Origin: Bacteroidota bacterium
GTDB taxonomy: Bacteria > Bacteroidota > Bacteroidia > Cytophagales > Cyclobacteriaceae
Length of the DNA: 64,000 nt
Direction of reading: 5' to 3'
Assembly (NCBI GenBank): GCA_024280115.1
Contig: JAJRQT010000018.1
Location: forward strand, 1-64,000
The notes below the pieces were generated by a model. That model was not told the DNA's origin. It was given only the letters and a program-made list of their open reading frames with translations, and ran no database searches. The stretch's first letter is position 1; every line of letters begins with the position of its first letter. Positions 1-64,000 of this stretch are shown here, piece by piece. A program made the position numbers and the translations under genes.

Positions 1-201
1 GTTCAGAAATGGAAAAGCTAAAAGTTAGTTCGAAATCCATCAGAAATCAGAAAATTAAGAGTGCAATAAAATATTAAAATAATTATATTGCAAAAACGAG
101 AGATGCGTTTTCTTAGTGACACTAAATAGAGAAAACATAGATTTTCTACACTTAAAGCAAATCCAAAAAAAGAGAGAATAGTAAAAGGTATTTCGCTTCA
201 G

Positions 202-783
202 TTGGAAGAATTATCAAATAGTATAGAAAGCCTTCAGTCCCATCAAGTGACTTTCCAAGAAAAAGAAAATCTATACCTCGCAAATATTCTTCCAATTTTA
301 AGAACGTTGCTGTTTTGGCCTGATGGCAAAGGACTCGGAAGCATATACAACCCTCTATTGTTGCGAATTGCAGGTTACTACGATCTTCCATTACCTGTTT
401 ATGTAATGAGCGACAGATTGAAAGAAACTATGGATAATCCATTGTTTTCTGGTGCCATAACTCATAGAACACTTAACGTACCATCATTAATTCAAAAACA
501 TTCAAATGAAAAACTGTTAGATATTCAAGAGTGGTTGGAAATGGAAATTCTAATTGACAGAAATGATTCAAGCCCAAAGGCCTATAGATGGAAAGATTTA
601 ATATTTGAAGGTGCAAACTCATCGAGTTTCACGCACTTTGATACTGATATTCCAATTTTTATAGACAGTTTAAAGAGCGCTCTATCGTGGGATAGGTCGA
701 TGTTCTTTGAATATGTAAAGTCAATCGCGAATATTGCAATTGAACTCGGAATAAAAACAATAAAAGCAGCTAATAAAAAATAA
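202..783 (+). CDS. Unknown protein, possibly truncated by an in-frame stop
   Basis: I do not recognise this 193-residue protein. It is soluble-looking, with no signal peptide or membrane segment, and is rich in aromatic and acidic residues; the C-terminus is lysine-rich (KTIKAANKK). The only start inside the open frame is TTG at 202. The same frame is open back to position 130 and reads plausible protein (RKHRFSTLKANPKKERIVKG). It is closed by a TAG at 127-129, and an in-frame ATG lies at 103. The gene may therefore have begun at 103 and acquired a nonsense codon, or it may start at TTG 202. A hairpin terminator follows directly. It sits in an accessory region next to a PIN toxin-like pair and a transposon, so it could be cargo, but no function can be assigned. 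Confidence 0.6.
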   Translation: MEELSNSIESLQSHQVTFQEKENLYLANILPILRTLLFWPDGKGLGSIYNPLLLRIAGYYDLPLPVYVMSDRLKETMDNPLFSGAITHRTLNVPSLIQKHSNEKLLDIQEWLEMEILIDRNDSSPKAYRWKDLIFEGANSSSFTHFDTDIPIFIDSLKSALSWDRSMFFEYVKSIANIAIELGIKTIKAANKK

Positions 784-804
784 AAACCATTGAAAACGGT
801 TTTT
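782..804 (+). terminator. Rho-independent terminator
   Basis: The stem AAAAACC (782-788) pairs with GGTTTTT (798-804) around a 9-nt loop, and its 3' arm provides the T-run. It begins within the stop codon of the preceding gene. Confidence 0.75.
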
Positions 805-848
805 ATTTAGCCGTTGTAAAGCATATAAATTAACTCTACTGCATCAAA

Positions 849-879
849 TTGAACAGGATAATTAAAATTAGTACCTTTG
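849..879 (+). promoter_or_regulatory. Bacteroidota-type promoter
   Basis: TTG at 849-851 is followed after 20 nt by TACCTTTG at 872-879, matching the phylum consensus TTG-N19/20-TAnnTTTG. The GTG start of the next gene lies at 884, only a few bases past the -7 box. Transcription would then start at or very near the start codon, suggesting a leaderless message unless translation begins further in. Confidence 0.7.
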
Positions 880-883
880 TGAA

Positions 884-1663
884 GTGGACAAAATAGGTAA
901 TATAGAAATCAGAGTAATCGGTAAGTCAGGCAATTTAGAATTAAAGCCTGAAAACTATGACATAAAACATATTTCAAGCATATTGCAAAATGTTGAAGAC
1001 TTGTTATATCCAAATAACAAGAAAGACAGACCTTTAATTACATACAATATTGAAGAAGGCTCTGTAAGACACATTTTTAAGACCCCAATTCAATACATTA
1101 TTGGATTTAGTGCAATATTGGTACAAATTCAAGAGACAAGTTCAATTGACTTCTTGGATTTAAAAACGGCTAGGGCTATTGAAAGTATTCAACAGCTATC
1201 ACAACAGAAAAATTATGAATTTCAGTTCACTACATCCATTAAAAACAATATTGAACTTTCTATAAATCCAACCACAAAATTTTTTAGAACTGAAAATACT
1301 TGGGTTGACGCTGAATTTTATTTCTATGGTATATTAAAAGATGCTGGAGGTAAAAGCAAAGCCAATATTCATATAGATACTGATGACTATGGGTATTTAG
1401 CAATAGAAACAGGGCAAGATTTTTTGATGGAACAAGAAGAGAACTTGCTTTATAAAAAATTTGGTGTCCGTGCTACAGGAAAACAAAACCTTGAAACTGC
1501 CGAAATAGATACTAAAACCTTGAAATTGGTTGAACTAATAAATTACAGTCCAAAGTATGACTCTGATTACCTTTCTCTGCTAATCAATAAGGCAAAAAAG
1601 AGTTGGAAAGGAATTGACTCAGATGATTGGCTTTTAAATTTAAGAGGAGGATATGAAGCATAG
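884..1663 (+). CDS. Unknown 259-aa partner of a PIN-domain protein
   Basis: This 259-residue cytosolic protein has no domain I can name. It is alpha/beta in character: an N-terminal strand-rich part (IEIRVIGKSGNLELKPENY), a central segment with the phrase EEGSVRHIF, and a charged C-terminal tail ending in WLLNLRGGYEA. Its last 11 bases overlap the start of the PIN gene, so the two are translationally coupled and probably act together. By position it would be the antitoxin-like or regulatory member. However, it is three to four times longer than a VapB antitoxin and shows no AbrB, RHH or HTH motif near its N-terminus. The tail could be the neutralising peptide. The GTG start is chosen because it directly follows a good promoter; no in-frame ATG lies near it. 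Confidence 0.75.
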   Translation: MDKIGNIEIRVIGKSGNLELKPENYDIKHISSILQNVEDLLYPNNKKDRPLITYNIEEGSVRHIFKTPIQYIIGFSAILVQIQETSSIDFLDLKTARAIESIQQLSQQKNYEFQFTTSIKNNIELSINPTTKFFRTENTWVDAEFYFYGILKDAGGKSKANIHIDTDDYGYLAIETGQDFLMEQEENLLYKKFGVRATGKQNLETAEIDTKTLKLVELINYSPKYDSDYLSLLINKAKKSWKGIDSDDWLLNLRGGYEA

Positions 1664-2138
1664 TGTTCTACTCGATACCAGTTTCTTTGTTCGACTATTA
1701 AATGATGAAGATAGACTTCACAACAATGCAAAAGGGTACTTTCGATACTTTCTAGAAAATGAAATTGTTCTTAAAGTTTCTACTATATCAATAGCTGAAT
1801 ATTGTGTAAGAGGGGAAATTGATGAATTGCCTTTACGTAATATTCAAATCATTCCATTTAACTTAGATCAAGCCCAAAAAACAGGAGAATTTGCTAAGGT
1901 AATATTTGAAGAAAATAAGTTAAACAAGGAAAGACTTGAGCCCAGAGCAATTATACCTAATGATTCAAAACTATTTGCTCAAGCGGATTTAGATAAAACC
2001 ATTACACATTTTGTCACTTCAGATAGTAGATCAAAAAATACATTTCAAGCACTTAAGAAACGATTAAACCCAAAATTTGGGATAATTGACATTACAAATC
2101 CGTTTAATGAAACTTTTGGAATTTTGGATTTGCAATAA
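1653..2138 (+). CDS. PIN-domain ribonuclease, VapC-like toxin candidate
   Basis: This 161-residue protein is a single PIN domain, the Mg2+-dependent RNase fold of VapC toxins. The acidic metal site is complete: Asp8 in VLLDTSFF, Glu49 in SIAEYC, Asp104 in IPNDSKLFAQA, and Asp124 in FVTSDSR. The length is slightly above the usual 130-145 residues of VapC. It starts at ATG 1653 inside the 3' end of the upstream 259-residue gene (11-nt overlap), the arrangement expected of a toxin-antitoxin operon. RNase activity and tRNA or rRNA targets are family knowledge; toxicity here is inference. Confidence 0.85.
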   Translation: MKHSVLLDTSFFVRLLNDEDRLHNNAKGYFRYFLENEIVLKVSTISIAEYCVRGEIDELPLRNIQIIPFNLDQAQKTGEFAKVIFEENKLNKERLEPRAIIPNDSKLFAQADLDKTITHFVTSDSRSKNTFQALKKRLNPKFGIIDITNPFNETFGILDLQ

Positions 2139-2435
2139 GAATAATTCGCTTTACAATAAATAGGAGAGCGGTCTGCAAGACCGAGCGATTAGTCCATGTT
2201 GAACTACATCCCGGATATATGGCTATGTACTTACTGAGGGCTTTTATAATCGTTGTGGAAATTTCGAGGGATAGGAAGGCAAATGCAATCTTCAAATTTT
2301 AGCTGATACTCGATGGAAAGCCTCTTGTATTGTATGATTTTGACTGGTTTTCCTACCCATAAGGCAATACGAATCCTTTGTTCATGAAAATGAAGTTATA
2401 GAAGGAAAGAATTACAGTAAAAGTGACATAAATGA
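2139..2435. other. Gap with degraded coding sequence left of the IS element
   Basis: No intact gene is visible. Two adjoining reading frames give protein-like fragments: GKPLVLYDFDWFSYP at about 2314-2358, then PIRQYESFVHENEVIEGKNY reaching the IS boundary. They suggest one gene broken by a frameshift and by the insertion at 2436-2439. A short dyad CGGTC/GACCG occurs near 2170. I assign no function. Confidence 0.3.
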
Positions 2436-3584
2436 GTTCACAGAATATCGGCCGGGAGACCGAATACGAGGTAATTCTCTGATTATACACATTCTCCCCT
2501 TTTTACATACAGGACATTGATATACATCAAATCCGGTAAGGCGGTAGAGCCGCTCCTGTGCAGTTTCCTTTTCCGGTTTTTTCTCAGCGCTGACTATATC
2601 TACTTTTTCTTCCTTCTTAAATTGCAATTTCAGGTTACGTTTGGTGGTATGGTTGTAAATTCCATAGCGCCTGATTTTTACAAACTGCCGTGGTAAAATG
2701 TGCATGCAAAACCGCCGTAAAAATTCAACACCTTCAAGAATTACCTGTTTTTTAATAGCCTTATCGCGATAATCTTTTGTAATGAAGGTTACATGTGTAT
2801 CGGAAATATTGAGCAACCGCTGGTTGCTAATGGCCACACGGTGGGTGTATTGCCCAAGATATCTAACAACGTGTTCTGCATTAGCCATTGATGGTTCACA
2901 AAATACGACCCATTTGGTTTCCCATGCTCTTTGTATGAGAGGATCAAACCCGGCAAGCGCCTGTTTTTTCTTTAGCCACCTCATCAGAGAATCCAGAAAT
3001 TTACCCCTGAAAGTTTTACTGAGCTGATGTACAGGGTACAGGTAGTTTTCAAATGTGCCAATATGTTTCCATTCACCAGAAAGTGAATATCCGGCAGCCG
3101 GGACAATGCAATGCACATGAGGGTGTAGCGAGAGGTTCTGCCCCCAGGTATGGAGCACACAAACAGCACCGCTTTCCACTCCATAATGCGTATATCCAAA
3201 ACTATGCAATGTCTTCCATACGGCAGAAAACAGTAAGCGGTAAAATTCACGATCATTAAAAAGGCAAATTTTATTCAAACAATGCGGAACGGTAAACACA
3301 ATATGATAATGCTTGACCGGCAAGGTCGATTCAAGCAACTGCTCAATCCATAGGGCCTGTTTTGCAGCCTGACATTTTGGGCAATGCCTGTCCCCGCAGC
3401 TATTGTAACTATAGCGTAGCTCTCCACAACAATCACACTGCTCTTCATGCCCGCCCAGGGAAGCCGTTCGGCATTGCACAAGCTTGTGCAATGTTTTTAT
3501 TTGATACGGGGTCAGCTTATCCTTCGATACCAGTGCTTTTCCGAAACGTCGGATAATACCTGCTAATTCAAACTTAGTCCTCAT
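2412..3584 (-). CDS. IS91-family transposase (rolling-circle, HUH type)
   Basis: This 390-residue protein carries the family hallmarks in order. An N-terminal Cys cluster (Cys50, 52, 53, 63, 68, 71; zinc-finger-like) is followed by the metal-binding motif HPHVH at residues 154-158 and then the two catalytic tyrosines in YLGQY at 242 and 246, as in IS91/IS801 rather than the one-tyrosine ISCR group. It nicks and transfers single-stranded DNA in rolling-circle transposition. The start is placed at ATG 3584, where the sequence ATGAGGACTAA overlaps the stop of the recombinase gene, rather than at the longer open frame. The last codons (SFMSLLL) and the stop lie beyond the inferred element end, so the C-terminus is probably supplied by flanking DNA. 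Confidence 0.9.
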   Translation of the reverse strand: MRTKFELAGIIRRFGKALVSKDKLTPYQIKTLHKLVQCRTASLGGHEEQCDCCGELRYSYNSCGDRHCPKCQAAKQALWIEQLLESTLPVKHYHIVFTVPHCLNKICLFNDREFYRLLFSAVWKTLHSFGYTHYGVESGAVCVLHTWGQNLSLHPHVHCIVPAAGYSLSGEWKHIGTFENYLYPVHQLSKTFRGKFLDSLMRWLKKKQALAGFDPLIQRAWETKWVVFCEPSMANAEHVVRYLGQYTHRVAISNQRLLNISDTHVTFITKDYRDKAIKKQVILEGVEFLRRFCMHILPRQFVKIRRYGIYNHTTKRNLKLQFKKEEKVDIVSAEKKPEKETAQERLYRLTGFDVYQCPVCKKGRMCIIRELPRIRSPGRYSVNSFMSLLL

Positions 3585-4584
3585 TTTTCGCCTTTCCGAA
3601 ATACAAGGTATCAAGCGGACTATGGGCTTTAATGTGCCTGCACTGGGCCACATGCAAATAAATCATCGTTGTGGTGATATCTGCGTGCCCCAGAAGATCT
3701 TTAAGGGTCACAATATTCAATCCATCTTCGAGCAGATGGGTGGCATAAGCATGTCGCAGAGAGTGCAGGTTGACATCTTTGGCAATAGATGTTTTCTTCA
3801 GGTTTTCACGCATTACCCATGCAAGCCCGCGCATACTGTATTGACTTGCGGGTTGTTTCCCGTTGAAGAGCCACATATATGGATTTTCTGCCTTCATGTA
3901 CTTTTGCAACCCCTTTGCCATGGTGGGAGAAAGGGGTACAATGCGGTCTTTCTTATACTTTGTCTGGCGGATATGAATGGTCATCCGCTCAAAATCAATA
4001 TCTGAAATTTTCAGGTTTATCGCCTCACTACCCCGTAATCCGGCAGAGTAAATAAGGGTAAGGACAATACGTTGTTTCAGCAATTTGGGCACACGAAACA
4101 ATTCTTTCAGTTCCTTTCTATTAAGGATCACAGGGAGTTTTGTTTCTCGTTTCAAAGAAGGCAGGGCAATAGCACGTTTGTTTATACCAATGAGCCGGTA
4201 ATAATATCTCAAACCATATACCATGTGCTTAAAACTGCTACGAGACGGCGACTTTGGATCTCGGGCAAGAGCCGCCAGATATTCGTTGATCTCATCTTCC
4301 TCAATGAGTTCGGGTAGTCTTCCAAAATGAAGGCAGAATAGGGCAATCCGTCTGATGTAATTATTCAGAGTACTCATACTTTGCCCGCGCAGGGTGACTT
4401 GCAGTTCCAACTTTTTGACAACCGCTTCAAACCCAGGAACTGCAATAATTGCACGTTCCACAATTGTAAATCCTGTTTTCTTTCTCATAATGATAAATAG
4501 TTAAAGTGTGTATTATCTATTTATATGGATTTGAAGAGAAAAGGATTGTAGTATATTTGAGAAAAGCTATCCCGTAGGGATTTA
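2440..4584 (-). mobile_element. IS91-family element with tyrosine recombinase
   Basis: The element holds a Y2-type HUH transposase and an upstream tyrosine recombinase on the minus strand. It is bracketed by GTTC at 2436-2439 and GTTC at 4585-4588. IS91 elements insert beside GTTC/GAAC or CTTG/CAAG tetranucleotides at the replication-origin end, which here would be the left end, downstream of the transposase. The left end carries the dyad CGG...CCG at 2449-2463, a candidate origin hairpin. The right end carries the perfect palindrome ATCCCGTAGGGAT at 4569-4581, a candidate terminus hairpin. Boundaries are inferred from these signs and from restoration of an attC box when the element is removed. 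Confidence 0.65.
3574..4488 (-). CDS. Tyrosine recombinase (XerD/phage-integrase type) of the IS91 element
   Basis: This 304-residue protein has an N-terminal SAM-like core-binding domain (about residues 20-105) and a C-terminal catalytic domain with all residues present: Arg152 in AGLRGSEA, Lys177 in the beta-hairpin, His242 and Arg245 in HSLRHAYATHLL, His268 in LLGHADITTT, and nucleophile Tyr277. It overlaps the transposase start by 11 bases, so the two are co-translated. Recombinases in this position accompany many IS91 transposases. Although it lies beside an attC-like site, the length and the stretch before HSLRH resemble ordinary XerD-like enzymes, and I see no extra integron-integrase insertion. 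Confidence 0.9.
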   Translation of the reverse strand: MRKKTGFTIVERAIIAVPGFEAVVKKLELQVTLRGQSMSTLNNYIRRIALFCLHFGRLPELIEEDEINEYLAALARDPKSPSRSSFKHMVYGLRYYYRLIGINKRAIALPSLKRETKLPVILNRKELKELFRVPKLLKQRIVLTLIYSAGLRGSEAINLKISDIDFERMTIHIRQTKYKKDRIVPLSPTMAKGLQKYMKAENPYMWLFNGKQPASQYSMRGLAWVMRENLKKTSIAKDVNLHSLRHAYATHLLEDGLNIVTLKDLLGHADITTTMIYLHVAQCRHIKAHSPLDTLYFGKAKNED

Positions 4585-4719
4585 GTTCAACAACGTGCAA
4601 ATCGCAATGGCGGGCAATCAAGTTTTCTGACATTTATAATTTTATTAACTTTACGCAGGTCTGCGGACACATCATGATTGGAAAGCCCCGCCACTGTCGT
4701 TTGCACAAGGCCGTTAAAT
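4585..4719 (+). other. Integron attC-like recombination site
   Basis: The segment has the layout of an attC site. It contains an R'' box GTTCAAC (4585-4591, fits RYYYAAC), left arm GTGCAAA (4595-4601) plus TGGCGGG (4608-4614), a central loop region, the complementary arms CCCGCCA (4687-4693) and TTTGCAC (4700-4706), and an R' box GTTAAAT (4713-4719, fits GTTRRRY). The two arms differ by one base in length, as expected for extrahelical bases, and unpaired spacers of 3 and 6 nt separate the arms from the boxes. The total length of 135 bp is within the known range. No integron integrase is present in the window, so this would be a solitary site. The next start codon is 7 bases beyond the R' box. 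Confidence 0.6.
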
Positions 4720-4725
4720 ACATTC

Positions 4726-5220
4726 ATGAAGAGACTAATAATATTCATCCCACTAGTTTTTATGCTTGAATATTTCCTGTGGAACATCCCCCCTATACTG
4801 ATATATCACAATAGTCAAATAATTAGAGGAATTTCCATGTTCGGAACTGTTTTTTTATTCATTCCAACATTCATATATCTATCCGTTAGCAAACTAAAAT
4901 CTAAAAATTGGGCAGTGATTGCTTTAATTTCCATACCAATAAACGGATTCGGATTAGCATTAACAGTACAAAAAAGAGAATTGTCAGAATTGAAGCAAAG
5001 TGGTCTAATCACAACTGGAATAATAATTGAAAAATCCAAAGCCCCAAGAAGATATGTTAATGACTGGCAGGTGAAATCGATATTTCAGATAAACAATGAA
5101 CAAGTAATTACAGAATGGCGACCTGACTTTGAAAATAACTTAACAACCGGAGACAGTATCAAAATAATTTATTTACCGAAGTTTCCCAAAGTCAATCGAT
5201 TAAACAAGGAACTAAAATAA
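4726..5220 (+). CDS. Small membrane protein, cassette-like
   Basis: This 164-residue protein has about three hydrophobic segments (residues 3-22, 32-53, 59-77). A soluble C-terminal half follows with a beta-rich stretch reminiscent of DUF3592-type domains (TTGIIIEKSKAPRRYVNDWQ, then GDSIKIIYLPKFP). That domain match is from memory and weak. ATG 4726 lies 7 bp after the attC-like R' box, the spacing usual for an integron cassette gene; the longer open frame upstream would start inside the attC arm and is rejected. No second complete attC follows the gene, so it may have been stranded. Function unknown. Confidence 0.7.
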   Translation: MKRLIIFIPLVFMLEYFLWNIPPILIYHNSQIIRGISMFGTVFLFIPTFIYLSVSKLKSKNWAVIALISIPINGFGLALTVQKRELSELKQSGLITTGIIIEKSKAPRRYVNDWQVKSIFQINNEQVITEWRPDFENNLTTGDSIKIIYLPKFPKVNRLNKELK

Positions 5221-5343
5221 AGCCTCTAATCGTTTTTAAACAGCGACGTGCACCATATTCAAACCAAAGTGCATAATTTAAAGTAATAAAAGACATTCGC
5301 TTGATCATTTGCAAGAGACCTCGCTTTAACGATGCTTTCCCAT

Positions 5344-7137
5344 TCACTTCACATCCGGCGACCAATGCGCCATCATGATCATGGAGCCTGCCGTGCCATC
5401 CATGGTGGGTTCATTGGTGGAGTAGTCGCCAATATCGTCATGATAGACGACATGGTTATTTTGGAACTTTGCGAATTCATCTGCTTGGGTAAGCTCCAGG
5501 CCCAATAGTTTCTCATAAATAGTGCTAAATATCGGGCCGTCAATCAATCCTCCTGGAACTACTTTTTTTGTCAATGCCCAAACACTTGTGTGTACATCTA
5601 ATGGATACTCACCATAAGCCGGCATACCGGTAAACATAGAGGTCCCCCATGGATTTTTACCAAATAACCAGTCCCGGTGATCGAGCATCAACTGATGATA
5701 TTGCATGTCACCGGTCATTCTTTCATACAGCAATACTTGTATGATGAATGATGTAATCAGGTTATTGGAGCACCAGATAAAAGGGACTCCAATCCCATAA
5801 GGATTGGTTTTTGCCCGCCGGGCAATATGTTCAATTTCAATTTTATAATACGAAACCAGGGTATCCTGGAAAGACGGTTGCACTAATTCATACAAAGAGA
5901 AGTGACCCAAGTTGATGAATGGATAATACTGATAGTGCGCTGCAGAATCGAGTACCAACCAATTATCAGTATTTGCCAGTAAAGCATATCTTTTTGCATC
6001 GATGAGATAGGCCGGATTTTTTGTCACTTTATACAATTCTGCCGCTCCCCATTCCATATCATCTGCCCAGGTCTGTTCATTGTAGCGGTAAGGAGCTCCA
6101 TAAGAATTACCCTGTTGAAAGCCTTCTTTAGATTTTCCGAAAGCATAAACTGTTTTGGCTGCGGCCTGGCATTTCGATGCGAAGGAGGGATCAATTTTTA
6201 TCCAGATTTTCGCTCCTAGGGCAAGTGCAGCAGCACTACATCCGGCTACGTTAGCAACTCCTGTCGCCACACTTTTATATTTCTTCAAACCCTGAGGTTT
6301 GCCATTTGCAAAGTAAGCTGCCCGATAGCTATTCGGTCCCCAGCCATAATCTGATTTGTCTTCATCAGGCATTTTCCAACCTATATGATCCCGGTCGTCA
6401 GCTACCTGGTGCATCAATTGATCTGGCGCCGTATGCAATTTCAGGATCCAATCCAATCCCCATTTTGCTTCATCCAGAACATCGGGGATGCCGTTGGGAG
6501 CAGGTTGCCCCAGGGCATTCACGTAATCAGAAAATTTATTTAGATACAACTCATAAGCCATCAGCATGTGAGCGGTAGCATAGCTCCCGGTAATCAGGTA
6601 TTTCAATTGATCGCCGGCATCATGCCAGCCTCCCGAAACATCCACATAGGTGGAATCCGGAATATTTCCATAAAAAGATCGTCCATCTTTTTGATGACAA
6701 ACAATATCCAGAAACGGGTTGTACCCACATCGTTGCTGTTGCATAAATTTGAGCAAATCATCTGTTGTATTTTCGTAGGCGGTTATTGAAATATAAAAAA
6801 TTGATGAGGTTTGTTTTGATTTAATACCTTCAAGGTAATATTCCCCTTCCTCTTTAATATCTGAAAAATCCAGGTGATAATAATAGTTGAATGTACCCCA
6901 ACCCTTTGCTTTGGAAATAATTGGTTTAACCGTAGTCTTTGTTTGTGGATTTTTTGTTGACACCAAATTGAATTTCTCCCTGACCGGATTATTGGAAAAA
7001 ACAATTGCTATTTTACTTTCATTGGGGTGGTATCCTAATTGGTTTATTCGAATAAAAACTTCTTTTGAATTTTGTCCGGATTGAGCCATCAAAACCTGAC
7101 ATATGAATATTGGTAAGAAAAAAAATAGTTTTTTCAT
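5344..7137 (-). CDS. Secreted glycoside hydrolase family 9 (endoglucanase-type)
   Basis: This 597-residue protein has an N-terminal signal peptide (about 1-18, ending in LMAQS), an immunoglobulin-like CelD_N domain (about 25-115), and an alpha6/alpha6 GH9 catalytic domain. The catalytic motifs are intact: GGWHDAGD with Asp173 and Asp176 (general base pair), FGKNPWGTSMFTG, and DYSTNEPT with the general acid Glu576. GH9 enzymes invert and cleave beta-1,4-glucans; some family members act on chitosan-like or xyloglucan substrates, so the substrate is open. The export signal indicates periplasmic or extracellular action. It is transcribed away from the deacetylase-GH3 gene. Confidence 0.93.
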   Translation of the reverse strand: MKKLFFFLPIFICQVLMAQSGQNSKEVFIRINQLGYHPNESKIAIVFSNNPVREKFNLVSTKNPQTKTTVKPIISKAKGWGTFNYYYHLDFSDIKEEGEYYLEGIKSKQTSSIFYISITAYENTTDDLLKFMQQQRCGYNPFLDIVCHQKDGRSFYGNIPDSTYVDVSGGWHDAGDQLKYLITGSYATAHMLMAYELYLNKFSDYVNALGQPAPNGIPDVLDEAKWGLDWILKLHTAPDQLMHQVADDRDHIGWKMPDEDKSDYGWGPNSYRAAYFANGKPQGLKKYKSVATGVANVAGCSAAALALGAKIWIKIDPSFASKCQAAAKTVYAFGKSKEGFQQGNSYGAPYRYNEQTWADDMEWGAAELYKVTKNPAYLIDAKRYALLANTDNWLVLDSAAHYQYYPFINLGHFSLYELVQPSFQDTLVSYYKIEIEHIARRAKTNPYGIGVPFIWCSNNLITSFIIQVLLYERMTGDMQYHQLMLDHRDWLFGKNPWGTSMFTGMPAYGEYPLDVHTSVWALTKKVVPGGLIDGPIFSTIYEKLLGLELTQADEFAKFQNNHVVYHDDIGDYSTNEPTMDGTAGSMIMMAHWSPDVK

Positions 7138-7475
7138 GGATATGTAGCTTTTTCTTATGAAGGATGAATATACAAGTTGATCTCTTACGTAAAAAGGATT
7201 TTGGCTGACTATAATTCCATTATTTAATTAATTCATCGATTGATTTTGTTCTTAGTGGTTTTATAATATTGGTATAACTCAGCATAAAAAATATTGTAAG
7301 GAGACCAGCACATTCATTCAAAAACGAACGGTCAGGTAAATTAAGAAGAGATTTGTGATCATCACCCGAATGGGAAGCCGGAATAAATAATTGATGATAA
7401 CCATTTATCAGAAAAGCTTTCAAAAATACCTGTGAGCAAATGAATTTTAATAAATTGTAATAGTATTAATTTATT
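7138..7475. other. Intergenic region between divergent hydrolase genes
   Basis: This gap must hold both divergent promoters, but no clear TTG-N19-TAnnTTTG match is evident. A 67-codon minus-strand open frame (7220-7423) has a somewhat protein-like composition but no ribosome-binding context or recognisable domain, so it is not called. Confidence 0.4.
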
Positions 7476-10400
7476 ATGGCTATGTCATCATTAGGAAAAA
7501 TTCTCAGCGTCACTTTTTTTTATTTATTAACGGTAGCATTTGCATTTGGCCAGGGTTATGAAAAGGCTGGGGAGAATGTCAATTCGACAAATTTTTCATG
7601 GCCTGATGGCAAAAACATTGCTATTAGCCTGACCTTCGACGATGCGAGATTGAGCCAGATTGATAAGGGCATTCCAGTACTGGACAAATATAATGTGAAA
7701 GGCACGTTTTACCTTTCTCCTGAGGCCATGATGGAACGCAAGGAAGGCTGGAAAAATGCCATAAAAAACGGTCATGACATTGGCAACCATTCCCTGATTC
7801 ATCCATGTACAGGCAATTTTCCCTTTGCCCGGGAAAAGGCAATTGAGAATTATTCGCTTATGGATATGGGCATTGAATTGGACTCTGCAAATCATATAAT
7901 TAAGCATATCTTAGGTGTAAGCCCTGTCTCATTTGCCTACCCATGTGGACAGACCTATATTGGAAGGGGGCTTCAAACTCAAAGCTATGTGCCACTTATA
8001 GCTGCCCGTTTTAAAACAGGACGTACCTGGCTGGATGAAGGTCCAAATGATCCGGCGTTTTGTGATCTGTCTCAACTCACCGGCATTGAATTAGATGGGA
8101 AATCTTTTCAGCAAGTTAAGGTATTAATAGACGATGCACGAGAGAAGGGCAGTTGGCTGATTCTTGCAGGGCATGAGATGAATGAAGGTGGACGCCAAAC
8201 TTCTATTCTTTCCACCATCGATTCCATATGCCGGTACGCCATGAATCCGGTGAATGGAATTTGGATAGATCATGTGAAAAACATCGGTGATTATGTGCGT
8301 GAAAAACGCGGATTACCCATCCATCCGGAAATGCTGCCTTATCAGGATCCATCTCTGACTATTCCTCAAAGGATCGATGATCTGATTTCCAGGATGACAC
8401 TTGCAGAAAAAATTGGCCAGCTCAACATGCCATGCGGATACTTTAGCGAGCTTGGCAACACTGCAGAGGAAAAACAAGCAGGGTCCAAGAGATTTGCAGA
8501 GGGAACCTTTTTGGACGGTATCGGACCTGGAGGTGGTTTTTTCACACTTGCAAATCACGCGCTATTAAAAGGACCGGTGCAACAAGCAAATTATTTCAAT
8601 GAACTTCAGAAAATTTCCATTGAAAAAACCAGGCTAAAAATCCCATTATTACAAACTGAAGAAGGCACACACGGATTAATGTGCTCAGGAGGAACAATTT
8701 TTCCAGAAGGGCTTGCTTTAGGAAGTACATGGAATCTCGGGTTATTTAAAGAAGTTTATGAAACTGCAGCCAGAGAAGCCCGGGCTGTAGGGATTCATCA
8801 ATTATTTACCCTTGTAATAGAACCGAACCGTGATCCACGGCTAGGGAGAAACCAGGAAGGATACGGCGAAGATCCCTTTTTGTGTGCTCAAATAGCTAAA
8901 ACCATTGTCAGGGCTGTGCAAGGATATGACATTTCCAGAAATGATAAAGTAGTCGCAGGATTATGCCATTATCCTGGCCAAGGCCAGCCTGTGAGCGGTC
9001 TGGAACGAGGGGCTATGGAAATTTCTGAACGGACTCTGCGAGAAGTTTTCCTTCCTCCATGGGAGGCGGGAGTAAAAGAAGCCGGGGCATTGGGAGTGAT
9101 GGCTACCTACCCTACTATTGACGGAGTTCCAATTCACAGCTCAAGTGAAGTACTTACAGAAATACTTCGGGGAGAGCTCGAATTTGAAGGTTTGGTGTTG
9201 AGTGAGGGCAATGGTGTAAACACTTTGGTCTATACGGGTTTGGCCGAAACTGAAAAAGAAGCCGCAGCGCTTGCTGCCAATGCGGGAATGGACGTCAGTA
9301 TTTCTTTTGATCAGGGTTATTTTCGTGAAATGATTGAAAATGTAGAAGAAGGACAAGTATCTATGGAAACCATCGACCGGTCCGTGAGGAGGGTACTGGA
9401 AGTAAAATTCAGGTTGGGATTATTTGAAAATCCATTTGCAGATCCTGAAAGAGCTAAGGTGGCTTCACATACTTTAGAACACCAAGAATTGGCATTGCAA
9501 GCAGCCCGGGAGGGAATTGTACTTTTGAAAAATGAAAATAGTTTATTGCCCCTGAGTAAAAACCTGAAATCAATTGCAGTCATAGGACCAAATGCCAACG
9601 ATGAAAAAAACCAACTGGGTGACTATACTTCAAATGTCGTATTACAGGACATCGTTACAGTTTTAGATGGAATTAAAAATAAATTATCTGCCACTGCAAA
9701 AATCAACTATGTAAAAGGCTGCAATGTGATAGGTCATGAGTTGGATGAAATTAATGAAGCTGTAAAAGCAGCCAAAAGATCCGAAGTTGCCATTGTGGTT
9801 TTGGGTGAAAATGAATGGCAAAAAGCAGATAAACAAGGGACAGATGGAGAAGGGTATGATGTGGCCACGCTTGAGTTAACCGGAAAACAAAAAGAACTGG
9901 TGATGAAAGTCCAAGCGACGGGAACGCCAACCATCGTGGTGTTGATCAATGGACGTCCACTGGCAACGCCATGGATTTCCGATAGTATTCCGGCTATTTT
10001 GGAAGCATGGATTCCCGGTGAAAAAGGTGGCGATGCCATTGCCGATGTATTGTTCGGCGATTATAATCCGAGTGGCAAATTGACTGTTACCATTCCCAGG
10101 CATGCGGGTCAGTTGCCTGTTTATTATAATCAAAAACCTTCGAAAAAATACTGGCTGGAAGAAGGCTGGGGCAATTCCTATGCAGATATTGATCACCGGC
10201 CACTTTATAATTTTGGCTTTGGTTTGAGCTATTCTAAATTTGAATACAGTAATATTCAAATTACACCGGAGTCAACAGGATCTCATGGAAAATTTACCAT
10301 TTTGGCCGATGTTAAAAATGTAAGTAACAGGGCAGGTAGTGAGGTTGTACAACTTTATATCCGGGATAAGATCAGCACGGTGGTCAGGCCTGTAAAAGAA

Positions 10401-10589
10401 TTAAAAGGATTTACTAAAATCAACCTTAAACCTGGTGAAATAAAAACCGTGAGTTTTGAACTGGGATTTAAAGAATTGAAATTGCTGGACAGAGACATGA
10501 ACTGGGTAGTTGAACCCGGCGAATTTCGGGTAATGATTGGCAGCTCTTCAGAGGATATTAAATTAAAGGGGATCATTAATATAAAATAA
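7476..10589 (+). CDS. Secreted polysaccharide deacetylase (CE4-like) fused to GH3 beta-glucosidase-like enzyme
   Basis: This 1037-residue two-enzyme fusion begins with a signal peptide (about 1-25, ending AFAFGQG). The NodB/CE4-like domain (about 40-285) retains the metal triad Asp56, His105, His109 (TFDDA, HSLIHP) with the partner Asp55. The GH3 part (about 295-1035) has the TIM barrel with NRDPRLGRNQEGYGEDP, the alpha/beta sandwich with an acid/base candidate Glu792 in DGEGYD, and a C-terminal fibronectin-III-like domain. Two barrel positions differ from classical GH3: the nucleophile motif SDW reads SEG (Glu577), and the substrate-binding KH pair reads CH (Cys497-His498). Separate CE4 and GH3 proteins are common; the fusion suggests coupled de-acylation and exo-hydrolysis of one substrate. 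Either domain may be catalytically modified. Confidence 0.9.
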   Translation: MAMSSLGKILSVTFFYLLTVAFAFGQGYEKAGENVNSTNFSWPDGKNIAISLTFDDARLSQIDKGIPVLDKYNVKGTFYLSPEAMMERKEGWKNAIKNGHDIGNHSLIHPCTGNFPFAREKAIENYSLMDMGIELDSANHIIKHILGVSPVSFAYPCGQTYIGRGLQTQSYVPLIAARFKTGRTWLDEGPNDPAFCDLSQLTGIELDGKSFQQVKVLIDDAREKGSWLILAGHEMNEGGRQTSILSTIDSICRYAMNPVNGIWIDHVKNIGDYVREKRGLPIHPEMLPYQDPSLTIPQRIDDLISRMTLAEKIGQLNMPCGYFSELGNTAEEKQAGSKRFAEGTFLDGIGPGGGFFTLANHALLKGPVQQANYFNELQKISIEKTRLKIPLLQTEEGTHGLMCSGGTIFPEGLALGSTWNLGLFKEVYETAAREARAVGIHQLFTLVIEPNRDPRLGRNQEGYGEDPFLCAQIAKTIVRAVQGYDISRNDKVVAGLCHYPGQGQPVSGLERGAMEISERTLREVFLPPWEAGVKEAGALGVMATYPTIDGVPIHSSSEVLTEILRGELEFEGLVLSEGNGVNTLVYTGLAETEKEAAALAANAGMDVSISFDQGYFREMIENVEEGQVSMETIDRSVRRVLEVKFRLGLFENPFADPERAKVASHTLEHQELALQAAREGIVLLKNENSLLPLSKNLKSIAVIGPNANDEKNQLGDYTSNVVLQDIVTVLDGIKNKLSATAKINYVKGCNVIGHELDEINEAVKAAKRSEVAIVVLGENEWQKADKQGTDGEGYDVATLELTGKQKELVMKVQATGTPTIVVLINGRPLATPWISDSIPAILEAWIPGEKGGDAIADVLFGDYNPSGKLTVTIPRHAGQLPVYYNQKPSKKYWLEEGWGNSYADIDHRPLYNFGFGLSYSKFEYSNIQITPESTGSHGKFTILADVKNVSNRAGSEVVQLYIRDKISTVVRPVKELKGFTKINLKPGEIKTVSFELGFKELKLLDRDMNWVVEPGEFRVMIGSSSEDIKLKGIINIK

Positions 10590-10643
10590 GCGATTTGAAT
10601 CACGCAAAAAAAATTGAAATACCAGAACTAAAATAAATAAACA

Positions 10644-11930
10644 ATGAAAACTTTGACTAAAAAACTAGCATGGATTCCGCTTCTTGGAATTATAATTTTA
10701 TTCCTTTGTTTCATTTCCTCAACAATGGAGAAAAATAGTGTTACCAGTACTCTCTTAGCCGGAGCGGCAAAGGTAAATATCACACCTAAAACCCCGATCC
10801 CCATGAGCGGATACGGTGCCCGGCATGATCCATTTAAAGGTGTACATGATTCACTTTATGTAACTGCAACTGTTTTTAGTGATAAAACCCAAAAAACGGT
10901 CATCATTACCACAGATCTGCTCTATTTTAAAAATGACTTCTATAAAAAAACCATCCAAAAGATTGAAGAAGCTACAGGTATAAAAAAAGAATTTATTTTG
11001 TTGAGCTCAAACCATAATCACGGTGGACCTGTTACCAATGTTTATGATCATGAAACTGCACCACAGATAAAAATCTACATTGATGAATTGCAGCAAAACA
11101 TTGTAAATGCTGTAGTACAGGCCATCGAAAAATTAGAACCCGCAATGATCGGGATGGGAAAGGGAACCTGCAAGATGAACATCAACCGGAGGGCAAGACT
11201 GGCCGATGGTAGTATAGGGCTAGGACGCAATCCAGATGGACCGTGTGATCATGATGTTTCCGTAATGCGGATAGATGACTTGAATAGAAAACCAATCGCC
11301 ATTTTTGTGAACTGGCCCTGTCATGGTACAGTGACCGGACCCAATAATTATCTGATTAACGGTGACTGGCCGGGTGCAACAGCCAGATATGTGGAAAAAG
11401 TTTTTGGAAATGATGTAATAGTACCCGTAACAGCAGGTGCATCCGCCGATATAAATCCGATCTATGGGCCAAACAGCAAATTCAGGGATATTGAAGCCAC
11501 CGGGATGTTGTTGGGGGAAGAAATAGAGCGGGTTGTCAATAGCACGAAGACTTTCCCAAATGGAAATATCGAGGCTAAAATGATAACAATAATGGCCAAC
11601 GGGAAAAAACCGCAGAAAAGCACATTTCCAAATCAGAAGCTGGAATCCGGGGATAACGTTCAGATTAATTTAGCGGTTTTAAAAGTAGGTGATGTTGTAT
11701 TTGCAGGTGTATCCGGTGAACTGATGACAGAGATCGGCATGCGTATTAAGGAAGAATCTCCTTTTAAAAATACAGTGATAATAACGCATTGTAACGGCCA
11801 CAGTGGATACCTCTGTACAAATCGTTCCTATCCGGAGGGAGGCTATGAGGTGATGGTATCCCGCACCATGCCCGGAACGGAATACCTGATTTCTAACAAT
11901 CTGAAGAGCATGATTCATTCTTTAAAGTAA
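10644..11930 (+). CDS. Neutral/alkaline non-lysosomal ceramidase-like secreted protein
   Basis: This 428-residue protein has an N-terminal hydrophobic anchor or signal (about 9-28). The ceramidase_alk N-terminal domain is recognisable from AGAAKVNITPKTPIPMSGY, the zinc-site motif SSNHNHGGP, FVNWPCHGTV, and the nucleophile-region stretch TAGASADINPIYG. Full ceramidases have about 650-700 residues including a C-terminal immunoglobulin-like domain, which is absent here. Short relatives are common next to carbohydrate genes, and their substrates are uncertain. The gene starts 54 bp after the deacetylase-GH3 gene on the same strand, so co-transcription is likely. Confidence 0.85.
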   Translation: MKTLTKKLAWIPLLGIIILFLCFISSTMEKNSVTSTLLAGAAKVNITPKTPIPMSGYGARHDPFKGVHDSLYVTATVFSDKTQKTVIITTDLLYFKNDFYKKTIQKIEEATGIKKEFILLSSNHNHGGPVTNVYDHETAPQIKIYIDELQQNIVNAVVQAIEKLEPAMIGMGKGTCKMNINRRARLADGSIGLGRNPDGPCDHDVSVMRIDDLNRKPIAIFVNWPCHGTVTGPNNYLINGDWPGATARYVEKVFGNDVIVPVTAGASADINPIYGPNSKFRDIEATGMLLGEEIERVVNSTKTFPNGNIEAKMITIMANGKKPQKSTFPNQKLESGDNVQINLAVLKVGDVVFAGVSGELMTEIGMRIKEESPFKNTVIITHCNGHSGYLCTNRSYPEGGYEVMVSRTMPGTEYLISNNLKSMIHSLK

Positions 11931-12305
11931 ATGAAGTAATTGATGCCGCACCGATACATCTGCCCGGCAATAAAGCTTCTCGATAATCCTCGGACCTGCC
12001 TGCTGTAGGCAGGTTTATTCCGAGGTCTGTCTGCAAAATTCATTAACCAAAATAACTCAGATAAAACCAGCAAAAAGTAAAAGCCATTTATTCAAATAAA
12101 GTCCTGCGAAAATGAAGATCCTTTGCAGATTGCTGCCAGATACAACACCGATACATCGGGGCGGCAATTATCGTCTTCAAAAAACAATATAAGTGAAACA
12201 TCGGGTGTTTGATGGCAGGCCCTTCCCTGGTCCCAATTGTTAATTCACCCTACCTTTTCGATTGAGTCGTTTTTAATTCATCCTATTAAAAAGTAATTTC
12301 AACCC
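11931..12305. other. Intergenic region with direct and inverted repeats
   Basis: No gene is visible. It holds two copies of a sequence reading CACCGATACATC followed by a CGGCAAT block (11949-11970 and 12146-12167), which flank a strong palindrome listed separately. The composition is more GC-rich around these repeats than in neighbouring gaps. Confidence 0.45.
11988..12025. repeat. REP-like palindrome (CCTGCCT/AGGCAGG family)
   Basis: CCTCGGA (11988-11994) continues into CCTGCCT (11995-12001); after a 5-nt loop come AGGCAGG (12007-12013) and TCCGAGG (12019-12025). The stem has 14 pairs with a 5-nt bulge. The same core recurs in altered form at 18396-18415, 49078-49090 and 49763-49785. Confidence 0.7.
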
Positions 12306-13319
12306 ATGGCGAAAGTAATCATTGGCATACACGGTTTGGGCAATAAGCCACCAAAAGAAAAACTGGAGGATTGGTGGAAGAAAGCCATGATCGAAGGGCT
12401 GGAAAAGCTAAATAAACCATATGACTTCCCCAAATTCGAATTGGTGTATTGGGCTGATATTCTTTATGACAAACCATTGGATGAGGGCATAGAAGACAGG
12501 GATAACGCTTATTTTCTCAGTGAAAGATACATCCCCGGATCCCCGGATTTTGAACCTGAAGATAATTCTCTCCGGCAAAAGGTGTTGGACTTTCTTGAGG
12601 GACAGCTCGACAAATTATTTTTAAATGATGATCTCACAATTAATTATACAGGAATATCAGATGCCATTATTCATCGCTATTTTAAAGACCTGGAGATTTA
12701 TTTTGCGGAAGAATGTTTCGACAAAAATGATATTCGGTGCAAAGCGCGAAAACTCATACGCGAACGACTGATCGAAGTCATCAAAAAGTATAAAGGCTAT
12801 GACATTGTACTGATAGGTCATTCCATGGGATCTATTGTAGCTTATGATGTACTTACATTTTTATTGCCAGAGGTCAGTATTTATACATTTATAACCATCG
12901 GATCTCCATTGGGATTTCCGGTGATTCAGGGAAAAATTGCAGCAGAGTGGAACACCAAACGATTGGTTCCTCCAAAACTGAAAACGCCCCCGGGAGTAAA
13001 AAAACATTGGTATAACTTCGCCGACTTAAAAGATAAAGTGGCTTTAATATATCAATTAGGCAATAATTATAAGGCCAATTGGAGAGGCGTCAAACCCCGG
13101 GATTTTGTAGTAAATAATGATTATGAAATCGAAAATGAATTCAATCCGCACAAGTCTTTTGGGTATTTAAGAACGCTTCAACTTTCGCAAGTATTATTTC
13201 AATATATCGATCCCAAGAAAAGAAATATTTTTAGTCGGGTTAAATTCTTTTTTAGAAAAAATATTTCTTTTCAGTCCAATCACAATGACCATCCTATTAT
13301 TCAGGAATCACTAAAATAA
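12306..13319 (+). CDS. Alpha/beta-hydrolase (lipase/esterase-like)
   Basis: This 337-residue cytosolic protein opens with the oxyanion-hole-type strand IIGIHGLGN. The nucleophile elbow is IGHSMGS within YDIVLIGHSMGSIVAYDVL, where Ser is the predicted catalytic residue. An Asp (FADLKDKVAL region) and a His near the C-terminus (NPHKSFGYLR) could complete the triad. There is no signal peptide. The family hydrolyses esters or lipids; the substrate is unknown. Its last 23 bases overlap the 3' end of the convergent histidine-kinase gene. A decayed copy of its C-terminal 55 codons lies at 15169-15333, on the other side of that kinase. Confidence 0.85.
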   Translation: MAKVIIGIHGLGNKPPKEKLEDWWKKAMIEGLEKLNKPYDFPKFELVYWADILYDKPLDEGIEDRDNAYFLSERYIPGSPDFEPEDNSLRQKVLDFLEGQLDKLFLNDDLTINYTGISDAIIHRYFKDLEIYFAEECFDKNDIRCKARKLIRERLIEVIKKYKGYDIVLIGHSMGSIVAYDVLTFLLPEVSIYTFITIGSPLGFPVIQGKIAAEWNTKRLVPPKLKTPPGVKKHWYNFADLKDKVALIYQLGNNYKANWRGVKPRDFVVNNDYEIENEFNPHKSFGYLRTLQLSQVLFQYIDPKKRNIFSRVKFFFRKNISFQSNHNDHPIIQESLK

Positions 13320-14907
13320 ATTTGCTGCCTACGCCTTCGACAGATTCTACAGTTAATTTTGCGCCAATTTTATTCGCAGATTCTTTGGCTATATACAGCC
13401 CCAATCCAGAACCGGATCTTTCAGAAGATGCCCGGTAGAACATATTAAATATTTTATCTAAAAATTCCTTTGGAATACCATGGCCATTATCTTCTACAGT
13501 AATTTCTACAAAAGAATCAACCCTTTTTGATGTAATCTTTACTATTGCGGATGGCTCTCCATGGCTAAACTTTATTGCATTGGAAATTAAATTATTCAAA
13601 ATGATTTTCATTCTAAATTCATCAGCCAAAATGACTTTTAACTCGAGACCTGATAAATCAAAATTTAAGTGATCGAACCCATCTATAAAGCGGTGGTTTG
13701 CAATAATGTCTTTGACGACTAGTTCAAGATAGATTTTGGATCTGGTGACTTTAAGCCTCGAACTTCTGGAAAAGTCTAGTACCTCCCCGATGAATTGATC
13801 TAACCTATCGGCACTTTCCTCAATTTTTAAAGCATAAACTTTGTAGTTGACAGGGTTGTCATCTAGTTGCATTAATTGTGTTAGTCCCTTTATTGATTTT
13901 AATGGCGCACTTATGTCATGAGAAATACTGTAAACAAAACTATCGAGCTCCCTATTGATTTTTTCAACATTTCTAATCTGATGCTGAATGTTGTATTGCG
14001 ACTGTCTGTAATCACTAATTACGCGTCCACATATGATGGAAAATATGGAAAGGAGGCTGATCCCCAAATAGATTTCTATTAAATCATTCTGATTAAAATA
14101 AAGGTTGGTCGGCTGCTTGAATATTGATGCTGGAATAAAATAAGTAGTGATTAAAATCAACAGGTTGATTTGAGTGGTAGGCCCAAAGCCATGTTTGACA
14201 GCGACAAATAATGAAATCAGAGCAAATATGTACCAATATTTACTAAAATCAATGTATAGCGAAAGTAAAACAACAACTAAAAATATTGTAACCATTTCAA
14301 TATAAAAATATTTGGATAGGTGGACTATTTCAATGCTTTCGAATTTCGCATTTGCTTGCCTCCACTTATTGAAAGGTTTTGATAAATAATATAAAATAGG
14401 CATAGTTATCACAACTGAAGGCATAAAATCTCCTATCCAGGAGGTTAGATAACTCTCCCAAATTTCACCAGCGTTTAATTCACCATAGTAGGTCAATATT
14501 AACTTTATTAAAAAAAGTTGAACAGTTAGTGGTATGGCAATTCCCAGGATTAAAAACTTAATGACATTGTTCAGATCAGGTAGCCAAAACTTACCATTTG
14601 CTAATTTGATGAAGAGAAACCAAGAGAGAAACACGAAAATTGTTTCGGGAATGCCAAATATCGGCCACGAAAAAATACTGACATGGCCCCAAAAATAGGA
14701 GTTGATAAAAGTGTTCAGATAGACAAGAATTAATGCGCGCGGTCCGAGCCAATAAATTAAAATTATGCCTATGGAAAAAGGAAGATAAACATCTGCAGTA
14801 CCTGGGGTATAAAGAAAAAAAATAGAATATTCTGAGGCTAATTGCAGAAGGGAAAAAGCAGCAACCCAAATCCACCAGGGCTGATTTGACATTATTTTAT
14901 TTGGCAT
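13297..14907 (-). CDS. Membrane histidine kinase with MASE1-type sensor
   Basis: This 536-residue protein has about eight transmembrane helices in residues 10-305, forming a MASE1-like integral membrane sensor. These are followed by a HisKA domain with the phosphoacceptor His330 in SISHDISAPL, and an HATPase_c domain with N-box NNLISNAIKF, G1 DNGHGIP and G2 SGSGLGLYI. It autophosphorylates in response to an unknown membrane signal. No response regulator is adjacent, so it is an orphan kinase; the LytTR regulator at 51993-52715 is far away and not an obvious partner. The gene is convergent with the hydrolase and overlaps its end. Confidence 0.92.
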   Translation of the reverse strand: MPNKIMSNQPWWIWVAAFSLLQLASEYSIFFLYTPGTADVYLPFSIGIILIYWLGPRALILVYLNTFINSYFWGHVSIFSWPIFGIPETIFVFLSWFLFIKLANGKFWLPDLNNVIKFLILGIAIPLTVQLFLIKLILTYYGELNAGEIWESYLTSWIGDFMPSVVITMPILYYLSKPFNKWRQANAKFESIEIVHLSKYFYIEMVTIFLVVVLLSLYIDFSKYWYIFALISLFVAVKHGFGPTTQINLLILITTYFIPASIFKQPTNLYFNQNDLIEIYLGISLLSIFSIICGRVISDYRQSQYNIQHQIRNVEKINRELDSFVYSISHDISAPLKSIKGLTQLMQLDDNPVNYKVYALKIEESADRLDQFIGEVLDFSRSSRLKVTRSKIYLELVVKDIIANHRFIDGFDHLNFDLSGLELKVILADEFRMKIILNNLISNAIKFSHGEPSAIVKITSKRVDSFVEITVEDNGHGIPKEFLDKIFNMFYRASSERSGSGLGLYIAKESANKIGAKLTVESVEGVGSKFILVIPE

Positions 14908-15168
14908 AATTACTACTGTCGATCGAAAATAGATAAATTTTATTAAAAAGAGGCCATTTTAAATTAATATGGTATAGGGTAATTTTCCAAATTATTCTAC
15001 CAAAAGAAAATCGACATGGGCTACATTGCAATACTTCCAAAAATACATGAATAAATAGATTCCAAGAAATACAAACCAGTACATATGATTATGAAAATAC
15101 CATTAAGTAATTAAACAAGGAAAACTCTTATTTTAAATGAATAGATGAGAGAATGACCTCTTTAGAAT

Positions 15169-15333
15169 TTTATAGTAAACAATGACTATCAGATCGAAAA
15201 TGAATTCAATCCTGCTAAGTCCTTTGGGTATTTAAGAACATTCGAATTTTCCGAGATTTTGTATAACTCTATAATTGAAAAAAGCTTTATAAATAAAATA
15301 TTATCCAGGTTTCTTCTCCTGTTCCGAAAATGA
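15169..15333 (+). pseudogene. Remnant of an alpha/beta-hydrolase gene C-terminus
   Basis: Translation gives FIVNNDYQIENEFNPAKSF then GYLRTFEFSE, ending RFLLLFRK and a stop. This closely matches the C-terminus of the intact hydrolase (FVVNNDYEIENEFNPHKSF, GYLRTLQLSQ, FFFRK). The frame is blocked upstream by TAG at 15163-15165 and no start is present. It is a dead 3' fragment of a paralogue, separated from the living copy by the histidine-kinase gene. The rest of the gap (14908-15168, 15334-15409) shows nothing further. Confidence 0.85.
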
Positions 15334-15409
15334 TATTAAAGGAAATTACTACTTTTAACCGCCTTCTAAATTCAGTCCGCAAACCAGCCTAATACCTTAA
15401 TAATAGCCC

Positions 15410-15425
15410 TATGATTGAAGTCATA
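15410..15425. promoter_or_regulatory. Candidate CRP/FNR-type operator upstream of norC
   Basis: TATGA-N6-TCATA is a perfect 5-5 dyad about 94 bp before the norC start. The spacing resembles CRP/FNR-family sites, which commonly control nor genes, but the half-sites do not match the FNR consensus TTGAT exactly. In AT-rich DNA a 5-bp dyad can be chance. Confidence 0.3.
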
Positions 15426-15518
15426 AGAGCCATTTAAAAACAAGTGAATATTTGCAAAAAAATCTTTTAACTCCAATTGTGGAGGTTATGCAAACTTTAC
15501 ACCTTAATCTTTTTAATT

Positions 15519-15953
15519 ATGTTATCTAAAAAGCAAGCGAAAATATTTTTCCTTGGAGGGACAATTCTATTTATGCTGATTTTTATTGGCATGTCTGTTC
15601 ATTCATTGATGGTCGGAATTCCAAAAAATACCAATGACAGTGAAATTAACGACCAGGTAAAACTTGGCAAACAATTGTGGGATAAGAACAATTGCATGGG
15701 TTGCCACACGATTATGGGAGAAGGCGCCTACTATGCGCCCGAACTTACGAGGGTTTACACAAGAAGGGGAGAAGCCTATATTCAGGCTGTTCTGACTGCT
15801 CCGGAAGGATGGGGATTCAGAGGTCGAAAAATGGTGAAATACGATTTTACCGAAGAGGAAGTAGCCGGACTTATGGCATTTTTAAAGTGGATGGATAAGA
15901 CGGATCTGAATGGATTCCCTCCAGAACCAAGCTTACCTGCTCCCTTACAATAA
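15519..15953 (+). CDS. norC: Nitric-oxide reductase cytochrome c subunit
   Basis: This 144-residue protein has one N-terminal membrane anchor (residues 8-32) and a periplasmic class I cytochrome c domain with the heme site CMGCH (Cys59, Cys62, His63). The flanking sequence CHTIMGEGAYYAPEL is typical of NorC. It passes electrons to NorB for 2 NO + 2 H+ + 2 e- to N2O + H2O. ATG 15519 is preferred over an upstream start because it gives the usual short cytoplasmic tail MLSKKQAK. It is the first gene of a six-gene nor operon, 30 bp before norB. Confidence 0.95.
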   Translation: MLSKKQAKIFFLGGTILFMLIFIGMSVHSLMVGIPKNTNDSEINDQVKLGKQLWDKNNCMGCHTIMGEGAYYAPELTRVYTRRGEAYIQAVLTAPEGWGFRGRKMVKYDFTEEEVAGLMAFLKWMDKTDLNGFPPEPSLPAPLQ

Positions 15954-15983
15954 TTTATCCTGGTTTTTTAAAATTAAAATATT

Positions 15984-17345
15984 ATGAAATATACATCACA
16001 AAAAATAGCGTATCACTTCTTTGCATTGAGTATGCTGCTGTTGGTATTGCAAATCATTTATGGATTTATAATGGGTTTTGCCCACATGGGTTATGATGTG
16101 TTGCACGACATCATTCCATTCAATGCTGCGGTTACAATTCATAAAAACCTGTTGGTTGTATGGATACTCTCAGGATTTATGGGCGCTGCCTACTACATTA
16201 TTCCGGATGAATCAGATAATGAGCTTTGGTCCGTACCAATAGCTAAACTGCAATTCTGGAGTTTTGCCATAGTTGGGGTTGTTGCTGTTGCCGGATTCCA
16301 CGTAGGATGGTGGGAAGGAAGAAAATTTCTCGAAATTCCAAGGCCTCTGGATTATCTCGTTGCAGGAAATGTGATCCTGTTCCTTGTAATCATATTGATG
16401 ACCTTGTTAAAGGGCAAGCAGCAAACCACGACCGCCTGGGTACTCACCATGGGATTGGTTTTTGCAGCATTGTTGTACCTGCCGGGGATGATTTATTTTG
16501 ATAATCTATCAGTTGATTCGTTTTTCAGATGGTGGGTTGTGCACCTTTGGGTTGAGGGAGTTTGGGAATTAATCATGGGAGGCATCCTGTCTTATCTGCT
16601 GATTAAAATTACCGGCGTTGACAGGGAGGTGATTGAAAAGTGGCTCTATGTAGTGGTCGGTTTGACATTCCTGTCAGGAATTCTCGGCACGGGACATCAC
16701 TACTATTACACAGGTGGTCCTGACTACTGGTTGATGATAGGAGGGATTTTCTCAGCAATGGAACCGTTGGCATTTCTCGCAATGACTATTTTCGCTGTGC
16801 AGATGTACAGAAAAGGAAATAAAAAACATCCGAACAAACTCGCCCTCTATTGGACTTTGAATACGGCAATTGTATCTTTTCTTGGAGCAGGATTATTGGG
16901 ATTAGCCCATACCCTTCCAGGAGTCAATCTCTATACACACGGAACTTTGATAACAGCCATGCATGGCCACCTTGCCTTCTGGGGCGCATACGCTTCGTTG
17001 ATTTTTGCAATCATAAGTTATTCGATGCCATTGATGACCGGCAGAAATATATTTGACAATAGAATAGGACATCTTGCCTTCTGGTGCTCGAATATTGGAA
17101 TGGTTGCCATGACTGCTGCATTTGCGGCTGCCGGTATAGCACAAGTTTATTTGGAAAGAATTGCCGGGTATGAGTTCATGGTTGTAGCAAACGAACTTCA
17201 TGCACACTTTTTCGTGCTGATTCTGGCGGCAACCTTATTCACAACTGGTATTGTTTTATACATAGTGAATTTTTTCAAGTTTGGAATGCCTACGGATGAG
17301 GCTTTGCAGACAGAAGATCAATTTGAAGCTTTGAAAACTGCCTGA
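15984..17345 (+). CDS. norB: Nitric-oxide reductase catalytic subunit (cNOR)
   Basis: This 453-residue, 12-helix heme-copper-family membrane protein catalyses NO reduction to N2O. All key ligands are present with the spacing of the Pseudomonas enzyme: His53 and His329 for heme b, His187, His238 and His239 for FeB, His327 for heme b3, and the essential glutamates Glu191 and Glu195 in HLWVEGVWELI. It is the short cytochrome-c-dependent form without the quinol-oxidising N-terminal extension, in keeping with norC upstream. The operon could serve denitrification or NO detoxification; no nitrite or N2O reductase genes are in the window. Confidence 0.97.
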   Translation: MKYTSQKIAYHFFALSMLLLVLQIIYGFIMGFAHMGYDVLHDIIPFNAAVTIHKNLLVVWILSGFMGAAYYIIPDESDNELWSVPIAKLQFWSFAIVGVVAVAGFHVGWWEGRKFLEIPRPLDYLVAGNVILFLVIILMTLLKGKQQTTTAWVLTMGLVFAALLYLPGMIYFDNLSVDSFFRWWVVHLWVEGVWELIMGGILSYLLIKITGVDREVIEKWLYVVVGLTFLSGILGTGHHYYYTGGPDYWLMIGGIFSAMEPLAFLAMTIFAVQMYRKGNKKHPNKLALYWTLNTAIVSFLGAGLLGLAHTLPGVNLYTHGTLITAMHGHLAFWGAYASLIFAIISYSMPLMTGRNIFDNRIGHLAFWCSNIGMVAMTAAFAAAGIAQVYLERIAGYEFMVVANELHAHFFVLILAATLFTTGIVLYIVNFFKFGMPTDEALQTEDQFEALKTA

Positions 17346-17367
17346 TAGCAATTGAAATAAAATTAAC

Positions 17368-17400
17368 AACAGGCTGGCTCTTTGGGGTTGGCCTGTTTTT
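17368..17400 (+). terminator. Hairpin terminator or attenuator between norB and norQ
   Basis: AACAGGC (17368-17374) pairs with GCCTGTT (17391-17397), followed by a T-run. The norQ start lies only about 24 bp on, so it probably lowers expression of norQD relative to norCB rather than ending the operon. Confidence 0.65.
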
Positions 17401-17423
17401 TTAGATATCAATTATATAAAAGC

Positions 17424-18206
17424 ATGCTGATAGAAAAAGAACCTTATTATAAGACCATTGGCCGGGAGGTGGAAGTGTTTGAACACGCGTTCAAAAACAA
17501 GTTGCCGCTCTTGCTCAAAGGTCCAACAGGGACAGGAAAATCGAGATTTGTGGAGTTTATGGCATATAGTATGAAAAAACCCTTGATTACGGTTGCCTGC
17601 CACGAGGAGACATCCGCGACGGATTTATTGGGGAGATATATAATTAAAGGAACAGAGACTGTCTGGAAAGATGGTCCGCTAACAAAAGCGGTGAAAGATG
17701 GTGCGATTATCTATCTCGATGAAATTGCTGAAGCCAGGCCGGATGTGATTGTGGCCATTCACCCGCTGACAGATTTTCGAAGATCGTTATACCTTGATAA
17801 ATTGGGATCGGAGGTATTGGCAAAAGAAGATTTTATGTTTGTTGCCTCTTTCAACCCTGGTTATCAGAAGGGATTTAAGGAGCTCAAACCATCGACACGA
17901 CAGCGATTTGTTTCCATGTCTTTTGAATATCCAAGTCCAAAAATGGAAGCTGAGATTATTATTGCTGAAACAGGTGTGGAAGAAGGCGACGCCAAAAAGT
18001 TGGTAAAGATTGGAACTAAGATCAGAAATCTTACTGAAATGGGGTTGGCAGAAACTGTGTCAACGCGATTGCTGGTGGATGCCGGAAAATTGATTCATAG
18101 TGGATTGAGCAAACGTCTCGCCGTGGAGGTGGCGGTTGTGGAGCCACTGACCGATGATCCTGATTCACTGGCAGCATTAATTGAGTTGACAAGTATGATG
18201 ATATAG
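17424..18206 (+). CDS. norQ: NorQ/CbbQ-type AAA+ ATPase
   Basis: This 260-residue MoxR-group AAA+ protein has Walker A GPTGTGKS (33-40), Walker B IIYLDE (95-100), and a downstream arginine region (KPSTRQRFVSM). With NorD it forms the chaperone complex that inserts the non-heme iron FeB into NorB. ATG 17424 is chosen since it starts directly with the conserved MLIEKEPYYKTIG; the longer frame would begin inside the preceding terminator. Unusually, the gap to norD (264 bp) is filled with repeats. Confidence 0.93.
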   Translation: MLIEKEPYYKTIGREVEVFEHAFKNKLPLLLKGPTGTGKSRFVEFMAYSMKKPLITVACHEETSATDLLGRYIIKGTETVWKDGPLTKAVKDGAIIYLDEIAEARPDVIVAIHPLTDFRRSLYLDKLGSEVLAKEDFMFVASFNPGYQKGFKELKPSTRQRFVSMSFEYPSPKMEAEIIIAETGVEEGDAKKLVKIGTKIRNLTEMGLAETVSTRLLVDAGKLIHSGLSKRLAVEVAVVEPLTDDPDSLAALIELTSMMI

Positions 18207-18285
18207 TAATGAGATAATGCTTAATTGATAGAATATGAGTATGGACGAATAATTTAGGATAATGGAATTTTATAAACTCATTACT
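18205..18285. repeat. Inverted-repeat bounded segment after norQ
   Basis: AGTAATGAG (18205-18213) and CTCATTACT (18277-18285) form a perfect 9-bp inverted repeat enclosing 63 bp. It overlaps the norQ stop codon and could be a small palindromic insertion or fold into a long-range hairpin in the nor mRNA. Confidence 0.45.
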
Positions 18286-18316
18286 CGTTTAAACATTGTG
18301 TCCACTCCAAATAGTC

Positions 18317-18416
18317 AGAATTCATTGATTTTCAACTATCCCCCTAACCCCTAAAGGGGAAGCCGTTGAAAATCAAAGAATTCTGCAAAGTCCCTTGCCT
18401 CGCCGGCAGGCGGGCC
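18317..18416. repeat. Palindromic element in the norQ-norD gap
   Basis: The arm 18317-18336 (AGAATTCATTGATTTTCAAC) and its near-perfect complement 18365-18384 (one mismatch) flank a C-run/G-run core CCCCTAACCCCTAAAGGGG. It is followed at 18396-18415 by a GCCGGCAGGCGGG palindrome. The CCCCTAA...AGGGG core is a dispersed intergenic motif in many Bacteroidota (general recollection). Confidence 0.65.
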
Positions 18417-18470
18417 TTCAGGGGTGTTATAATTTTCGGAGTAGATTCAACATTAAAGCATTATAAAAAT

Positions 18471-20243
18471 ATGGAGCTGGATCAACTTTTATTTAAAAAA
18501 GTATTCGATTACTTCAATAAACGGAGGAAGGCAAAACCGGAAAATGCTGTCCACAGTGTATCCCTGGATGAGATGAATTCCAGATTTATTATTCTGTCCA
18601 GAGCCTTATGCGGTGAACCAATAGAAATTTTCTCCTCAGAAAGAGAAGGAGGTTGGAAAGACAATATATTTTTCCTTCCCGGGGAACTATCACTATTCAA
18701 TTCCACGGAGAAAAATATTCAATTCTATATATTCAGAATCTTTTACTTGTCCATTCAAAAAGAACTAAAGTATAATTGGTCTCACCTCGAATCAAAATCC
18801 ACAAAGGAATCTCAAGGAAAAGCAATAGCAACATCTGGCCTTGTATTGGAAAAATTATTTGATGAATTTCCCTTGCTAAAAGACGTCCATGATAAATTAC
18901 TGGAAGAATGGTCTGAAATCCACAAGGTACAAGAACAATCGGAAGGCCCTGACTTATCGTGGTTTTACGGGAGATGGATGAAAAATTCAGAGCATTACGG
19001 GAAAAGGGAGGAATTAAGAAATGTCAATAATATTCCTTTTAAAGGAAATCAGGTCACGGCTAAAACGGAAATGAAAGCAAAGCAGGCTGATGAAGTAGAA
19101 GTTATGACCGTGGATAAAAAATCGCAGGAAGATTATGTGCTCACACACAATTTTGAAAAAGTTGAGACGATAGATGAATTTAATGGAGTGTGGAGGGATT
19201 TTGATGGTGACGATTCATTGAAAGAAGATTCGGAAGCGCTGAGCGATTATAATCTGAAGCACATGGTTCGCGTGGACGATCCTGTACATTCTGTATATCA
19301 GGCGGAGTTTGCAGGGAATGCAACGATTGCTGAAAGCTCAGAAAAAAATGCAGAGCAATTTCACTATGTGTATCCTGAGTGGGATTATTCTAAAAGAGTG
19401 TACAAGCATGACTATTGCAAGGTTTTCCCAATTCAGCTTACAAATTCCAAACCGGATTATTATCAAAAAACCATGGAGCATAACCGGGCAGTGTTGCTGA
19501 AACTAAGGAAGATTTTTGCCCGGCTGAATAACGATTATGAGCAAATCCGGCGGCAAACAAGTGGAGAACATATTGATATTGATGCGGTGACGGATATGTT
19601 TGCTGACTTGAAGGCCAGGCATACCCCGGACGAAAAAATTTATATTACCAAACGTAAACGCAAGAAGGATCTTTCATTGCTATTTTTATTGGATCTGAGT
19701 CTTTCAAGTGACGGGTATGCGAAAGGAAACAGAATCATTGATATTGAAAAGCAGGTTTCCATTTTGTTTGGCGAAGTACTCAATGAATATTTCGTAGATT
19801 TTCAAATAGACGGATTTTATTCTAAGACGAGGAATAATACCTCCTATATCACTCTGAAATCATTTGACGAACCCTGGCAAAAAGCCAAATTAAAAATCGG
19901 ATCGGTGCAGCCACAGGGTTATACGAGAATTGGCCCTGCGCTCCGACACGCCAGCACATTATTGCAAAAAAGAGATGTGCGAAAGAAATGGCTCATCTTG
20001 CTATCTGATGGGAAACCCAATGATTATGACCGCTATGAGGGCAAATACGGCATCAGGGATATAAAGCAAGCCTTGCGGGAAATGGAGGGAGAAGGCATCA
20101 ACAATTATGCCGTGGCTATTGAGGAGCAGGCAAAATATTATCTTCCCCAGATGTTTGGAAATAATCACTACAATGTCCTTTCGAGCCCGGTAGAGATGAT
20201 CAACTCGCTTACAAAATTATACAAACGTATCGAATATCATTAA
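18471..20243 (+). CDS. norD: NorD, von Willebrand factor A domain protein
   Basis: This 590-residue protein ends in a VWA domain (about 400-590) with the MIDAS motif DLSLS (Asp408, Ser410, Ser412), the stretch YTRIGPALRHA and the strand WLILLSDGKPNDYD. NorD partners the NorQ ATPase in maturing the NO-reductase iron centre. The N-terminal 400 residues are poorly conserved and charged. ATG 18471 is chosen: the open frame extends upstream only through repeat DNA (CLAGRRAFRG comes from the GGCAGGCGGG palindrome). It is followed by norE after 6 bp. Confidence 0.92.
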   Translation: MELDQLLFKKVFDYFNKRRKAKPENAVHSVSLDEMNSRFIILSRALCGEPIEIFSSEREGGWKDNIFFLPGELSLFNSTEKNIQFYIFRIFYLSIQKELKYNWSHLESKSTKESQGKAIATSGLVLEKLFDEFPLLKDVHDKLLEEWSEIHKVQEQSEGPDLSWFYGRWMKNSEHYGKREELRNVNNIPFKGNQVTAKTEMKAKQADEVEVMTVDKKSQEDYVLTHNFEKVETIDEFNGVWRDFDGDDSLKEDSEALSDYNLKHMVRVDDPVHSVYQAEFAGNATIAESSEKNAEQFHYVYPEWDYSKRVYKHDYCKVFPIQLTNSKPDYYQKTMEHNRAVLLKLRKIFARLNNDYEQIRRQTSGEHIDIDAVTDMFADLKARHTPDEKIYITKRKRKKDLSLLFLLDLSLSSDGYAKGNRIIDIEKQVSILFGEVLNEYFVDFQIDGFYSKTRNNTSYITLKSFDEPWQKAKLKIGSVQPQGYTRIGPALRHASTLLQKRDVRKKWLILLSDGKPNDYDRYEGKYGIRDIKQALREMEGEGINNYAVAIEEQAKYYLPQMFGNNHYNVLSSPVEMINSLTKLYKRIEYH

Positions 20244-20249
20244 TTGTCC

Positions 20250-20831
20250 ATGGACTCAGAAAATATAAAAACTAAAAGTATTTATTATCCTCCCGGCGGC
20301 ATCCTGATTTGGATGATCGTCTTTATTGAAATGATGACTTTCATGATTGCACTCGCGGTATTCGTTGTTCAGCGGAGTGCGAATATTGAATTATTTCAGG
20401 AATCTCAGCAATTATTGAACAAGCATTTTGGTGTTATCAATACCGTTTTTCTTGTGACAGCGGGGTTCTTTATGGCCAATGCTTTACACAAGCTGAAGCT
20501 TGGAGATAGTAAAGCAAGCGCCCGAAATATCAACGTATCCATTCTGCTGGGATTTTCATTTTTAGCGCTAAAAAGTTATGAGTATTTTGACAAGATCACT
20601 CATGGAGTTGGACTGGATCATAGTGATTTTTTCATGTTTTATTGGCTGTTAACTGGTTTTCACTTCATTCATGTGTTGGCAGGATTGGTCATTTTAATAG
20701 TTTTAAAATTCTATATAAAGAAAGGGTATTATTCTGAGTCAAACCATGAAGATGTAGAAACCGGCGCTGTGTTTTGGCACATGTGCGATTTAATATGGCT
20801 CATGCTTTTTCCAATCCTATATTTGCTTTGA
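20250..20831 (+). CDS. norE: NorE, cytochrome-oxidase subunit III-like membrane protein
   Basis: This 193-residue protein has five transmembrane helices and belongs to the COX3/NorE group (WMIVFIEMMTF, GFHFIHVLAGLVIL, GAVFWHMCDLIWLMLFP). It is not part of the catalytic core; accessory NorE and NorF improve NO-reductase function in denitrifiers. ATG 20250 lies 6 bp after the norD stop, and the in-frame TTG directly at that stop is less likely. norF begins 2 bp after its stop. Confidence 0.9.
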   Translation: MDSENIKTKSIYYPPGGILIWMIVFIEMMTFMIALAVFVVQRSANIELFQESQQLLNKHFGVINTVFLVTAGFFMANALHKLKLGDSKASARNINVSILLGFSFLALKSYEYFDKITHGVGLDHSDFFMFYWLLTGFHFIHVLAGLVILIVLKFYIKKGYYSESNHEDVETGAVFWHMCDLIWLMLFPILYLL

Positions 20832-20833
20832 AA

Positions 20834-21079
20834 ATGAATAGAAATTTAATCGTTTGGATAATCCTTATTGTACTGTCATTGATCAGCTATTTTTCTTCTG
20901 ATTCATCAGTTGGCAATTATTCAGTCCTTGCGCTAATGGCAATTGTAATCATAAAATGCAGCTTAGTGGGTTTCAGATTTATGGAATTGCATAAAGCCCA
21001 TGCAGCATGGAAGATCACCTTTCTTTCGATGGTGGGGATATTTACCGTGATCATTTCCATAGTTGTATTAAGAACTTAG
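20834..21079 (+). CDS. norF: NorF-like small membrane protein (COX4-type)
   Basis: This 81-residue protein has three hydrophobic helices (about 5-20, 26-45, 58-79). The phrase KCSLVGFRFMELHKAHAAWK is typical of the cytochrome c oxidase subunit IV/NorF group. It is the last gene of the nor operon, starting at ATG 20834, 2 bp after norE. Its small size and position support the assignment more than sequence conservation does. Confidence 0.82.
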   Translation: MNRNLIVWIILIVLSLISYFSSDSSVGNYSVLALMAIVIIKCSLVGFRFMELHKAHAAWKITFLSMVGIFTVIISIVVLRT

Positions 21080-21143
21080 AGATCATTATATTGAATAAAT
21101 AACCTGGGAAATTTTATAGGAATGTAATCTAACAACAAAATTT

Positions 21144-23282
21144 TTATTTGCTTTCATTATTCCTTTTAAGCAAATACCACAAAGTTTTATGCTGCGCTCC
21201 AATCACGAATGACTGATGCTGACCTTTTACCCTCACCCTTATCTCTTCTCCAATGTTTCCATCCGGATTCAGCGTATAGACAACAAAATTATCCATATTC
21301 TCAAAGTAAATTTTGGCTGGGATTCCTTCTGCACGAGTTGGCGAGTTTCCCCATCCCCCTCCTACTGTTGTTTTATCTTTATTCCACTGCATATCAGTAT
21401 TTTCTACCCTGCCCGCAGCAATCAGCAATATCGCTGATGAATTTTCAATCGGTTTCCCATCAAGGGAAGCTAAAGCAATGGTCGCCCAATTGAAGGCGGT
21501 TGTATCCATGGCGATTGAAACATTTCCCATTGTTATATTTTTCCCTCCAATGTAGCCGACAGCAGCCTTCACTGCCTCCGCATTAATCGTGAAAACTGAT
21601 GTTATGGAATCCCTATTATTCCATGTCAATTCGCCGGTTTCACTTACCCATGAACCTTCAGGCTCTTCAATGGATTCGGAAAGCTTTACTTCCTCCCCAT
21701 TTAAGCTTACTTCCATTGGATGCATCAAAGTTAGTGCGTTTGGTGCGCCGGCTTTTTCCCAGATATAATTCATGTTTGACCCATGCAATCGCAATCGGTT
21801 TCCTGAATCTACCAGCTCATCGATTACGGTGCTTTCCGGTAGTTGCAACTGTACAATATGTTTACCACTTGTAACAGCTCCCATTCTGAATATTATAGAT
21901 CCGATAGGTATAAAGATCTGCTTTAGCGGATGACCGGCACTTGAGAAAAATCCGGATATTTTTCCCTGATCCCACGGGCTATTAAATGTGAAATGGTATA
22001 TACCATCCCAATTTTGGAAAGCGGCAACCGCATTGAGCATAGGATACATTTCGGCGACGTAAAAATTTGGCGCCGGATGGTCATATTCACTAATAGTCAA
22101 TGGCATTCCGGCGACACGATGCTGTCCGAATCTTGCCAATGTTCCGGATTTTTTATCTGTGACCATCGAAGAATTCCTGATCAGCCACTCGGTTCTTGAC
22201 CAACTTTTCCCTGGAAATTTGGGATGTTGCCAGTAGGCATGCACATCGATAAAATCAGAATAGGTTGCTTCCCTGTGAATGCCGGCAACTCCACTGTAAG
22301 ATGCCTGAGAGTCAGTTATTAGAGCACTCGCCTTAAGATCATTTTTAACATAACCGATCATTTCCTCGGCATAGCTCATTTCAGTATCGACCAGAAATTT
22401 CCAGAAAATCTCTTTCTGCTCCGTTGTAGCATGGTTTTCATATCCTTCAATAATTTCAAAAATATCCGGTTGCCCTGACCTCTTTGCATTAGATCTAATC
22501 CAGATTTTCCATTGTTTTAGTAAAGCGGTTTTATGATCACCTTTTAATTGTGGTAAAAGTTTCCAGCTGGAAATTAATGAATTCTCGTTGTTGATTTCTA
22601 TAAAAGCAACAGCCGGTTCTTCCATATAAGATTTTCCTGTATAAGGATTTTTATGCGTTAGTAATTCCCGCGCATAATCTTTTTGCATTTCAATATAAGG
22701 GCGGTAGAATTGATCGATCGTTTTGCCAAAATTGAATTGCCCAATATCATAATCAACGCCGGGATACGTTCGGGAAACGTGCAAATTTAAATTTGAATAA
22801 ACGCCATGGATTTTCAACTGATATATCAACCAGTCAAGTTTATCTACCTGTTCAGGATCAAATTTCTGCATAGATTCATCCCAAATCCCGGCGGGCGAGG
22901 ATCTCATATCCATATGGTGAAACCTGACTACATTCATGCCCATTTTGGCTAATCTGGCAGCAATAAGTTTAGCCGTTTCCTTGTCAGGAAAACAGGATGA
23001 AAATGTCAGATTCGTTCCAAAAAATCGTATCCTTTTCTCTGATCCGTTTACAAAATGTCCGTCCTTCACAGTAACAAATCCAGATTCACCGGCCACATCT
23101 TCATTTAAAAAAGATAAGTTGATGACATTTTCCGTAGTATCTAGATCAGACACTACAAAATCAAACCAGCCATATTCCGGTATTTCCTCCTTTTCCTTTG
23201 CGCAGGATGCTAAGAGTATTACTGAAAATGTTAAAATGACTAAACATAATTTTTTAATGAATTGGAATAGTATAGTGGCCAT
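21144..23282 (-). CDS. Secreted lipoprotein glycoside hydrolase, GH5/clan A-like
   Basis: This 712-residue protein has a lipoprotein signal ending in LLASC (Cys27). A TIM-barrel domain (about 75-420) carries MGMNVVRFHH early, the acid/base pair Asn-Glu at INNEN (Glu233), DVHAYWQHP, and the likely nucleophile Glu399 in LTISEYDHP. The C-terminal 290 residues form beta-rich accessory domains. The order Asn-Glu then Glu fits retaining clan GH-A enzymes such as GH5. The substrate is unknown, with beta-mannan or beta-glucan most likely. The gene is convergent with the nor operon. Confidence 0.8.
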   Translation of the reverse strand: MATILFQFIKKLCLVILTFSVILLASCAKEKEEIPEYGWFDFVVSDLDTTENVINLSFLNEDVAGESGFVTVKDGHFVNGSEKRIRFFGTNLTFSSCFPDKETAKLIAARLAKMGMNVVRFHHMDMRSSPAGIWDESMQKFDPEQVDKLDWLIYQLKIHGVYSNLNLHVSRTYPGVDYDIGQFNFGKTIDQFYRPYIEMQKDYARELLTHKNPYTGKSYMEEPAVAFIEINNENSLISSWKLLPQLKGDHKTALLKQWKIWIRSNAKRSGQPDIFEIIEGYENHATTEQKEIFWKFLVDTEMSYAEEMIGYVKNDLKASALITDSQASYSGVAGIHREATYSDFIDVHAYWQHPKFPGKSWSRTEWLIRNSSMVTDKKSGTLARFGQHRVAGMPLTISEYDHPAPNFYVAEMYPMLNAVAAFQNWDGIYHFTFNSPWDQGKISGFFSSAGHPLKQIFIPIGSIIFRMGAVTSGKHIVQLQLPESTVIDELVDSGNRLRLHGSNMNYIWEKAGAPNALTLMHPMEVSLNGEEVKLSESIEEPEGSWVSETGELTWNNRDSITSVFTINAEAVKAAVGYIGGKNITMGNVSIAMDTTAFNWATIALASLDGKPIENSSAILLIAAGRVENTDMQWNKDKTTVGGGWGNSPTRAEGIPAKIYFENMDNFVVYTLNPDGNIGEEIRVRVKGQHQSFVIGAQHKTLWYLLKRNNESK

Positions 23283-23603
23283 TATTTCGGGATTAGGTGA
23301 AGAATAATTTCTTTTCAGAATTTGAAAATTTCCTTTATTAAAGTTAATGAATAAAGATTTTAATACTTTAAAATATGCAGATTAATAAATTAGAGAAACA
23401 CATATTATTTTAATGAAACTATATGAGATTTTCATCTTTGTAGTATTGTTTCATATAAGGAATTTGAGAACATCCTTTAACTTTATAAGAATTATACGCG
23501 GCTATTTACTTTTAAATAAAGATCGAAATTCAGAGTTCTTTGAGAGTAACTTTGCGCAGGGGAAAGCATTAAAATTTTCTGCAACTAACTTTAAAAAATT
23601 GGA
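23283..23603. other. Intergenic region, nothing recognised
   Basis: AT-rich DNA between two minus-strand genes. The 64-codon plus-strand frame at 23413-23607 is low-complexity and is not supported as a gene. Confidence 0.5.
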
Positions 23604-24110
23604 TTAAGAACTTAACGACCTCATCCTTTCCACAACACGTGCCAGCTCTTTCACTTCCTCTGTATCAAGATCGTGAAGAATTGCAGATGAGAGTTGAATT
23701 CTAAGTTGATCGATACCACCTTCAACTTCCAGTTTCTTTTTACGAAAATAATTTTCAATATCCACTCCCGCAAGATTCAAGGCAGCAACCTCCTTCCAAC
23801 TAACTTTTTGTCCCAGATTTTTCACAACGATCATAGCTTTTGCAGTCCTCTCTACATCCCCTCCAGCCAGGTAGTGCATTTCTAAATCAGCCACAGCTAC
23901 ATGAATGCCTGATTTTTGAAGAGAAATTAAATTATTAATGATCAGCTTAGGTGGCGTTTTCCTGATTCGCATGAATACTAATTCAAACAGTTCAACTTTG
24001 ACTCCTGAAAAAATTGCAGTGATCCAAAGATTTACTGGTATGAAGTAGGTTAATATAAATAGGAAAATAATTCCAATCGTCAGAACAATTAAAAGAGTAA
24101 CAGGTTCCAT
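23604..24110 (-). CDS. Half-length FloA/YdfA-type (SigW-regulon) membrane protein
   Basis: This 168-residue protein has an N-terminal hydrophobic hairpin (about 5-45, [19 protein letters not shown] and [15 protein letters not shown]), followed by the motif-rich segment typical of flotillin-like Flo[45 protein letters not shown]. FloA proteins have about 330 residues; this one stops soon after the LAGVDI region and ends in a short helical tail ERMRSLSS. I see no FloA-like sequence beyond the stop, so it looks like a natural short form rather than a frameshift. FloA organises membrane microdomains; the role of this form is unknown. Confidence 0.75.
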
Positions 24111-24204
24111 AAATCTTTGTATTAATATAAAAAAGGATATTAATAAAATTTAAATATTGAAATTTTATTAATAATTAAATAGGGGCTTATTCTTTTCAAG
24201 TAGT

Positions 24205-25437
24205 TCATTTAAAGTCTTTTACAGCTTCAAACATCGCCAAAATATTTTCTGCAGGAACCCCCGGAAGAATGTTATGTACCTGCTGGAAAACAAATCCACC
24301 ATCCGGACTCATAATCTCGAGCTGTTGTTTGGTATGTTTGTAAACTTCTTCAGGACTTCCATTTGGTAGTATTTGTTGTGTATCGCATCCGCCTCCCCAA
24401 AAAACCATCTCACTGCCAAAGTCTTTTTTTAGTAGGGCAGACTCCATGCCACGGGCAGTTATCTGCACAGGATTGATGGTATCTAATCCTGCATCGATCA
24501 GATCGGGCAACAATTCCCTGACGCCCCCACAGCAATGCAGCATCACTTTTACATCTGCAAGCTCCTTGGCTCTATCCCACATTAGCTGATGTCTGGGTTT
24601 AAAATATTCGCGGTACATCTCCGGTGATATTTGCGGACCGGATTGCATACCCAGGTCATCACCAAAAAGAATGATATCAATGGAATCTCCAACAGTGCCC
24701 ATGAATTTTTCAAGGTTTTCCAGATGAATCCCGGTCAATCGATCCAGAAATTTGTGCACTCCGGTTGGGTCCAGGGCCAGGTTCAAAAGGAATTTATCGT
24801 TTCTATAAAGCATCTGACCTGACTCAAGTAAATTTCCTCCAAATAAACCGATGATTGCCCGGTCAGTTGATTGCCGAAGTTTCGCTGCAGATTTTGCCAA
24901 TATTTTATCTCCTTCGGGGCCATCTGCCAAAGGACCTGGAGGCGATGCTACGGTATGCCACATGGATTCTGTCATGGCCCCACTTACATCACTTTGATCC
25001 ACATCGTCACTATAAAATGGATAAAACACTTGTTCAAAAAACTGTGCCCCATCTGGCATTTGGGCAATTATACGACCCGATTCACTCCGAATGATCCATC
25101 GTTTTTCTTCCCGTTCCACATTTATCCATTCAGGCAGAAAGCAATCCGTACCATCCGGTAAAACCCAGGGTTTCCAATCCTTATCGTCAAGGGCAAATGC
25201 TCTTCCCAACTCAATAGTATCTATACCTAACAAATCCAGAACATCTTCATCGAGAACAGCTAATTGTTGTATGGGATCATACACCCTGACGGGTTTGGGT
25301 TTTAAACCTAAAGCTTTTCTCAATGGAGGATAGACACTTGCTGAAAGACCTGATGACCGGTGACCGGAAAAATCTACAGGGACCCGATCCGACGCTTTAA
25401 ATTCAAAGGCTTTTAATACCCGTTCTCTTGATGTCAT
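24205..25437 (-). CDS. Uroporphyrinogen decarboxylase (URO-D) family protein
   Basis: This 410-residue TIM-barrel protein of the URO-D/MtaA superfamily starts MTSRERVLKAFEFKASDRVP, the usual opening of the non-heme branch. It contains FGDDLGMQSGPQISPEMY and the thiol/zinc-like motif LHCCGGV at about residue 303. True HemE proteins are about 340 residues and have a different N-terminal Arg motif. This branch includes corrinoid-dependent methyltransferases and enzymes of uncertain function seen near sugar-degradation genes. The neighbours (GH5-like, GH29) fit the latter setting. The reaction is not assigned. Confidence 0.85.
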   Translation of the reverse strand: MTSRERVLKAFEFKASDRVPVDFSGHRSSGLSASVYPPLRKALGLKPKPVRVYDPIQQLAVLDEDVLDLLGIDTIELGRAFALDDKDWKPWVLPDGTDCFLPEWINVEREEKRWIIRSESGRIIAQMPDGAQFFEQVFYPFYSDDVDQSDVSGAMTESMWHTVASPPGPLADGPEGDKILAKSAAKLRQSTDRAIIGLFGGNLLESGQMLYRNDKFLLNLALDPTGVHKFLDRLTGIHLENLEKFMGTVGDSIDIILFGDDLGMQSGPQISPEMYREYFKPRHQLMWDRAKELADVKVMLHCCGGVRELLPDLIDAGLDTINPVQITARGMESALLKKDFGSEMVFWGGGCDTQQILPNGSPEEVYKHTKQQLEIMSPDGGFVFQQVHNILPGVPAENILAMFEAVKDFK

Positions 25438-25567
25438 GGTATGAAATGATTATATGAAAATTCGAATAGGCGAAGTAACAACTATTTATAATGTTTGCAA
25501 ATAGGAAAATTTAAAAACTGCTTTCCAGATCAATGGGACATATCCTGTTTTAAGGTGTTGAATAACT

Positions 25568-25833
25568 TCTGAAGGGCAACGCCCTGTCGTGTAAAAGCTC
25601 AGTGCGAAGTGAAACGAAGCTCTGAGTAACTAATTCGTCTAAAATAAACCCAGAAAGGGTGACACTTATTTATACAGTAAAATTGACAATATATATTTCT
25701 TATAAACCTCTGAGTCCTATTATTATCGTTGATTATCTTTCGGACTTACAGCCCTTTCAATAGTGTAACTTGAATACTCCGGTCTTCGTTTTACTTCGCC
25801 CGGAGCTAATACCTTTAATCCTTTCAGGATTAT
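25568..25833. repeat. Two inverted copies of a palindromic intergenic repeat
   Basis: The left copy (about 25568-25627) holds AGGGCAACGCCCT and then CTCAGTGCGAAGTGAAACGA. The right copy (about 25770-25833) holds the complement-like CTCCGGTCTTCGTTTTACTT, then CGCCCGGAG and the perfect hairpin TAATCCTTTCAGGATTA. The loop of one is nearly the reverse complement of the loop of the other. The remaining gap (25438-25929) has no gene. Confidence 0.65.
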
Positions 25834-25929
25834 ACTAAAAATACATTTATAATCTCGGTATCACAAAATAGAATTTAGCCAATCAATCTTCCATCAATCT
25901 ATTTTCAATCTTACTTCTGTTTATCAGCA

Positions 25930-27006
25930 TTAGAAATTCAATTTGCCCTGTACCGATTTCCCTGAATACTTTTTCTCATGATCCAGCAACCATCTTTTTC
26001 TTGACAAACCTCCGGCATATCCTGTCAGATCTCCATTTTCTCCAATCACCCGGTGGCATGGAATGATGATGGCCACGCGGTTATTTCCATTGGCTGAAGC
26101 AACCGCCCTTACAGCTTTGGGATTGTTGAGCCTGATGGCCTGCTGCTTATAAGATCTTGTTTCTCCATAGGGAATCTCTTTCAGGGCCTCCCAGACTTTT
26201 TGCTGAAATTCTGTTCCCGGGGTATGGAGAGGTATTGTAAAAATTTTCCGTTTTCCATCAAAATATTCGTTCAATTCTTTCTGGACTTGCTCTAAATGCG
26301 AATTTGCTCCGGGCAAAATTACGGCGTTGAGTCTTTTCATTAGATCCTTAAATTCTGTTTCTAGCATTTTGCGATTGGTGAATTCCACCAGGCAAACTCC
26401 ACTATCAGTAGCGCAGGCAAACATGGGCCCGAGAGGTGTGGTAAAACGTACAATATTGATAACGGATTTATCTTTTGATTTAGTAGGAGGTTTACCAAAT
26501 ATGGAAATATAACCAACATTGAAACCACTCAGCGAATCATAACCGCTATCAAATGCCGTTTCAGTTACGCTGGTTCCCTCCGAAATTTTAGTAAAAGCAG
26601 TGTTAATCCTTAGTAACCGCTGGTAAGCCTGAAACGTAATTCCATGATGTTTTTTAAACCAGCGCCTGACTTGATTGGGTTCAATTCCTCTTTTTACGAG
26701 GTCATAGTCTTTTAATCTCAAATATGGATCATCGTTAAGTTTATCGATTAATTCTTTAATGAAATCCGGCGTTTTATGCTGTTGCTCAAGGGGTTTGCAG
26801 AGTTTACAGGGGCGATAACCATGCATCATGGCTTCTTCAGGACTGCTGTAAAACTCAACATTTTCGCGCTTGGGCTTTCTGGCTGTGCAGACAGGTCTGC
26901 AGAAGATACCGGTTGTTTTTACTGCCGTAAAGAAAAGCCCTTCATATTCCGGATCTTTGCGAACAATGGCCTGATACTTATCTTCAAATGTCAGTGATGA
27001 TTTCAT
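25930..27006 (-). CDS. ada: Ada bifunctional regulator and O6-methylguanine-DNA methyltransferase
   Basis: This 358-residue protein has the full three-domain Ada layout. The Ada zinc domain has Cys36, Cys40, Cys67 and Cys70 (IFCRPVC...CKLC), where Cys36 or its neighbour accepts methylphosphotriester groups. An AraC-type HTH (about 85-175) and the methyltransferase domain follow, with active-site Cys317 in IPCHRVIG. It repairs O6-alkylguanine by suicide transfer and would activate its own regulon once methylated. The AraC part looks shortened and diverged compared with E. coli Ada. Confidence 0.95.
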   Translation of the reverse strand: MKSSLTFEDKYQAIVRKDPEYEGLFFTAVKTTGIFCRPVCTARKPKRENVEFYSSPEEAMMHGYRPCKLCKPLEQQHKTPDFIKELIDKLNDDPYLRLKDYDLVKRGIEPNQVRRWFKKHHGITFQAYQRLLRINTAFTKISEGTSVTETAFDSGYDSLSGFNVGYISIFGKPPTKSKDKSVINIVRFTTPLGPMFACATDSGVCLVEFTNRKMLETEFKDLMKRLNAVILPGANSHLEQVQKELNEYFDGKRKIFTIPLHTPGTEFQQKVWEALKEIPYGETRSYKQQAIRLNNPKAVRAVASANGNNRVAIIIPCHRVIGENGDLTGYAGGLSRKRWLLDHEKKYSGKSVQGKLNF

Positions 27007-27064
27007 GGTTTAAAGATAATTAATCAAAGTCAATCAACGCAACCGATTATTTGACAAGGAATTT

Positions 27065-27475
27065 TCAGTCAATAATCCGGTCCAGTTTTTCAAGTGCAAA
27101 TACCTCGTGACCATTTTTGAGTTTTACTCTGCTCAAACCAACTCCGATAAGTTGTGCCCCGCTGTAACCTTTATTATTTTGAAGCTTAATGGATTCTGCA
27201 TTTTTATGCACAAATCTGGCTTTCAGCTCTCCACAAAAATCGGGACCATAACAATTCAGCACTATAAAACTTTCACCGTTAATTTCTGCTCTCCGCTCAA
27301 AATAATAATCAACATCGGAGGGATTTAGCTCGATAAGTCGCATTAGTTCATTTTGATAGGTCCATGAGTTTTGATCCTTTGAACTCAATATCTCATTTGA
27401 GTTATTATAGCATCCGGGTTGATTGCAATTGGATAAAAACAAAACGAAGAGAAGTATTATTATAGTTGGCCTCAT
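27065..27475 (-). CDS. Putative lipoprotein, unknown function
   Basis: This 136-residue protein has a lipoprotein signal (MRPTIIILLFVLFLSNC, Cys17). The mature part has cysteines in QPGCYNN and CYGPDFCGELKARF, suggesting a disulfide-bonded small domain. ATG 27475 is preferred over the longer frame because it places the lipobox normally. The gene lies between ada and GH29 with no operon partner. Family not recognised. Confidence 0.7.
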   Translation of the reverse strand: MRPTIIILLFVLFLSNCNQPGCYNNSNEILSSKDQNSWTYQNELMRLIELNPSDVDYYFERRAEINGESFIVLNCYGPDFCGELKARFVHKNAESIKLQNNKGYSGAQLIGVGLSRVKLKNGHEVFALEKLDRIID

Positions 27476-27520
27476 AATTATTACTTTCAACTCAATACAG
27501 TTTTGCAGAACTAAAAAACA

Positions 27521-27632
27521 AAAATTCGTCATTCTGAGCCAAAGACGAAGAGTCTGTTTGCTATTTGCAAAATCATTTCAGATAGCAAGCAAACTTTTCA
27601 TTCCACTGCGTTCCATTCAGAGTGACGATTTT
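27521..27632. repeat. Long palindromic intergenic element (GTCATTCTGAG type)
   Basis: The outer arms AAAATTCGTCATTCTGAG (27521-27538 region) and TTCAGAGTGACGATTTTT (27615-27632) are inverted. The inner arms GTTTGC (27556-27561) and GCAAAC (27589-27594) continue the fold. The motif CGTCATTCTGAGC is a widespread dispersed repeat in Bacteroidota as I recall it. Confidence 0.65.
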
Positions 27633-27640
27633 TAATTACG

Positions 27641-29008
27641 TTAATCTTCCAAAATCAACTCAATTACCGGAATCTCAACCGGCGGCTTGTTCACCGGTAA
27701 ACTCAAATTGATGTCATTTTCACCCTGATCCTGCTTGATCCAGTGACCTCTAGGCGCTGAGATTTTAATTTCCGATGCATCGTGTAAAAACTGTGCATAT
27801 TTGATTTTTCCTTTGTATCCTTTCATGGTGAAATTCTGTAGAGGATAGTCCAGCAAATGTACATATAGTCTGTTGGTTTCGGGGTTATAGGTAAGAAGAC
27901 AATTATCCGGAACGGCAAACGAATCCGGTGCTTCGGTGCAGTTATATATGGAACGGTTGTTAAACTTCATCCAGGCTCCCATGGAATTCAGGGCATTTTC
28001 TGCGCGGTAGTCAATAGTTCCCCGGCCGGTCGGCCCGACATTGAGCAGCAGGTTACCACCTTTGCTTACCGATTCGATCAACAATACGAGCAATTGCTTG
28101 GTATCTTTCCAGGTGTATTCATCACGGTAATATCCCCACGATCCGGAGAAAGTCTGGCATGTTTCCCAGGGAATTCTTTTGCCTTCATATGTTGGCCATT
28201 CAGATACTTTGAATTGTTCGGGGGTGGTAAAATCCCATCCTCCGGCATATTCCTTTAGGTCTGCGCGGTCATTGACGATAATTTCAGGCTGCAGTTTGCG
28301 CACCATTTTCATCAATTCAACTGAACCCCAATCCTCATGGCCTTTTCCAAATTTGCCGGGGAAAGAAAAGTCGAGCCATAAAATGTCAATTTTACCATAG
28401 TTGGTCAGAATCTCGGTAACCTGGTTTTTCAGGTATTCGCGATATACGCTCATGTCCCGGTCTTTGTTGAGCGCGTCATATTCTTCTTGTGTTTTAACGC
28501 TTTGCGGATGCACGCGATCGATGGTATATTCAGGATGATGCCAATCAATGAGAGAATAATAGAATCCGATTTTTAGCCCTTCAGCCCGGAAAGCGTCCAC
28601 CCACTCTTTGAGCGCATCTTTTCCGTAAGGTGTATTTGTTGCTTTATAATCTGTGAATTTCGAATCGAATAAGGTAAATCCTTCATGGTGTTTTGAGGTG
28701 ATCACCGCATATTTCATTCCGGCATTTTTGGCCATTTTGGCCCACTCAGAAGGGTTGTAGAGATCAGGGTTGAAATTGTCAAAATACTTTTGGTATTCAT
28801 CGTCCGGAATCCGCTCGCGCTTTTTCACCCATTCGTGGCGGCCTGCCAAAGCATAACTTCCCCAGTGGATAAACATGCCAAAACGATCGTTCTGCCACCA
28901 TTCCAACCTTTTGGCTTTGGCTTCTTCGGTTTCATTCCATATTTTCTTTTGTGCAAATGATGTTTGGCAAATTAAAAATGCCAACAGGATCGGGAGTAAT
29001 CTTTTCAT
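27641..29008 (-). CDS. Secreted alpha-L-fucosidase, GH29
   Basis: This 455-residue protein has a signal peptide (about 1-19, ending TSFAQ) and a GH29 TIM barrel: RFGMFIHWGSYA, YAVITSKHHEGFTLF, and the nucleophile Asp213 in DILWLDFSF. A later His/Trp cluster is GSWGYYRDEYTW. It removes terminal alpha-L-fucose with retention; an acid/base residue cannot be fixed by eye. A short beta-sandwich domain follows (about 350-455). It is probably periplasmic and acts with the other exo-acting hydrolases of this region. Confidence 0.93.
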   Translation of the reverse strand: MKRLLPILLAFLICQTSFAQKKIWNETEEAKAKRLEWWQNDRFGMFIHWGSYALAGRHEWVKKRERIPDDEYQKYFDNFNPDLYNPSEWAKMAKNAGMKYAVITSKHHEGFTLFDSKFTDYKATNTPYGKDALKEWVDAFRAEGLKIGFYYSLIDWHHPEYTIDRVHPQSVKTQEEYDALNKDRDMSVYREYLKNQVTEILTNYGKIDILWLDFSFPGKFGKGHEDWGSVELMKMVRKLQPEIIVNDRADLKEYAGGWDFTTPEQFKVSEWPTYEGKRIPWETCQTFSGSWGYYRDEYTWKDTKQLLVLLIESVSKGGNLLLNVGPTGRGTIDYRAENALNSMGAWMKFNNRSIYNCTEAPDSFAVPDNCLLTYNPETNRLYVHLLDYPLQNFTMKGYKGKIKYAQFLHDASEIKISAPRGHWIKQDQGENDINLSLPVNKPPVEIPVIELILED

Positions 29009-29135
29009 GATATAGGTTTTTTGAATTATAAAAAATGAGTTGGGTAAAAATAATAAAACAATGTGGGAAGTAGGTAAAAATCGACTTAAATCTATTGGAG
29101 GAACTCAAATATGCAATATGATGTTTATATAAGTA

Positions 29136-29540
29136 ATGAACATCAAGCGTATCAAAATATCAATACTGATTTCATTCTTTATTTTAGGAATTGTATTTCC
29201 GGTTGGTGAATCGAAATCTATCTTTGAGTCATCACTGGGAATAATAATATCTTTTATTGCAGGAATTGCATACCCTTACATAGCTCAGGGCGACTTATTG
29301 TTGGGGAACTATCAAATCGAACGACCAAGATGGTCAGATAAGTTGAATATTAAGAATCCATTAATCTTTGCTCATATGTTAGAATATTTTTTGTTTTTTG
29401 GTGGGGTGGGATTATTGATTGGCGAATTAATTCAATCACAATCAGCGAACTTTTTAGGCTTATGTTTTATTTCAGCAGGATTTGGAATAAAGAGTAGGAT
29501 TTACTGGATTTTAGATGAGAAACATCCTTTCAGTGGATAA
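29136..29540 (+). CDS. Small membrane protein, unknown
   Basis: This 134-residue protein has four hydrophobic segments (about 7-23, 31-51, 79-98, 106-122) separated by a short charged loop QIERPRWSDKLN. There is no recognised family and no operon partner. The ATG start follows an AT-rich leader. Gene status is likely because the segments and the basic and acidic loops are well ordered. Confidence 0.6.
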   Translation: MNIKRIKISILISFFILGIVFPVGESKSIFESSLGIIISFIAGIAYPYIAQGDLLLGNYQIERPRWSDKLNIKNPLIFAHMLEYFLFFGGVGLLIGELIQSQSANFLGLCFISAGFGIKSRIYWILDEKHPFSG

Positions 29541-29774
29541 GATGATCATTAATATATTTAGGAAAAACTCACAATCTTCCTTCTTTTTTCATAATTCTGC
29601 AAATTTAACTTTTACAAGCATAACTTATTGTCCAATCAAATATAGCAGTTTCGTACGATAGGATCTACACTAATGATTTATAAATATTTAGGTAAAAAAG
29701 TCTCTGAAAAGAGACGAATTAAACCATCTTATTGCCAATCAATTCATTAAATTTACAAACTAAATTTTTTTTAT

Positions 29775-30671
29775 ATGAATACTGCACAACAAGGAATTTT
29801 TATCGAAGGAACTACCGCTTTCACCTACCTGGAATACAAACTCAATTTTTCAGGAGATCAAAATAAATTGAAGACGGCATTAAGAAATATCAACGAACTA
29901 AATGATGAAAATATCAGCATCATAATTTGTTTTGGAAAGAAGGTATGGGATTGGATAGTTCCTGCCTGGTCACCAGACAGCTTTGCTGATTTTAAGGAGG
30001 TAATTGGCCAGACAGGTTACTCCATGCCATCCACACAAAGGGATCTTTTTTTCTGGTTGAATAGCGACCATAAAGACAACAATTTTGATGTTGCACGGGC
30101 AATCCACAAAGAAATGAAATCCATTGCAATCCTGGAAATTGACCAGGAAGGTTTCAGATATCATGACTCCAGGGATTTTACAGGTTTCATTGATGGCACA
30201 GAAAACCCAAAGGATGATGACAGGCCGGATATTGCTTTAGTACCGGAAGGAAAACCTGGAGCGGGAGGAAGTCATGTCTTCACCCAAAAATGGATTCATG
30301 ACCTGGAATCTTTTCATGCACTATCAGTGAAAAAGCAAGAGAAAGTTATTGGACGAACGAAGCCGGACAGCATTGAGTTGGAGGGAGATGACATGCCTGA
30401 AGATTCACATGTGAGCAGGGCGGATGCCAAAGTGGATGGAGTTGCTATGAAAATTTACAGGAGAAGCACTCCATTTGGTAATGTGAGTGAGCACGGTTTG
30501 TTTTTTCTTGCTTTCGCTTGCGACCCCTACAGAGTGCAGATACAACTGGAGCGAATGACCGGAGCTACAAAAGATAAAATTCATGATAAACTCATGGAAT
30601 ATTCCAAACCCGTGACAGGATCCTATTGGTTTGCTCCATCGAAGGAAGACCTTTATGATATATTGAATTAG
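29775..30671 (+). CDS. DyP-type heme peroxidase
   Basis: This 298-residue protein of the dye-decolourising peroxidase family has the signature GFIDGT with catalytic Asp140, proximal heme ligand His212 in EDSHVSR, and distal Arg229/Arg230 in YRRSTPFG. The length fits the compact bacterial class (P/B-type). No Tat or Sec signal is visible, so it is cytosolic or encapsulin-loaded; the C-terminus (SKEDLYDILN) has no clear encapsulin tag. It uses H2O2 to oxidise bulky phenolic or heme-like substrates. A GH105 gene follows after 34 bp. Confidence 0.93.
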   Translation: MNTAQQGIFIEGTTAFTYLEYKLNFSGDQNKLKTALRNINELNDENISIIICFGKKVWDWIVPAWSPDSFADFKEVIGQTGYSMPSTQRDLFFWLNSDHKDNNFDVARAIHKEMKSIAILEIDQEGFRYHDSRDFTGFIDGTENPKDDDRPDIALVPEGKPGAGGSHVFTQKWIHDLESFHALSVKKQEKVIGRTKPDSIELEGDDMPEDSHVSRADAKVDGVAMKIYRRSTPFGNVSEHGLFFLAFACDPYRVQIQLERMTGATKDKIHDKLMEYSKPVTGSYWFAPSKEDLYDILN

Positions 30672-30705
30672 ACGATCAATGAGTTAAAAATAAATATTCA
30701 ATAAA

Positions 30706-31800
30706 ATGAAAAGCATTGTACTACTTGTATTAATAGTAATAATTGCTGGATTTTCCGGACAATTAATCGCTCAAAAGCCTTCGGATAAAGTAATCAAAAA
30801 ATCTATGCTAAAAGCCTATAAATGGCAGCAGAAAAATCCAAAGCACGCTCTGAATGACTGGACCAATGGCGCCTATTATGTAGGGGTCACCAAAGCATAT
30901 CAGTCAACCAAAAATAAAGCCTATCAGAAAGGGTTGAAATCCATGGCGGAGACACTCAATTGGATGCCGGGTAAAAGATGGTATCATGCCGATGATATCA
31001 CGATATGCCAGTCTTTTATTTATATGAAAAAAGATGGGGTAAAAGAAGCCAATTTGCAGCCTACCGTTGCCGTACTTGACCAGGTGATGACGGAAAATTA
31101 TGACTGGAATGATGAAATAAGGCCAATCTACTGGTGGTGGTGCGATGCATTGTTTATGGGTCCGCCGGTATTTGTGCAATATGGCGTTCTGGCCGGGGAG
31201 CAAAAATATCTTGACGCCAGTGATAAGCTATATAAAGAATGCTATAATTTACTTTTTGACAAGGAAGACCACCTGTTTGCCAGGGATATGAGATATCAAT
31301 GGAAAGGCGATAAGGACTATATGAAAGAGGCGAATGGCAAAAAGATTTTCTGGAGTCGCGGAAATGGCTGGGTAATTGGCGGATTGGCATTGTTGCTGCA
31401 ACAATTGCCGGAAGATTATCCAACACGTGAGTTTTACGAGGATCTGTTTAAAACAATGGCGGCTAAATTGAAATCCATCCAGCCGGAAGATGGCATGTGG
31501 AGATCAAGTTTGCTGGATCCTGACTCATATCCTCATGGGGAAGTTAGCGGAACGGGCTTCGATACATTTGCCTTCCTATGGGGGATTAACAATGGTCTTC
31601 TTGAAAAAGCGGAATATTTACCAGCAGCGCTTAAAGCATTTAACGGTATGATGGCTTGTCAGCAGAAAAACGGCATGATGGGTTGGGTACAACCCATTGG
31701 CGCAGATCCAAAAAAGAACTTCTCCGCTGATAGTTGGGAAGTTTATGGAACCGGGGCCTATCTTCTTGCCGGCAGCGAATTATTAAAATTGAAAGAATAA
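30706..31800 (+). CDS. Secreted unsaturated glycuronyl hydrolase, GH105-like
   Basis: This 364-residue protein has a signal peptide (about 1-22) and an alpha6/alpha6 barrel of the GH88/GH105 clan. It shows RWYHADDITICQ (Asp96/97), the catalytic region YWWWCDALFMGPP with Asp147, and FWSRGNGWVIGGL. Such enzymes hydrate and release 4,5-unsaturated uronic acid made by pectin or ulvan lyases. With GH29 nearby this suggests use of complex acidic polysaccharides, although no lyase gene is in view. A methyltransferase gene follows after 10 bp. Confidence 0.92.
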   Translation: MKSIVLLVLIVIIAGFSGQLIAQKPSDKVIKKSMLKAYKWQQKNPKHALNDWTNGAYYVGVTKAYQSTKNKAYQKGLKSMAETLNWMPGKRWYHADDITICQSFIYMKKDGVKEANLQPTVAVLDQVMTENYDWNDEIRPIYWWWCDALFMGPPVFVQYGVLAGEQKYLDASDKLYKECYNLLFDKEDHLFARDMRYQWKGDKDYMKEANGKKIFWSRGNGWVIGGLALLLQQLPEDYPTREFYEDLFKTMAAKLKSIQPEDGMWRSSLLDPDSYPHGEVSGTGFDTFAFLWGINNGLLEKAEYLPAALKAFNGMMACQQKNGMMGWVQPIGADPKKNFSADSWEVYGTGAYLLAGSELLKLKE

Positions 31801-31810
31801 AAATTGATGC

Positions 31811-32404
31811 ATGAAAGAATTTTGGAATGAACGTTTCGGTAAATCACAATATTATTATGGGAAAGCCCCCAATATATTTTTTGCCGAAAAATTAAAAGAA
31901 ATTCCAAAGGGCAAAATATTACTGCCAGCGGAAGGGGAAGGCAGAAACGCAGTCTATGCGACATTGAAAGGATGGGAGGTCACAGCATTTGACTTTAGTG
32001 AAAAGGGCCGGCAAAAAGCGCTCGATTTAGCAGCGGAATATGATGTTGAAATTGATTACCAAATACACAATGCCGCTGATTTTGATGCTACTGAAAAGTA
32101 CGATACAATAGCCCTCATCTTCGCACATTTTGCAGGTGAAGAGCGCGAAATACTGTTTGGAAAATTAAACAGTTGCTTAGCTCCCGGAGGTCATTTGCTC
32201 ATGGAAGTTTTTAGTAAAAATCAAATGGAGAGAACATCAGGAGGCCCAAAAAAACTTGAATTGTTGTACAGTAGAGAAGAAATAAAAGCCTTATTCCCGA
32301 ACATCGATTTTTTAATTCTGGAAGAACGCAAGATTATGCTGAATGAAGGTGGCAGTCATCAGGGAGAGGCAGCCGTGATTCAGGTGGTGGGTGTGAAGCA
32401 ATAG
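31811..32404 (+). CDS. Class I SAM-dependent methyltransferase
   Basis: This 197-residue Rossmann-type methyltransferase has the SAM motif I LLPAEGEGRNAVYATL, motif II VTAFDFSEKG and a post-motif strand KYDTIALIFAHF. It opens MKEFWNERFGKSQYYYGKAP, typical of the TehB/thiopurine-like group with unassigned substrates. It starts 10 bp after the GH105 stop, so it is probably co-transcribed though likely a housekeeping gene. Confidence 0.85.
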   Translation: MKEFWNERFGKSQYYYGKAPNIFFAEKLKEIPKGKILLPAEGEGRNAVYATLKGWEVTAFDFSEKGRQKALDLAAEYDVEIDYQIHNAADFDATEKYDTIALIFAHFAGEEREILFGKLNSCLAPGGHLLMEVFSKNQMERTSGGPKKLELLYSREEIKALFPNIDFLILEERKIMLNEGGSHQGEAAVIQVVGVKQ

Positions 32405-32524
32405 TAAATGGTTTATTCGCTCTACTGGTTTTTTAGTTTAAATGTGTGAATGCTAGAATGATTTAATGCTACAATGAATCACTTTTACAGAAAATCCTTT
32501 TAGCTTTTTTACTGGACTCCGTAT

Positions 32525-32875
32525 TTATTCATCAGCATCATTTATACCCGACCATCTCAATAGCGTATTTTGAAGTTTTTCATCAAATTCTGAAATATCT
32601 TCTTCCGTAATTACACCGGCGCCAAGTTGATCCGCCATTACCTGCACCCAATGGGAGCCGGTCTTTCCATCATATCTTCTTCCTATAACATAATCTGTCT
32701 GGTCAACACTTTTGTATAATTTCATATAGGCATCCTTATTATTCAGTCGCCCGCTTTTCCAATTTTCGATAATGCCAGATACTAAATTCAGTCCTCTTTT
32801 ATAATCATTATCCAAACCTTTATCCATGATGCGTCTGGCGATCTTTTTTTGAGATTTTGTTAGTTGATAAGACAT
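32525..32875 (-). CDS. Small protein downstream of a SNF2 helicase, unknown
   Basis: This 116-residue soluble, charged, mostly helical protein contains SQKKIARRIMDKGLDNDYKR and IGRRYDGKTGSHWVQVMADQ, and has an acidic tail NDADE. It starts 11 bp after the helicase stop, so the two are almost certainly one transcript. No known domain. It may be a partner of the helicase, but this rests on position only. Confidence 0.75.
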   Translation of the reverse strand: MSYQLTKSQKKIARRIMDKGLDNDYKRGLNLVSGIIENWKSGRLNNKDAYMKLYKSVDQTDYVIGRRYDGKTGSHWVQVMADQLGAGVITEEDISEFDEKLQNTLLRWSGINDADE

Positions 32876-32886
32876 AATCAGGGTTT

Positions 32887-35526
32887 TTAGAGTGGCAATT
32901 TAAATTTCATAGTTACCTCACCGGTCTCTTTATTAATTTCTATTTTTTGGTTTTCTATTCCCATATCTTTCCCGGTTGACATTTTGAACAACCCTGTAAG
33001 AAACTGCATTCCGCTGTTCATCACCTGTTCCAACTCTTCTGTTTTATCAACTGGTTTTTCTTCAGCAGAAACTGTCTCCTGAGGCATCTCTTCAATCTTT
33101 TCATCTTCAGATAAATCAACTGGTAGCTGCTGCTCTTCTTCCGGTTGCTTGAGATCCTCAACTTCATCGATTGACAGTTCAGATTGTATTGCGACTTCCT
33201 GGGTTTCTGTCGCATCTATAAATTCTTCAAGCTGATCAATAAACTGAGAGCGTCCTTTCCTGGAAAAATCAACAAAATCCGTTGAAGAAGAGCTGTTGAG
33301 AACCCCTTCAAAGAGATTTTGCTTTACCAATAGCCCTGCTGCAATTTGTTCTTCTATAGATTTTCTTGTAATCAGGTTATAAATGGTTAGTTTATTACTT
33401 TTCTGACCAAGCCTGTCTATCCGCCCAATTCGCTGGTTTTTCTTCGCTGGATTCCATGGCAATTCAAAATTTATCAAGGTATCCGCAACCTGTAAATTCA
33501 GTCCTGATCCACCGGCTTCTGTAGAAAGAAATACCTTTGAGGCCGGATTAGTTTCAAATTTATTGATGAGCGCTCCCCTCATCTTCACAGGTACTTTGCC
33601 ATTCAGTTCTACAAAACCAATATCATTGTCGCGAAGCATTTTCCCAACTAATTTATGCACCTTTATCCACTCGGAGAAAATGATTATTTTAATATCATTA
33701 TTGACGAGATCCAGCTTTTCAAGCAAAATATATTTCAGCTCTTCAAGTTTGGGAGATTCATTGGTTTCATCATCTATAAGATAGGTAGAATCACATACCA
33801 TCCGCATATTTGCAAGAAGCAATTGCAATTTTTGAAGGTCAAATGGAGTAAGAAACTTTTTCCTGATTATTCTGGCCACACCTGCCGCGTATGAAGCATG
33901 ATATTCTGCCTGAAGCGGTGACAAATTGACGGGAATATTGATTTGCCTCAGGTTGGGTAGTTGATCCAAAACCTTTCGTTTTTCCCTTCTAATCAATACT
34001 TTATCTAATTTTTTATTTAACTTCTTTAGGTCGTAGTACCCATTGATTTTATTTGGTTTATCGGGATCAAAAAGGCAGTGCTGATAGGAGAACTCCCACA
34101 ACGGACCAAAAAAGTGAGGATCGAGAATACTCATTATTGAATAAATATCAATTAATTTGTTTTCGATCGGCGTACCTGTAATCACAAGTATATGTTTGGC
34201 ATTCAATCGCTTGACCGCCGCCGCAGTTTTTGTCTCGAAATTTTTCACCCGCTGGGCTTCATCCAATATCAGAAAATCGAATCCAGCATTATTTATAGCC
34301 AAAGAATCTCTACGGATGGTTTCATAATTTAATATGAAAAAGTAGTGTTCGGTATTTTTATAAACTTCCTCCCGCTGTTCGGGGTTCCCTTCAACTATAA
34401 TCGCTTTTTCATCACTGAATTTTTCAATTTCAGACTTCCATTGAGATTTTAAAGAAGCAGGGCATACAATCATTGTTTTATTAAATCCAAAAATCTCTTT
34501 CTTTTGGATAGCTGTTGAAATTGCTTGCATGGTTTTCCCTAGGCCCATTTCATCCGCAATAATTGCCGCCTTGCGAAATAGTACAAACTCTATCCCTTCT
34601 TTCTGATAATCAAATAACGTAGCATTAATGGTGGAATAATCTGGTTTATAAGATTCAGACAATTGTTGGAGCAACTGTTTGTCAAAGGCTCTTTCTATCT
34701 TTTCTTTTACTTCCGGTCTTATTAAAATGGATTCATAGGTTTCTGCTTCTTCAATAAACTCTAATAAACCTTCAACCTCATCCTCTTCGATAAACTGCTT
34801 GTTTTTAAAATACCTGGAAATCAGCAACTGTTCATCAACCCTCATCTCATCGGGATAGTGACAGGTTATCTTATAATCATTGAGCGGATCGCAATAGATT
34901 TCTATGAACGGGTAGGACTTTTTAAGCCTTTTATATAAACTCTTTTTCTCCTTGATTTTTTTGAACGCATACATGATATGCTTGGTGGTTCCCAGCTTGT
35001 TGAGCTGCGAATCCATGCTGTTGCTATACCCGGTTTCATATTCAAAATCTCTCAAAAATACTTTATACTCTACCCCATTCTCATTTGTGAGGATATGATC
35101 GCCATAGATATTATCAGCCCAGGTAATTCGATACTCTGCCTTATCTGCCTTTTGCATTCTTTCATTAAGCACCCTTTCCATCATACCTTTGCGCGAATAT
35201 TTTTTATGCTCAATATGTTCTTTCGGGTCCAATAAGTGTAATTCGTCAATTAACTGTAGAAGGCAACTATAGGAATATCTGTTCCATTCCAGTTCTTTGT
35301 TCTTACGATAGGGAGCAATTTTGTCATTATCATTAAATTGAAGCAGATAGCTTTCGGCCTCATCCAGGGAGTTGTCATTGACTAAAAAATCAAACTTATC
35401 GCCGGATTGAGAAAGGATCTGACAATTTCCGTTGTTATAAATAATTTCACCAATGGCCAGTTCCTGTTTACCCAGATTTTTTAATAATTCATTTTTAATT
35501 GATTCAGCAATGATTGTAAACTCCAT
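32887..35526 (-). CDS. SWI2/SNF2-family DEAD-like ATPase/helicase
   Basis: This 879-residue protein has a unique N-terminal 300 residues and then a two-lobe SNF2 motor: motif I ADEMGLGKTMQ (near residue 325), motif II LDEAQ (near 424), motif III TGTPIEN, and in the C-lobe LSTEAGGSGLNLQ and NQRIGRIDRLGQ. A low-complexity Glu/Gln-rich stretch (about 745-830) precedes a beta C-terminus. It translocates on duplex DNA. Similar proteins serve RNA-polymerase recycling (RapA) or defence islands. The lack of nuclease, methylase or PLD genes argues against a standard defence system, and the small downstream gene is its only companion. Confidence 0.9.
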   Translation of the reverse strand: MEFTIIAESIKNELLKNLGKQELAIGEIIYNNGNCQILSQSGDKFDFLVNDNSLDEAESYLLQFNDNDKIAPYRKNKELEWNRYSYSCLLQLIDELHLLDPKEHIEHKKYSRKGMMERVLNERMQKADKAEYRITWADNIYGDHILTNENGVEYKVFLRDFEYETGYSNSMDSQLNKLGTTKHIMYAFKKIKEKKSLYKRLKKSYPFIEIYCDPLNDYKITCHYPDEMRVDEQLLISRYFKNKQFIEEDEVEGLLEFIEEAETYESILIRPEVKEKIERAFDKQLLQQLSESYKPDYSTINATLFDYQKEGIEFVLFRKAAIIADEMGLGKTMQAISTAIQKKEIFGFNKTMIVCPASLKSQWKSEIEKFSDEKAIIVEGNPEQREEVYKNTEHYFFILNYETIRRDSLAINNAGFDFLILDEAQRVKNFETKTAAAVKRLNAKHILVITGTPIENKLIDIYSIMSILDPHFFGPLWEFSYQHCLFDPDKPNKINGYYDLKKLNKKLDKVLIRREKRKVLDQLPNLRQINIPVNLSPLQAEYHASYAAGVARIIRKKFLTPFDLQKLQLLLANMRMVCDSTYLIDDETNESPKLEELKYILLEKLDLVNNDIKIIIFSEWIKVHKLVGKMLRDNDIGFVELNGKVPVKMRGALINKFETNPASKVFLSTEAGGSGLNLQVADTLINFELPWNPAKKNQRIGRIDRLGQKSNKLTIYNLITRKSIEEQIAAGLLVKQNLFEGVLNSSSSTDFVDFSRKGRSQFIDQLEEFIDATETQEVAIQSELSIDEVEDLKQPEEEQQLPVDLSEDEKIEEMPQETVSAEEKPVDKTEELEQVMNSGMQFLTGLFKMSTGKDMGIENQKIEINKETGEVTMKFKLPL

Positions 35527-35733
35527 GAGAAATGTCTTATTATTTTGAAGAAAAAAGAAAATTCGAATTTAAATTTTCTTGATGCTCAATGCTAATATTT
35601 CTAAAAGAAAATTATTTGGAAAAAACAGTTGAAATTAAATCTAATTCAGCATTAGCCCAGGGTGGGTACTTTAAAAGTGCATTGACAAAATCATTTCATA
35701 AAAAATCCTCACCCAGAAATGAATGAGGTTCTG

Positions 35734-35808
35734 TGGGTTGTACTAGATTCGAACTAGCGACCCCTGCCCTGTCAAGGCAGTGCTCTAAACCAACTGAGCT
35801 AACAACCC
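35734..35808 (-). tRNA. tRNA-Val(GAC)
   Basis: Read on the minus strand, the acceptor arm GGGTTGT pairs with ACAACCC. The D-arm AGCTCAGTTGGTTTAGAGC and the T-arm CTAGTTCGAATCTAG are canonical. The anticodon arm CTGCC-TTGACAG-GGCAG gives anticodon GAC, which reads GUC/GUU valine codons. Length is 75 nt without CCA; the discriminator is A. Confidence 0.93.
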
Positions 35809-35858
35809 TTTGTTTCGGTAAAATTAAGAAACAGAATTTCCTTAAAAAATTTTATGCA

Positions 35859-35892
35859 CAAAAAAAGAGGCCTTATGAAAATAAAGCCTCTC
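35859..35892 (-). terminator. Terminator of the DUF1573 gene
   Basis: On the minus strand AGAGGC (91-86 side) pairs with GCCTCT and is followed by seven T residues, 20 bp after the stop codon. It also separates this gene from the tRNA. Confidence 0.8.
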
Positions 35893-35910
35893 TTATTGAT
35901 TTTTATGGAT

Positions 35911-36330
35911 CTATAAATTCTGTTTTAATACTTCGCCTTTGATGAACAAAGTCTCTGTTCCTCCTTCAACATTGGCCGTTACCCGCACACTTTTGTTGAA
36001 TGCACCAGTCGCTGCGGCATTAAAAGTTGCTTTTACATTACCGGTTTTACCGGGAGCAATCGGCTCTTTTGTGTAACTTGTAACGGTACATCCGCAAGAT
36101 CCTTTCACATTGCTGATTACCAAAGGGATACTTCCTGTATTGGTGAAAACAAATTCAACGGAAACCGGTTTTTTTTGTTCTATTTTGCCAAAATTGTGTG
36201 TTGTTTTTTCCCACTTAAAACTAGCCATTGCTGTAGGATCACCCGCTTCTATTGAAACCGGAGAAGCCTGGCTCATCGCAAAAAATACTACGCCGAAAAC
36301 AAAAACGGCTGACATAATAATCTTTTTCAT
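35911..36330 (-). CDS. Secreted DUF1573 domain protein
   Basis: This 139-residue protein has a signal peptide (about 1-20) and one DUF1573 immunoglobulin-like fold with the signature VEFVFTNTG, ISNVKGSCGCTVTSY and PIAPGKTGNVKATFN. These proteins are abundant exported or envelope proteins in Bacteroidota with no fixed function; the GSCGC cysteines could bind metal or form a disulfide. Monocistronic with its own terminator. Confidence 0.9.
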   Translation of the reverse strand: MKKIIMSAVFVFGVVFFAMSQASPVSIEAGDPTAMASFKWEKTTHNFGKIEQKKPVSVEFVFTNTGSIPLVISNVKGSCGCTVTSYTKEPIAPGKTGNVKATFNAAATGAFNKSVRVTANVEGGTETLFIKGEVLKQNL

Positions 36331-36843
36331 CTCTTACTATATTTTAATTTTATCTTATTCCACTAAATGAATACCAATTAACCCGTAATTGGAACCACAA
36401 AAATTGCCAATGAAATGTTAAAGTCAAAATTCAAAGTGATATTTCATCTATTGCCACTTTGGGAAACGGATAATTATAGGATATATTTTAACTTTAAAAG
36501 GATTTTGTAAATTTATCGACTAAAGCAATTCAACTATGCAGATATTATGAGACTGTAGCTTTTATGGTTGTTAATAATTATAAAACAAAATTTTCCAAAT
36601 AGAGTCGACAAACAAGCGCCTGAAAACTATTTCAATCTCCTATCAATCCCATCAACTTCCAGTTTAGCTGAGTTGAGTTTTTATACCTTAACTATGATCA
36701 TTTTCACAATACATTTTAGTATCAATTTCTTCTTATCAGCGCGTTATTTATTTCATTGATAATCAAGGTCAATATTAACAGTTGAGATGCAGTAATTTGG
36801 CAATATTTTTATACATTTGCGGCGTTATTTAAAACTTGAATTC
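36331..36843. other. Long intergenic region before the oad operon
   Basis: No gene supported. TACATTTG at 36812-36819 fits the -7 box of a Bacteroidota promoter for oadG, but a TTG at the proper distance is lacking. The start of oadG is 25 bp beyond it. Confidence 0.4.
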
Positions 36844-37107
36844 ATGAGTGAAGGATTTAATACAGCTTTTATGCTGCTCGCGGTAGGAATGATTACAGTA
36901 TTCACGATTCTGGCCCTAATTGTTATTTTTGGCAACATACTAATTTTATTTGTCAACAAATTCATTCCGGAGGCGAAGGTTAAAGCAGTTGTTTCAAGAG
37001 CGACCCAGGGATCAATTGATCCACAAAAATTAGCTGTCATCGTCTCAGCAGTTGATGTTGTGACTGAAGGGAGGGCTAAAGTGACTTCAATAACAAAGGC
37101 TGAATGA
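36844..37107 (+). CDS. oadG: Oxaloacetate decarboxylase gamma-like subunit
   Basis: This 87-residue protein has one N-terminal transmembrane helix (NTAFMLLAVGMITVFTILAL) and a short cytosolic tail, as in the gamma subunit that holds the alpha and beta subunits together in Na+-translocating decarboxylases. ATG 36844 is chosen as it begins directly before the helix. It is the first gene of the three-gene operon. The Zn-binding C-terminal motif of some gamma subunits is not obvious. Confidence 0.85.
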   Translation: MSEGFNTAFMLLAVGMITVFTILALIVIFGNILILFVNKFIPEAKVKAVVSRATQGSIDPQKLAVIVSAVDVVTEGRAKVTSITKAE

Positions 37108-37208
37108 GAAAATACTGATATTTACGGACAAATATCATATTTCATTTTTTAGATTTTTAAAAGATAGATTTTTTAAAAAATATTTAAAGTTTACAAACGT
37201 CAAAAAGT

Positions 37209-39080
37209 ATGGCTAAAGAAATTCAATTTTCCCTTGTTTACAGGGATATGTGGCAATCATCAGGAAAGTATGTGCCGCGAAAAGATCAATTAGAAAGAAT
37301 CGCCCCGGTTATTGTAGATATGGGATGCTTCGCAAGGATTGAAACTAATGGTGGAGGTTTTGAACAAATTAATTTACTGTTTGGAGAAAACCCAAATAAA
37401 TCTGTAAGAGCCTGGACAAAGCCTTTTAACGAAGCAGGTATCCAGACACACATGCTAGAAAGAGGACTAAATGGTATTAGGATGAACCCTGTTCCAATTG
37501 ATGTCAGAAAGCTGATGTTTAAGGTTAAGAAAAAGCAGGGAACAGATATTGCCAGATCTTTCTGTGGCCTTAATGATCCAAGAAATATTATTGATTCTGC
37601 CAAATATGCAAAAGAAGGTGGAATGATTGCCCAGAGCACACTGAGCTTGACACATTCTGCTGTTCATACAGTGGATTATTATATAAATCTCGCCCAGCAA
37701 CTGATCGATGGCGGTGCAGATGAAATCTGTCTGAAAGACATGGCAGGTATTGGCCGGCCGGTTTCTCTTGGTAAGATTGTAGCTGGCATTAAAGCTTCAA
37801 ACCCTGATATATTGATTCAGTATCACGGACAGACCGGCCCTGGATTCACACCGGCCTCTATTCTGGAAGTTGCCCGCGCTGGTTGTGAAATCATTGACGT
37901 TGGAATGGAACCACTTTCATGGGGAACAGGACATGCAGATCTCCTTATGGTAATTGCCATGCTGAAAGACGCTGGTTTCTCAGTGCCCGATGTAAACATG
38001 AAAGCATATATGGAAGCTCGAGCCCTGACTCAGGAGTTCATGGATGACTTCCTCGGATACTATATCCCGCAAAGAAACAGAATGCTCAACTCATTGCTTA
38101 TAGGCCCGGGTCTTCCCGGAGGTATGATGGGAAGCCTTATGGCCGACCTTGTAAACAACCTTAAGAGTATCAATAAATGGTTGACTAAAAATAACAAACC
38201 TAACATCACACAGGATGACCTACTCGTTCAGTTATTCGATGAAGTAGAATTCATTTGGCCTAAACTTGGCTATCCTCCATTGGTAACCCCATACAGTCAA
38301 TATGTGAAGAATGTGGCCATGATGAACGTGATGTCGATGATCAAAGGAAAAGATAGGTTCTCGATGATCGATGACAATACCTGGGATATGTTATTGGGTA
38401 AAGCCGGAAAACTTCCGGGGAAATTGGCGCCTGAAATTGTCAAAATGGCTGAAAAACAGGGACGGGAATTCTTCACAGGAAATCCGCAAGATCTATATCC
38501 TGATGCACTTCCTGAGTTCAGGAAAGAAATGGATGACAATGGATGGGATTATGGCGAGGATGATGAAGAGTTGATGGAACTTGCCATGCACCCCGCACAA
38601 TATAGAAATTACAAATCCGGAAAAGCAAAAGAAGATTTCGAAAAAGAACTGGCTGAAAAGAAAGGAGCGAAAGCAGAAAAAGCTGCTCCGGCACCTGCTG
38701 CTCCTACCGGAGATTTTGTTCCAAAGACACTAAATGTGAATGTAAATGGTGAAAACTATGTAGTTGCCGTCTCTTACGGTGATACTGCCCCGATTGCACC
38801 AGCCAGCAACACACCTGTAGCTGCGCCTGCTCCTGTAGTGGTGGAAGGTGCTGAGGAAATTCTTGCACCTTTAGAAGGGAATTATTACAAAACAAAGAGT
38901 GCGGCAGAAACAGCCATTAAAGTCGGGGATACTATTAAGGAGGGCGACATAATAGGTTATATAGAATCCATGAAGGTTTACAATGCTATTTCCGCAGATA
39001 AATCTGGAAAAATTGTGGAGATATGCTTCAACGACGGGGAGACTGTTGATGAGGATGACGCACTCATTAAGTTGCAATAA
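37209..39080 (+). CDS. oadA: Oxaloacetate decarboxylase alpha subunit with biotin domain
   Basis: This 623-residue protein has a carboxyltransferase TIM barrel (about 5-300, YRDMWQSSGKYVPRKDQ, LKDMAGIGRP, HGQTGPGFTP), a PYC_OADA conserved region (to about 470), an Ala/Pro linker (APAPAAPTG), and a C-terminal biotinyl domain with the attachment lysine Lys589 in ESMKVYN. The usual motif is AMKM, so Ser and Val are mild variants. It transfers CO2 from oxaloacetate (or a related 2-oxoacid) to biotin. Divergence from the enteric enzyme leaves methylmalonyl-CoA or pyruvate-linked activity possible. Confidence 0.92.
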   Translation: MAKEIQFSLVYRDMWQSSGKYVPRKDQLERIAPVIVDMGCFARIETNGGGFEQINLLFGENPNKSVRAWTKPFNEAGIQTHMLERGLNGIRMNPVPIDVRKLMFKVKKKQGTDIARSFCGLNDPRNIIDSAKYAKEGGMIAQSTLSLTHSAVHTVDYYINLAQQLIDGGADEICLKDMAGIGRPVSLGKIVAGIKASNPDILIQYHGQTGPGFTPASILEVARAGCEIIDVGMEPLSWGTGHADLLMVIAMLKDAGFSVPDVNMKAYMEARALTQEFMDDFLGYYIPQRNRMLNSLLIGPGLPGGMMGSLMADLVNNLKSINKWLTKNNKPNITQDDLLVQLFDEVEFIWPKLGYPPLVTPYSQYVKNVAMMNVMSMIKGKDRFSMIDDNTWDMLLGKAGKLPGKLAPEIVKMAEKQGREFFTGNPQDLYPDALPEFRKEMDDNGWDYGEDDEELMELAMHPAQYRNYKSGKAKEDFEKELAEKKGAKAEKAAPAPAAPTGDFVPKTLNVNVNGENYVVAVSYGDTAPIAPASNTPVAAPAPVVVEGAEEILAPLEGNYYKTKSAAETAIKVGDTIKEGDIIGYIESMKVYNAISADKSGKIVEICFNDGETVDEDDALIKLQ

Positions 39081-39108
39081 ATCATCCCGGATAGATTATT
39101 TTTAATTT

Positions 39109-40308
39109 ATGGAAATACTTAGAAATCTTTATGAAATGACAGCGATCGGGTCTTTATTTCAAAGTCCCGAAACTATCTTTATGCTACTGATTGGCGGTTT
39201 TTTGCTCTATCTTGGGATCGTAAAGGGATATGAACCGCTGTTGCTTGTGCCTATAGGATTTGGTGTAATATTAGCAAACTCGCTCGGAGGCGAGATGGGT
39301 GTAGTTCCATCGAATGATGAGATCATGCACATGTCATTGCTGGAAATCGCCAAAAATCACGGCATCATGAACCTGCTTTATTATTCATTGATCAAGACAG
39401 GTCTTTTACCTCCGATTATTTTTATGGGGGTGGGTGCGTTGACTGACTTTGGGCCAATGCTGCGAAATCTTAAACTGGCCTTTTTTGGTGCAGCTGCTCA
39501 GATCGGGATCTTCTCGGTTTTACTGGGCGCAATTGCAGCGGGATTCACTCTTAAAGAAGCCGCCTCTCTGGGTATAATTGGTGGTGCCGATGGGCCTACC
39601 GCAATCTATACCACCATAAAGCTGGCACCGCATTTATTGGGACCAATTGCAATTGCCGCTTACTCTTATATGGCCTTAGTTCCGGTAATTATTCCTTTTG
39701 TTGTCAGGTTAACAACTTCTAAAAAGGAATTGAAAATCAATATGAAAGAGCAAGATAAACTGTATCCTAATAAACAGCCTATCAAAAATCTTAAAGTATT
39801 GAAGATATTATTCCCGCTGATGATGGGGGGTATTGTAGCAGTGTTGGTGCCTTCGGCAGTTCCACTGGTAGGAATGCTTCTTTTCGGAAATCTTGTGAAA
39901 GAAATAGGAAGTTCAACAGAACGGCTATACAAAGCTGCGTCCGGAGGTATTCTTAATACAGCTACTATATTTTTAGGCCTGACTGTCGGGGGAACCATGA
40001 CAGCAAGTGCTTTTTTAAATACACAAACTATTATGATTATCGTTGGGGGATTTATTGCTTTTTGCTTTTCAGTTGCGGGTGGTATATATGCCGTGAAGCT
40101 GCACAATCTATTTGTTAAAAAGAAAATAAATCCATTGATTGGCGCGACAGGTTTAAGTGCTGTACCAATGGCTTCACGGGTTGCAAATGAACTCGCGTTA
40201 AAAAATGATCCAAGCAATCACCTGTTGCAATATGCCATGGCAAGTAACATTTCAGGTGTAATAGGGTCTGCTGTTGCTGCCGGAGTATTGATCTCGTTTT
40301 TATCGTAG
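39109..40308 (+). CDS. oadB: Oxaloacetate decarboxylase beta subunit (Na+ pump)
   Basis: This 399-residue protein has about eleven transmembrane helices and the conserved sodium-site segment GGADGPTAIYTT (about residues 160-171), the family signature with an Asp that carries Na+. It decarboxylates carboxybiotin and exports Na+, storing the energy of decarboxylation as a sodium gradient. It lies 28 bp after oadA and is followed by a strong terminator. Confidence 0.95.
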   Translation: MEILRNLYEMTAIGSLFQSPETIFMLLIGGFLLYLGIVKGYEPLLLVPIGFGVILANSLGGEMGVVPSNDEIMHMSLLEIAKNHGIMNLLYYSLIKTGLLPPIIFMGVGALTDFGPMLRNLKLAFFGAAAQIGIFSVLLGAIAAGFTLKEAASLGIIGGADGPTAIYTTIKLAPHLLGPIAIAAYSYMALVPVIIPFVVRLTTSKKELKINMKEQDKLYPNKQPIKNLKVLKILFPLMMGGIVAVLVPSAVPLVGMLLFGNLVKEIGSSTERLYKAASGGILNTATIFLGLTVGGTMTASAFLNTQTIMIIVGGFIAFCFSVAGGIYAVKLHNLFVKKKINPLIGATGLSAVPMASRVANELALKNDPSNHLLQYAMASNISGVIGSAVAAGVLISFLS

Positions 40309-40345
40309 CTCACAGCTTTAAGCATCGATTAGGAAAATATTTAAT

Positions 40346-40390
40346 AATGCATAATTGAATGACTGAGGGTCATTTGGTTATGCATTTTTT
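40346..40390 (+). terminator. Terminator of the oad operon
   Basis: AATGCATAA (40346-40354) pairs with TTATGCATT (40378-40386), with an inner stem AATGAC/GTCATT and a T-run. It lies 38 bp after the oadB stop. Confidence 0.88.
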
Positions 40391-40430
40391 ATACAATAAA
40401 ATCGCCCCTCAATATAATTGTTATTTTTAA

Positions 40431-41102
40431 ATGAATCGAAAACGAAACATTAGAGAAGAAAATCTTCACAATATATTGCTGAGCAAATACCTTCCTTCGG
40501 AGGAATTGAATCGCAGTTTTGACACAATGGATTTAAAGGGTTCTTTTTCTGAAAAAATATTCCTGGAAACTTATAAATCCCTGGAAGTAAGAGAAACCTT
40601 TCCAATGATTAATTTTAATGTCTCTTTCATGGAATTCGGACGGTTTTGTGTGCTATTGGATGAATCTATTCATTTCAATCGCTATAGGGCAAAAACACTT
40701 AGGTCTTCTTTTTATGAAAACCTCACGAGCTTTCCTTTGATGAAATATCGATCCGCTTGCCGGAAATATGAAGTAGAATGCCTGAAATCCGGAACATCTA
40801 AACCAGCCTGGACCAACTATGAAGCAGAAATTCATTTCGGTTCCTCACAGAACAGTGGAGATTTAGGATTAAATGGTTCTTCCGGTTGGAAACTGACAGC
40901 ATTTAAGGATTTTATAATTGATTTGATGGCGAGGCAAAAAAAGATCCGGTTATTAAGAATATCTGTGTGGGAGGATCTGATGATCAATAAAAGATTGAAG
41001 AAGTTCAATGAAATGCTTATGAGTCCCGGAAAAGCAGAAACGGAATTGATATTAAAATATGTTGACAGGAAAGTTGTCGGATTGTATGCCGATGATTTCT
41101 AG
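40431..41102 (+). CDS. Unknown cytosolic protein
   Basis: This 223-residue basic protein has no signal or membrane segment. Distinct phrases are MKYRSACRKYEVECLKSGTS, a Gly/Ser loop HFGSSQNSGDLGLNGSSGWK, and a helical C-terminus. The length and even composition indicate a real gene; it may belong to a Bacteroidota-restricted DUF family but I cannot name it with confidence. Monocistronic between the oad terminator and a convergent stress-protein gene. Confidence 0.75.
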   Translation: MNRKRNIREENLHNILLSKYLPSEELNRSFDTMDLKGSFSEKIFLETYKSLEVRETFPMINFNVSFMEFGRFCVLLDESIHFNRYRAKTLRSSFYENLTSFPLMKYRSACRKYEVECLKSGTSKPAWTNYEAEIHFGSSQNSGDLGLNGSSGWKLTAFKDFIIDLMARQKKIRLLRISVWEDLMINKRLKKFNEMLMSPGKAETELILKYVDRKVVGLYADDF

Positions 41103-41242
41103 CCAACTTTATACGCATTACTGTTAAGGTCTCAACCCAATTCAACATTTGGTTCCAACATCACAAATACTCGGCGAATCTTCAAATAGATGATTATGAT
41201 ATCGAATGAGTTTTAACCCGGACTTAGATTTCGGGTATAATG

Positions 41243-42163
41243 CTATAATTCCATCAACGCCTCAAGAAAATCCATATTGTGCCTTCGATGTTTCACTACG
41301 ATCAAAGGTATTTGTGCATTGAGTTTCATGAGCTTTTCTGCAATACTGCCAATTAAAACAGCAGCTACCTGTGTTCTCCCTTTTGATCCGATCACAATAA
41401 CACTTGCTTTTTCTTTCATAGAAAATTGATAGATCTTCTTGGCAATATGTCCACTTTCATCCAATTCGAATTTTGCCTCGATATTAATTCCTTTAGTATC
41501 ATATTTTCCAAGGAAATTATTGAATGACTCTTCAGCATTATTCTGCATTATTTGGGCAAATTCTTCATAGGTTTTACCTAACATAGAGTAACCTGAAGGA
41601 ACGTCATAAATATTAAGACAAGTGATTTTTAAATCCGGAATATTTGAAGCAAGAATTAGTGAAAACTCAAATGCAAGTTCAGATGTGGCAGAAAAATCTA
41701 TTGGTGTAACTGCCTTATTAAGGTTTTGAGGTAAAATTTCCGGAACAAGAATCACGGAACAAGGCGCTAATTTAACGACTTTCCCACTTATTATACCATC
41801 TCCTTCCAGGCCTGATTTTCTTCCGAGCACAATCAAATCCACTTCCTTTATTTTTGCCCATTTCAATATTTGTTCAGCCCGGTTGCCTTCGGTTACCTTT
41901 ATTTCATAATTAGCCTTTAACTGATTTCCCGCTTCCTCATTAATGGTATATTGGATTGATTTTTTTGTAGATTCATCCAATGGTGCCAGAAGATCAGGGT
42001 ATTTTTTTGCAATTGCATCAGGCAACTCCAGGTTTTTAAGTACGTTAAAAAAATATATTTTATCTAAAGACAATTTGTTTGAAAGCTCAGTAACGTATTG
42101 AACCAGGGTTTCATCCATTTCAGTTAGATCGACAGCGACTAATATTCTTTTTATTTCTTCCAT
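41243..42163 (-). CDS. Universal stress protein, tandem Usp domains
   Basis: This 306-residue protein has two UspA folds (about 4-145 and 150-292). The second carries the nucleotide-binding signature VIGSKGRTQVAAVLIGSIAE (G-2x-G-9x-G-S). The first has VLGRKSGLEGDGIISGKVVK, a weaker version. A 14-residue tail RHNMDFLEALMEL follows. Tandem Usp proteins bind ATP and respond to stress or energy shortage. Confidence 0.92.
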   Translation of the reverse strand: MEEIKRILVAVDLTEMDETLVQYVTELSNKLSLDKIYFFNVLKNLELPDAIAKKYPDLLAPLDESTKKSIQYTINEEAGNQLKANYEIKVTEGNRAEQILKWAKIKEVDLIVLGRKSGLEGDGIISGKVVKLAPCSVILVPEILPQNLNKAVTPIDFSATSELAFEFSLILASNIPDLKITCLNIYDVPSGYSMLGKTYEEFAQIMQNNAEESFNNFLGKYDTKGINIEAKFELDESGHIAKKIYQFSMKEKASVIVIGSKGRTQVAAVLIGSIAEKLMKLNAQIPLIVVKHRRHNMDFLEALMEL

Positions 42164-42236
42164 AAATAATTAATAAAAAATGAGTCAATATTTTGAGGCA
42201 TCAATTTATCAGCAATTAATGAAAATTGTTAATTTC

Positions 42237-42266
42237 TTGATAGTAAATTTTTAAATATTAATTTTG
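42237..42266 (+). promoter_or_regulatory. Bacteroidota-type promoter
   Basis: TTG at 42237-42239, a 19-nt spacer, and TAATTTTG at 42259-42266 match the phylum consensus exactly. The start codon of the next gene is 20 bp downstream. Divergent from the stress-protein gene. Confidence 0.75.
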
Positions 42267-42285
42267 CGGGCTTTTAGATGATAAA

Positions 42286-42627
42286 ATGACAGAAGAAAAC
42301 GAGCATAGCAAAGATTCCTTTTTAGAAAAGCTTAAAAAGAAGTGGGGACTGAGAAATTTTTTCCAGGTGATTATGGTCCTAATTGTATTTAGCCTCACAG
42401 GAATGACAGTGGTGGTTGTACGCCCTGTGGTATTTTCATGGTTTGGTTTTAACGATCAAACACCATTTATCACAAAATCTATTACTTATCTTTTACTCAT
42501 TTTTCCGATGTATCAAATTCTTATTTTGGTATATGGAGCAATCTTAGGACAGTTTGCTTTTTTCTGGGAAAAAGAAAAAAAGCTCTTCAATGCTATTTCC
42601 CGACTTTTCAAGTTTAAATCTAAATAG
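42286..42627 (+). CDS. Small inner-membrane protein (DUF6787-like)
   Basis: This 113-residue protein has a charged N-terminus, two transmembrane segments (about 28-48 and 64-92), and a Lys-rich tail. The pattern GLRNFFQVIMVLIVFSLTGM and YQILILVYGAILGQFAFFWE resembles the Bacteroidota family DUF6787 from memory. Function unknown. It has its own good promoter, and a palindromic element starts at its stop codon. Confidence 0.75.
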   Translation: MTEENEHSKDSFLEKLKKKWGLRNFFQVIMVLIVFSLTGMTVVVVRPVVFSWFGFNDQTPFITKSITYLLLIFPMYQILILVYGAILGQFAFFWEKEKKLFNAISRLFKFKSK

Positions 42628-42628
42628 T

Positions 42629-42763
42629 GCCTGTCTATAAACTATGATTGTTCGTAAATTCAAAAAAATTAATACCTATATTCCCCTCCCTGGAGGGGCG
42701 TCGGGGTGGGTTTATTTAAAAAGTCATTAATTTTTTTGAATTTTATCGACTTTATGGACAGGC
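42629..42763. repeat. MITE-like palindromic element
   Basis: The left arm (42629-42672) and right arm (42727-42763) are inverted: GCCTGTCTATAAA matches the complement of TTTATGGACAGGC, and AAATTCAAAAAAATTAA matches TTAATTTTTTTGAATTT. The centre is CCCCTCCCTGGAGGGG followed by GGGGTGGGTTT. The 11-bp direct repeat AATAGTGCCTG occurs at 42623-42633 and 42768-42778, partly overlapping the left arm. The core recurs inverted at 52806-52842. Confidence 0.75.
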
Positions 42764-42860
42764 TCTGAATAGTGCCTGAATGAAAACACATCAAAATTAT
42801 TCCGAATGCTTTCATCACGTATAATACTCATATTAAATTTATCTCCTAATTGAAATAGAT

Positions 42861-43760
42861 ATGTCTGGATCAGTATCACTGGTGTTATCGAGCGGAGGCG
42901 CAAGAGGTTATGCTCATATTGGCGTCATTGAAGCATTAGAGCATCATGGATTTTCTATAAGTTCAGTTGTAGGATGCTCTATTGGTGCAGTAGTGGGAGG
43001 CATATATGCTGCCGGGGGAATGGATGAACTAAAGCAATGGGCCATCAATCTAGAGAGAAAAGATGTTTTTAAACTGTACGATTTCGTTTTTTCCAGCCAG
43101 GGTTTAATTAGGGGAGAAAGAGTTTTTAATCAATTGAAGCATAATATTCCGGATAGAAACATCGAAGATTTACACATTCCCTTTAAAGCTATCGCGACAG
43201 ATCTTAAAGCTCAAAAGGAAATTATTTTTAACAGTGGCAGCCTTTATAATGCGCTGCGGGCCAGCTCTGCTATTCCTGCAGTTGTAAAGCCAGCTGAATT
43301 TGAAGGGATAGAATTATTAGACGGTGGAATATTAAATCCCTTGCCAATAAATTTTGCCGATAAAAAACTTGGAGAAATTGTGGTTGCTGTGGATGTAAAT
43401 TCTAAAATTCAATACGATGCTACACAACGAACAAAAAATGAAATATCGGAGGATAAAAATTTTAGCAACAATTTAGAAAAGCTCGCCAATAAATGGTTCG
43501 GAAAAGAATTGAGTAATATGAATTCCGAAAAAAAGAAATTGGGTTTTTTTGATTTGCTGGTGAAGTCAATTGATATGATGCAGGACAGGATCACGGAGAA
43601 TATCCTCCAATCCAATCCTCCGGATATACTTGTACAGATCTCGCGTGAATCGTGTAATACATTCGATTATTATAAAGCAGGAAAATTAATTGAAGAGGGT
43701 AGAAAATCATTTGAAATAGCTTTTTCCAAATATAAAAAATCAGGAGATGTTGAAAGCTAG
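42861..43760 (+). CDS. Patatin-like phospholipase (NTE/RssA type)
   Basis: This 299-residue protein has the oxyanion motif SSGGARGYAHIG, the nucleophile elbow GCSIGA with Ser40, and the dyad Asp154 in LLDGGILNP. The C-terminal 90 residues are charged and helical. It would hydrolyse acyl esters of membrane lipids. No signal peptide, so it is cytosolic or inner-face. Its last 14 bases overlap the next gene, a methyltransferase, and a D15-like barrel gene follows, but the short form here has no fused barrel. Confidence 0.92.
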   Translation: MSGSVSLVLSSGGARGYAHIGVIEALEHHGFSISSVVGCSIGAVVGGIYAAGGMDELKQWAINLERKDVFKLYDFVFSSQGLIRGERVFNQLKHNIPDRNIEDLHIPFKAIATDLKAQKEIIFNSGSLYNALRASSAIPAVVKPAEFEGIELLDGGILNPLPINFADKKLGEIVVAVDVNSKIQYDATQRTKNEISEDKNFSNNLEKLANKWFGKELSNMNSEKKKLGFFDLLVKSIDMMQDRITENILQSNPPDILVQISRESCNTFDYYKAGKLIEEGRKSFEIAFSKYKKSGDVES

Positions 43761-44370
43761 CGTTAAAGAGCTCAACCACCTCCTGGGGAATATCGATATT
43801 TACCTGCTCGATCAGATTCTGAAAGAACGTTTTGAAAAGCATTTTAAAATTCTTGATGCAGGTTGTGGTGAGGGCAGAAACCTCATTTATTTTGTTCGAA
43901 ATAATTACCCGGTTTATGGGATCGATAAAGACGCGGATTCCATTCAAATGCTAAAACACTTAATAAAATCCATAAATAAAGCATATCCTTTAGATCGGTT
44001 TATCGGGGGTAATGTTGAAGTTTTACCTTTTTTAAATCATGAGTTTGATGCCATAATTTCCAGCGCCGTGCTGCATTTTGCAGAAAACAAAAATCATTTT
44101 TACGAAATGATTATGGAGATGATAAGGGTGTTAAAACCCAAAGGTTTATTATTTATTCGCATGGCCACAGATGTTGGGATGAAAGATAGTATAAAACCCA
44201 TGGAAGATGGAAAGTTCCTTCTCCCCGATGGTACAGTCCGATTTCTATTGACCAAAGAGCTGCTTCGTGAGGTCATGGATCAGTTTAGATTGGAATTTAT
44301 TGAGCCATTTAAAGCTGTGATTGTAAATGAAAAGAGGTGCATGAGTACTTTGGTATTGAGAAAATTGTAA
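43747..44370 (+). CDS. Class I SAM-dependent methyltransferase
   Basis: This 207-residue protein has the SAM motif I ILDAGCGEGRNLIYF, motif II VYGIDKDADSI, and FDAIISSAVLHF before the motif RVLKPKGLLFIRM. It is translationally coupled to the patatin gene by a 14-bp overlap. The substrate is unknown; methylation of a lipid or small molecule is possible given the neighbour. Confidence 0.88.
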   Translation: MLKASVKELNHLLGNIDIYLLDQILKERFEKHFKILDAGCGEGRNLIYFVRNNYPVYGIDKDADSIQMLKHLIKSINKAYPLDRFIGGNVEVLPFLNHEFDAIISSAVLHFAENKNHFYEMIMEMIRVLKPKGLLFIRMATDVGMKDSIKPMEDGKFLLPDGTVRFLLTKELLREVMDQFRLEFIEPFKAVIVNEKRCMSTLVLRKL

Positions 44371-44565
44371 ATCTACTTAGCATTGATCTTGCTGTTTATT
44401 AGGAATGTAAGTGTTCCGAATCGGAGTATAAAATGTTCGGGAAGTACCATTGACTACAATTCTAAAAGGTCACAGTTTATAGTTGAATTAGGTCTTCATT
44501 TTTATTTCTGCTATAAGCACAAAATAAAAACCGTATATTTCGATTTGATGAAATAAATCCATTCT

Positions 44566-45744
44566 ATGAATAAAACCATTCTACTTGTTTTTGGTCTTTT
44601 ATTTTTAAGCAATTTGGTATTTGCGCAAAGAGAGGATGAGAATGAAGAAAACATGCCTTTAATCTATAAGAAAGACTCATCAGTTGTTGGTGAGGTGGAT
44701 CTTAAAAATTTAAGAATTACACCTTTTATAGCGCCTTCAGTTTCTCCGGAAGTGGGTGTCATGCTGGTAGGAGGAGGTTTAATTTCTTTTAAATTAGATA
44801 AAAAAAGCAAAGTATTACAAAGATCATCCATTCCGTTCTCTTTTGGATTCAGTACGAATGGATCATCAAATTTTAACGTGAGGCCATCCTTATTTTTTAA
44901 AAATGATAAAAACAGACTATCGGGAGATCTCTGGATGAAGGATATGCCGGACAATTATTGGGGCGTTGGATACGATGCCGCACGAAATCCATCTAAGCCG
45001 GATTCAACGACAAGTTATAAAAGAAACTGGTGGCAGGTGTATCTGAAGTATTCTCATAAATTTGCAAAGCATATTTATGCCGGCGTATTATTTGACTATA
45101 ATCAAACTAAGGCAACAGAGCTCAATCCTGAAATGCAGAATGATCAATTTGTCCGCCAATTTGGGACATTCATAAGAAATTGGTCAGTAGGTTTGTTGTT
45201 TCAATATGATTCACGGGATCTTACAATTAACGCATATAACGGAGTATTCTTTGAAGTCAGCTCCAATTTTTACTCCTCAGAGGCTTTTAAAAAGCCAACG
45301 TATCAAATACTTATTATTGACTACAGACAGTATGAGACAATTGGCCGTCCGGGAAGAACACTCGCCTGGCAGATCAAAACCAGGATTGCAAATGATGGAG
45401 TGCCCTGGACAGAAATGTCTCAATTGGGCACCCCATTTGATTTGAGGGGTTATCGATGGGGAAGATATCGCGACAAGGATATGTTATTTGGAATTCTGGA
45501 ATATCGACATATGTTCATGCGGAAAACCCCGCGAAAAGACGGAAATATGATGTCGAGATTCGGATTTGTTACCTGGCTTGCAGCAGGTACTGTGGCCAAC
45601 AATTTTACGGAAATGACTAATTGGCTACCCAATGCCGGGATTGGTATGAGAATTGAAATTCAAAAAAGAATGAATGCCCGATTAGATTTTGGTATTGGAG
45701 ATGATACCACAGCTTTTTATATAAGTTTTAATGAAGCTTTTTAA
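44566..45744 (+). CDS. Outer-membrane beta-barrel, surface antigen D15-like
   Basis: This 392-residue protein has a signal peptide (about 1-21, ending VFAQ) and a C-terminal Omp85/BamA-type barrel. It shows alternating amphipathic strands, the family phrase GTPFDLRGYRWGRYRDKDM, and terminal aromatic FNEAF. No POTRA domains are visible in the 45-residue N-terminal part, so it resembles the short patatin-associated or TamA-less barrels. A Bacteroidota-like -7 element TATATTTC lies upstream but is off consensus. Confidence 0.85.
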   Translation: MNKTILLVFGLLFLSNLVFAQREDENEENMPLIYKKDSSVVGEVDLKNLRITPFIAPSVSPEVGVMLVGGGLISFKLDKKSKVLQRSSIPFSFGFSTNGSSNFNVRPSLFFKNDKNRLSGDLWMKDMPDNYWGVGYDAARNPSKPDSTTSYKRNWWQVYLKYSHKFAKHIYAGVLFDYNQTKATELNPEMQNDQFVRQFGTFIRNWSVGLLFQYDSRDLTINAYNGVFFEVSSNFYSSEAFKKPTYQILIIDYRQYETIGRPGRTLAWQIKTRIANDGVPWTEMSQLGTPFDLRGYRWGRYRDKDMLFGILEYRHMFMRKTPRKDGNMMSRFGFVTWLAAGTVANNFTEMTNWLPNAGIGMRIEIQKRMNARLDFGIGDDTTAFYISFNEAF

Positions 45745-46077
45745 TCGATCTGTTGGTGATTGATGCATCTGATAATTTATCGATTGGGGAATATCACACA
45801 AATAAAAGCTAGTGTAAATTGTATTTACATTGAATAAACCATTGAAAACATAGTTTATAAAGATTCTATAACAGTCTATATCGATTCATTCATTGAATTT
45901 TAATTCATCAGATATTAGTTAAATTTACGGTCTTAGTCGCAATAAATATTTAATTTTATTGCATATTTCGGAATTATATTAATTTTTATTACTGATGGTT
46001 AAATTTGAAGATCTTAACATTTACACGCAAAATGTTGGATTTTAATTAATATCAGGAAATAAAACGTACAAATCCCA
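45745..46077. other. Intergenic region with an operator-like dyad
   Basis: No gene. It contains a perfect dyad TGTAAAT-TGT-ATTTACA at 45813-45829, and TAAATTTG at 46000-46007, a possible -7 box without a matching TTG, about 70 bp before the next start codon. Confidence 0.4.
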
Positions 46078-47622
46078 ATGAAGACAAAATACGAACTTAA
46101 AGAACTTACTTTACTTTTTGACATAAGCATTTCTTTGAATAAAAGTAAGAACATTAAGGACGTGCTCCACCAGATTCTCGAAATGATGGCAAAGTACATT
46201 GGGATGGAACGGGGAACGATTACTCTGTTGAATAAAGGATCTTCGGAAATTAATATAGAAGAGGCTTATGGCTTGTCAAAAGCAGAAAAGGCCAGGGGGA
46301 AATACAAGGTTGGTGAGGGGATTATTGGAAAGGTTGTAAAGTCAGGCATGTCGGTTTATATTCCAAGGATATCAGATGAACCACAATTTTTAGATAAAAC
46401 CATGGCGAGAACTAAGATCAATAATAAAGATGTCTCCTTCTTGTGCGTGCCTATTAAGCATGAAAAAGAAGTCATCGGGACATTAAGTGTTGATCGGGTT
46501 TTCAACAATAATTTATCTTTTGAAGAAGACATTCGGTTGATAACGATCATTGGCAGTATGATCGCCCAGGCGCTGAAAGCGAGGCAAGAGGAGCTGGAAG
46601 AGCTAGAAATGTTGAAAGAAGAAAATATTCGCCTGCAATCGGAGTTACAGATGAAATACAATCCTGCAAACATGATAGGAAATGGCCAGGCTATGCAGGT
46701 GGTCTATAGCCTGATTTCAAAAGTTGCACCTACCTCTGCCAATGTTTTGGTGACCGGAGAAAGTGGTGTTGGAAAGGAGCTGGTTGCTAAATTCATACAT
46801 TTCAATAGTAAAAGAGCAAGTAAAAAGTTTGAGGAAATTAATTGTGCGGGAATTACTGAAAACCTGCTGGAAATTGAACTTTTCGGTCAGTTAACTGAAA
46901 ATGATAAAGGAACAAGGAAAATTATAAAAGGTATTTTTGAAAGAGCGCGTGGAGGAAGTGTGTTTTTAACAGATCTTTCTGATGTATCGATCAATCTTCA
47001 GGGTAAACTGCTCACACTGATCCAGGATAAAAAATTACAGCGTGTTGGTAGTAAAGAGATGCTGGATGTGGATATAAGATTAATTGCAGCCACCAGCAAA
47101 AATCTTGAAAGGTTGCTTGAAGAAGGGAAGTTATTGGAGGAATTGTATTATCTGCTCAGTGTTTTCCCTGTTTACATCCCTCCACTACGGGAAAGAAAAA
47201 GCGATATACCCCAACTGATAGATCATTTTATTGAAAAATTCAATAAAGAACATGGATTGGATATAAAGCGTATCAGTACTTCCGCAATTGACATGATCGT
47301 TAGTTATCACTGGCCCGGGAATGTCAGGGAATTGGAAAATTGTTTGCAACGTGCGTGTATATTAGCCAATACAGGCGTCATTTATGGATTTCATCTACCA
47401 CCGACTTTGCAAACGCCCGAATCCTCCGGCACTCCTGAAAGAGGGCCTATTCAATCAGTACTTGCTAAAGTTGAAAAAGAATTGATCCAGGACAATCTAA
47501 AACTTACAAAAGGAGATATAAGTCTTGCGGCCGATAATCTCGGACTGACGGAAAGACAGTTGGAAATTCGAATCGCTAAATACAATATCAATCTGAATAT
47601 TTACGGGTTGAAAAAATTATAA
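46078..47622 (+). CDS. NtrC-family regulator with GAF domain, lacking GAFTGA
   Basis: This 514-residue protein has an N-terminal GAF domain (about 8-165), a coiled linker (170-190), an AAA+ domain (195-435), and a Fis-type HTH (460-505). Walker A GESGVGKE (227-234) and the sensor-II-side motif PPLRERKSDI are intact. The loop that normally reads ELFGHEKGAFTGA is ELFGQLTENDKGTRKIIKG, so the sigma-54-contacting GAFTGA is absent. Walker B reads SVFLTDL instead of the usual acidic FLDEI, and the arginine in YYRLNVFP is Leu359. It resembles NifA overall but should not remodel sigma-54 polymerase. It probably still binds DNA and a GAF ligand and may control sigma-70-type promoters. Confidence 0.9.
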   Translation: MKTKYELKELTLLFDISISLNKSKNIKDVLHQILEMMAKYIGMERGTITLLNKGSSEINIEEAYGLSKAEKARGKYKVGEGIIGKVVKSGMSVYIPRISDEPQFLDKTMARTKINNKDVSFLCVPIKHEKEVIGTLSVDRVFNNNLSFEEDIRLITIIGSMIAQALKARQEELEELEMLKEENIRLQSELQMKYNPANMIGNGQAMQVVYSLISKVAPTSANVLVTGESGVGKELVAKFIHFNSKRASKKFEEINCAGITENLLEIELFGQLTENDKGTRKIIKGIFERARGGSVFLTDLSDVSINLQGKLLTLIQDKKLQRVGSKEMLDVDIRLIAATSKNLERLLEEGKLLEELYYLLSVFPVYIPPLRERKSDIPQLIDHFIEKFNKEHGLDIKRISTSAIDMIVSYHWPGNVRELENCLQRACILANTGVIYGFHLPPTLQTPESSGTPERGPIQSVLAKVEKELIQDNLKLTKGDISLAADNLGLTERQLEIRIAKYNINLNIYGLKKL

Positions 47623-47647
47623 TCATCTAATTTTTTAAAATGGTAAA

Positions 47648-48127
47648 ATGACTACAGGAAAAAACATTCAGATCATTGAAGCAAACCTCAATGATAGTGT
47701 GCATGCAAAAAGTTTTTTAAAGCTAACTGCAGCCTATATGGCTGATGAAATGGGTGGAGCTGAGGCCTGGACAGAAGATCAAAAGACAAGAGTACTTCAG
47801 GATTTGAAAGATATGGATTGCGTCTTGATTTTCCTGGCCAAGGTCGATGGACAATATGTGGGAATATGTACCTGCTTTTATGCATATTCCACTTTTTTGG
47901 CAAAACCGCTTTTAAATATCCATGACATCTATGTTGAGGATTCTTTTAGAGGTTATGGAATCGGCAAAAAGCTCGTGCAATCGATAGAAGATATGGCAAC
48001 AAAAAAAGATTGTGGCAAAATCACTCTTGAGGTCAGAAAAGATAATTTAAATGCCCGTGATCTTTATAAAAGTGAGGGATTTACAGAGGCATTGCACTCA
48101 AAGTTATTCTGGGTTAAACATTGTTAG
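47648..48127 (+). CDS. GNAT-family N-acetyltransferase
   Basis: This 159-residue GNAT fold has the acetyl-CoA pyrophosphate loop RGYGIGKKLV (motif A, Q/RxxGxG/A), preceded by LNIHDIYVEDSF and followed by KITLEVRKDNLNARDLYKSEG. The substrate is unknown; small GNATs modify amines or protein N-termini. It starts 25 bp after the regulator gene and may be co-transcribed. Confidence 0.9.
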   Translation: MTTGKNIQIIEANLNDSVHAKSFLKLTAAYMADEMGGAEAWTEDQKTRVLQDLKDMDCVLIFLAKVDGQYVGICTCFYAYSTFLAKPLLNIHDIYVEDSFRGYGIGKKLVQSIEDMATKKDCGKITLEVRKDNLNARDLYKSEGFTEALHSKLFWVKHC

Positions 48128-48207
48128 TAATGTTTTCACCTATGTTGGCAAAGCGCTGACTTTATTTTTTTGTGAATAAAAGTTAAAAATATCGAATTCT
48201 TATTGAT

Positions 48208-48588
48208 ATGAAAAAAATCACGATTTCTTGCGGCGGTTTATCCTTTAAAGCGGAGTTATATGATACGGTCACCACGAGAAAAATGATAAAAGCAATGCCC
48301 TTTTCAGGAAGCGCCAATCTTTGGGGAGAAGAAATCTATTTCCCGGTTTCCATCAGTGCCGAACTGGAAGATGATGCTATCGAAGAAGTAGAAGTGGGGA
48401 CCATTGCCTATTGGCCTCCTACCAATGCTTTTTGTATTTTTTTCGGACCTACACCGGTCAGTACTTCGTCAAAACCGAGAGGCTTTAGCGCTGTGAATAT
48501 CTGTGGTAAAATTCAAGGAGATTTATCTGGGTTAAGAAGCATATCCCAGGGAGAGAAAATTAAAGTTGATTTATTGGTTGGAGGTTGA
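48208..48588 (+). CDS. Cyclophilin-like fold protein (TM1367 type)
   Basis: This 126-residue all-beta protein has phrases WGEEIYFPV, GTIAYWPPTNAFCIFFGPTP and GKIQGDLSGL, typical of the DUF369/TM1367 cyclophilin-like family. The family has the barrel of cyclophilin but no shown prolyl-isomerase activity. No operon partner. Confidence 0.85.
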   Translation: MKKITISCGGLSFKAELYDTVTTRKMIKAMPFSGSANLWGEEIYFPVSISAELEDDAIEEVEVGTIAYWPPTNAFCIFFGPTPVSTSSKPRGFSAVNICGKIQGDLSGLRSISQGEKIKVDLLVGG

Positions 48589-48687
48589 AGAAGGTAGTTA
48601 GTTCTATCAGAAGTATTATTTTAAAAATCTTAACCGAATATTAAACAAAAAGTCAGAAAGAATATTGAATCAAACCATAAACTAAAT

Positions 48688-48984
48688 GTGACACCAGAAA
48701 GAGTAATAATTAAGTTTTCAGTCATTTTCTGATTTGTTTTTTTATCTCAAATTCCAGGTTGTGTAATAGTTTTTGCAAATGATGCAGGACAAATTGATTA
48801 CTTTAAATATGAGACACTAAGTGAACTATCGGAAATGACTTTTGCATTTCCATTAATATGTTTTGTAAATACTATTAACAGTACGGGGAAACTATTAGTA
48901 TTATATATCGGCAACCTAATATTATTGTCTTGGTTTGTGTTTTTGATCCTATATGCCTGGGAAAAAATGTTTATTAAACGGTAA
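48688..48984 (+). pseudogene. Small membrane-protein gene with an in-frame TGA
   Basis: From GTG 48688 the frame reads VTPERVIIKFSVIF, hits TGA at 48730-48732, then continues as a convincing 83-residue sequence to TAA at 48982. That sequence has two hydrophobic segments and a basic end (LLSWFVFLILYAWEKMFIKR). The downstream part has no good start. The simplest reading is a small two- or three-helix membrane protein inactivated by a nonsense mutation; a sequencing error is the alternative. The rest of the gap (48589-49119) holds only a short REP-like dyad. Confidence 0.5.
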
Positions 48985-49077
48985 ATATGATCACTGATAT
49001 ACGATATGCCCCATGGGAGAATTATTGGATTGAAGATTGAGTTGAAAATTTTGGACATCAAGTTAAGTGGAGTCTAT

Positions 49078-49090
49078 CTGCCAAAGGCAG
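49078..49090. repeat. Short REP-like dyad
   Basis: CTGCC-AAA-GGCAG, related to the CCTGCCT/AGGCAGG palindromes elsewhere in the window. Confidence 0.5.
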
Positions 49091-49119
49091 GCTAAATTTG
49101 CGGAATTGGTGGTTTTATT

Positions 49120-49629
49120 TTAGTGACCTTCCAATTTATTTTCATACAGTTGAAAATTCTCTTCATCAAAACACACGAAGGTCACTTTTATATCTACTTC
49201 ATTTAATTTAAGGAAATTTCGAGTTGTTTCAATGGCGATGGAGGAAGCCAGGTCTTTTGGAAATCCATAAACTCCTGTGCTGATGTTTGGAAAGGCAATG
49301 GAATTCAAACCATTTTCTTTTGCAAGCCTAAGACTGTTATTGTAGGCGCTTTCGAGAAGCTTTTCTTCATTTTTATTTCCTCCATACCATATTGGGCCAA
49401 CTGTGTGTATTACATATTTCGAAGGTAAATTTCCTGCAGTAGTAATGACAGCTTCACCTGTAGGGCATCCGCCAATTTTTCTACATTCTTCCATGATCAT
49501 TGGACCTCCTGCCCTATGAATTGCCCCATCAACTCCGCCACCGCCCCTCAACTCCGCATTGGCTGCATTCACGATGGCATCAACGTTCATTTTCGTTATA
49601 TCCCCTTTGACAACTGTGATATTTTTCAT
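49120..49629 (-). CDS. Macrodomain ADP-ribose hydrolase (YmdB/MacroD type)
   Basis: This 169-residue single macrodomain has ligand motifs [34 protein letters not shown] and the diphosphate loop [10 protein letters not shown]. The Asn and [10 protein letters not shown] residues needed for hydrolysis in the MacroD class are present. It removes O-acetyl or ADP-ribose groups from proteins or metabolites. It starts 3 bp after the phosphatase gene, the last gene of a proC-phosphatase-macrodomain operon. Confidence 0.95.
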
Positions 49630-49632
49630 GGA

Positions 49633-50325
49633 TCATTCGATGTTTTTCTGAATATACAATTTCCCAGATTGCATCTCAAGAGCAACGAGGTGATTTGTAT
49701 TTGGAATATGCGTATATACACAGCCTCCATCGATAGATATATGATTGTCATGGAAAGTCAGGGCCTGTCTGTCCGGTAGGCAGGCATTTTCAATATCGAG
49801 ATATGAATTTGGTACATGTCCATGAATGATTTTTTTATTGCCAGTTTTTGTCAGATCAACTTCCATACTTCGAATATTCAGCATAGAAAAATCATCTTTG
49901 AAAGGATCATCCAAATCAAAATTTAATCCAGCATGGATCAGGAGATATTTTTCAGTTTCAAAGTATAATGGCAGAGATTTAATGAAATTTAAGTATTTCT
50001 CCGGAATTTGGTGAATGTTTTCCACACCAAAGCTTTTAAGGGTTTCCCTACCTCCACGGTTCAAAAATTCAATTTCTTCCCATGAATATTTCAAACCATC
50101 TATCAAATATTGATCGTGATTTCCCCGAAGACATTTCAGATTGTATCCGGATTCCCGGAGATTAAATATAAAATCGATGACTCCTTTCGAGTCAGGACCT
50201 TTATTGACATAATCTCCAAGCAAATAGAGTGTGTCTTCCTTGGATAAGCCTAAGACTTTAAGCACAAGTTTTTTGAAAGTTTTTACACACCCATGAATAT
50301 CGCTGATGGCAAATTCCCTAGCCAA
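49633..50325 (-). CDS. PPP-family metallophosphatase (bis-tetraphosphatase/PrpE-like)
   Basis: This 230-residue phosphoesterase has the three PPP metal motifs DIHGC (GDxHG-like), LLGDYVNKGPDS (GDxxDRG-like) and RGNHD, and a later HGH. The Asn in DYVNKG replaces the usual Asp of DRG, as in some diadenosine-tetraphosphatase relatives. It dephosphorylates proteins or nucleotides. Its first 8 bases overlap the proC stop. Residues ACLPDRQA near position 185 are encoded by a REP-like palindrome inserted in frame (see repeat at 49763-49785). Confidence 0.88.
   Translation of the reverse strand: MAREFAISDIHGCVKTFKKLVLKVLGLSKEDTLYLLGDYVNKGPDSKGVIDFIFNLRESGYNLKCLRGNHDQYLIDGLKYSWEEIEFLNRGGRETLKSFGVENIHQIPEKYLNFIKSLPLYFETEKYLLIHAGLNFDLDDPFKDDFSMLNIRSMEVDLTKTGNKKIIHGHVPNSYLDIENACLPDRQALTFHDNHISIDGGCVYTHIPNTNHLVALEMQSGKLYIQKNIE
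49763..49785. repeat. REP-like palindrome inserted in a coding sequence
   Basis: GCCTGTCTG and TAGGCAGGC form an imperfect dyad around TCCGG inside the phosphatase gene. On the coding strand it yields ACLPDRQA, a tell-tale peptide of this repeat family. Confidence 0.75.
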
Positions 50326-51109
50326 TTTTATCGAATGAGGTTTTTACTCCTTTAATTAATGACGAACTGAATCCACGGTGTTCCATTTCATTTAACCCCG
50401 CAATAGTGATCCCCGCTGGTGTCGTTACCTTGTCGATTTCCCATTCCGGATGTTTACCCCCTTTTATCAGCAATCCGGCAGCACCCCTCACGGTTTGCGC
50501 GGCAATGGCCTTAGCAGTTGCCGCATCGAAGCCAATTTCTATTCCACCCTGTGAAGCAGCCCGGATAAATCGCAGTGCATACGCAATACCACATGCTGCC
50601 AGCACTGTTGCCGCATCCATGAGTTCTTCATTGATTTTAATGGCATGACCAAGGTGATTGAAAATATCAATGACATCATTGATTTGATCATCAGATCCGT
50701 TTGCTGTCGCTATGCAGGTCATTGACTCGCGGATTGCAATAGCAGTGTTTGGCATGGCACGAAATATAGGATAATCATCTCCAATAATTTTCTGCATGTG
50801 GGCAAGCTCTATCCCTGTAGCCACAGAAATGAGAATTTTATCCTTTGTAAGGAGTGGCCGGGCGATATTTAATATTTTATCTACCACCTTTGGTTTTACG
50901 GCAATAATGATGATATCAGCATCCTTAATAGCTAATTCATTGTCTGAATGCACATTCAACCCTTTCTTCGAAAGCTCTGCCAGAAGCTCTATTTTTCTCC
51001 GGGTAACCGTGATATTTTCTGGTTTGTATTGTCTTGATTTAAGCAACCCGTTTGCGATGGACCCTCCAAGGTTTCCACCTCCGATTATAGCAATTTTCTT
51101 ATCTGTCAT
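50318..51109 (-). CDS. proC: Pyrroline-5-carboxylate reductase
   Basis: This 263-residue protein has the NAD(P)-binding Rossmann motif AIIGGGNLGGSIANGLL at the start, IIIAVKPKVVDKIL, and the C-terminal dimer and substrate signature TPAGITIAGLNEMEHRGF. It reduces 1-pyrroline-5-carboxylate to proline. It is the first gene of the operon with the phosphatase and macrodomain genes; the overlap suggests translational coupling. Confidence 0.96.
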   Translation of the reverse strand: MTDKKIAIIGGGNLGGSIANGLLKSRQYKPENITVTRRKIELLAELSKKGLNVHSDNELAIKDADIIIIAVKPKVVDKILNIARPLLTKDKILISVATGIELAHMQKIIGDDYPIFRAMPNTAIAIRESMTCIATANGSDDQINDVIDIFNHLGHAIKINEELMDAATVLAACGIAYALRFIRAASQGGIEIGFDAATAKAIAAQTVRGAAGLLIKGGKHPEWEIDKVTTPAGITIAGLNEMEHRGFSSSLIKGVKTSFDKIG

Positions 51110-51314
51110 GACTTTCGATTGATCTTCAAATGATTAAACCACGAAAGTAAGCAACAAATATGTTACTCCCATATTTTTGAATGGAAGAAGATCATATTAT
51201 AGACGGTTTATAAGTGGAGGAGACTTTGATTAGGTATAGCATGATGCAATAATTCACCAAATTCATGAAACTTACAGGAGAACCTTACTAAATTGTCTCA
51301 ATAACCATTGAATT

Positions 51315-51983
51315 ATGTCGAAGCAAAAATTTATACCCTATAAGCCAGTTAATATAGACGCTACGGAATCACTTTACAAAAGTGAAATCTATTTCAACTG
51401 GCTGGACAAAAGACGGTCTATCCGCGAATTCTCATCCAAACCTGTTTCAAAGGAGGTTATTGAAAATATCCTTAAGTCCGCCTCCACTGCTCCATCAGGA
51501 GCTCATAAACAACCATGGTCTTTTTGTGCAATTTCCAATCCTGAAATAAAAGGTGAAATTAGAAAAGCAGCTGAAGAAGAGGAATACGAAAATTACCACT
51601 CAAGAATGAGTGATGTGTGGCTTAAGGATCTGAAACCCTTCGAAACAAATTGGGAAAAGCCATTTTTAGAAATTGCACCTTGGCTGATTGTGGTTTTTTC
51701 CCGAAGCTATGATATGGATGATCTTGGTAAAAAGCTCAACAACTACTATGTGAAAGAATCGGTTGGACTGGCCTGTGGAATGCTGCTCACCGCGATTCAC
51801 AATGCAGGATTATGTGCGTTGACTCATACACCAAGCCCTATGAATTTTTTATCAAATATTTTAAACCGCCCAAAAAATGAACGGCCATTCTTATTAATTC
51901 CGGTTGGCTATCCTGCAGACAATTGCATGGTGCCCGATTTACAGCGAAAGCCTTTGGAGTTGATTTCGGAGTGGTATGAGTAA
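51315..51983 (+). CDS. Nitroreductase-family flavoprotein
   Basis: This 222-residue FMN-binding protein has the phosphate-contacting motif DKRRSIREFS, then TAPSGAHKQPWSFCAI. The later loop VGLACGMLLTAIHNAGLCAL and PVGYPAD complete the fold. It resembles the iodotyrosine-deiodinase/nitroreductase branch. It uses NAD(P)H to reduce quinones, nitro or halogenated compounds. Convergent with the LytTR regulator gene, 9 bp between stops. Confidence 0.92.
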   Translation: MSKQKFIPYKPVNIDATESLYKSEIYFNWLDKRRSIREFSSKPVSKEVIENILKSASTAPSGAHKQPWSFCAISNPEIKGEIRKAAEEEEYENYHSRMSDVWLKDLKPFETNWEKPFLEIAPWLIVVFSRSYDMDDLGKKLNNYYVKESVGLACGMLLTAIHNAGLCALTHTPSPMNFLSNILNRPKNERPFLLIPVGYPADNCMVPDLQRKPLELISEWYE

Positions 51984-51992
51984 ATCCGGAAT

Positions 51993-52715
51993 TTACAACG
52001 ACATCATATCCTTAAATTTAGATGCTTGGCGTCTGCTCACTTCTACCTTATCTCCTCCCTTCATTTTCACTAGTAAACCGCCATTAAACCAGGGTTCTAT
52101 GCTTTCTACCCAGCTCAGATTGACGATGTGTTTGCGACTCGCCCTGAAAAACGATCGGTCATCGAGCTTCTTGTCAAGCGCATTCAGAGATTTGTGGATC
52201 ATAGGTTTGAAGCGATCAAAATAAACTTTTATATAATTCCCGTCAGATTCGAAAAGGCGAACTTCAGATAAGCGTACAAACCAGCATTTATCCCCATCCT
52301 TTACAAAGACCCGGTCACTGAGTCTCAACTTATATTCAGGAGATGGAGGTTCGGGTTTTTCAGCATTTTCTTCCTCCACTACTTTGTCGATGCATTCGTC
52401 AAGACGCTCTCTCCTTATGGGTTTAAGAAGATAATCCAGTGCATTTACTTCAAACGCCTTTAATGCATATTCATCATAGGCCGTGGTGAAAATTACTTTT
52501 GGCACAACATCGAGTGATTCCAATAATTCAAAACCATTTCTCCCGGGCATTTGTATATCTAGAAAGAGCAATTCAGGTTTCAGTTCAGCAATTTTTTCCT
52601 GTGCATCATCGGCATTTATTGCTTCTCCAACTATTTCAATTTTAGGGTAATCATTTAATAGCGAGATCAATTCTTTCCTCGCCAATCTTTCATCATCTAT
52701 AACCAATGCTTTCAT
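51993..52715 (-). CDS. LytTR-family response regulator
   Basis: This 240-residue protein has a receiver domain with acidic Asp8/Asp9 and phosphoacceptor Asp53 in LFLDIQMPG, conserved Thr in TTAYDEYA, and a LytTR DNA-binding domain (about 130-235, DRSFFRASRKHIVNLSWVE). No partner kinase of the LytS/YehU type is adjacent, so it is an orphan here. Confidence 0.94.
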   Translation of the reverse strand: MKALVIDDERLARKELISLLNDYPKIEIVGEAINADDAQEKIAELKPELLFLDIQMPGRNGFELLESLDVVPKVIFTTAYDEYALKAFEVNALDYLLKPIRRERLDECIDKVVEEENAEKPEPPSPEYKLRLSDRVFVKDGDKCWFVRLSEVRLFESDGNYIKVYFDRFKPMIHKSLNALDKKLDDRSFFRASRKHIVNLSWVESIEPWFNGGLLVKMKGGDKVEVSRRQASKFKDMMSL

Positions 52716-52805
52716 GTCTTAATTCTTTGAGGTTTTATTATCATCATTATTTTATGGTAGCGTGGTGGGCTTATTGTATGATTAATACTTAGCTGTCTTT
52801 CCTAA

Positions 52806-52903
52806 AAACCCACCCCTTTCCCCTCCTTGGAGGGGAATATAAACTTAACAAAATTTCAATTTCTCATAATAAGTGATCAACAGGTTTATAAAATTGAAAT
52901 TTT
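52806..52903. repeat. Palindromic repeat copy and adjoining inverted repeat
   Basis: The segment 52806-52842 (AAACCCACCCC ... CCCCTCCTTGGAGGGG) is the reverse complement of the core of the element at 42681-42713. Next to it AAAATTTCAATTT (52850-52862) and AAATTGAAATTTT (52891-52903) form a perfect 13-bp inverted repeat. The rest of the gap shows no gene. Confidence 0.65.
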
Positions 52904-52970
52904 TTAAGAGCTATACCTTTCCTATCCCAAATTTAACCAATTCTGCTTTATTATTGGTTGAGCTGTGCAA

Positions 52971-53393
52971 TCAACCCAAATAATCTCCTGAACCGTATTT
53001 GCATTCTTCGTATTTCTTATTGACTTTCATTTTCCAGAATGGTCCGTTTTTTAGAGTAACCATGAATTTTACACCAAAATTGTGCCACCATCTTGACCAT
53101 CCGGTTTTGTTGTAAGGTTGACCTAAAGGGACTGCCATGTATTGAAATCCCATTTTATATGTAACTTCTTCGAAACAGCGATTTCCTGACAGCGTTTTCT
53201 TTGTGTCATTTTTAACAATGTATCTTATCTTTTTCTCCTTTTCTTTTTGTTTTTTAGGATCTGGTTTTGCTCCTGTTGCTGTATTGGGAGTTGGGAAATA
53301 ATCTTTCTCTACTTCTTGAGAAAAAGCGGAATTTGTCCATAGTGGACATGTGAAAACTGATATTAGCAAAAACCTAAAAAATATTCGGCTCAT
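52971..53393 (-). CDS. Exported protein of unknown function
   Basis: This 140-residue protein has a signal peptide (about 1-25, ending SAFS) and a Lys/Pro-rich linker (PDPKKQKEKEKKIRY). A folded part has two cysteines (NRCFEEV and EECKYGSG) and Trp-rich TGWSRWWHNFG. I do not recognise it. It lies 63 bp before the end of the efflux operon on the same strand but appears to be separately transcribed. Confidence 0.7.
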   Translation of the reverse strand: MSRIFFRFLLISVFTCPLWTNSAFSQEVEKDYFPTPNTATGAKPDPKKQKEKEKKIRYIVKNDTKKTLSGNRCFEEVTYKMGFQYMAVPLGQPYNKTGWSRWWHNFGVKFMVTLKNGPFWKMKVNKKYEECKYGSGDYLG

Positions 53394-53456
53394 TCTATGA
53401 TTATCTGAATGGGCAAAAATAACAAAATCCTATTTAACTTTTCTGACAATTTAAAA

Positions 53457-54956
53457 TCAAAGCTCATCACTAATGATCTGGAAGCCTTCTTCAAAATCAT
53501 ATAGTGTAAGAAAGCGAAGGTTGAAGTAAGCAGTCCAAAAATCTTCCAGAGACTGGATATATCGCGATTTTGCTTCGTCTTTTTCTGTCAAAGCGATGTT
53601 CATATCCGTAATTGCGATTTTGCCAATTAAGTACCTGTTTTTAGTGATGTCGTATCTTCTTTGAGCGATATCATCGGCAACTTTTGTGATTCTCACTTGT
53701 TCCTTTAACATTTCAAATTGCCGTACTTGCGTCAATACTTCTTCATCAAAATTGATGATATCCTGATCCACGGTATATTGCACAAATTTTTGATTGGCTT
53801 CTGCAGTTTTTACACGTGATTTTCTTCTTCCCCAATCCAGTATAGGTATTTCAAATCCCAACTGAACAATCTGTTGATTCTCCGGACTTGTATATAAATC
53901 TTCTAATTTTGCATCTCTAGCGGTTCTGTTGGTCAACCCGAATCGCGCAAATAAGTCAGCTTGTGGCCCTGTATCTCCTTTTGCCTGGGCAATATCGGCA
54001 TCAGCCTCGAGCTTTCTTCTTTCAAAGGCTATCGATTCTGATCGATTTGCTCTTGCATGCACCAATGCAGTTTCCTCATCTACACTAAATAATGGTATTG
54101 TTTCAGGTAGCACTAAGGGCAGATCGGTAATGTCTGTGAGCCCCACCCACGTTTTCAATCTAAGATTTCTGGTTTCTATATCCAATGTTGCCTGGGCTAC
54201 CTGTTGCCTGGAATTCATCAATTGCAGCTCTAATTGCAACAATTCATTTTCAGCGATTTTGCCGAGATTATACCTTCCCTGGGCAATTTTAAAAATGGTA
54301 TCATTATTGGCCACGTTCTTCACGGCAATTTCAAGATTGATCTGCGAGAGCATTAAGTCAAAAAATCTCCGGGTCGTAAAAACCGATATTTCTTCAAGAC
54401 TTTCAATATATTCTCTCTGAGATTCCTCATATCTTAAAGGCTCAATCCTTTTATCCCATTTCAATCTATTGTATTGAAAAAGGGGTTGAATTATGCCTAT
54501 TTCCAGCGGATTTCCACTGTATAAGTGATAGGGATCTTCTGTATCTGTATCCAGAAAATTATCAAACCTTGTTATATTGGAATTCAAGAATAATTGTGCG
54601 CCCGTTGCACTAATTGGTTGTCTAAGTCTTAAGTTGATCTCAGAGTTGTTAATAGAAACCGGTAGAAATTCATAGGAGCCGTCTGGTTGCCTGACTTCAT
54701 CAAAAGACCTGTTGAACCCCGGGATTGTTCCATCAAGTACCAATTGAGGTTTATAGTTTGACCTATACGACTGAAATTGCCAAAACCGGTTTTCCCTGGT
54801 TGTCTCCGCCTGTTTTGACGCAATGGATTGTCTTCGCGCAATGTTTACCATTTCCTTTAGCGTAAAGCTTTTCATGGATGTTTGACTGTCCTGCGCATTG
54901 ATAGTTGTTGAAAAATAACAGCTGATTGCAATAGCAAAAAATTTTAATTTATTCAT
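53457..54956 (-). CDS. TolC-family outer-membrane efflux protein
   Basis: This 499-residue protein has a signal peptide (about 1-21, ending INA) and two OEP repeats rich in long amphipathic helices, e.g. ARRQSIASKQAETTRENRFW near the start and DIAQRRYDITKNRYLIGK near the C-terminus. It forms the exit duct of a tripartite pump. Its first 8 bases overlap the permease stop. It is the last gene of the three-gene efflux operon. Confidence 0.93.
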   Translation of the reverse strand: MNKLKFFAIAISCYFSTTINAQDSQTSMKSFTLKEMVNIARRQSIASKQAETTRENRFWQFQSYRSNYKPQLVLDGTIPGFNRSFDEVRQPDGSYEFLPVSINNSEINLRLRQPISATGAQLFLNSNITRFDNFLDTDTEDPYHLYSGNPLEIGIIQPLFQYNRLKWDKRIEPLRYEESQREYIESLEEISVFTTRRFFDLMLSQINLEIAVKNVANNDTIFKIAQGRYNLGKIAENELLQLELQLMNSRQQVAQATLDIETRNLRLKTWVGLTDITDLPLVLPETIPLFSVDEETALVHARANRSESIAFERRKLEADADIAQAKGDTGPQADLFARFGLTNRTARDAKLEDLYTSPENQQIVQLGFEIPILDWGRRKSRVKTAEANQKFVQYTVDQDIINFDEEVLTQVRQFEMLKEQVRITKVADDIAQRRYDITKNRYLIGKIAITDMNIALTEKDEAKSRYIQSLEDFWTAYFNLRFLTLYDFEEGFQIISDEL

Positions 54957-56310
54957 GTCTCAATGAGGTTATTGGGTCCTGGCTGGCAGCTCTTTTTGCT
55001 GGAGTTATTCCAAAAATAAGGCCAATGGTAGCCGCTACGCCAAATGATAATAATATTGATGTAAAAGTTATAATTGTTGGCATCTCTGCAAACCGGGATA
55101 CCAACATAGCCATAATGATCCCAAGTATTATGCCGATCAACCCACCGGTAATTGAAATCATAACAGCTTCAAATAAAAATTGCGTAATAATGTCCTCTTT
55201 CTTCGCTCCTAATGCTAATCGCAATCCTATTTCTTTTATTCGCTCCATTACGGATGCAAGCATAATATTCATGATCCCTATACCTCCTACCAAAAGAGAT
55301 ATCCCCGCAATCGCTCCTAAAACAAAATTGAATATTTGTTTGGTTCGTTGCTGCTGTTTTAATAACAATTCCGGTATGGTAATCTGGTAATCTATCTTTC
55401 CGTTGTGTCGTCTTTGCAATACCCTGGAGACAATTTCAGCGATTGGGGTTAGCAGGCTGGTTTCTGCAACCTGTATCACCAATTTATCAATTTGATGGTA
55501 ATTGACCGGGGCCGACGTGCTTTCTTCTTCATTATTGCCCCCCATGATAAAAAACATTCCTCCACTTGCCTTGTTATTTTTTTCCAGCATGGCTTTTGTT
55601 ACCAATTCCCGATTTTCATACCTGATCAGTACTGTTTTAATCGGGGCATAAACATCCATATTAAAATCACGGATTCCCAGCTTGGCGATGCTGGCTTCTG
55701 ATATTATCCTTTCTTCGAGTACGCCGATAATTTTCAACCAGTTAGGCCCGCATTTTATTGATTTACCTATTGGGTTTTCTGTTGGGAAAAATTTTATTTT
55801 TATAGATTTTCCAATAATGCATACCGGATCACCTTTTATGAGTTGTTGCTCATTGAACATCCTACCTTCTGAAAGTTCAAAACTTGTCAGTTCAAAATAG
55901 TTTGGTTCGACGCCAACTAATTTTGCGGATCTTCTTATTCCATTTTTTATAATATAGGTCTCCAGGACAATTTCAGGACTTAAGCGTTCGATGGAAGGGA
56001 TAATCTCGGATATGGCATTTACATCTTTCAAGGACAATCCGGGAGAAAATTTTTTTTCCTCCTTTCCTGTAGATGCTTCATTCAATTTCTCTTCTGTTTG
56101 CTCAATGATCGGTTCAATAACAATATTATTGACTCCAACCAATTTTATCTGTTCGAGGATTTCCTCCTGGGCTCCATTGCCAATAGCCAGCATGGCAATT
56201 ACTGCAGCTACGCCAAAAATTATCCCCAAAGCAGTTAAAATTGAACGCATTTTGTTTGCAAAGACCGCCTCAATCGCTATATAAAAATTTGCTAATACTC
56301 TTTCTGACAT
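54949..56310 (-). CDS. MacB-like ABC-transporter permease (FtsX fold)
   Basis: This 453-residue protein has a four-helix MacB_PCD/FtsX architecture: TM1 near 20-45 (SILTALGIIFGVAAVIAML), a large periplasmic domain, and three helices after 325 (GGIGIMNIMLASVMERIKEI, GLIGIILGIIMAML). Unlike full MacB it has no ATP-binding domain, and no separate ATPase gene is next to it. A MacB partner must be encoded elsewhere or the operon is incomplete. It couples mechanically to the fusion protein and TolC. Confidence 0.93.
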   Translation of the reverse strand: MSERVLANFYIAIEAVFANKMRSILTALGIIFGVAAVIAMLAIGNGAQEEILEQIKLVGVNNIVIEPIIEQTEEKLNEASTGKEEKKFSPGLSLKDVNAISEIIPSIERLSPEIVLETYIIKNGIRRSAKLVGVEPNYFELTSFELSEGRMFNEQQLIKGDPVCIIGKSIKIKFFPTENPIGKSIKCGPNWLKIIGVLEERIISEASIAKLGIRDFNMDVYAPIKTVLIRYENRELVTKAMLEKNNKASGGMFFIMGGNNEEESTSAPVNYHQIDKLVIQVAETSLLTPIAEIVSRVLQRRHNGKIDYQITIPELLLKQQQRTKQIFNFVLGAIAGISLLVGGIGIMNIMLASVMERIKEIGLRLALGAKKEDIITQFLFEAVMISITGGLIGIILGIIMAMLVSRFAEMPTIITFTSILLSFGVAATIGLIFGITPAKRAASQDPITSLRHE

Positions 56311-56354
56311 TATTTAAAGTTTAAAAAGAAAATATACTACCGAACCCGTCTTGT

Positions 56355-57761
56355 TTATTTTCCGCCTCCAGGTCTCCGACCTCCTCTTCTTTGTTTGAAT
56401 TTCTTCATTTGCTCTTCTGTGACTTCCTTGATTGTGCCATCGGGTAAGGTGATGGTTGTTGTCTTTGGTTTTTGCTCAACTTCGACTTCTTTTTTCATTC
56501 TTGTCCCATTCAGGGCTGCAAGCAAAGAAATATCTTTATTTTCCTGACCACCTGGTATATTTAGATAAATGCGGTCCCCTTCATTTAAACCAAGCTTTAT
56601 TATAGCTTCATTACTATTGGTTTCACCTACCTGGACTTCCTGTTTTACTACATTTAAACCGGACTTTTTATAGACAAAGGTAATAGAGTCATCTTTGCTG
56701 TGCAGTCCTTCCAAAGGAATAAAAATAGCCGTATCCATTTCGTTTACAAGTATTTTATTAGAAGTGGTCATTGCGGGCCTCAATAAATCATCTGTCCCTT
56801 CAATTTCAATGGTAGCTTCAAATACCTTTGAATCTGAGTTTGGGCTTTGTTCACCCACATTTGCGACCCTCAATACAGTTCCTTTAAGTTTTTTCTCCGG
56901 AAAAGCATCAAGACCGATTTCTACTTTTTGACCGGATATCACCTTTCTTAAATCGACCTCATTGACATATGTTTTTGACAACATTGTAGAAAGATCAGGC
57001 AGCGTGGCAACGACAGGATCCCAGGTATGAATCTGAGACCCGGCTTTTATGGGTTTTCCGTCAAATCCTTTTGCATAGATGACCATCCCCGGTTCAGGAG
57101 CCATTATTCGAAAGGTTTGTACCAGTTCAAGCATGGCATTGTATTCATTCTGAACCTTTCTGCGCTCAGCAGAAACTTCAGCCATCTTGGCTACATTCTG
57201 TTTCAGTTTGATTTTGTAGTTTTCTTTGGCCTGTGTAAAGGCTCTCCTAGCTTTATCAACATCAATTTCTGCCTGTTTGATTGTGGCAGGTGGCTCAAAC
57301 TGAGATTGATCTAGTTTTATCTGCATTTCTTCAACCCCATATTCTAAATTGATAAGCTCATCTCTTGCCTGCCTCATTTGTAAAGTAGTGTCGAGTTGGT
57401 CCTGAATAAACTGGGATTGCTTTTTTTCCAGGTCTATTTCCTTATCTTGTAATTTTGAATTAAAATCCGATTGATCCAGGGTTGCGATCCAGTCACCTTT
57501 TTGAACAACGGTGCCCTCATCTACAATGTCCTGAATACTGACCTGATAGACCCTGAATGACCGAAGCTTTGTTGGCCCCATGATTTTCACAGAGTTTTTA
57601 GCTTCCAACTCTCCAGTGGTGGTAATATCTATGATAAATTTTCCGCGAACTACCGGAACGATGATTTCGTTTGTTTCAGTTGGGTCGGCTACTTTAAAAA
57701 TAAGAAACCCCGAAACAATGACTGCTACGGCTACCAGGCCAATTATGACTTTCTTTTTCAT
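56355..57761 (-). CDS. MacA/HlyD-type membrane-fusion protein
   Basis: This 468-residue protein has one N-terminal membrane helix (7-25), a split lipoyl/barrel domain, a long coiled coil (about 100-205) and a beta-barrel part. The C-terminus carries a Gly/Arg-rich tail KKFKQRRGGRRPGGGK. It bridges the permease and TolC. It is the first gene of the operon, 44 bp before the permease gene. The basic tail is unusual and could bind nucleic acid or envelope polyanions. Confidence 0.92.
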   Translation of the reverse strand: MKKKVIIGLVAVAVIVSGFLIFKVADPTETNEIIVPVVRGKFIIDITTTGELEAKNSVKIMGPTKLRSFRVYQVSIQDIVDEGTVVQKGDWIATLDQSDFNSKLQDKEIDLEKKQSQFIQDQLDTTLQMRQARDELINLEYGVEEMQIKLDQSQFEPPATIKQAEIDVDKARRAFTQAKENYKIKLKQNVAKMAEVSAERRKVQNEYNAMLELVQTFRIMAPEPGMVIYAKGFDGKPIKAGSQIHTWDPVVATLPDLSTMLSKTYVNEVDLRKVISGQKVEIGLDAFPEKKLKGTVLRVANVGEQSPNSDSKVFEATIEIEGTDDLLRPAMTTSNKILVNEMDTAIFIPLEGLHSKDDSITFVYKKSGLNVVKQEVQVGETNSNEAIIKLGLNEGDRIYLNIPGGQENKDISLLAALNGTRMKKEVEVEQKPKTTTITLPDGTIKEVTEEQMKKFKQRRGGRRPGGGK

Positions 57762-58036
57762 TAAAATATCTATTTATCTAAAATACTTACCAGGTTTTAT
57801 CGATATGATTCCTGTTTAATAACGGAATATTTCAATATATCAATTATTCATTTCAAAATTATACAGAGAATCTGTAGAATTTCTGATATTTGTCTTACAA
57901 TTTAAGGTTTATAACGAAATATTTAGTTATAAATTTGATGAATGCTTTTATTTGATGGATGGGTGGAAAATATTGATGAGTGAAGATATTTTTTCATATA
58001 GTTCATGCACGCTTATAGTTCTTTTAAAACGTTTGA

Positions 58037-58804
58037 ATGAAGCAAATAATAAGTTTTGTTTTAAGAAAAATCCCGAGAAAATATATCCAGTATGTAAGTC
58101 ACTATATACTAAGGATCGTGGCTATATTTTATTATGGAAATAATGTAGAATGTCCGATTGACGGAAGAACATACAGGAAGTTTTTACCCTATGGACGACT
58201 TGAATCTAGACCAAATGCCTTGTGCCCGAGCTCTCTTTCCCTCGAACGTCATCGTCTGATGTGGCTTTATTTAAAAAATAAAACGAACTTTTTTACCGAT
58301 AAACTTAAATTGCTCCACATTGCTCCTGAATTGTGTTTCATTAAAATTTTTGAAAACCTGGAAAATCTGGAATATATCTCCGGAGATATTGAATCGCCGC
58401 TTGCAAATGTGATGATGGATGTTCATGATATTCCATTTGATGAAAACTCTTTTGATGTGGTCTTTTGCAATCATGTGATGGAGCATGTAGAGGATGATAT
58501 AAAAGCCATGAGTGAAATACACAGAGTCTTGAAACCCGGAGGTTGGGCGATTATTCAATCACCGGTTTATATGGACCTCGAGCATACAATTGAAGATCCC
58601 TCTATTACAGACCCGCTGGAAAAGGAGCGGATTTTCGGGCAAAATGACCACATGAGAAAATATGGCAGAGATTATGGAGATCATCTGAGAAAAAGTGGTT
58701 TTAAAGTCACTGAAGATAATTACTTGCATGAACTTAGTGATGAGAAAAGAAAGAGATACGCACTGCCCGGGGAAGAAATCATATATTTTTGCGAGAAGAT
58801 GTAG
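58037..58804 (+). CDS. SAM-dependent methyltransferase (methyltransferase_11 type)
   Basis: This 255-residue protein has an N-terminal region with a cysteine pair (VECPIDGRTYRKFLPYG and NALCPSSLSLERH) resembling the zinc-finger start of sugar or lipid methyltransferases. The methyltransferase core has LLHIAPELC, DVHDIPFDENSFDVVFCNHV and EIHRVLKPGGWAIIQ. An overlapping open frame from 57952 in another register is rejected. The neighbouring glycosyltransferases suggest a cell-surface glycan or glycolipid substrate. Confidence 0.85.
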   Translation: MKQIISFVLRKIPRKYIQYVSHYILRIVAIFYYGNNVECPIDGRTYRKFLPYGRLESRPNALCPSSLSLERHRLMWLYLKNKTNFFTDKLKLLHIAPELCFIKIFENLENLEYISGDIESPLANVMMDVHDIPFDENSFDVVFCNHVMEHVEDDIKAMSEIHRVLKPGGWAIIQSPVYMDLEHTIEDPSITDPLEKERIFGQNDHMRKYGRDYGDHLRKSGFKVTEDNYLHELSDEKRKRYALPGEEIIYFCEKM

Positions 58805-58815
58805 CTGGGCACTGG

Positions 58816-58846
58816 GTTCTGGGGGCTAGGCACTATCTCCCAGAAC
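58816..58846. repeat. Hairpin between convergent genes
   Basis: GTTCTGGG (58816-58823) pairs with CCCAGAAC (58839-58846) within a run of GGCTAGGCACT/GGCTAGTCC words. There is no T-run, so it may be a repeat or a bidirectional stop structure. Confidence 0.5.
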
Positions 58847-58869
58847 CTAGCGGCTAGTCCCCGGCACTT

Positions 58870-59874
58870 CTATTTATAAAACGTCTTATCGAAAGCATGA
58901 AATTCGGATTGTTTAAGAAGGGTTCTTTTTATGAATCCTTTAATGAAACCCAAACCATAGCCAAAAAGCTGTACGATTGCCGCCCACGCGGAAAGTATTC
59001 CAATCCATAGACTTTTTGTTTTTAGTGAAGCATCAAGCAAAATGAGTATTATGTAAATTGCTGTTGGCCACAATACCCAAAACTCATCGTGAAAAATGGC
59101 ATGAGGAATGGACAATAACTGGTAAGCCACAAAAGCCGCCGGAAAAAAATGAACCAATTTCAAAGACTTTGGATGTCTGAGATAAAGATTGATCCTTGCA
59201 ATACCTGAATTAAAAACCTGTTTATAAAATTTCTTAAAATCCGTCCGGCGTTTATGATAAACATAGCATTCCGGGATTAATTTTGTTTTAAAACCAAGCT
59301 CAAAGATTCGAATGCTTAAATCTATGTCTTCACCAAACCTCAGCTTAGAAAACCCCCCGGTTTTTTCATAAACTTCCCTTGAATAGCCCATATTAAAACT
59401 CCGGGGATGAAATTTCTCTGCTGACTTTTTATTCCCCCTGATTCCTCCGGTTGTAAATAAGGACGTCATGGAATAGCTGATGGCTTTTTGAATCGGTGTG
59501 AAGGATGGATGTGATCTATCGGGGCCGCCAAAGGCCTGCACGCTACTAATTTCGTTTCTGAGAAACTGAATATATTCTGGAGGAATGATACAATCTGAGT
59601 CAAAGAAAATAAAAAAATCAGCACCGGATTTTTCGCAGCCATAATTCCTGGAATCACCAGGGCCGGAATTTTCTTTAAAGTAATATTGTATGGAAAGCTT
59701 TTCCTGAAAATCGGCTACTACCTCATCTGATTTTTGTTGAGAACCATCTTCTACAACAATTACATCAAACTTATCATCTGTTTGCCCGGCCAGGCTTTGG
59801 AGCAGCTCCTCTATTTCAGCCGGTCGGTTAAAGACCGGAATAATGATGGAAATATCAGAAGCCAACCTTTTCAA
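58870..59874 (-). CDS. Glycosyltransferase family 2
   Basis: This 334-residue GT-A enzyme opens SIIIPVFNRPAEIEELLQSL, has the metal-binding DxD-type motif FFDSDC (about 93-98), and the acceptor-side GEDIDLSIR. Two or three hydrophobic segments occur near the C-terminus (about 240-315). It transfers sugars onto a lipid or surface glycan at the inner membrane. It overlaps the upstream GT2 gene by 20 bp. Last gene of the operon. Confidence 0.92.
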   Translation of the reverse strand: MKRLASDISIIIPVFNRPAEIEELLQSLAGQTDDKFDVIVVEDGSQQKSDEVVADFQEKLSIQYYFKENSGPGDSRNYGCEKSGADFFIFFDSDCIIPPEYIQFLRNEISSVQAFGGPDRSHPSFTPIQKAISYSMTSLFTTGGIRGNKKSAEKFHPRSFNMGYSREVYEKTGGFSKLRFGEDIDLSIRIFELGFKTKLIPECYVYHKRRTDFKKFYKQVFNSGIARINLYLRHPKSLKLVHFFPAAFVAYQLLSIPHAIFHDEFWVLWPTAIYIILILLDASLKTKSLWIGILSAWAAIVQLFGYGLGFIKGFIKRTLLKQSEFHAFDKTFYK

Positions 59875-60820
59875 TCAATAAATATTTAGAATTCTTTTCA
59901 TTGGCCATTGTGTACATTTCGGCCAGGAAGCCGGCTAAAAACAATTGAACCCCTGTTATTATCGCCACGAGTGCAATGTAGAATAACGGTTGATCAACAA
60001 TATCTCTAAACGGTTTATGATTGTAAATACTCCAGATCTTTTGAAAAATGATGTAGGCTGAAATAGTAAATCCAGCGATGAATGATAGCGCTCCCAAGGT
60101 TCCAAAAAAGTGCATGGGCTTTTTCCTGAATTTTGAGACAAATGTTACGGAGATCAAATCTAAAAATCCGGTGATGAATCGCTCAAGTCCAAATTTGGTG
60201 ACACCGTATTTTCTGGCCTGGTGTTGCACTACTTTTTCGCCAATTTTACTAAAGCCACTCCATTTACAAATTACTGGAATATATCTATGCATTTCACCGT
60301 AAACATCGATATGCTTTACCACTACATTTTTATAGGCTTTGAGTCCGCAATTGAAATCGTGCAATTTAATTCCTGATATTTTCCGGGTCACATAATTGAA
60401 AAACCGGGAAGGTATGGTTTTACCTATGGGATCATGGCGCTTTTTCTTCCAGCCTGATACAATATCGAAATCCTCTTCCACAATCATTTTATACAAATCA
60501 GGAATTTCATCGGGACTGTCCTGAAGGTCTGCATCCATGGTGATCACTACATTGCCAGAAGCATGCTGAAAGCCCGTATTTATAGCTGCTGATTTTCCGT
60601 GATTCCGGTTGAATTTCAATCCTTTAAGGTTGGGATTCGATGAAGAAAGTTCCATGATTTTAGCCCAGGTACCGTCGGTACTGCCATCATCTATCACCAG
60701 AATTTCATACGAAAAGTCGTGGTCTGTCATTACACGACCTATCCATTCATTCAGCTCAGTCAATGATTCTTCTTCATTAAAGGCGGGTACAACAACAGAA
60801 ATATCCGGGGCTTTTGGCAT
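59855..60820 (-). CDS. Polyprenyl-phosphate glycosyltransferase (DPM1/GtrB type, GT2)
   Basis: This 321-residue protein starts ISVVVPAFNEEESLTELNEW, with the motif TMDADLQDSPDEIPDLY (DADLQD) typical of dolichol- or undecaprenyl-phosphate mannosyl/glucosyltransferases, and two C-terminal transmembrane helices (about 235-260 and 270-295). It makes a lipid-linked sugar donor for surface glycans. Its 3' end overlaps the next GT2 gene, and it lies 4 bp from the DUF4199 gene. Confidence 0.94.
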   Translation of the reverse strand: MPKAPDISVVVPAFNEEESLTELNEWIGRVMTDHDFSYEILVIDDGSTDGTWAKIMELSSSNPNLKGLKFNRNHGKSAAINTGFQHASGNVVITMDADLQDSPDEIPDLYKMIVEEDFDIVSGWKKKRHDPIGKTIPSRFFNYVTRKISGIKLHDFNCGLKAYKNVVVKHIDVYGEMHRYIPVICKWSGFSKIGEKVVQHQARKYGVTKFGLERFITGFLDLISVTFVSKFRKKPMHFFGTLGALSFIAGFTISAYIIFQKIWSIYNHKPFRDIVDQPLFYIALVAIITGVQLFLAGFLAEMYTMANEKNSKYLLIEKVGF

Positions 60821-60823
60821 TAA

Positions 60824-61348
60824 TTAAACTTCTAAAGTTGGATTAGCTTTTTTCGTAACTAAGGAAACGATTAACGAAAGTATAAAGCCAAAAAATACCA
60901 TTCCTACTACTGTCCAAACGGGAATCAATTCGGCGCTCATCATTTTACTGGTGATCTTCATTGCCTGCTCAATTTGTGCATCATCAAGGCCTTGCTCTTC
61001 TAATTTTTCAATCTGAAAATCCGTAAGTTTGGTAAGCATGGAGTCATCAATAAATTTAATATAGATGTATGAAAAAATTCCTGAAATAACTCCTCCGATT
61101 AAACTGATAAGTGTTCCAATTCCTAAGCCCTGACCTATTGTCAAATAACCATCGCCACCTTCCTTAAACGCTTTATGAGCTAAAACAATTGCGACAACCA
61201 AAAATGCATAGTTAACATATCCTAAGGTTTGCATGACTTGCATATCCAAATTCAAGAATTGTATTATCATTCCATAAACAATAAAAACGAGACCAATGAT
61301 AATTCCATACCTAAGGCCGATTTGCGAAACAGTTACTTTGTCTTCCAT
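60824..61348 (-). CDS. DUF4199 membrane protein
   Basis: This 174-residue protein has four transmembrane helices (GIIIGLVFIVYGMIIQFL, YAFLVVAIVLAH, LGIGTLISLIGGVISGIF, VVGMVFFGFILSLIVSL) with a charged loop between helices 3 and 4, as in DUF4199. A Bacteroidota-typical family of unknown function. Three bases separate its stop from the DPM1-like gene. Confidence 0.9.
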   Translation of the reverse strand: MEDKVTVSQIGLRYGIIIGLVFIVYGMIIQFLNLDMQVMQTLGYVNYAFLVVAIVLAHKAFKEGGDGYLTIGQGLGIGTLISLIGGVISGIFSYIYIKFIDDSMLTKLTDFQIEKLEEQGLDDAQIEQAMKITSKMMSAELIPVWTVVGMVFFGFILSLIVSLVTKKANPTLEV

Positions 61349-61367
61349 GATAAAAATAGTTAGTTGA

Positions 61368-61892
61368 TTATTTGCGTAAAATTACTGAGATAATTATAGT
61401 TAAAAATAGGCCAATAATTGATTTTTTCAAAAAGTCATCAAGCGCCAGATCAAACCCCGTTGTTCCCTTCACTCCAGCTACCGTATCAATATATGTTTGC
61501 TCATCCATGGTGTCTATTAATGTCTGTTTATTTTCATGCAATAGTGCAATCCGACTTTCTATATACTTAGTCGTCATTTCGGGGTCGATTATTACAGTCA
61601 TGATTAAAATAAATATCGCAGAGATTACGGCAATAGTTAGGTAATTGATCACTCCTCCGGTCATGCCCTGCCAAAAATGCAATTGGCGATCGTTATACCG
61701 ATCCCTGAATTCTTTCAATGCAAAGAGAATAAAAACGGTCAAAATAAATATATCTACCATTTTAATATTCACAAGGGGATCCAGATTCATGAAATAAAAT
61801 ATCAGAAAAAGTAGTATTACGACAACTCCACCAATCATCCCATATTTCAATGGAACAGCGACCAATTTATTATTCAATGAAAAATAACTCAT
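61368..61892 (-). CDS. DUF4199 membrane protein, tandem paralogue
   Basis: This 174-residue protein has the same four-helix layout and length as its neighbour but is strongly diverged, with KEFRDRYNDRQLHFWQGM in place of KAFKEGGDGYLTIGQGL. Its ATG overlaps the dihydroorotase stop by 4 bp. Tandem DUF4199 genes before GT2 genes suggest a conserved cluster, perhaps serving lipid-linked glycan synthesis; this is inference. Confidence 0.88.
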   Translation of the reverse strand: MSYFSLNNKLVAVPLKYGMIGGVVVILLFLIFYFMNLDPLVNIKMVDIFILTVFILFALKEFRDRYNDRQLHFWQGMTGGVINYLTIAVISAIFILIMTVIIDPEMTTKYIESRIALLHENKQTLIDTMDEQTYIDTVAGVKGTTGFDLALDDFLKKSIIGLFLTIIISVILRK

Positions 61893-63160
61893 GAAAAGTT
61901 GTTGAAAAATGATCTTCCATTATTTACAACACCCAGAGCAGCGCCTTTGAGGGTTTGACCAAGGTATGGAGAATTTACAGATTTCGAATAGTTAGTTTCA
62001 GCGTTATAATTCCATTCTAAATCAGGATCAAATATTGTTAAATCAGCTTTTTCACCTTCCTTTATTGTTGGGATTGGAATTTTTAAAATTGATCTGGGAT
62101 TAATTGTGAATTTATCCAACAACCCTGTAAAATCCTTACCATTTAATTTTTGAACAATGATCGGAAAAAATGTCTGCAATCCCAGCATGCCAAAATCAGC
62201 ATGGTCAAACTCCAGCTTTTTGGACTCCTCATCCTGTGGGGTATGCGATGACACAATCACATCGATATCGTTTTCGAAAATGCCTTTTCCGAGCGTATTC
62301 ACGTCTTTAGTGTTTCTCAAAGGCGGATTCACTTTATAATTTGTATCGTAATCTCCAAGAGAAGTATCGTCAAAAATCAGATTGTGTGCTGCAACATCAC
62401 AGGTTACATTCAATCCATTTTTTTTCGCTTTGGCAATTTGCTTTAAAGCCTGCGAAGTAGAAACATTGGAAAAGTGAATTCGACCCCCGGCGTATTTCAG
62501 CAATTCAATATCTCTCATTACCATGATTTCCTCCGCCAGTCCGGGCATACCTTTCATCCCAAGTAGAGTTGAAGTCACCCCCTCATTCATAGTGCCAAAG
62601 GCTGTCAGGTATTTGTCTTCCGGTCTATTAATCAATAGCCCATTGATCTTCTGGAGATATTGTAGTGACTTTAGCAAAATATCCGTGTTCCATATTGGAT
62701 TTTCTCCATCAGAAAAAGCTACTGCACCGGCAGCATCCATATCCAATATCTCTGTAAAATCTTCTCCTTTGCAACCTTTGGTCACGGCTCCTATCGGATA
62801 GACCTGGGTAACAGATTTACCATTCTTTGATTTCAGATAGCTTACTTCATTCTTCGATTCGATACACGGTTTGGTATTTGGAAGCAGGGCAACTCCGGAA
62901 AATCCTGCTGAAGCAGCAGTTCTTAATCCGCTATCGAGATCTTCTTTATGTTCCAAACCAGGATCATTAAAATTTGCCCGCATGTCAAACCATCCTATCG
63001 AAACCATCAGGTTTTTGCTCTCAATAACTTTTGAGGCTTCCGGGGATTTCTTGCCAATGAATTTGATGATGCCTGCATCGGAAATGAATATGTTTAACTT
63101 TTGATTGTGGTGTGGCGACCCTGTGTCCAGAATCCTGGCAGATTTGATAAGAATGCTCAT
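61889..63160 (-). CDS. pyrC: Dihydroorotase homologue, probably non-catalytic (PyrC-like)
   Basis: This 423-residue amidohydrolase-fold protein clearly belongs to the class I dihydroorotase group (GAVTKGCKGEDFTE, NYKVNPPLRN, the closing DPDLEWNY). The first metal motif, normally DLHVHLRDPG, reads DMRANFNDPG: His61 and His63 are Arg and Asn, and the substrate Arg65 is Asn. The catalytic Asp motif TDHAP reads SSHTP. It is therefore expected to be inactive, like the PyrC' partner of aspartate transcarbamoylase, and to play a structural part. It overlaps the DUF4199 gene by 4 bp and follows the membrane-protein gene by 1 bp. Confidence 0.88.
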   Translation of the reverse strand: MSILIKSARILDTGSPHHNQKLNIFISDAGIIKFIGKKSPEASKVIESKNLMVSIGWFDMRANFNDPGLEHKEDLDSGLRTAASAGFSGVALLPNTKPCIESKNEVSYLKSKNGKSVTQVYPIGAVTKGCKGEDFTEILDMDAAGAVAFSDGENPIWNTDILLKSLQYLQKINGLLINRPEDKYLTAFGTMNEGVTSTLLGMKGMPGLAEEIMVMRDIELLKYAGGRIHFSNVSTSQALKQIAKAKKNGLNVTCDVAAHNLIFDDTSLGDYDTNYKVNPPLRNTKDVNTLGKGIFENDIDVIVSSHTPQDEESKKLEFDHADFGMLGLQTFFPIIVQKLNGKDFTGLLDKFTINPRSILKIPIPTIKEGEKADLTIFDPDLEWNYNAETNYSKSVNSPYLGQTLKGAALGVVNNGRSFFNNFS

Positions 63161-63161
63161 G

Positions 63162-64000
63162 TTATAAAAATCTAATTAACAGAACTTCGGCCAATAAAAA
63201 TAATAATGACATTATGATGGCATATTTCCATAAAGGTACTCCAAATTTATTTTTTTTAACCTCTTTTGAAAAATTGTCTGCATCATTTGTATCAAAAATT
63301 GTCACATTTTTATATGTTCCGAAATATGCGCTAATATCTTCCTTACTCAATTGCCCAAGATCCGATTCGGATTTTTCAAGATTGAAGGCTAATACAGCCT
63401 TAATTTTCTGATCTAATCTCAAGTCATAAAATCCGGGATTTAGCGTATTTTTAGGTAATTCAAGGAATAATTCGTTAGCGCTGATCCTCTGGTTTGGGAT
63501 CAGCTCATCTTCATCATCAACCAACTTGAATATGTCCTGCTTATTGAGGCTATCCAATTTTAAAATGATGAGAGGTTCATTAATGCTGTAATAAGGGTTC
63601 TCAAAAGAACGTTTGCTGAGCGCTGCCATTCGATACATCACAGGTACAAAAAGTGCATGTCTGTGGAAATTTGTGTATTGATCGGTAAGAGGCGCTGCCA
63701 GGATGAACACTGTACCGGCCTTTTTAAAACCCGAGAGAAAATTAAGGTTATTTTTCAATTTGAGTAAATCAATTTGCTGACCTCTCCAACTTAAAATTGG
63801 CAAGGCGGCGGGCATCTCAATTCGTTCACTGGAGCTTTCGAAAATATTTTCATAAAAAGGATCGGATAGATCGGGCATGGATATATCCACACGTGAGGTG
63901 TCATTGGGTACGTTACTGATAGAGCCAAGAAGATTTCTATATGAGTTGAGATCAGGGTGGGCTCCAGGAATGATTAACAATGATCCTCCCTGATCGATAT
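63162..64000 (-). CDS. BatA-domain-type membrane protein, C-terminal part (runs off window)
   Basis: The frame is open to the edge of the window (reading DQGGSLLIIPGAHP before the first visible start), so only the C-terminal 279 or so residues are seen. The sequence ends with one membrane helix WKYAIIMSLLFLLAEVLLI, typical of BatA/aerotolerance-like Bacteroidota proteins whose N-terminus holds a BatA anchor. The visible part is a periplasmic-type beta-rich domain. It is the first visible gene of the glycosyltransferase operon, 1 bp before the dihydroorotase homologue. Confidence 0.75.
   Translation of the reverse strand, partial: IDQGGSLLIIPGAHPDLNSYRNLLGSISNVPNDTSRVDISMPDLSDPFYENIFESSSERIEMPAALPILSWRGQQIDLLKLKNNLNFLSGFKKAGTVFILAAPLTDQYTNFHRHALFVPVMYRMAALSKRSFENPYYSINEPLIILKLDSLNKQDIFKLVDDEDELIPNQRISANELFLELPKNTLNPGFYDLRLDQKIKAVLAFNLEKSESDLGQLSKEDISAYFGTYKNVTIFDTNDADNFSKEVKKNKFGVPLWKYAIIMSLLFLLAEVLLIRFL

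Follow-up and report, generated by a model that had tools for sequence, protein, structure and literature searches.

Integrons, the class 1 and Vibrio forms of which depend on the integrase IntI, are built of units in which a gene is followed by a 3′ hairpin site, attC, with RYYYAAC and GTTR boxes and a crossover at G^TT. The R″ box is complementary to the leader of its own cassette, and the ORFs stand in one-direction arrays that are headed by a tyrosine recombinase together with an attI-like sequence. All of these properties are shared with the system described below. IntI is defined by its additional domain (the archaeal integron paper and others; PMC9668308), and with IntegronFinder 2.0 one complete integron was found in Bacteroidetes, in Salinibacter ruber (PMC9024848). 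A widespread structured motif that starts with RYYYAAC, OTH-22-1, has been described as probably a novel form of attC, without overlap with known attC annotations (PMC8632094, 2021). The main text of that paper gives no integrase, cassette boundaries or transposon; OTH-22-1 may belong to the same family as the sites treated here.

Parasites that target attC are also known, namely, the IS1111-attC insertion sequences and the group IIC-attC introns. The element described here does likewise, but those parasites use unrelated enzymes (a DEDD transposase and an intron-encoded reverse transcriptase, respectively) and other positions in attC. With IS91 and ISCR it has in common an HUH Y2 and zinc-binding transposase and a length of about 2.4 kb; it differs from them in having a tyrosine recombinase and in entering the R″ core of attC rather than a position after GAAC/CAAG. 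IS91 ends carry hairpins, and the IS catalogues list IS91 members with an integrase-like ORF. In the open-access literature, we found neither targeting of attC by such an IS91 element with a recombinase nor an integron with the type of integrase that we call IntB. The novelty of the IntB-type cassette system and of the attC-homing element is, therefore, provisional.

The site in the window

The window, i.e., the whole 64-kb stretch of DNA that was analysed, contains a site that the preliminary description had taken for a solitary integron attC, followed as in a cassette by a membrane-protein gene. Positions 4585 to 4591 read GTTCAAC and are followed by the spacer AAC (4592–4594). The arms of the hairpin are GTGCAAA (4595–4601) and TGGCGGG (4608–4614) on one side and CCCGCCA (4687–4693) and TTTGCAC (4700–4706) on the other, after which AAGGCC (4707–4712) leads to the R′ box GTTAAAT (4713–4719), whose cut would fall at G4713^T4714. 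All the motifs named earlier are thus where they had been placed, and the unpaired spacers of 3 and 6 nt are indeed AAC and AAGGCC. The one-base difference in arm length is not there: the arms are 7/7 and the internal spacers 6/6. In the attC-like sites, the asymmetry is clear at the level of the spacers, not of single extrahelical bases. Whichever strand is taken, the single-strand fold of the site is better than those of 198 out of 200 dinucleotide-shuffled sequences (z −2.5), and the hairpin would presumably act as a folded single strand. A scan with Rfam gave no family match at the site.

The letters GTTCAAC, quoted as the R″ box, are present, but six of the seven bases (4585–4590) are the end of an IS91-family element, since the exact ends of such elements, known from copies in Alkaliflexus, assign GTTCAA to element DNA. 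Once the element is removed, the native R″ of the site is TTTACAAC, which fits YAAC, not the full RYYYAAC; core boxes of the attC type, R″ and R′, flank an imperfect hairpin. The window site is a real gene-cassette recombination site that is neither solitary nor intact, and the locus, as read from the boundaries in Table 1, is almost certainly a cassette site interrupted by the element. A DNA search of 97 other genomes with the 135-bp site and with its 646-bp flank found no relative, and the comparison with an empty site was, therefore, made on a target in Myroides instead.

Table 1. Positions of the features discussed (window coordinates, except for the last line).
Feature	Position	Strand	Remarks
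Leader at the 5′ end of the cassette, GTTGTAAAGC	813–822	+	The native R″, GCTTTACAAC, is its exact reverse complement
Cassette ORF 1	884–1663	+	259 aa, GTG start
Cassette ORF 2	1653–2138	+	161 aa, weak PIN-domain match
Native R″, left part, GCTTTACAA	2148–2156	+	The element separates GCTTTACAA from C4591
IS91-family element, 2,434 bp	2157–4590	−	Tyrosine recombinase and IS91 transposase
attC-like terminal hairpin of the element	2157–2212	−	GTTCAAC...stem...CTATTTA
IS91-family transposase	2412–3653	−	Zinc-binding and Y2_Tnp/HUH
Tyrosine recombinase IS91-int, 304 aa	3574–4488	−	IntI/XerA-like, without the IntI-specific region
GTTCAA, rebuilding an R″ box	4585–4590	+	Element end (TTGAAC on the minus strand)
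attC-like site	4591–4719	+	C of YAA^C, imperfect hairpin of about 120 nt, R′ GTTAAAT; R1 and fold
Membrane-protein ORF	4726–5220	+	Directly after R′
Resistance genes with R1-type sites	L173 (NZ_CP072214.1, Bacteroides xylanisolvens plasmid), L171, L172, L107

A family of related sites

Alignment A1 and the covariance model R1 were built from 21 target hairpins, with the window site left out. These training sites were picked for having hairpins beside elements, a choice that has no bearing on the scans of other genomes. The choice by hairpin inflates the percentage of paired positions; it does not explain double changes in register, and all 13 of the 13 predicted pairs show changes on both sides that preserve pairing. 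The covariation score, 0.739, falls to 0.189 or less once the partner is shifted by 1–3 columns. The centre of three A1 training sites was misaligned by MAFFT, which weakens R1 and leaves the stem analysis unaffected. The sites differ from the attCs of integrons in their uniform length of about 127 nt and in their unpaired spacers of 1–3 vs. 5–6 nt.

On the 64-kb window, R1 has a sole match, at 4589–4719, with exact ends (21.3 bits, E 0.022). It is an attC-like site, in the orientation first given to it. The site is a low-scoring, diverged member of the family, too low for the genome-wide R1 list. On the whole genome, R1 gives 13 other matches, 11 of them at E below 0.003, at dispersed places, so that the further copies foreseen by the preliminary description do exist and the word “solitary” has to be dropped. 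At most of the sites in this genome, an ORF stops 9–16 nt before the site and the next ORF starts within about 35 nt after it. In an even sample of the class Bacteroidia, about two thirds of the genomes (262 of 395) have R1 sites. The sites are also present in 7 of 15 Bacteroidota genomes outside the class that bear IntI, so the family reaches somewhat beyond Bacteroidia. In one relative only (L152, positions 1718–1787), the R′ end of an R1 site coincides in part with an Rfam family, the DUF805 RNA motif (RF03081), and the DUF805 cis-regulatory family may consist in part of attC and leader sequences of cassettes.

Cassettes and their boundaries

If the unit between two consecutive sites circularises, the leader that follows a given site is expected to be complementary to the R″ of the site after it. 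In 25 of 46 such pairs, at least 6 of the 8 positions beyond GTT match, a level that is reached by 2% of mismatched pairs, and the observed mean was reached in none of 5000 permutations. Several of the failures are explained by an R″ that now reads GTTGAAC, another element of the IS91-int kind sitting there. Matches of 10 nt are found for aadS, for tet(X2) (after a one-base shift) and for a unit with ere(D), and R1-type sites follow OXA-347, blaMYO-1 and a Myroides blaOXA. The gene aadS occurs in five contexts as a common block, from G^TTGTACGACATAG through attC to CG^TT, with neighbours that differ on both sides. From such blocks and matches, R1-type sites are read as cassette ends with G^TT boundaries.

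An imperfect, intergenic palindrome of which the genome holds dispersed copies could also be an ordinary REP/BIME-type palindrome, a MITE or an intergenic transcription terminator, and a REP element had indeed been named as the alternative. Against any of these, the aadS blocks have exact G^TT boundaries and unrelated flanks, the partner of R″ is the leader of the cassette to which it belongs and nothing local, the arrays run in one direction behind a single recombinase, and a transposon uses the hairpin precisely as its insertion site. We consider an origin as a repeat or terminator extremely improbable and return to cassette ends.

In the window, the leader and the native R″ (Table 1) are complementary at 10 of 10 bases, for which the chance expectation is 0.0003 per 300 nt. 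The cassette thus appears to span 814–2156 joined to 4591–4713, its left boundary probably falling at G813^T814, and would be a two-gene PIN-domain unit whose boundaries are known from sequence only. A family search with ORF 1 found no known family. ORF 2 matches PF01850 at E 0.0087, below the curated cut-off, and its stop lies 18 bp before the inserted element. It is proposed that this cassette would circularise by crossover at G^TT, its own leader pairing with R″. The downstream ORF does start just beyond R′, with ATG at 4726, as first described; it is not the cassette of this attC, which belongs to the upstream two-gene unit. Its place after R′ would suit the next cassette of an array, but a second attC, or a matching R″, was sought downstream of that ORF and none was found.

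The inserted element

To map the ends of the element, 7 copies from Alkaliflexus and about 40 further insertions were compared with it, and relatives of its recombinase were collected from GTDB genomes, plasmids and the genomes of the class. In Alkaliflexus imshenetskii, the seven copies are nearly identical and have unrelated flanks, which fixes the boundaries exactly, as TT|GAACTAAATCC beside the recombinase and as CTATATA|TT at the far end. Related copies terminate in TTGAACTAA[AT]CC. The transposase is an intact IS91 type (PF04986, E 7e-52; PF14319, E 2e-29; NF033538, 395.8 bits). The second protein, IS91-int, is a tyrosine recombinase (PF00589, E 2e-34) that scores 155 bits with the IntI profile TIGR02249, under its cut-off of 265, and leaves positions 184–245 of the IntI profile unmatched. 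Thus, the earlier statement that the window lacks an integron integrase is right in that there is no IntI, but it passed over this related recombinase, which begins 97 bp away from the site. By sequence, the nearest solved relatives of IS91-int and of IntB are the archaeal XerA (5HXY), an XerC-like protein (4A8E) and VchIntI4 (2A3V), the last of which is matched in two pieces, consistent with an absent IntI-specific region.

The right end of the element reads GGGATGTAGTTCAAC-stem-loop-stem-CTATTTA, and in a circle TTGAACTAAATCCC would come next, so that an attC-like hairpin is made up of the right end and the first part of the left end. The GGGATGTAGTTCAA of this terminal hairpin is an inverted copy of the opposite element end, TTGAACTAAATCCC, and across 29 elements the letters of the stem are seen to change on both sides. 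This attC-like right end and the changes in its stem indicate that the element has a cassette-like organisation, its attC being short. In one tandem copy (L021), a single TT stands where the right end directly abuts the following left end, which is what a shared TT overlap at the crossover would give. As TT is shared at the insertion point, the exact crossover base cannot be read. We propose that the element, like a cassette, would recombine at the same TT.

Because the hairpin of the window site abuts the element end, and IS91 ends carry hairpins, one might take it for an end structure (oriIS or terIS) of the element itself. However, the nearly identical Alkaliflexus copies have differing flank hairpins or none, and the same hairpin exists without the element in the Myroides target and in most genomes of the class, which leaves this assignment with next to no probability. 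The hairpin is that of the interrupted cassette site.

Choice of target

TT is preceded by G in 45 of 51 independent insertions. When scored against control GTT positions, the flank has a hairpin above 95% of the null in 25 of the 51 insertions (2.5 expected) and above 99% in 14 (0.5 expected); by this simple score, about half of the insertions are without a clear hairpin flank, and one (L016) is without TT. The rebuilt empty sites consist of a gene stop, 10–20 nt, NNYAA^C, a hairpin of about 120 nt, 5–6 nt and GTTR. The abutting R1 site, where one is found, is on the strand opposite to the element genes, and the polarity of insertion is thus fixed. For the Myroides plasmid target, the uninterrupted form, the 3′ end of aadS with its site, is present in four plasmids (from Riemerella, Empedobacter and two Bacteroides). 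R1 sites are present in each of the 19 genomes with IS91-int (E 1e-60) and in 243 of the 376 others (p 3e-4).

In the scheme that we favour, the element has inserted at the R″ side of attC, where YAA^C equals G^TT on the other strand. This polarity, opposite to that of cassette insertion, suggests that the element uses the other strand of the hairpin. The element was probably placed by its own tyrosine recombinase, IS91-int being the presumed catalyst of insertion. The IS91 transposase would supply replication, rolling-circle copying being the obvious guess.

The transposase being an intact IS91 type, and GAAC standing at the recombinase-side end of every copy, the HUH enzyme could instead have placed the element at a GAAC tetranucleotide, as in IS91, with the tyrosine recombinase irrelevant to insertion. 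Yet the empty sites read NNYAA|C and lack GAAC, as does the uninterrupted aadS site, so that the GAAC/CAAG target tetranucleotide of the IS91 type is not seen in them and GAAC belongs to the element. Moreover, the targets follow the R″ boxes of attC, with fixed polarity. Placement by the HUH transposase is, in our judgement, unlikely, and we retain insertion by IS91-int.

In the genome of the window, ends of other elements lie at R″ boxes (L142, sites 3206 and 4669; L144; L148) and read ..GGTTTGGTTC|AAC and ..GGGGGTTC|AAC, which indicates that several related element families share the attC target. In A. imshenetskii, one element with IS91-int (L022) lies within a CRISPR array, in a spacer that holds the palindrome CACTATACATAGTG. 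In two further loci (L014 and L102), the flank at the recombinase end resembles a group II intron at its 3′ end, which would fit attC-type targets common to both. Structural variants of the target hairpin also occur, either of greater length (about 180 nt) or almost perfectly palindromic (genome G628, L094; L087 and L097).

A candidate integrase

IntB is a label coined here for an XerA-like recombinase of about 380 aa. The IntB of locus L008 (378 aa) scores 230 bits with the XerA family and 220 bits with the IntI profile (cut-off 265), and has about 100 additional N-terminal residues. It differs from the integrase of integrons in being XerA-like, without the IntI-specific region and under the IntI cut-off. 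In an unrooted tree made by a quick method, each of IntB, IS91-int, IntI and Xer is a group of its own; Xer stands apart from the other three, which fall together, and the IntB group has a weak support of 75.

About half of the Bacteroidia genomes (201 of 395) have IntB relatives. R1 sites are present in 179 of these 201 and in 83 of the 194 without IntB (odds ratio 10.9, p 2e-23). Around 40 IntB genes, taken by their own score regardless of sites, with up to 9 kb on each side, 46 of 47 R1 sites are downstream and on the same strand, the upstream sequence searched being 1.8 times the downstream. The stretch from the IntB stop to the first cassette often holds a palindrome, with G^TTR and the leader motif after it; this attI-like palindrome exceeds 95% of the null in 24 of 35 cases and 99% in 16 of 35. 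The layout of integrase, attI and directional array is seen in relatives that have IntB, and the window contig, which starts at position 1, is without it. Unlike in integrons, IntB has the same direction as the array, and a palindrome is part of the attI. Some IntI integrons, e.g., those of Treponema, also have a co-oriented integrase. Since the arrays are downstream and co-oriented, with a palindromic attI-like sequence between, IntB is quite likely to be the cassette integrase, the genomic linkage being an association and not proof of catalysis.

The original assignment was to an integron attC; a classical one would here stand in a CALIN and be mobilised in trans by a canonical IntI. The design is that of attC, with boxes like RYYYAAC and GTTRRRY, a hairpin and a cut at G^TT, and the 7 of 15 IntI-holding Bacteroidota genomes outside the class that carry the site type speak for it as well. 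Nevertheless, an IntI above the cut-off is found in 1 of the 395 genomes of the class, against 262 with sites, and none was found in the source genome. R1 does not recognise the attCs beside true IntI genes, giving one weak match in 225 kb around them; those attCs look different (L140), and the arrays considered here stand behind IntB, not IntI. Mobilisation by a canonical IntI is, accordingly, very unlikely, and the site type appears to belong to a cassette system that runs on another integrase than that of the classical integrons.

The explanation that best covers the whole, and that we hold to be highly likely, is that of an interrupted cassette site of a Bacteroidota type, an element that enters attC, and IntB as the likely integrase. 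The site family, the cassette boundaries, the element ends, the empty target, the polarity and the linkage of IntB to the arrays are all read directly from sequence comparison. On a wider view, it is rather likely that a second kind of integron, one with an IntB integrase, a palindromic attI and an attC of about 127 nt, is present in most Bacteroidia, that it moves tet(X), aadS and the carbapenemase gene blaMYO and that it is parasitised by IS91-type transposons with an acquired recombinase and a cassette-like end. It would have been overlooked since the detection tools require IntI and its attC profile.

If the function of the recombinase is as proposed, integron-type gene capture would be common in a dominant gut and environmental group, and it would explain by what mechanism tet(X), aadS and related resistance genes move in Bacteroidota. 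It would also allow a fresh look at how IntI arose among XerA-like recombinases. The attC-homing IS91 element, which would be a transposon built like a cassette, is a separate surprise.

In the genome of the window, the IntB gene (G000:C106:21270-22921, L003) is broken, with a GIY-YIG ORF of about 270 bp in mid-gene and a TAG in the C-terminal half; therefore, mobility of cassettes in this strain is not implied. About 150 nt past this gene, an element end, TTGAACGAAACC, stands after CG, at an attI-like position.
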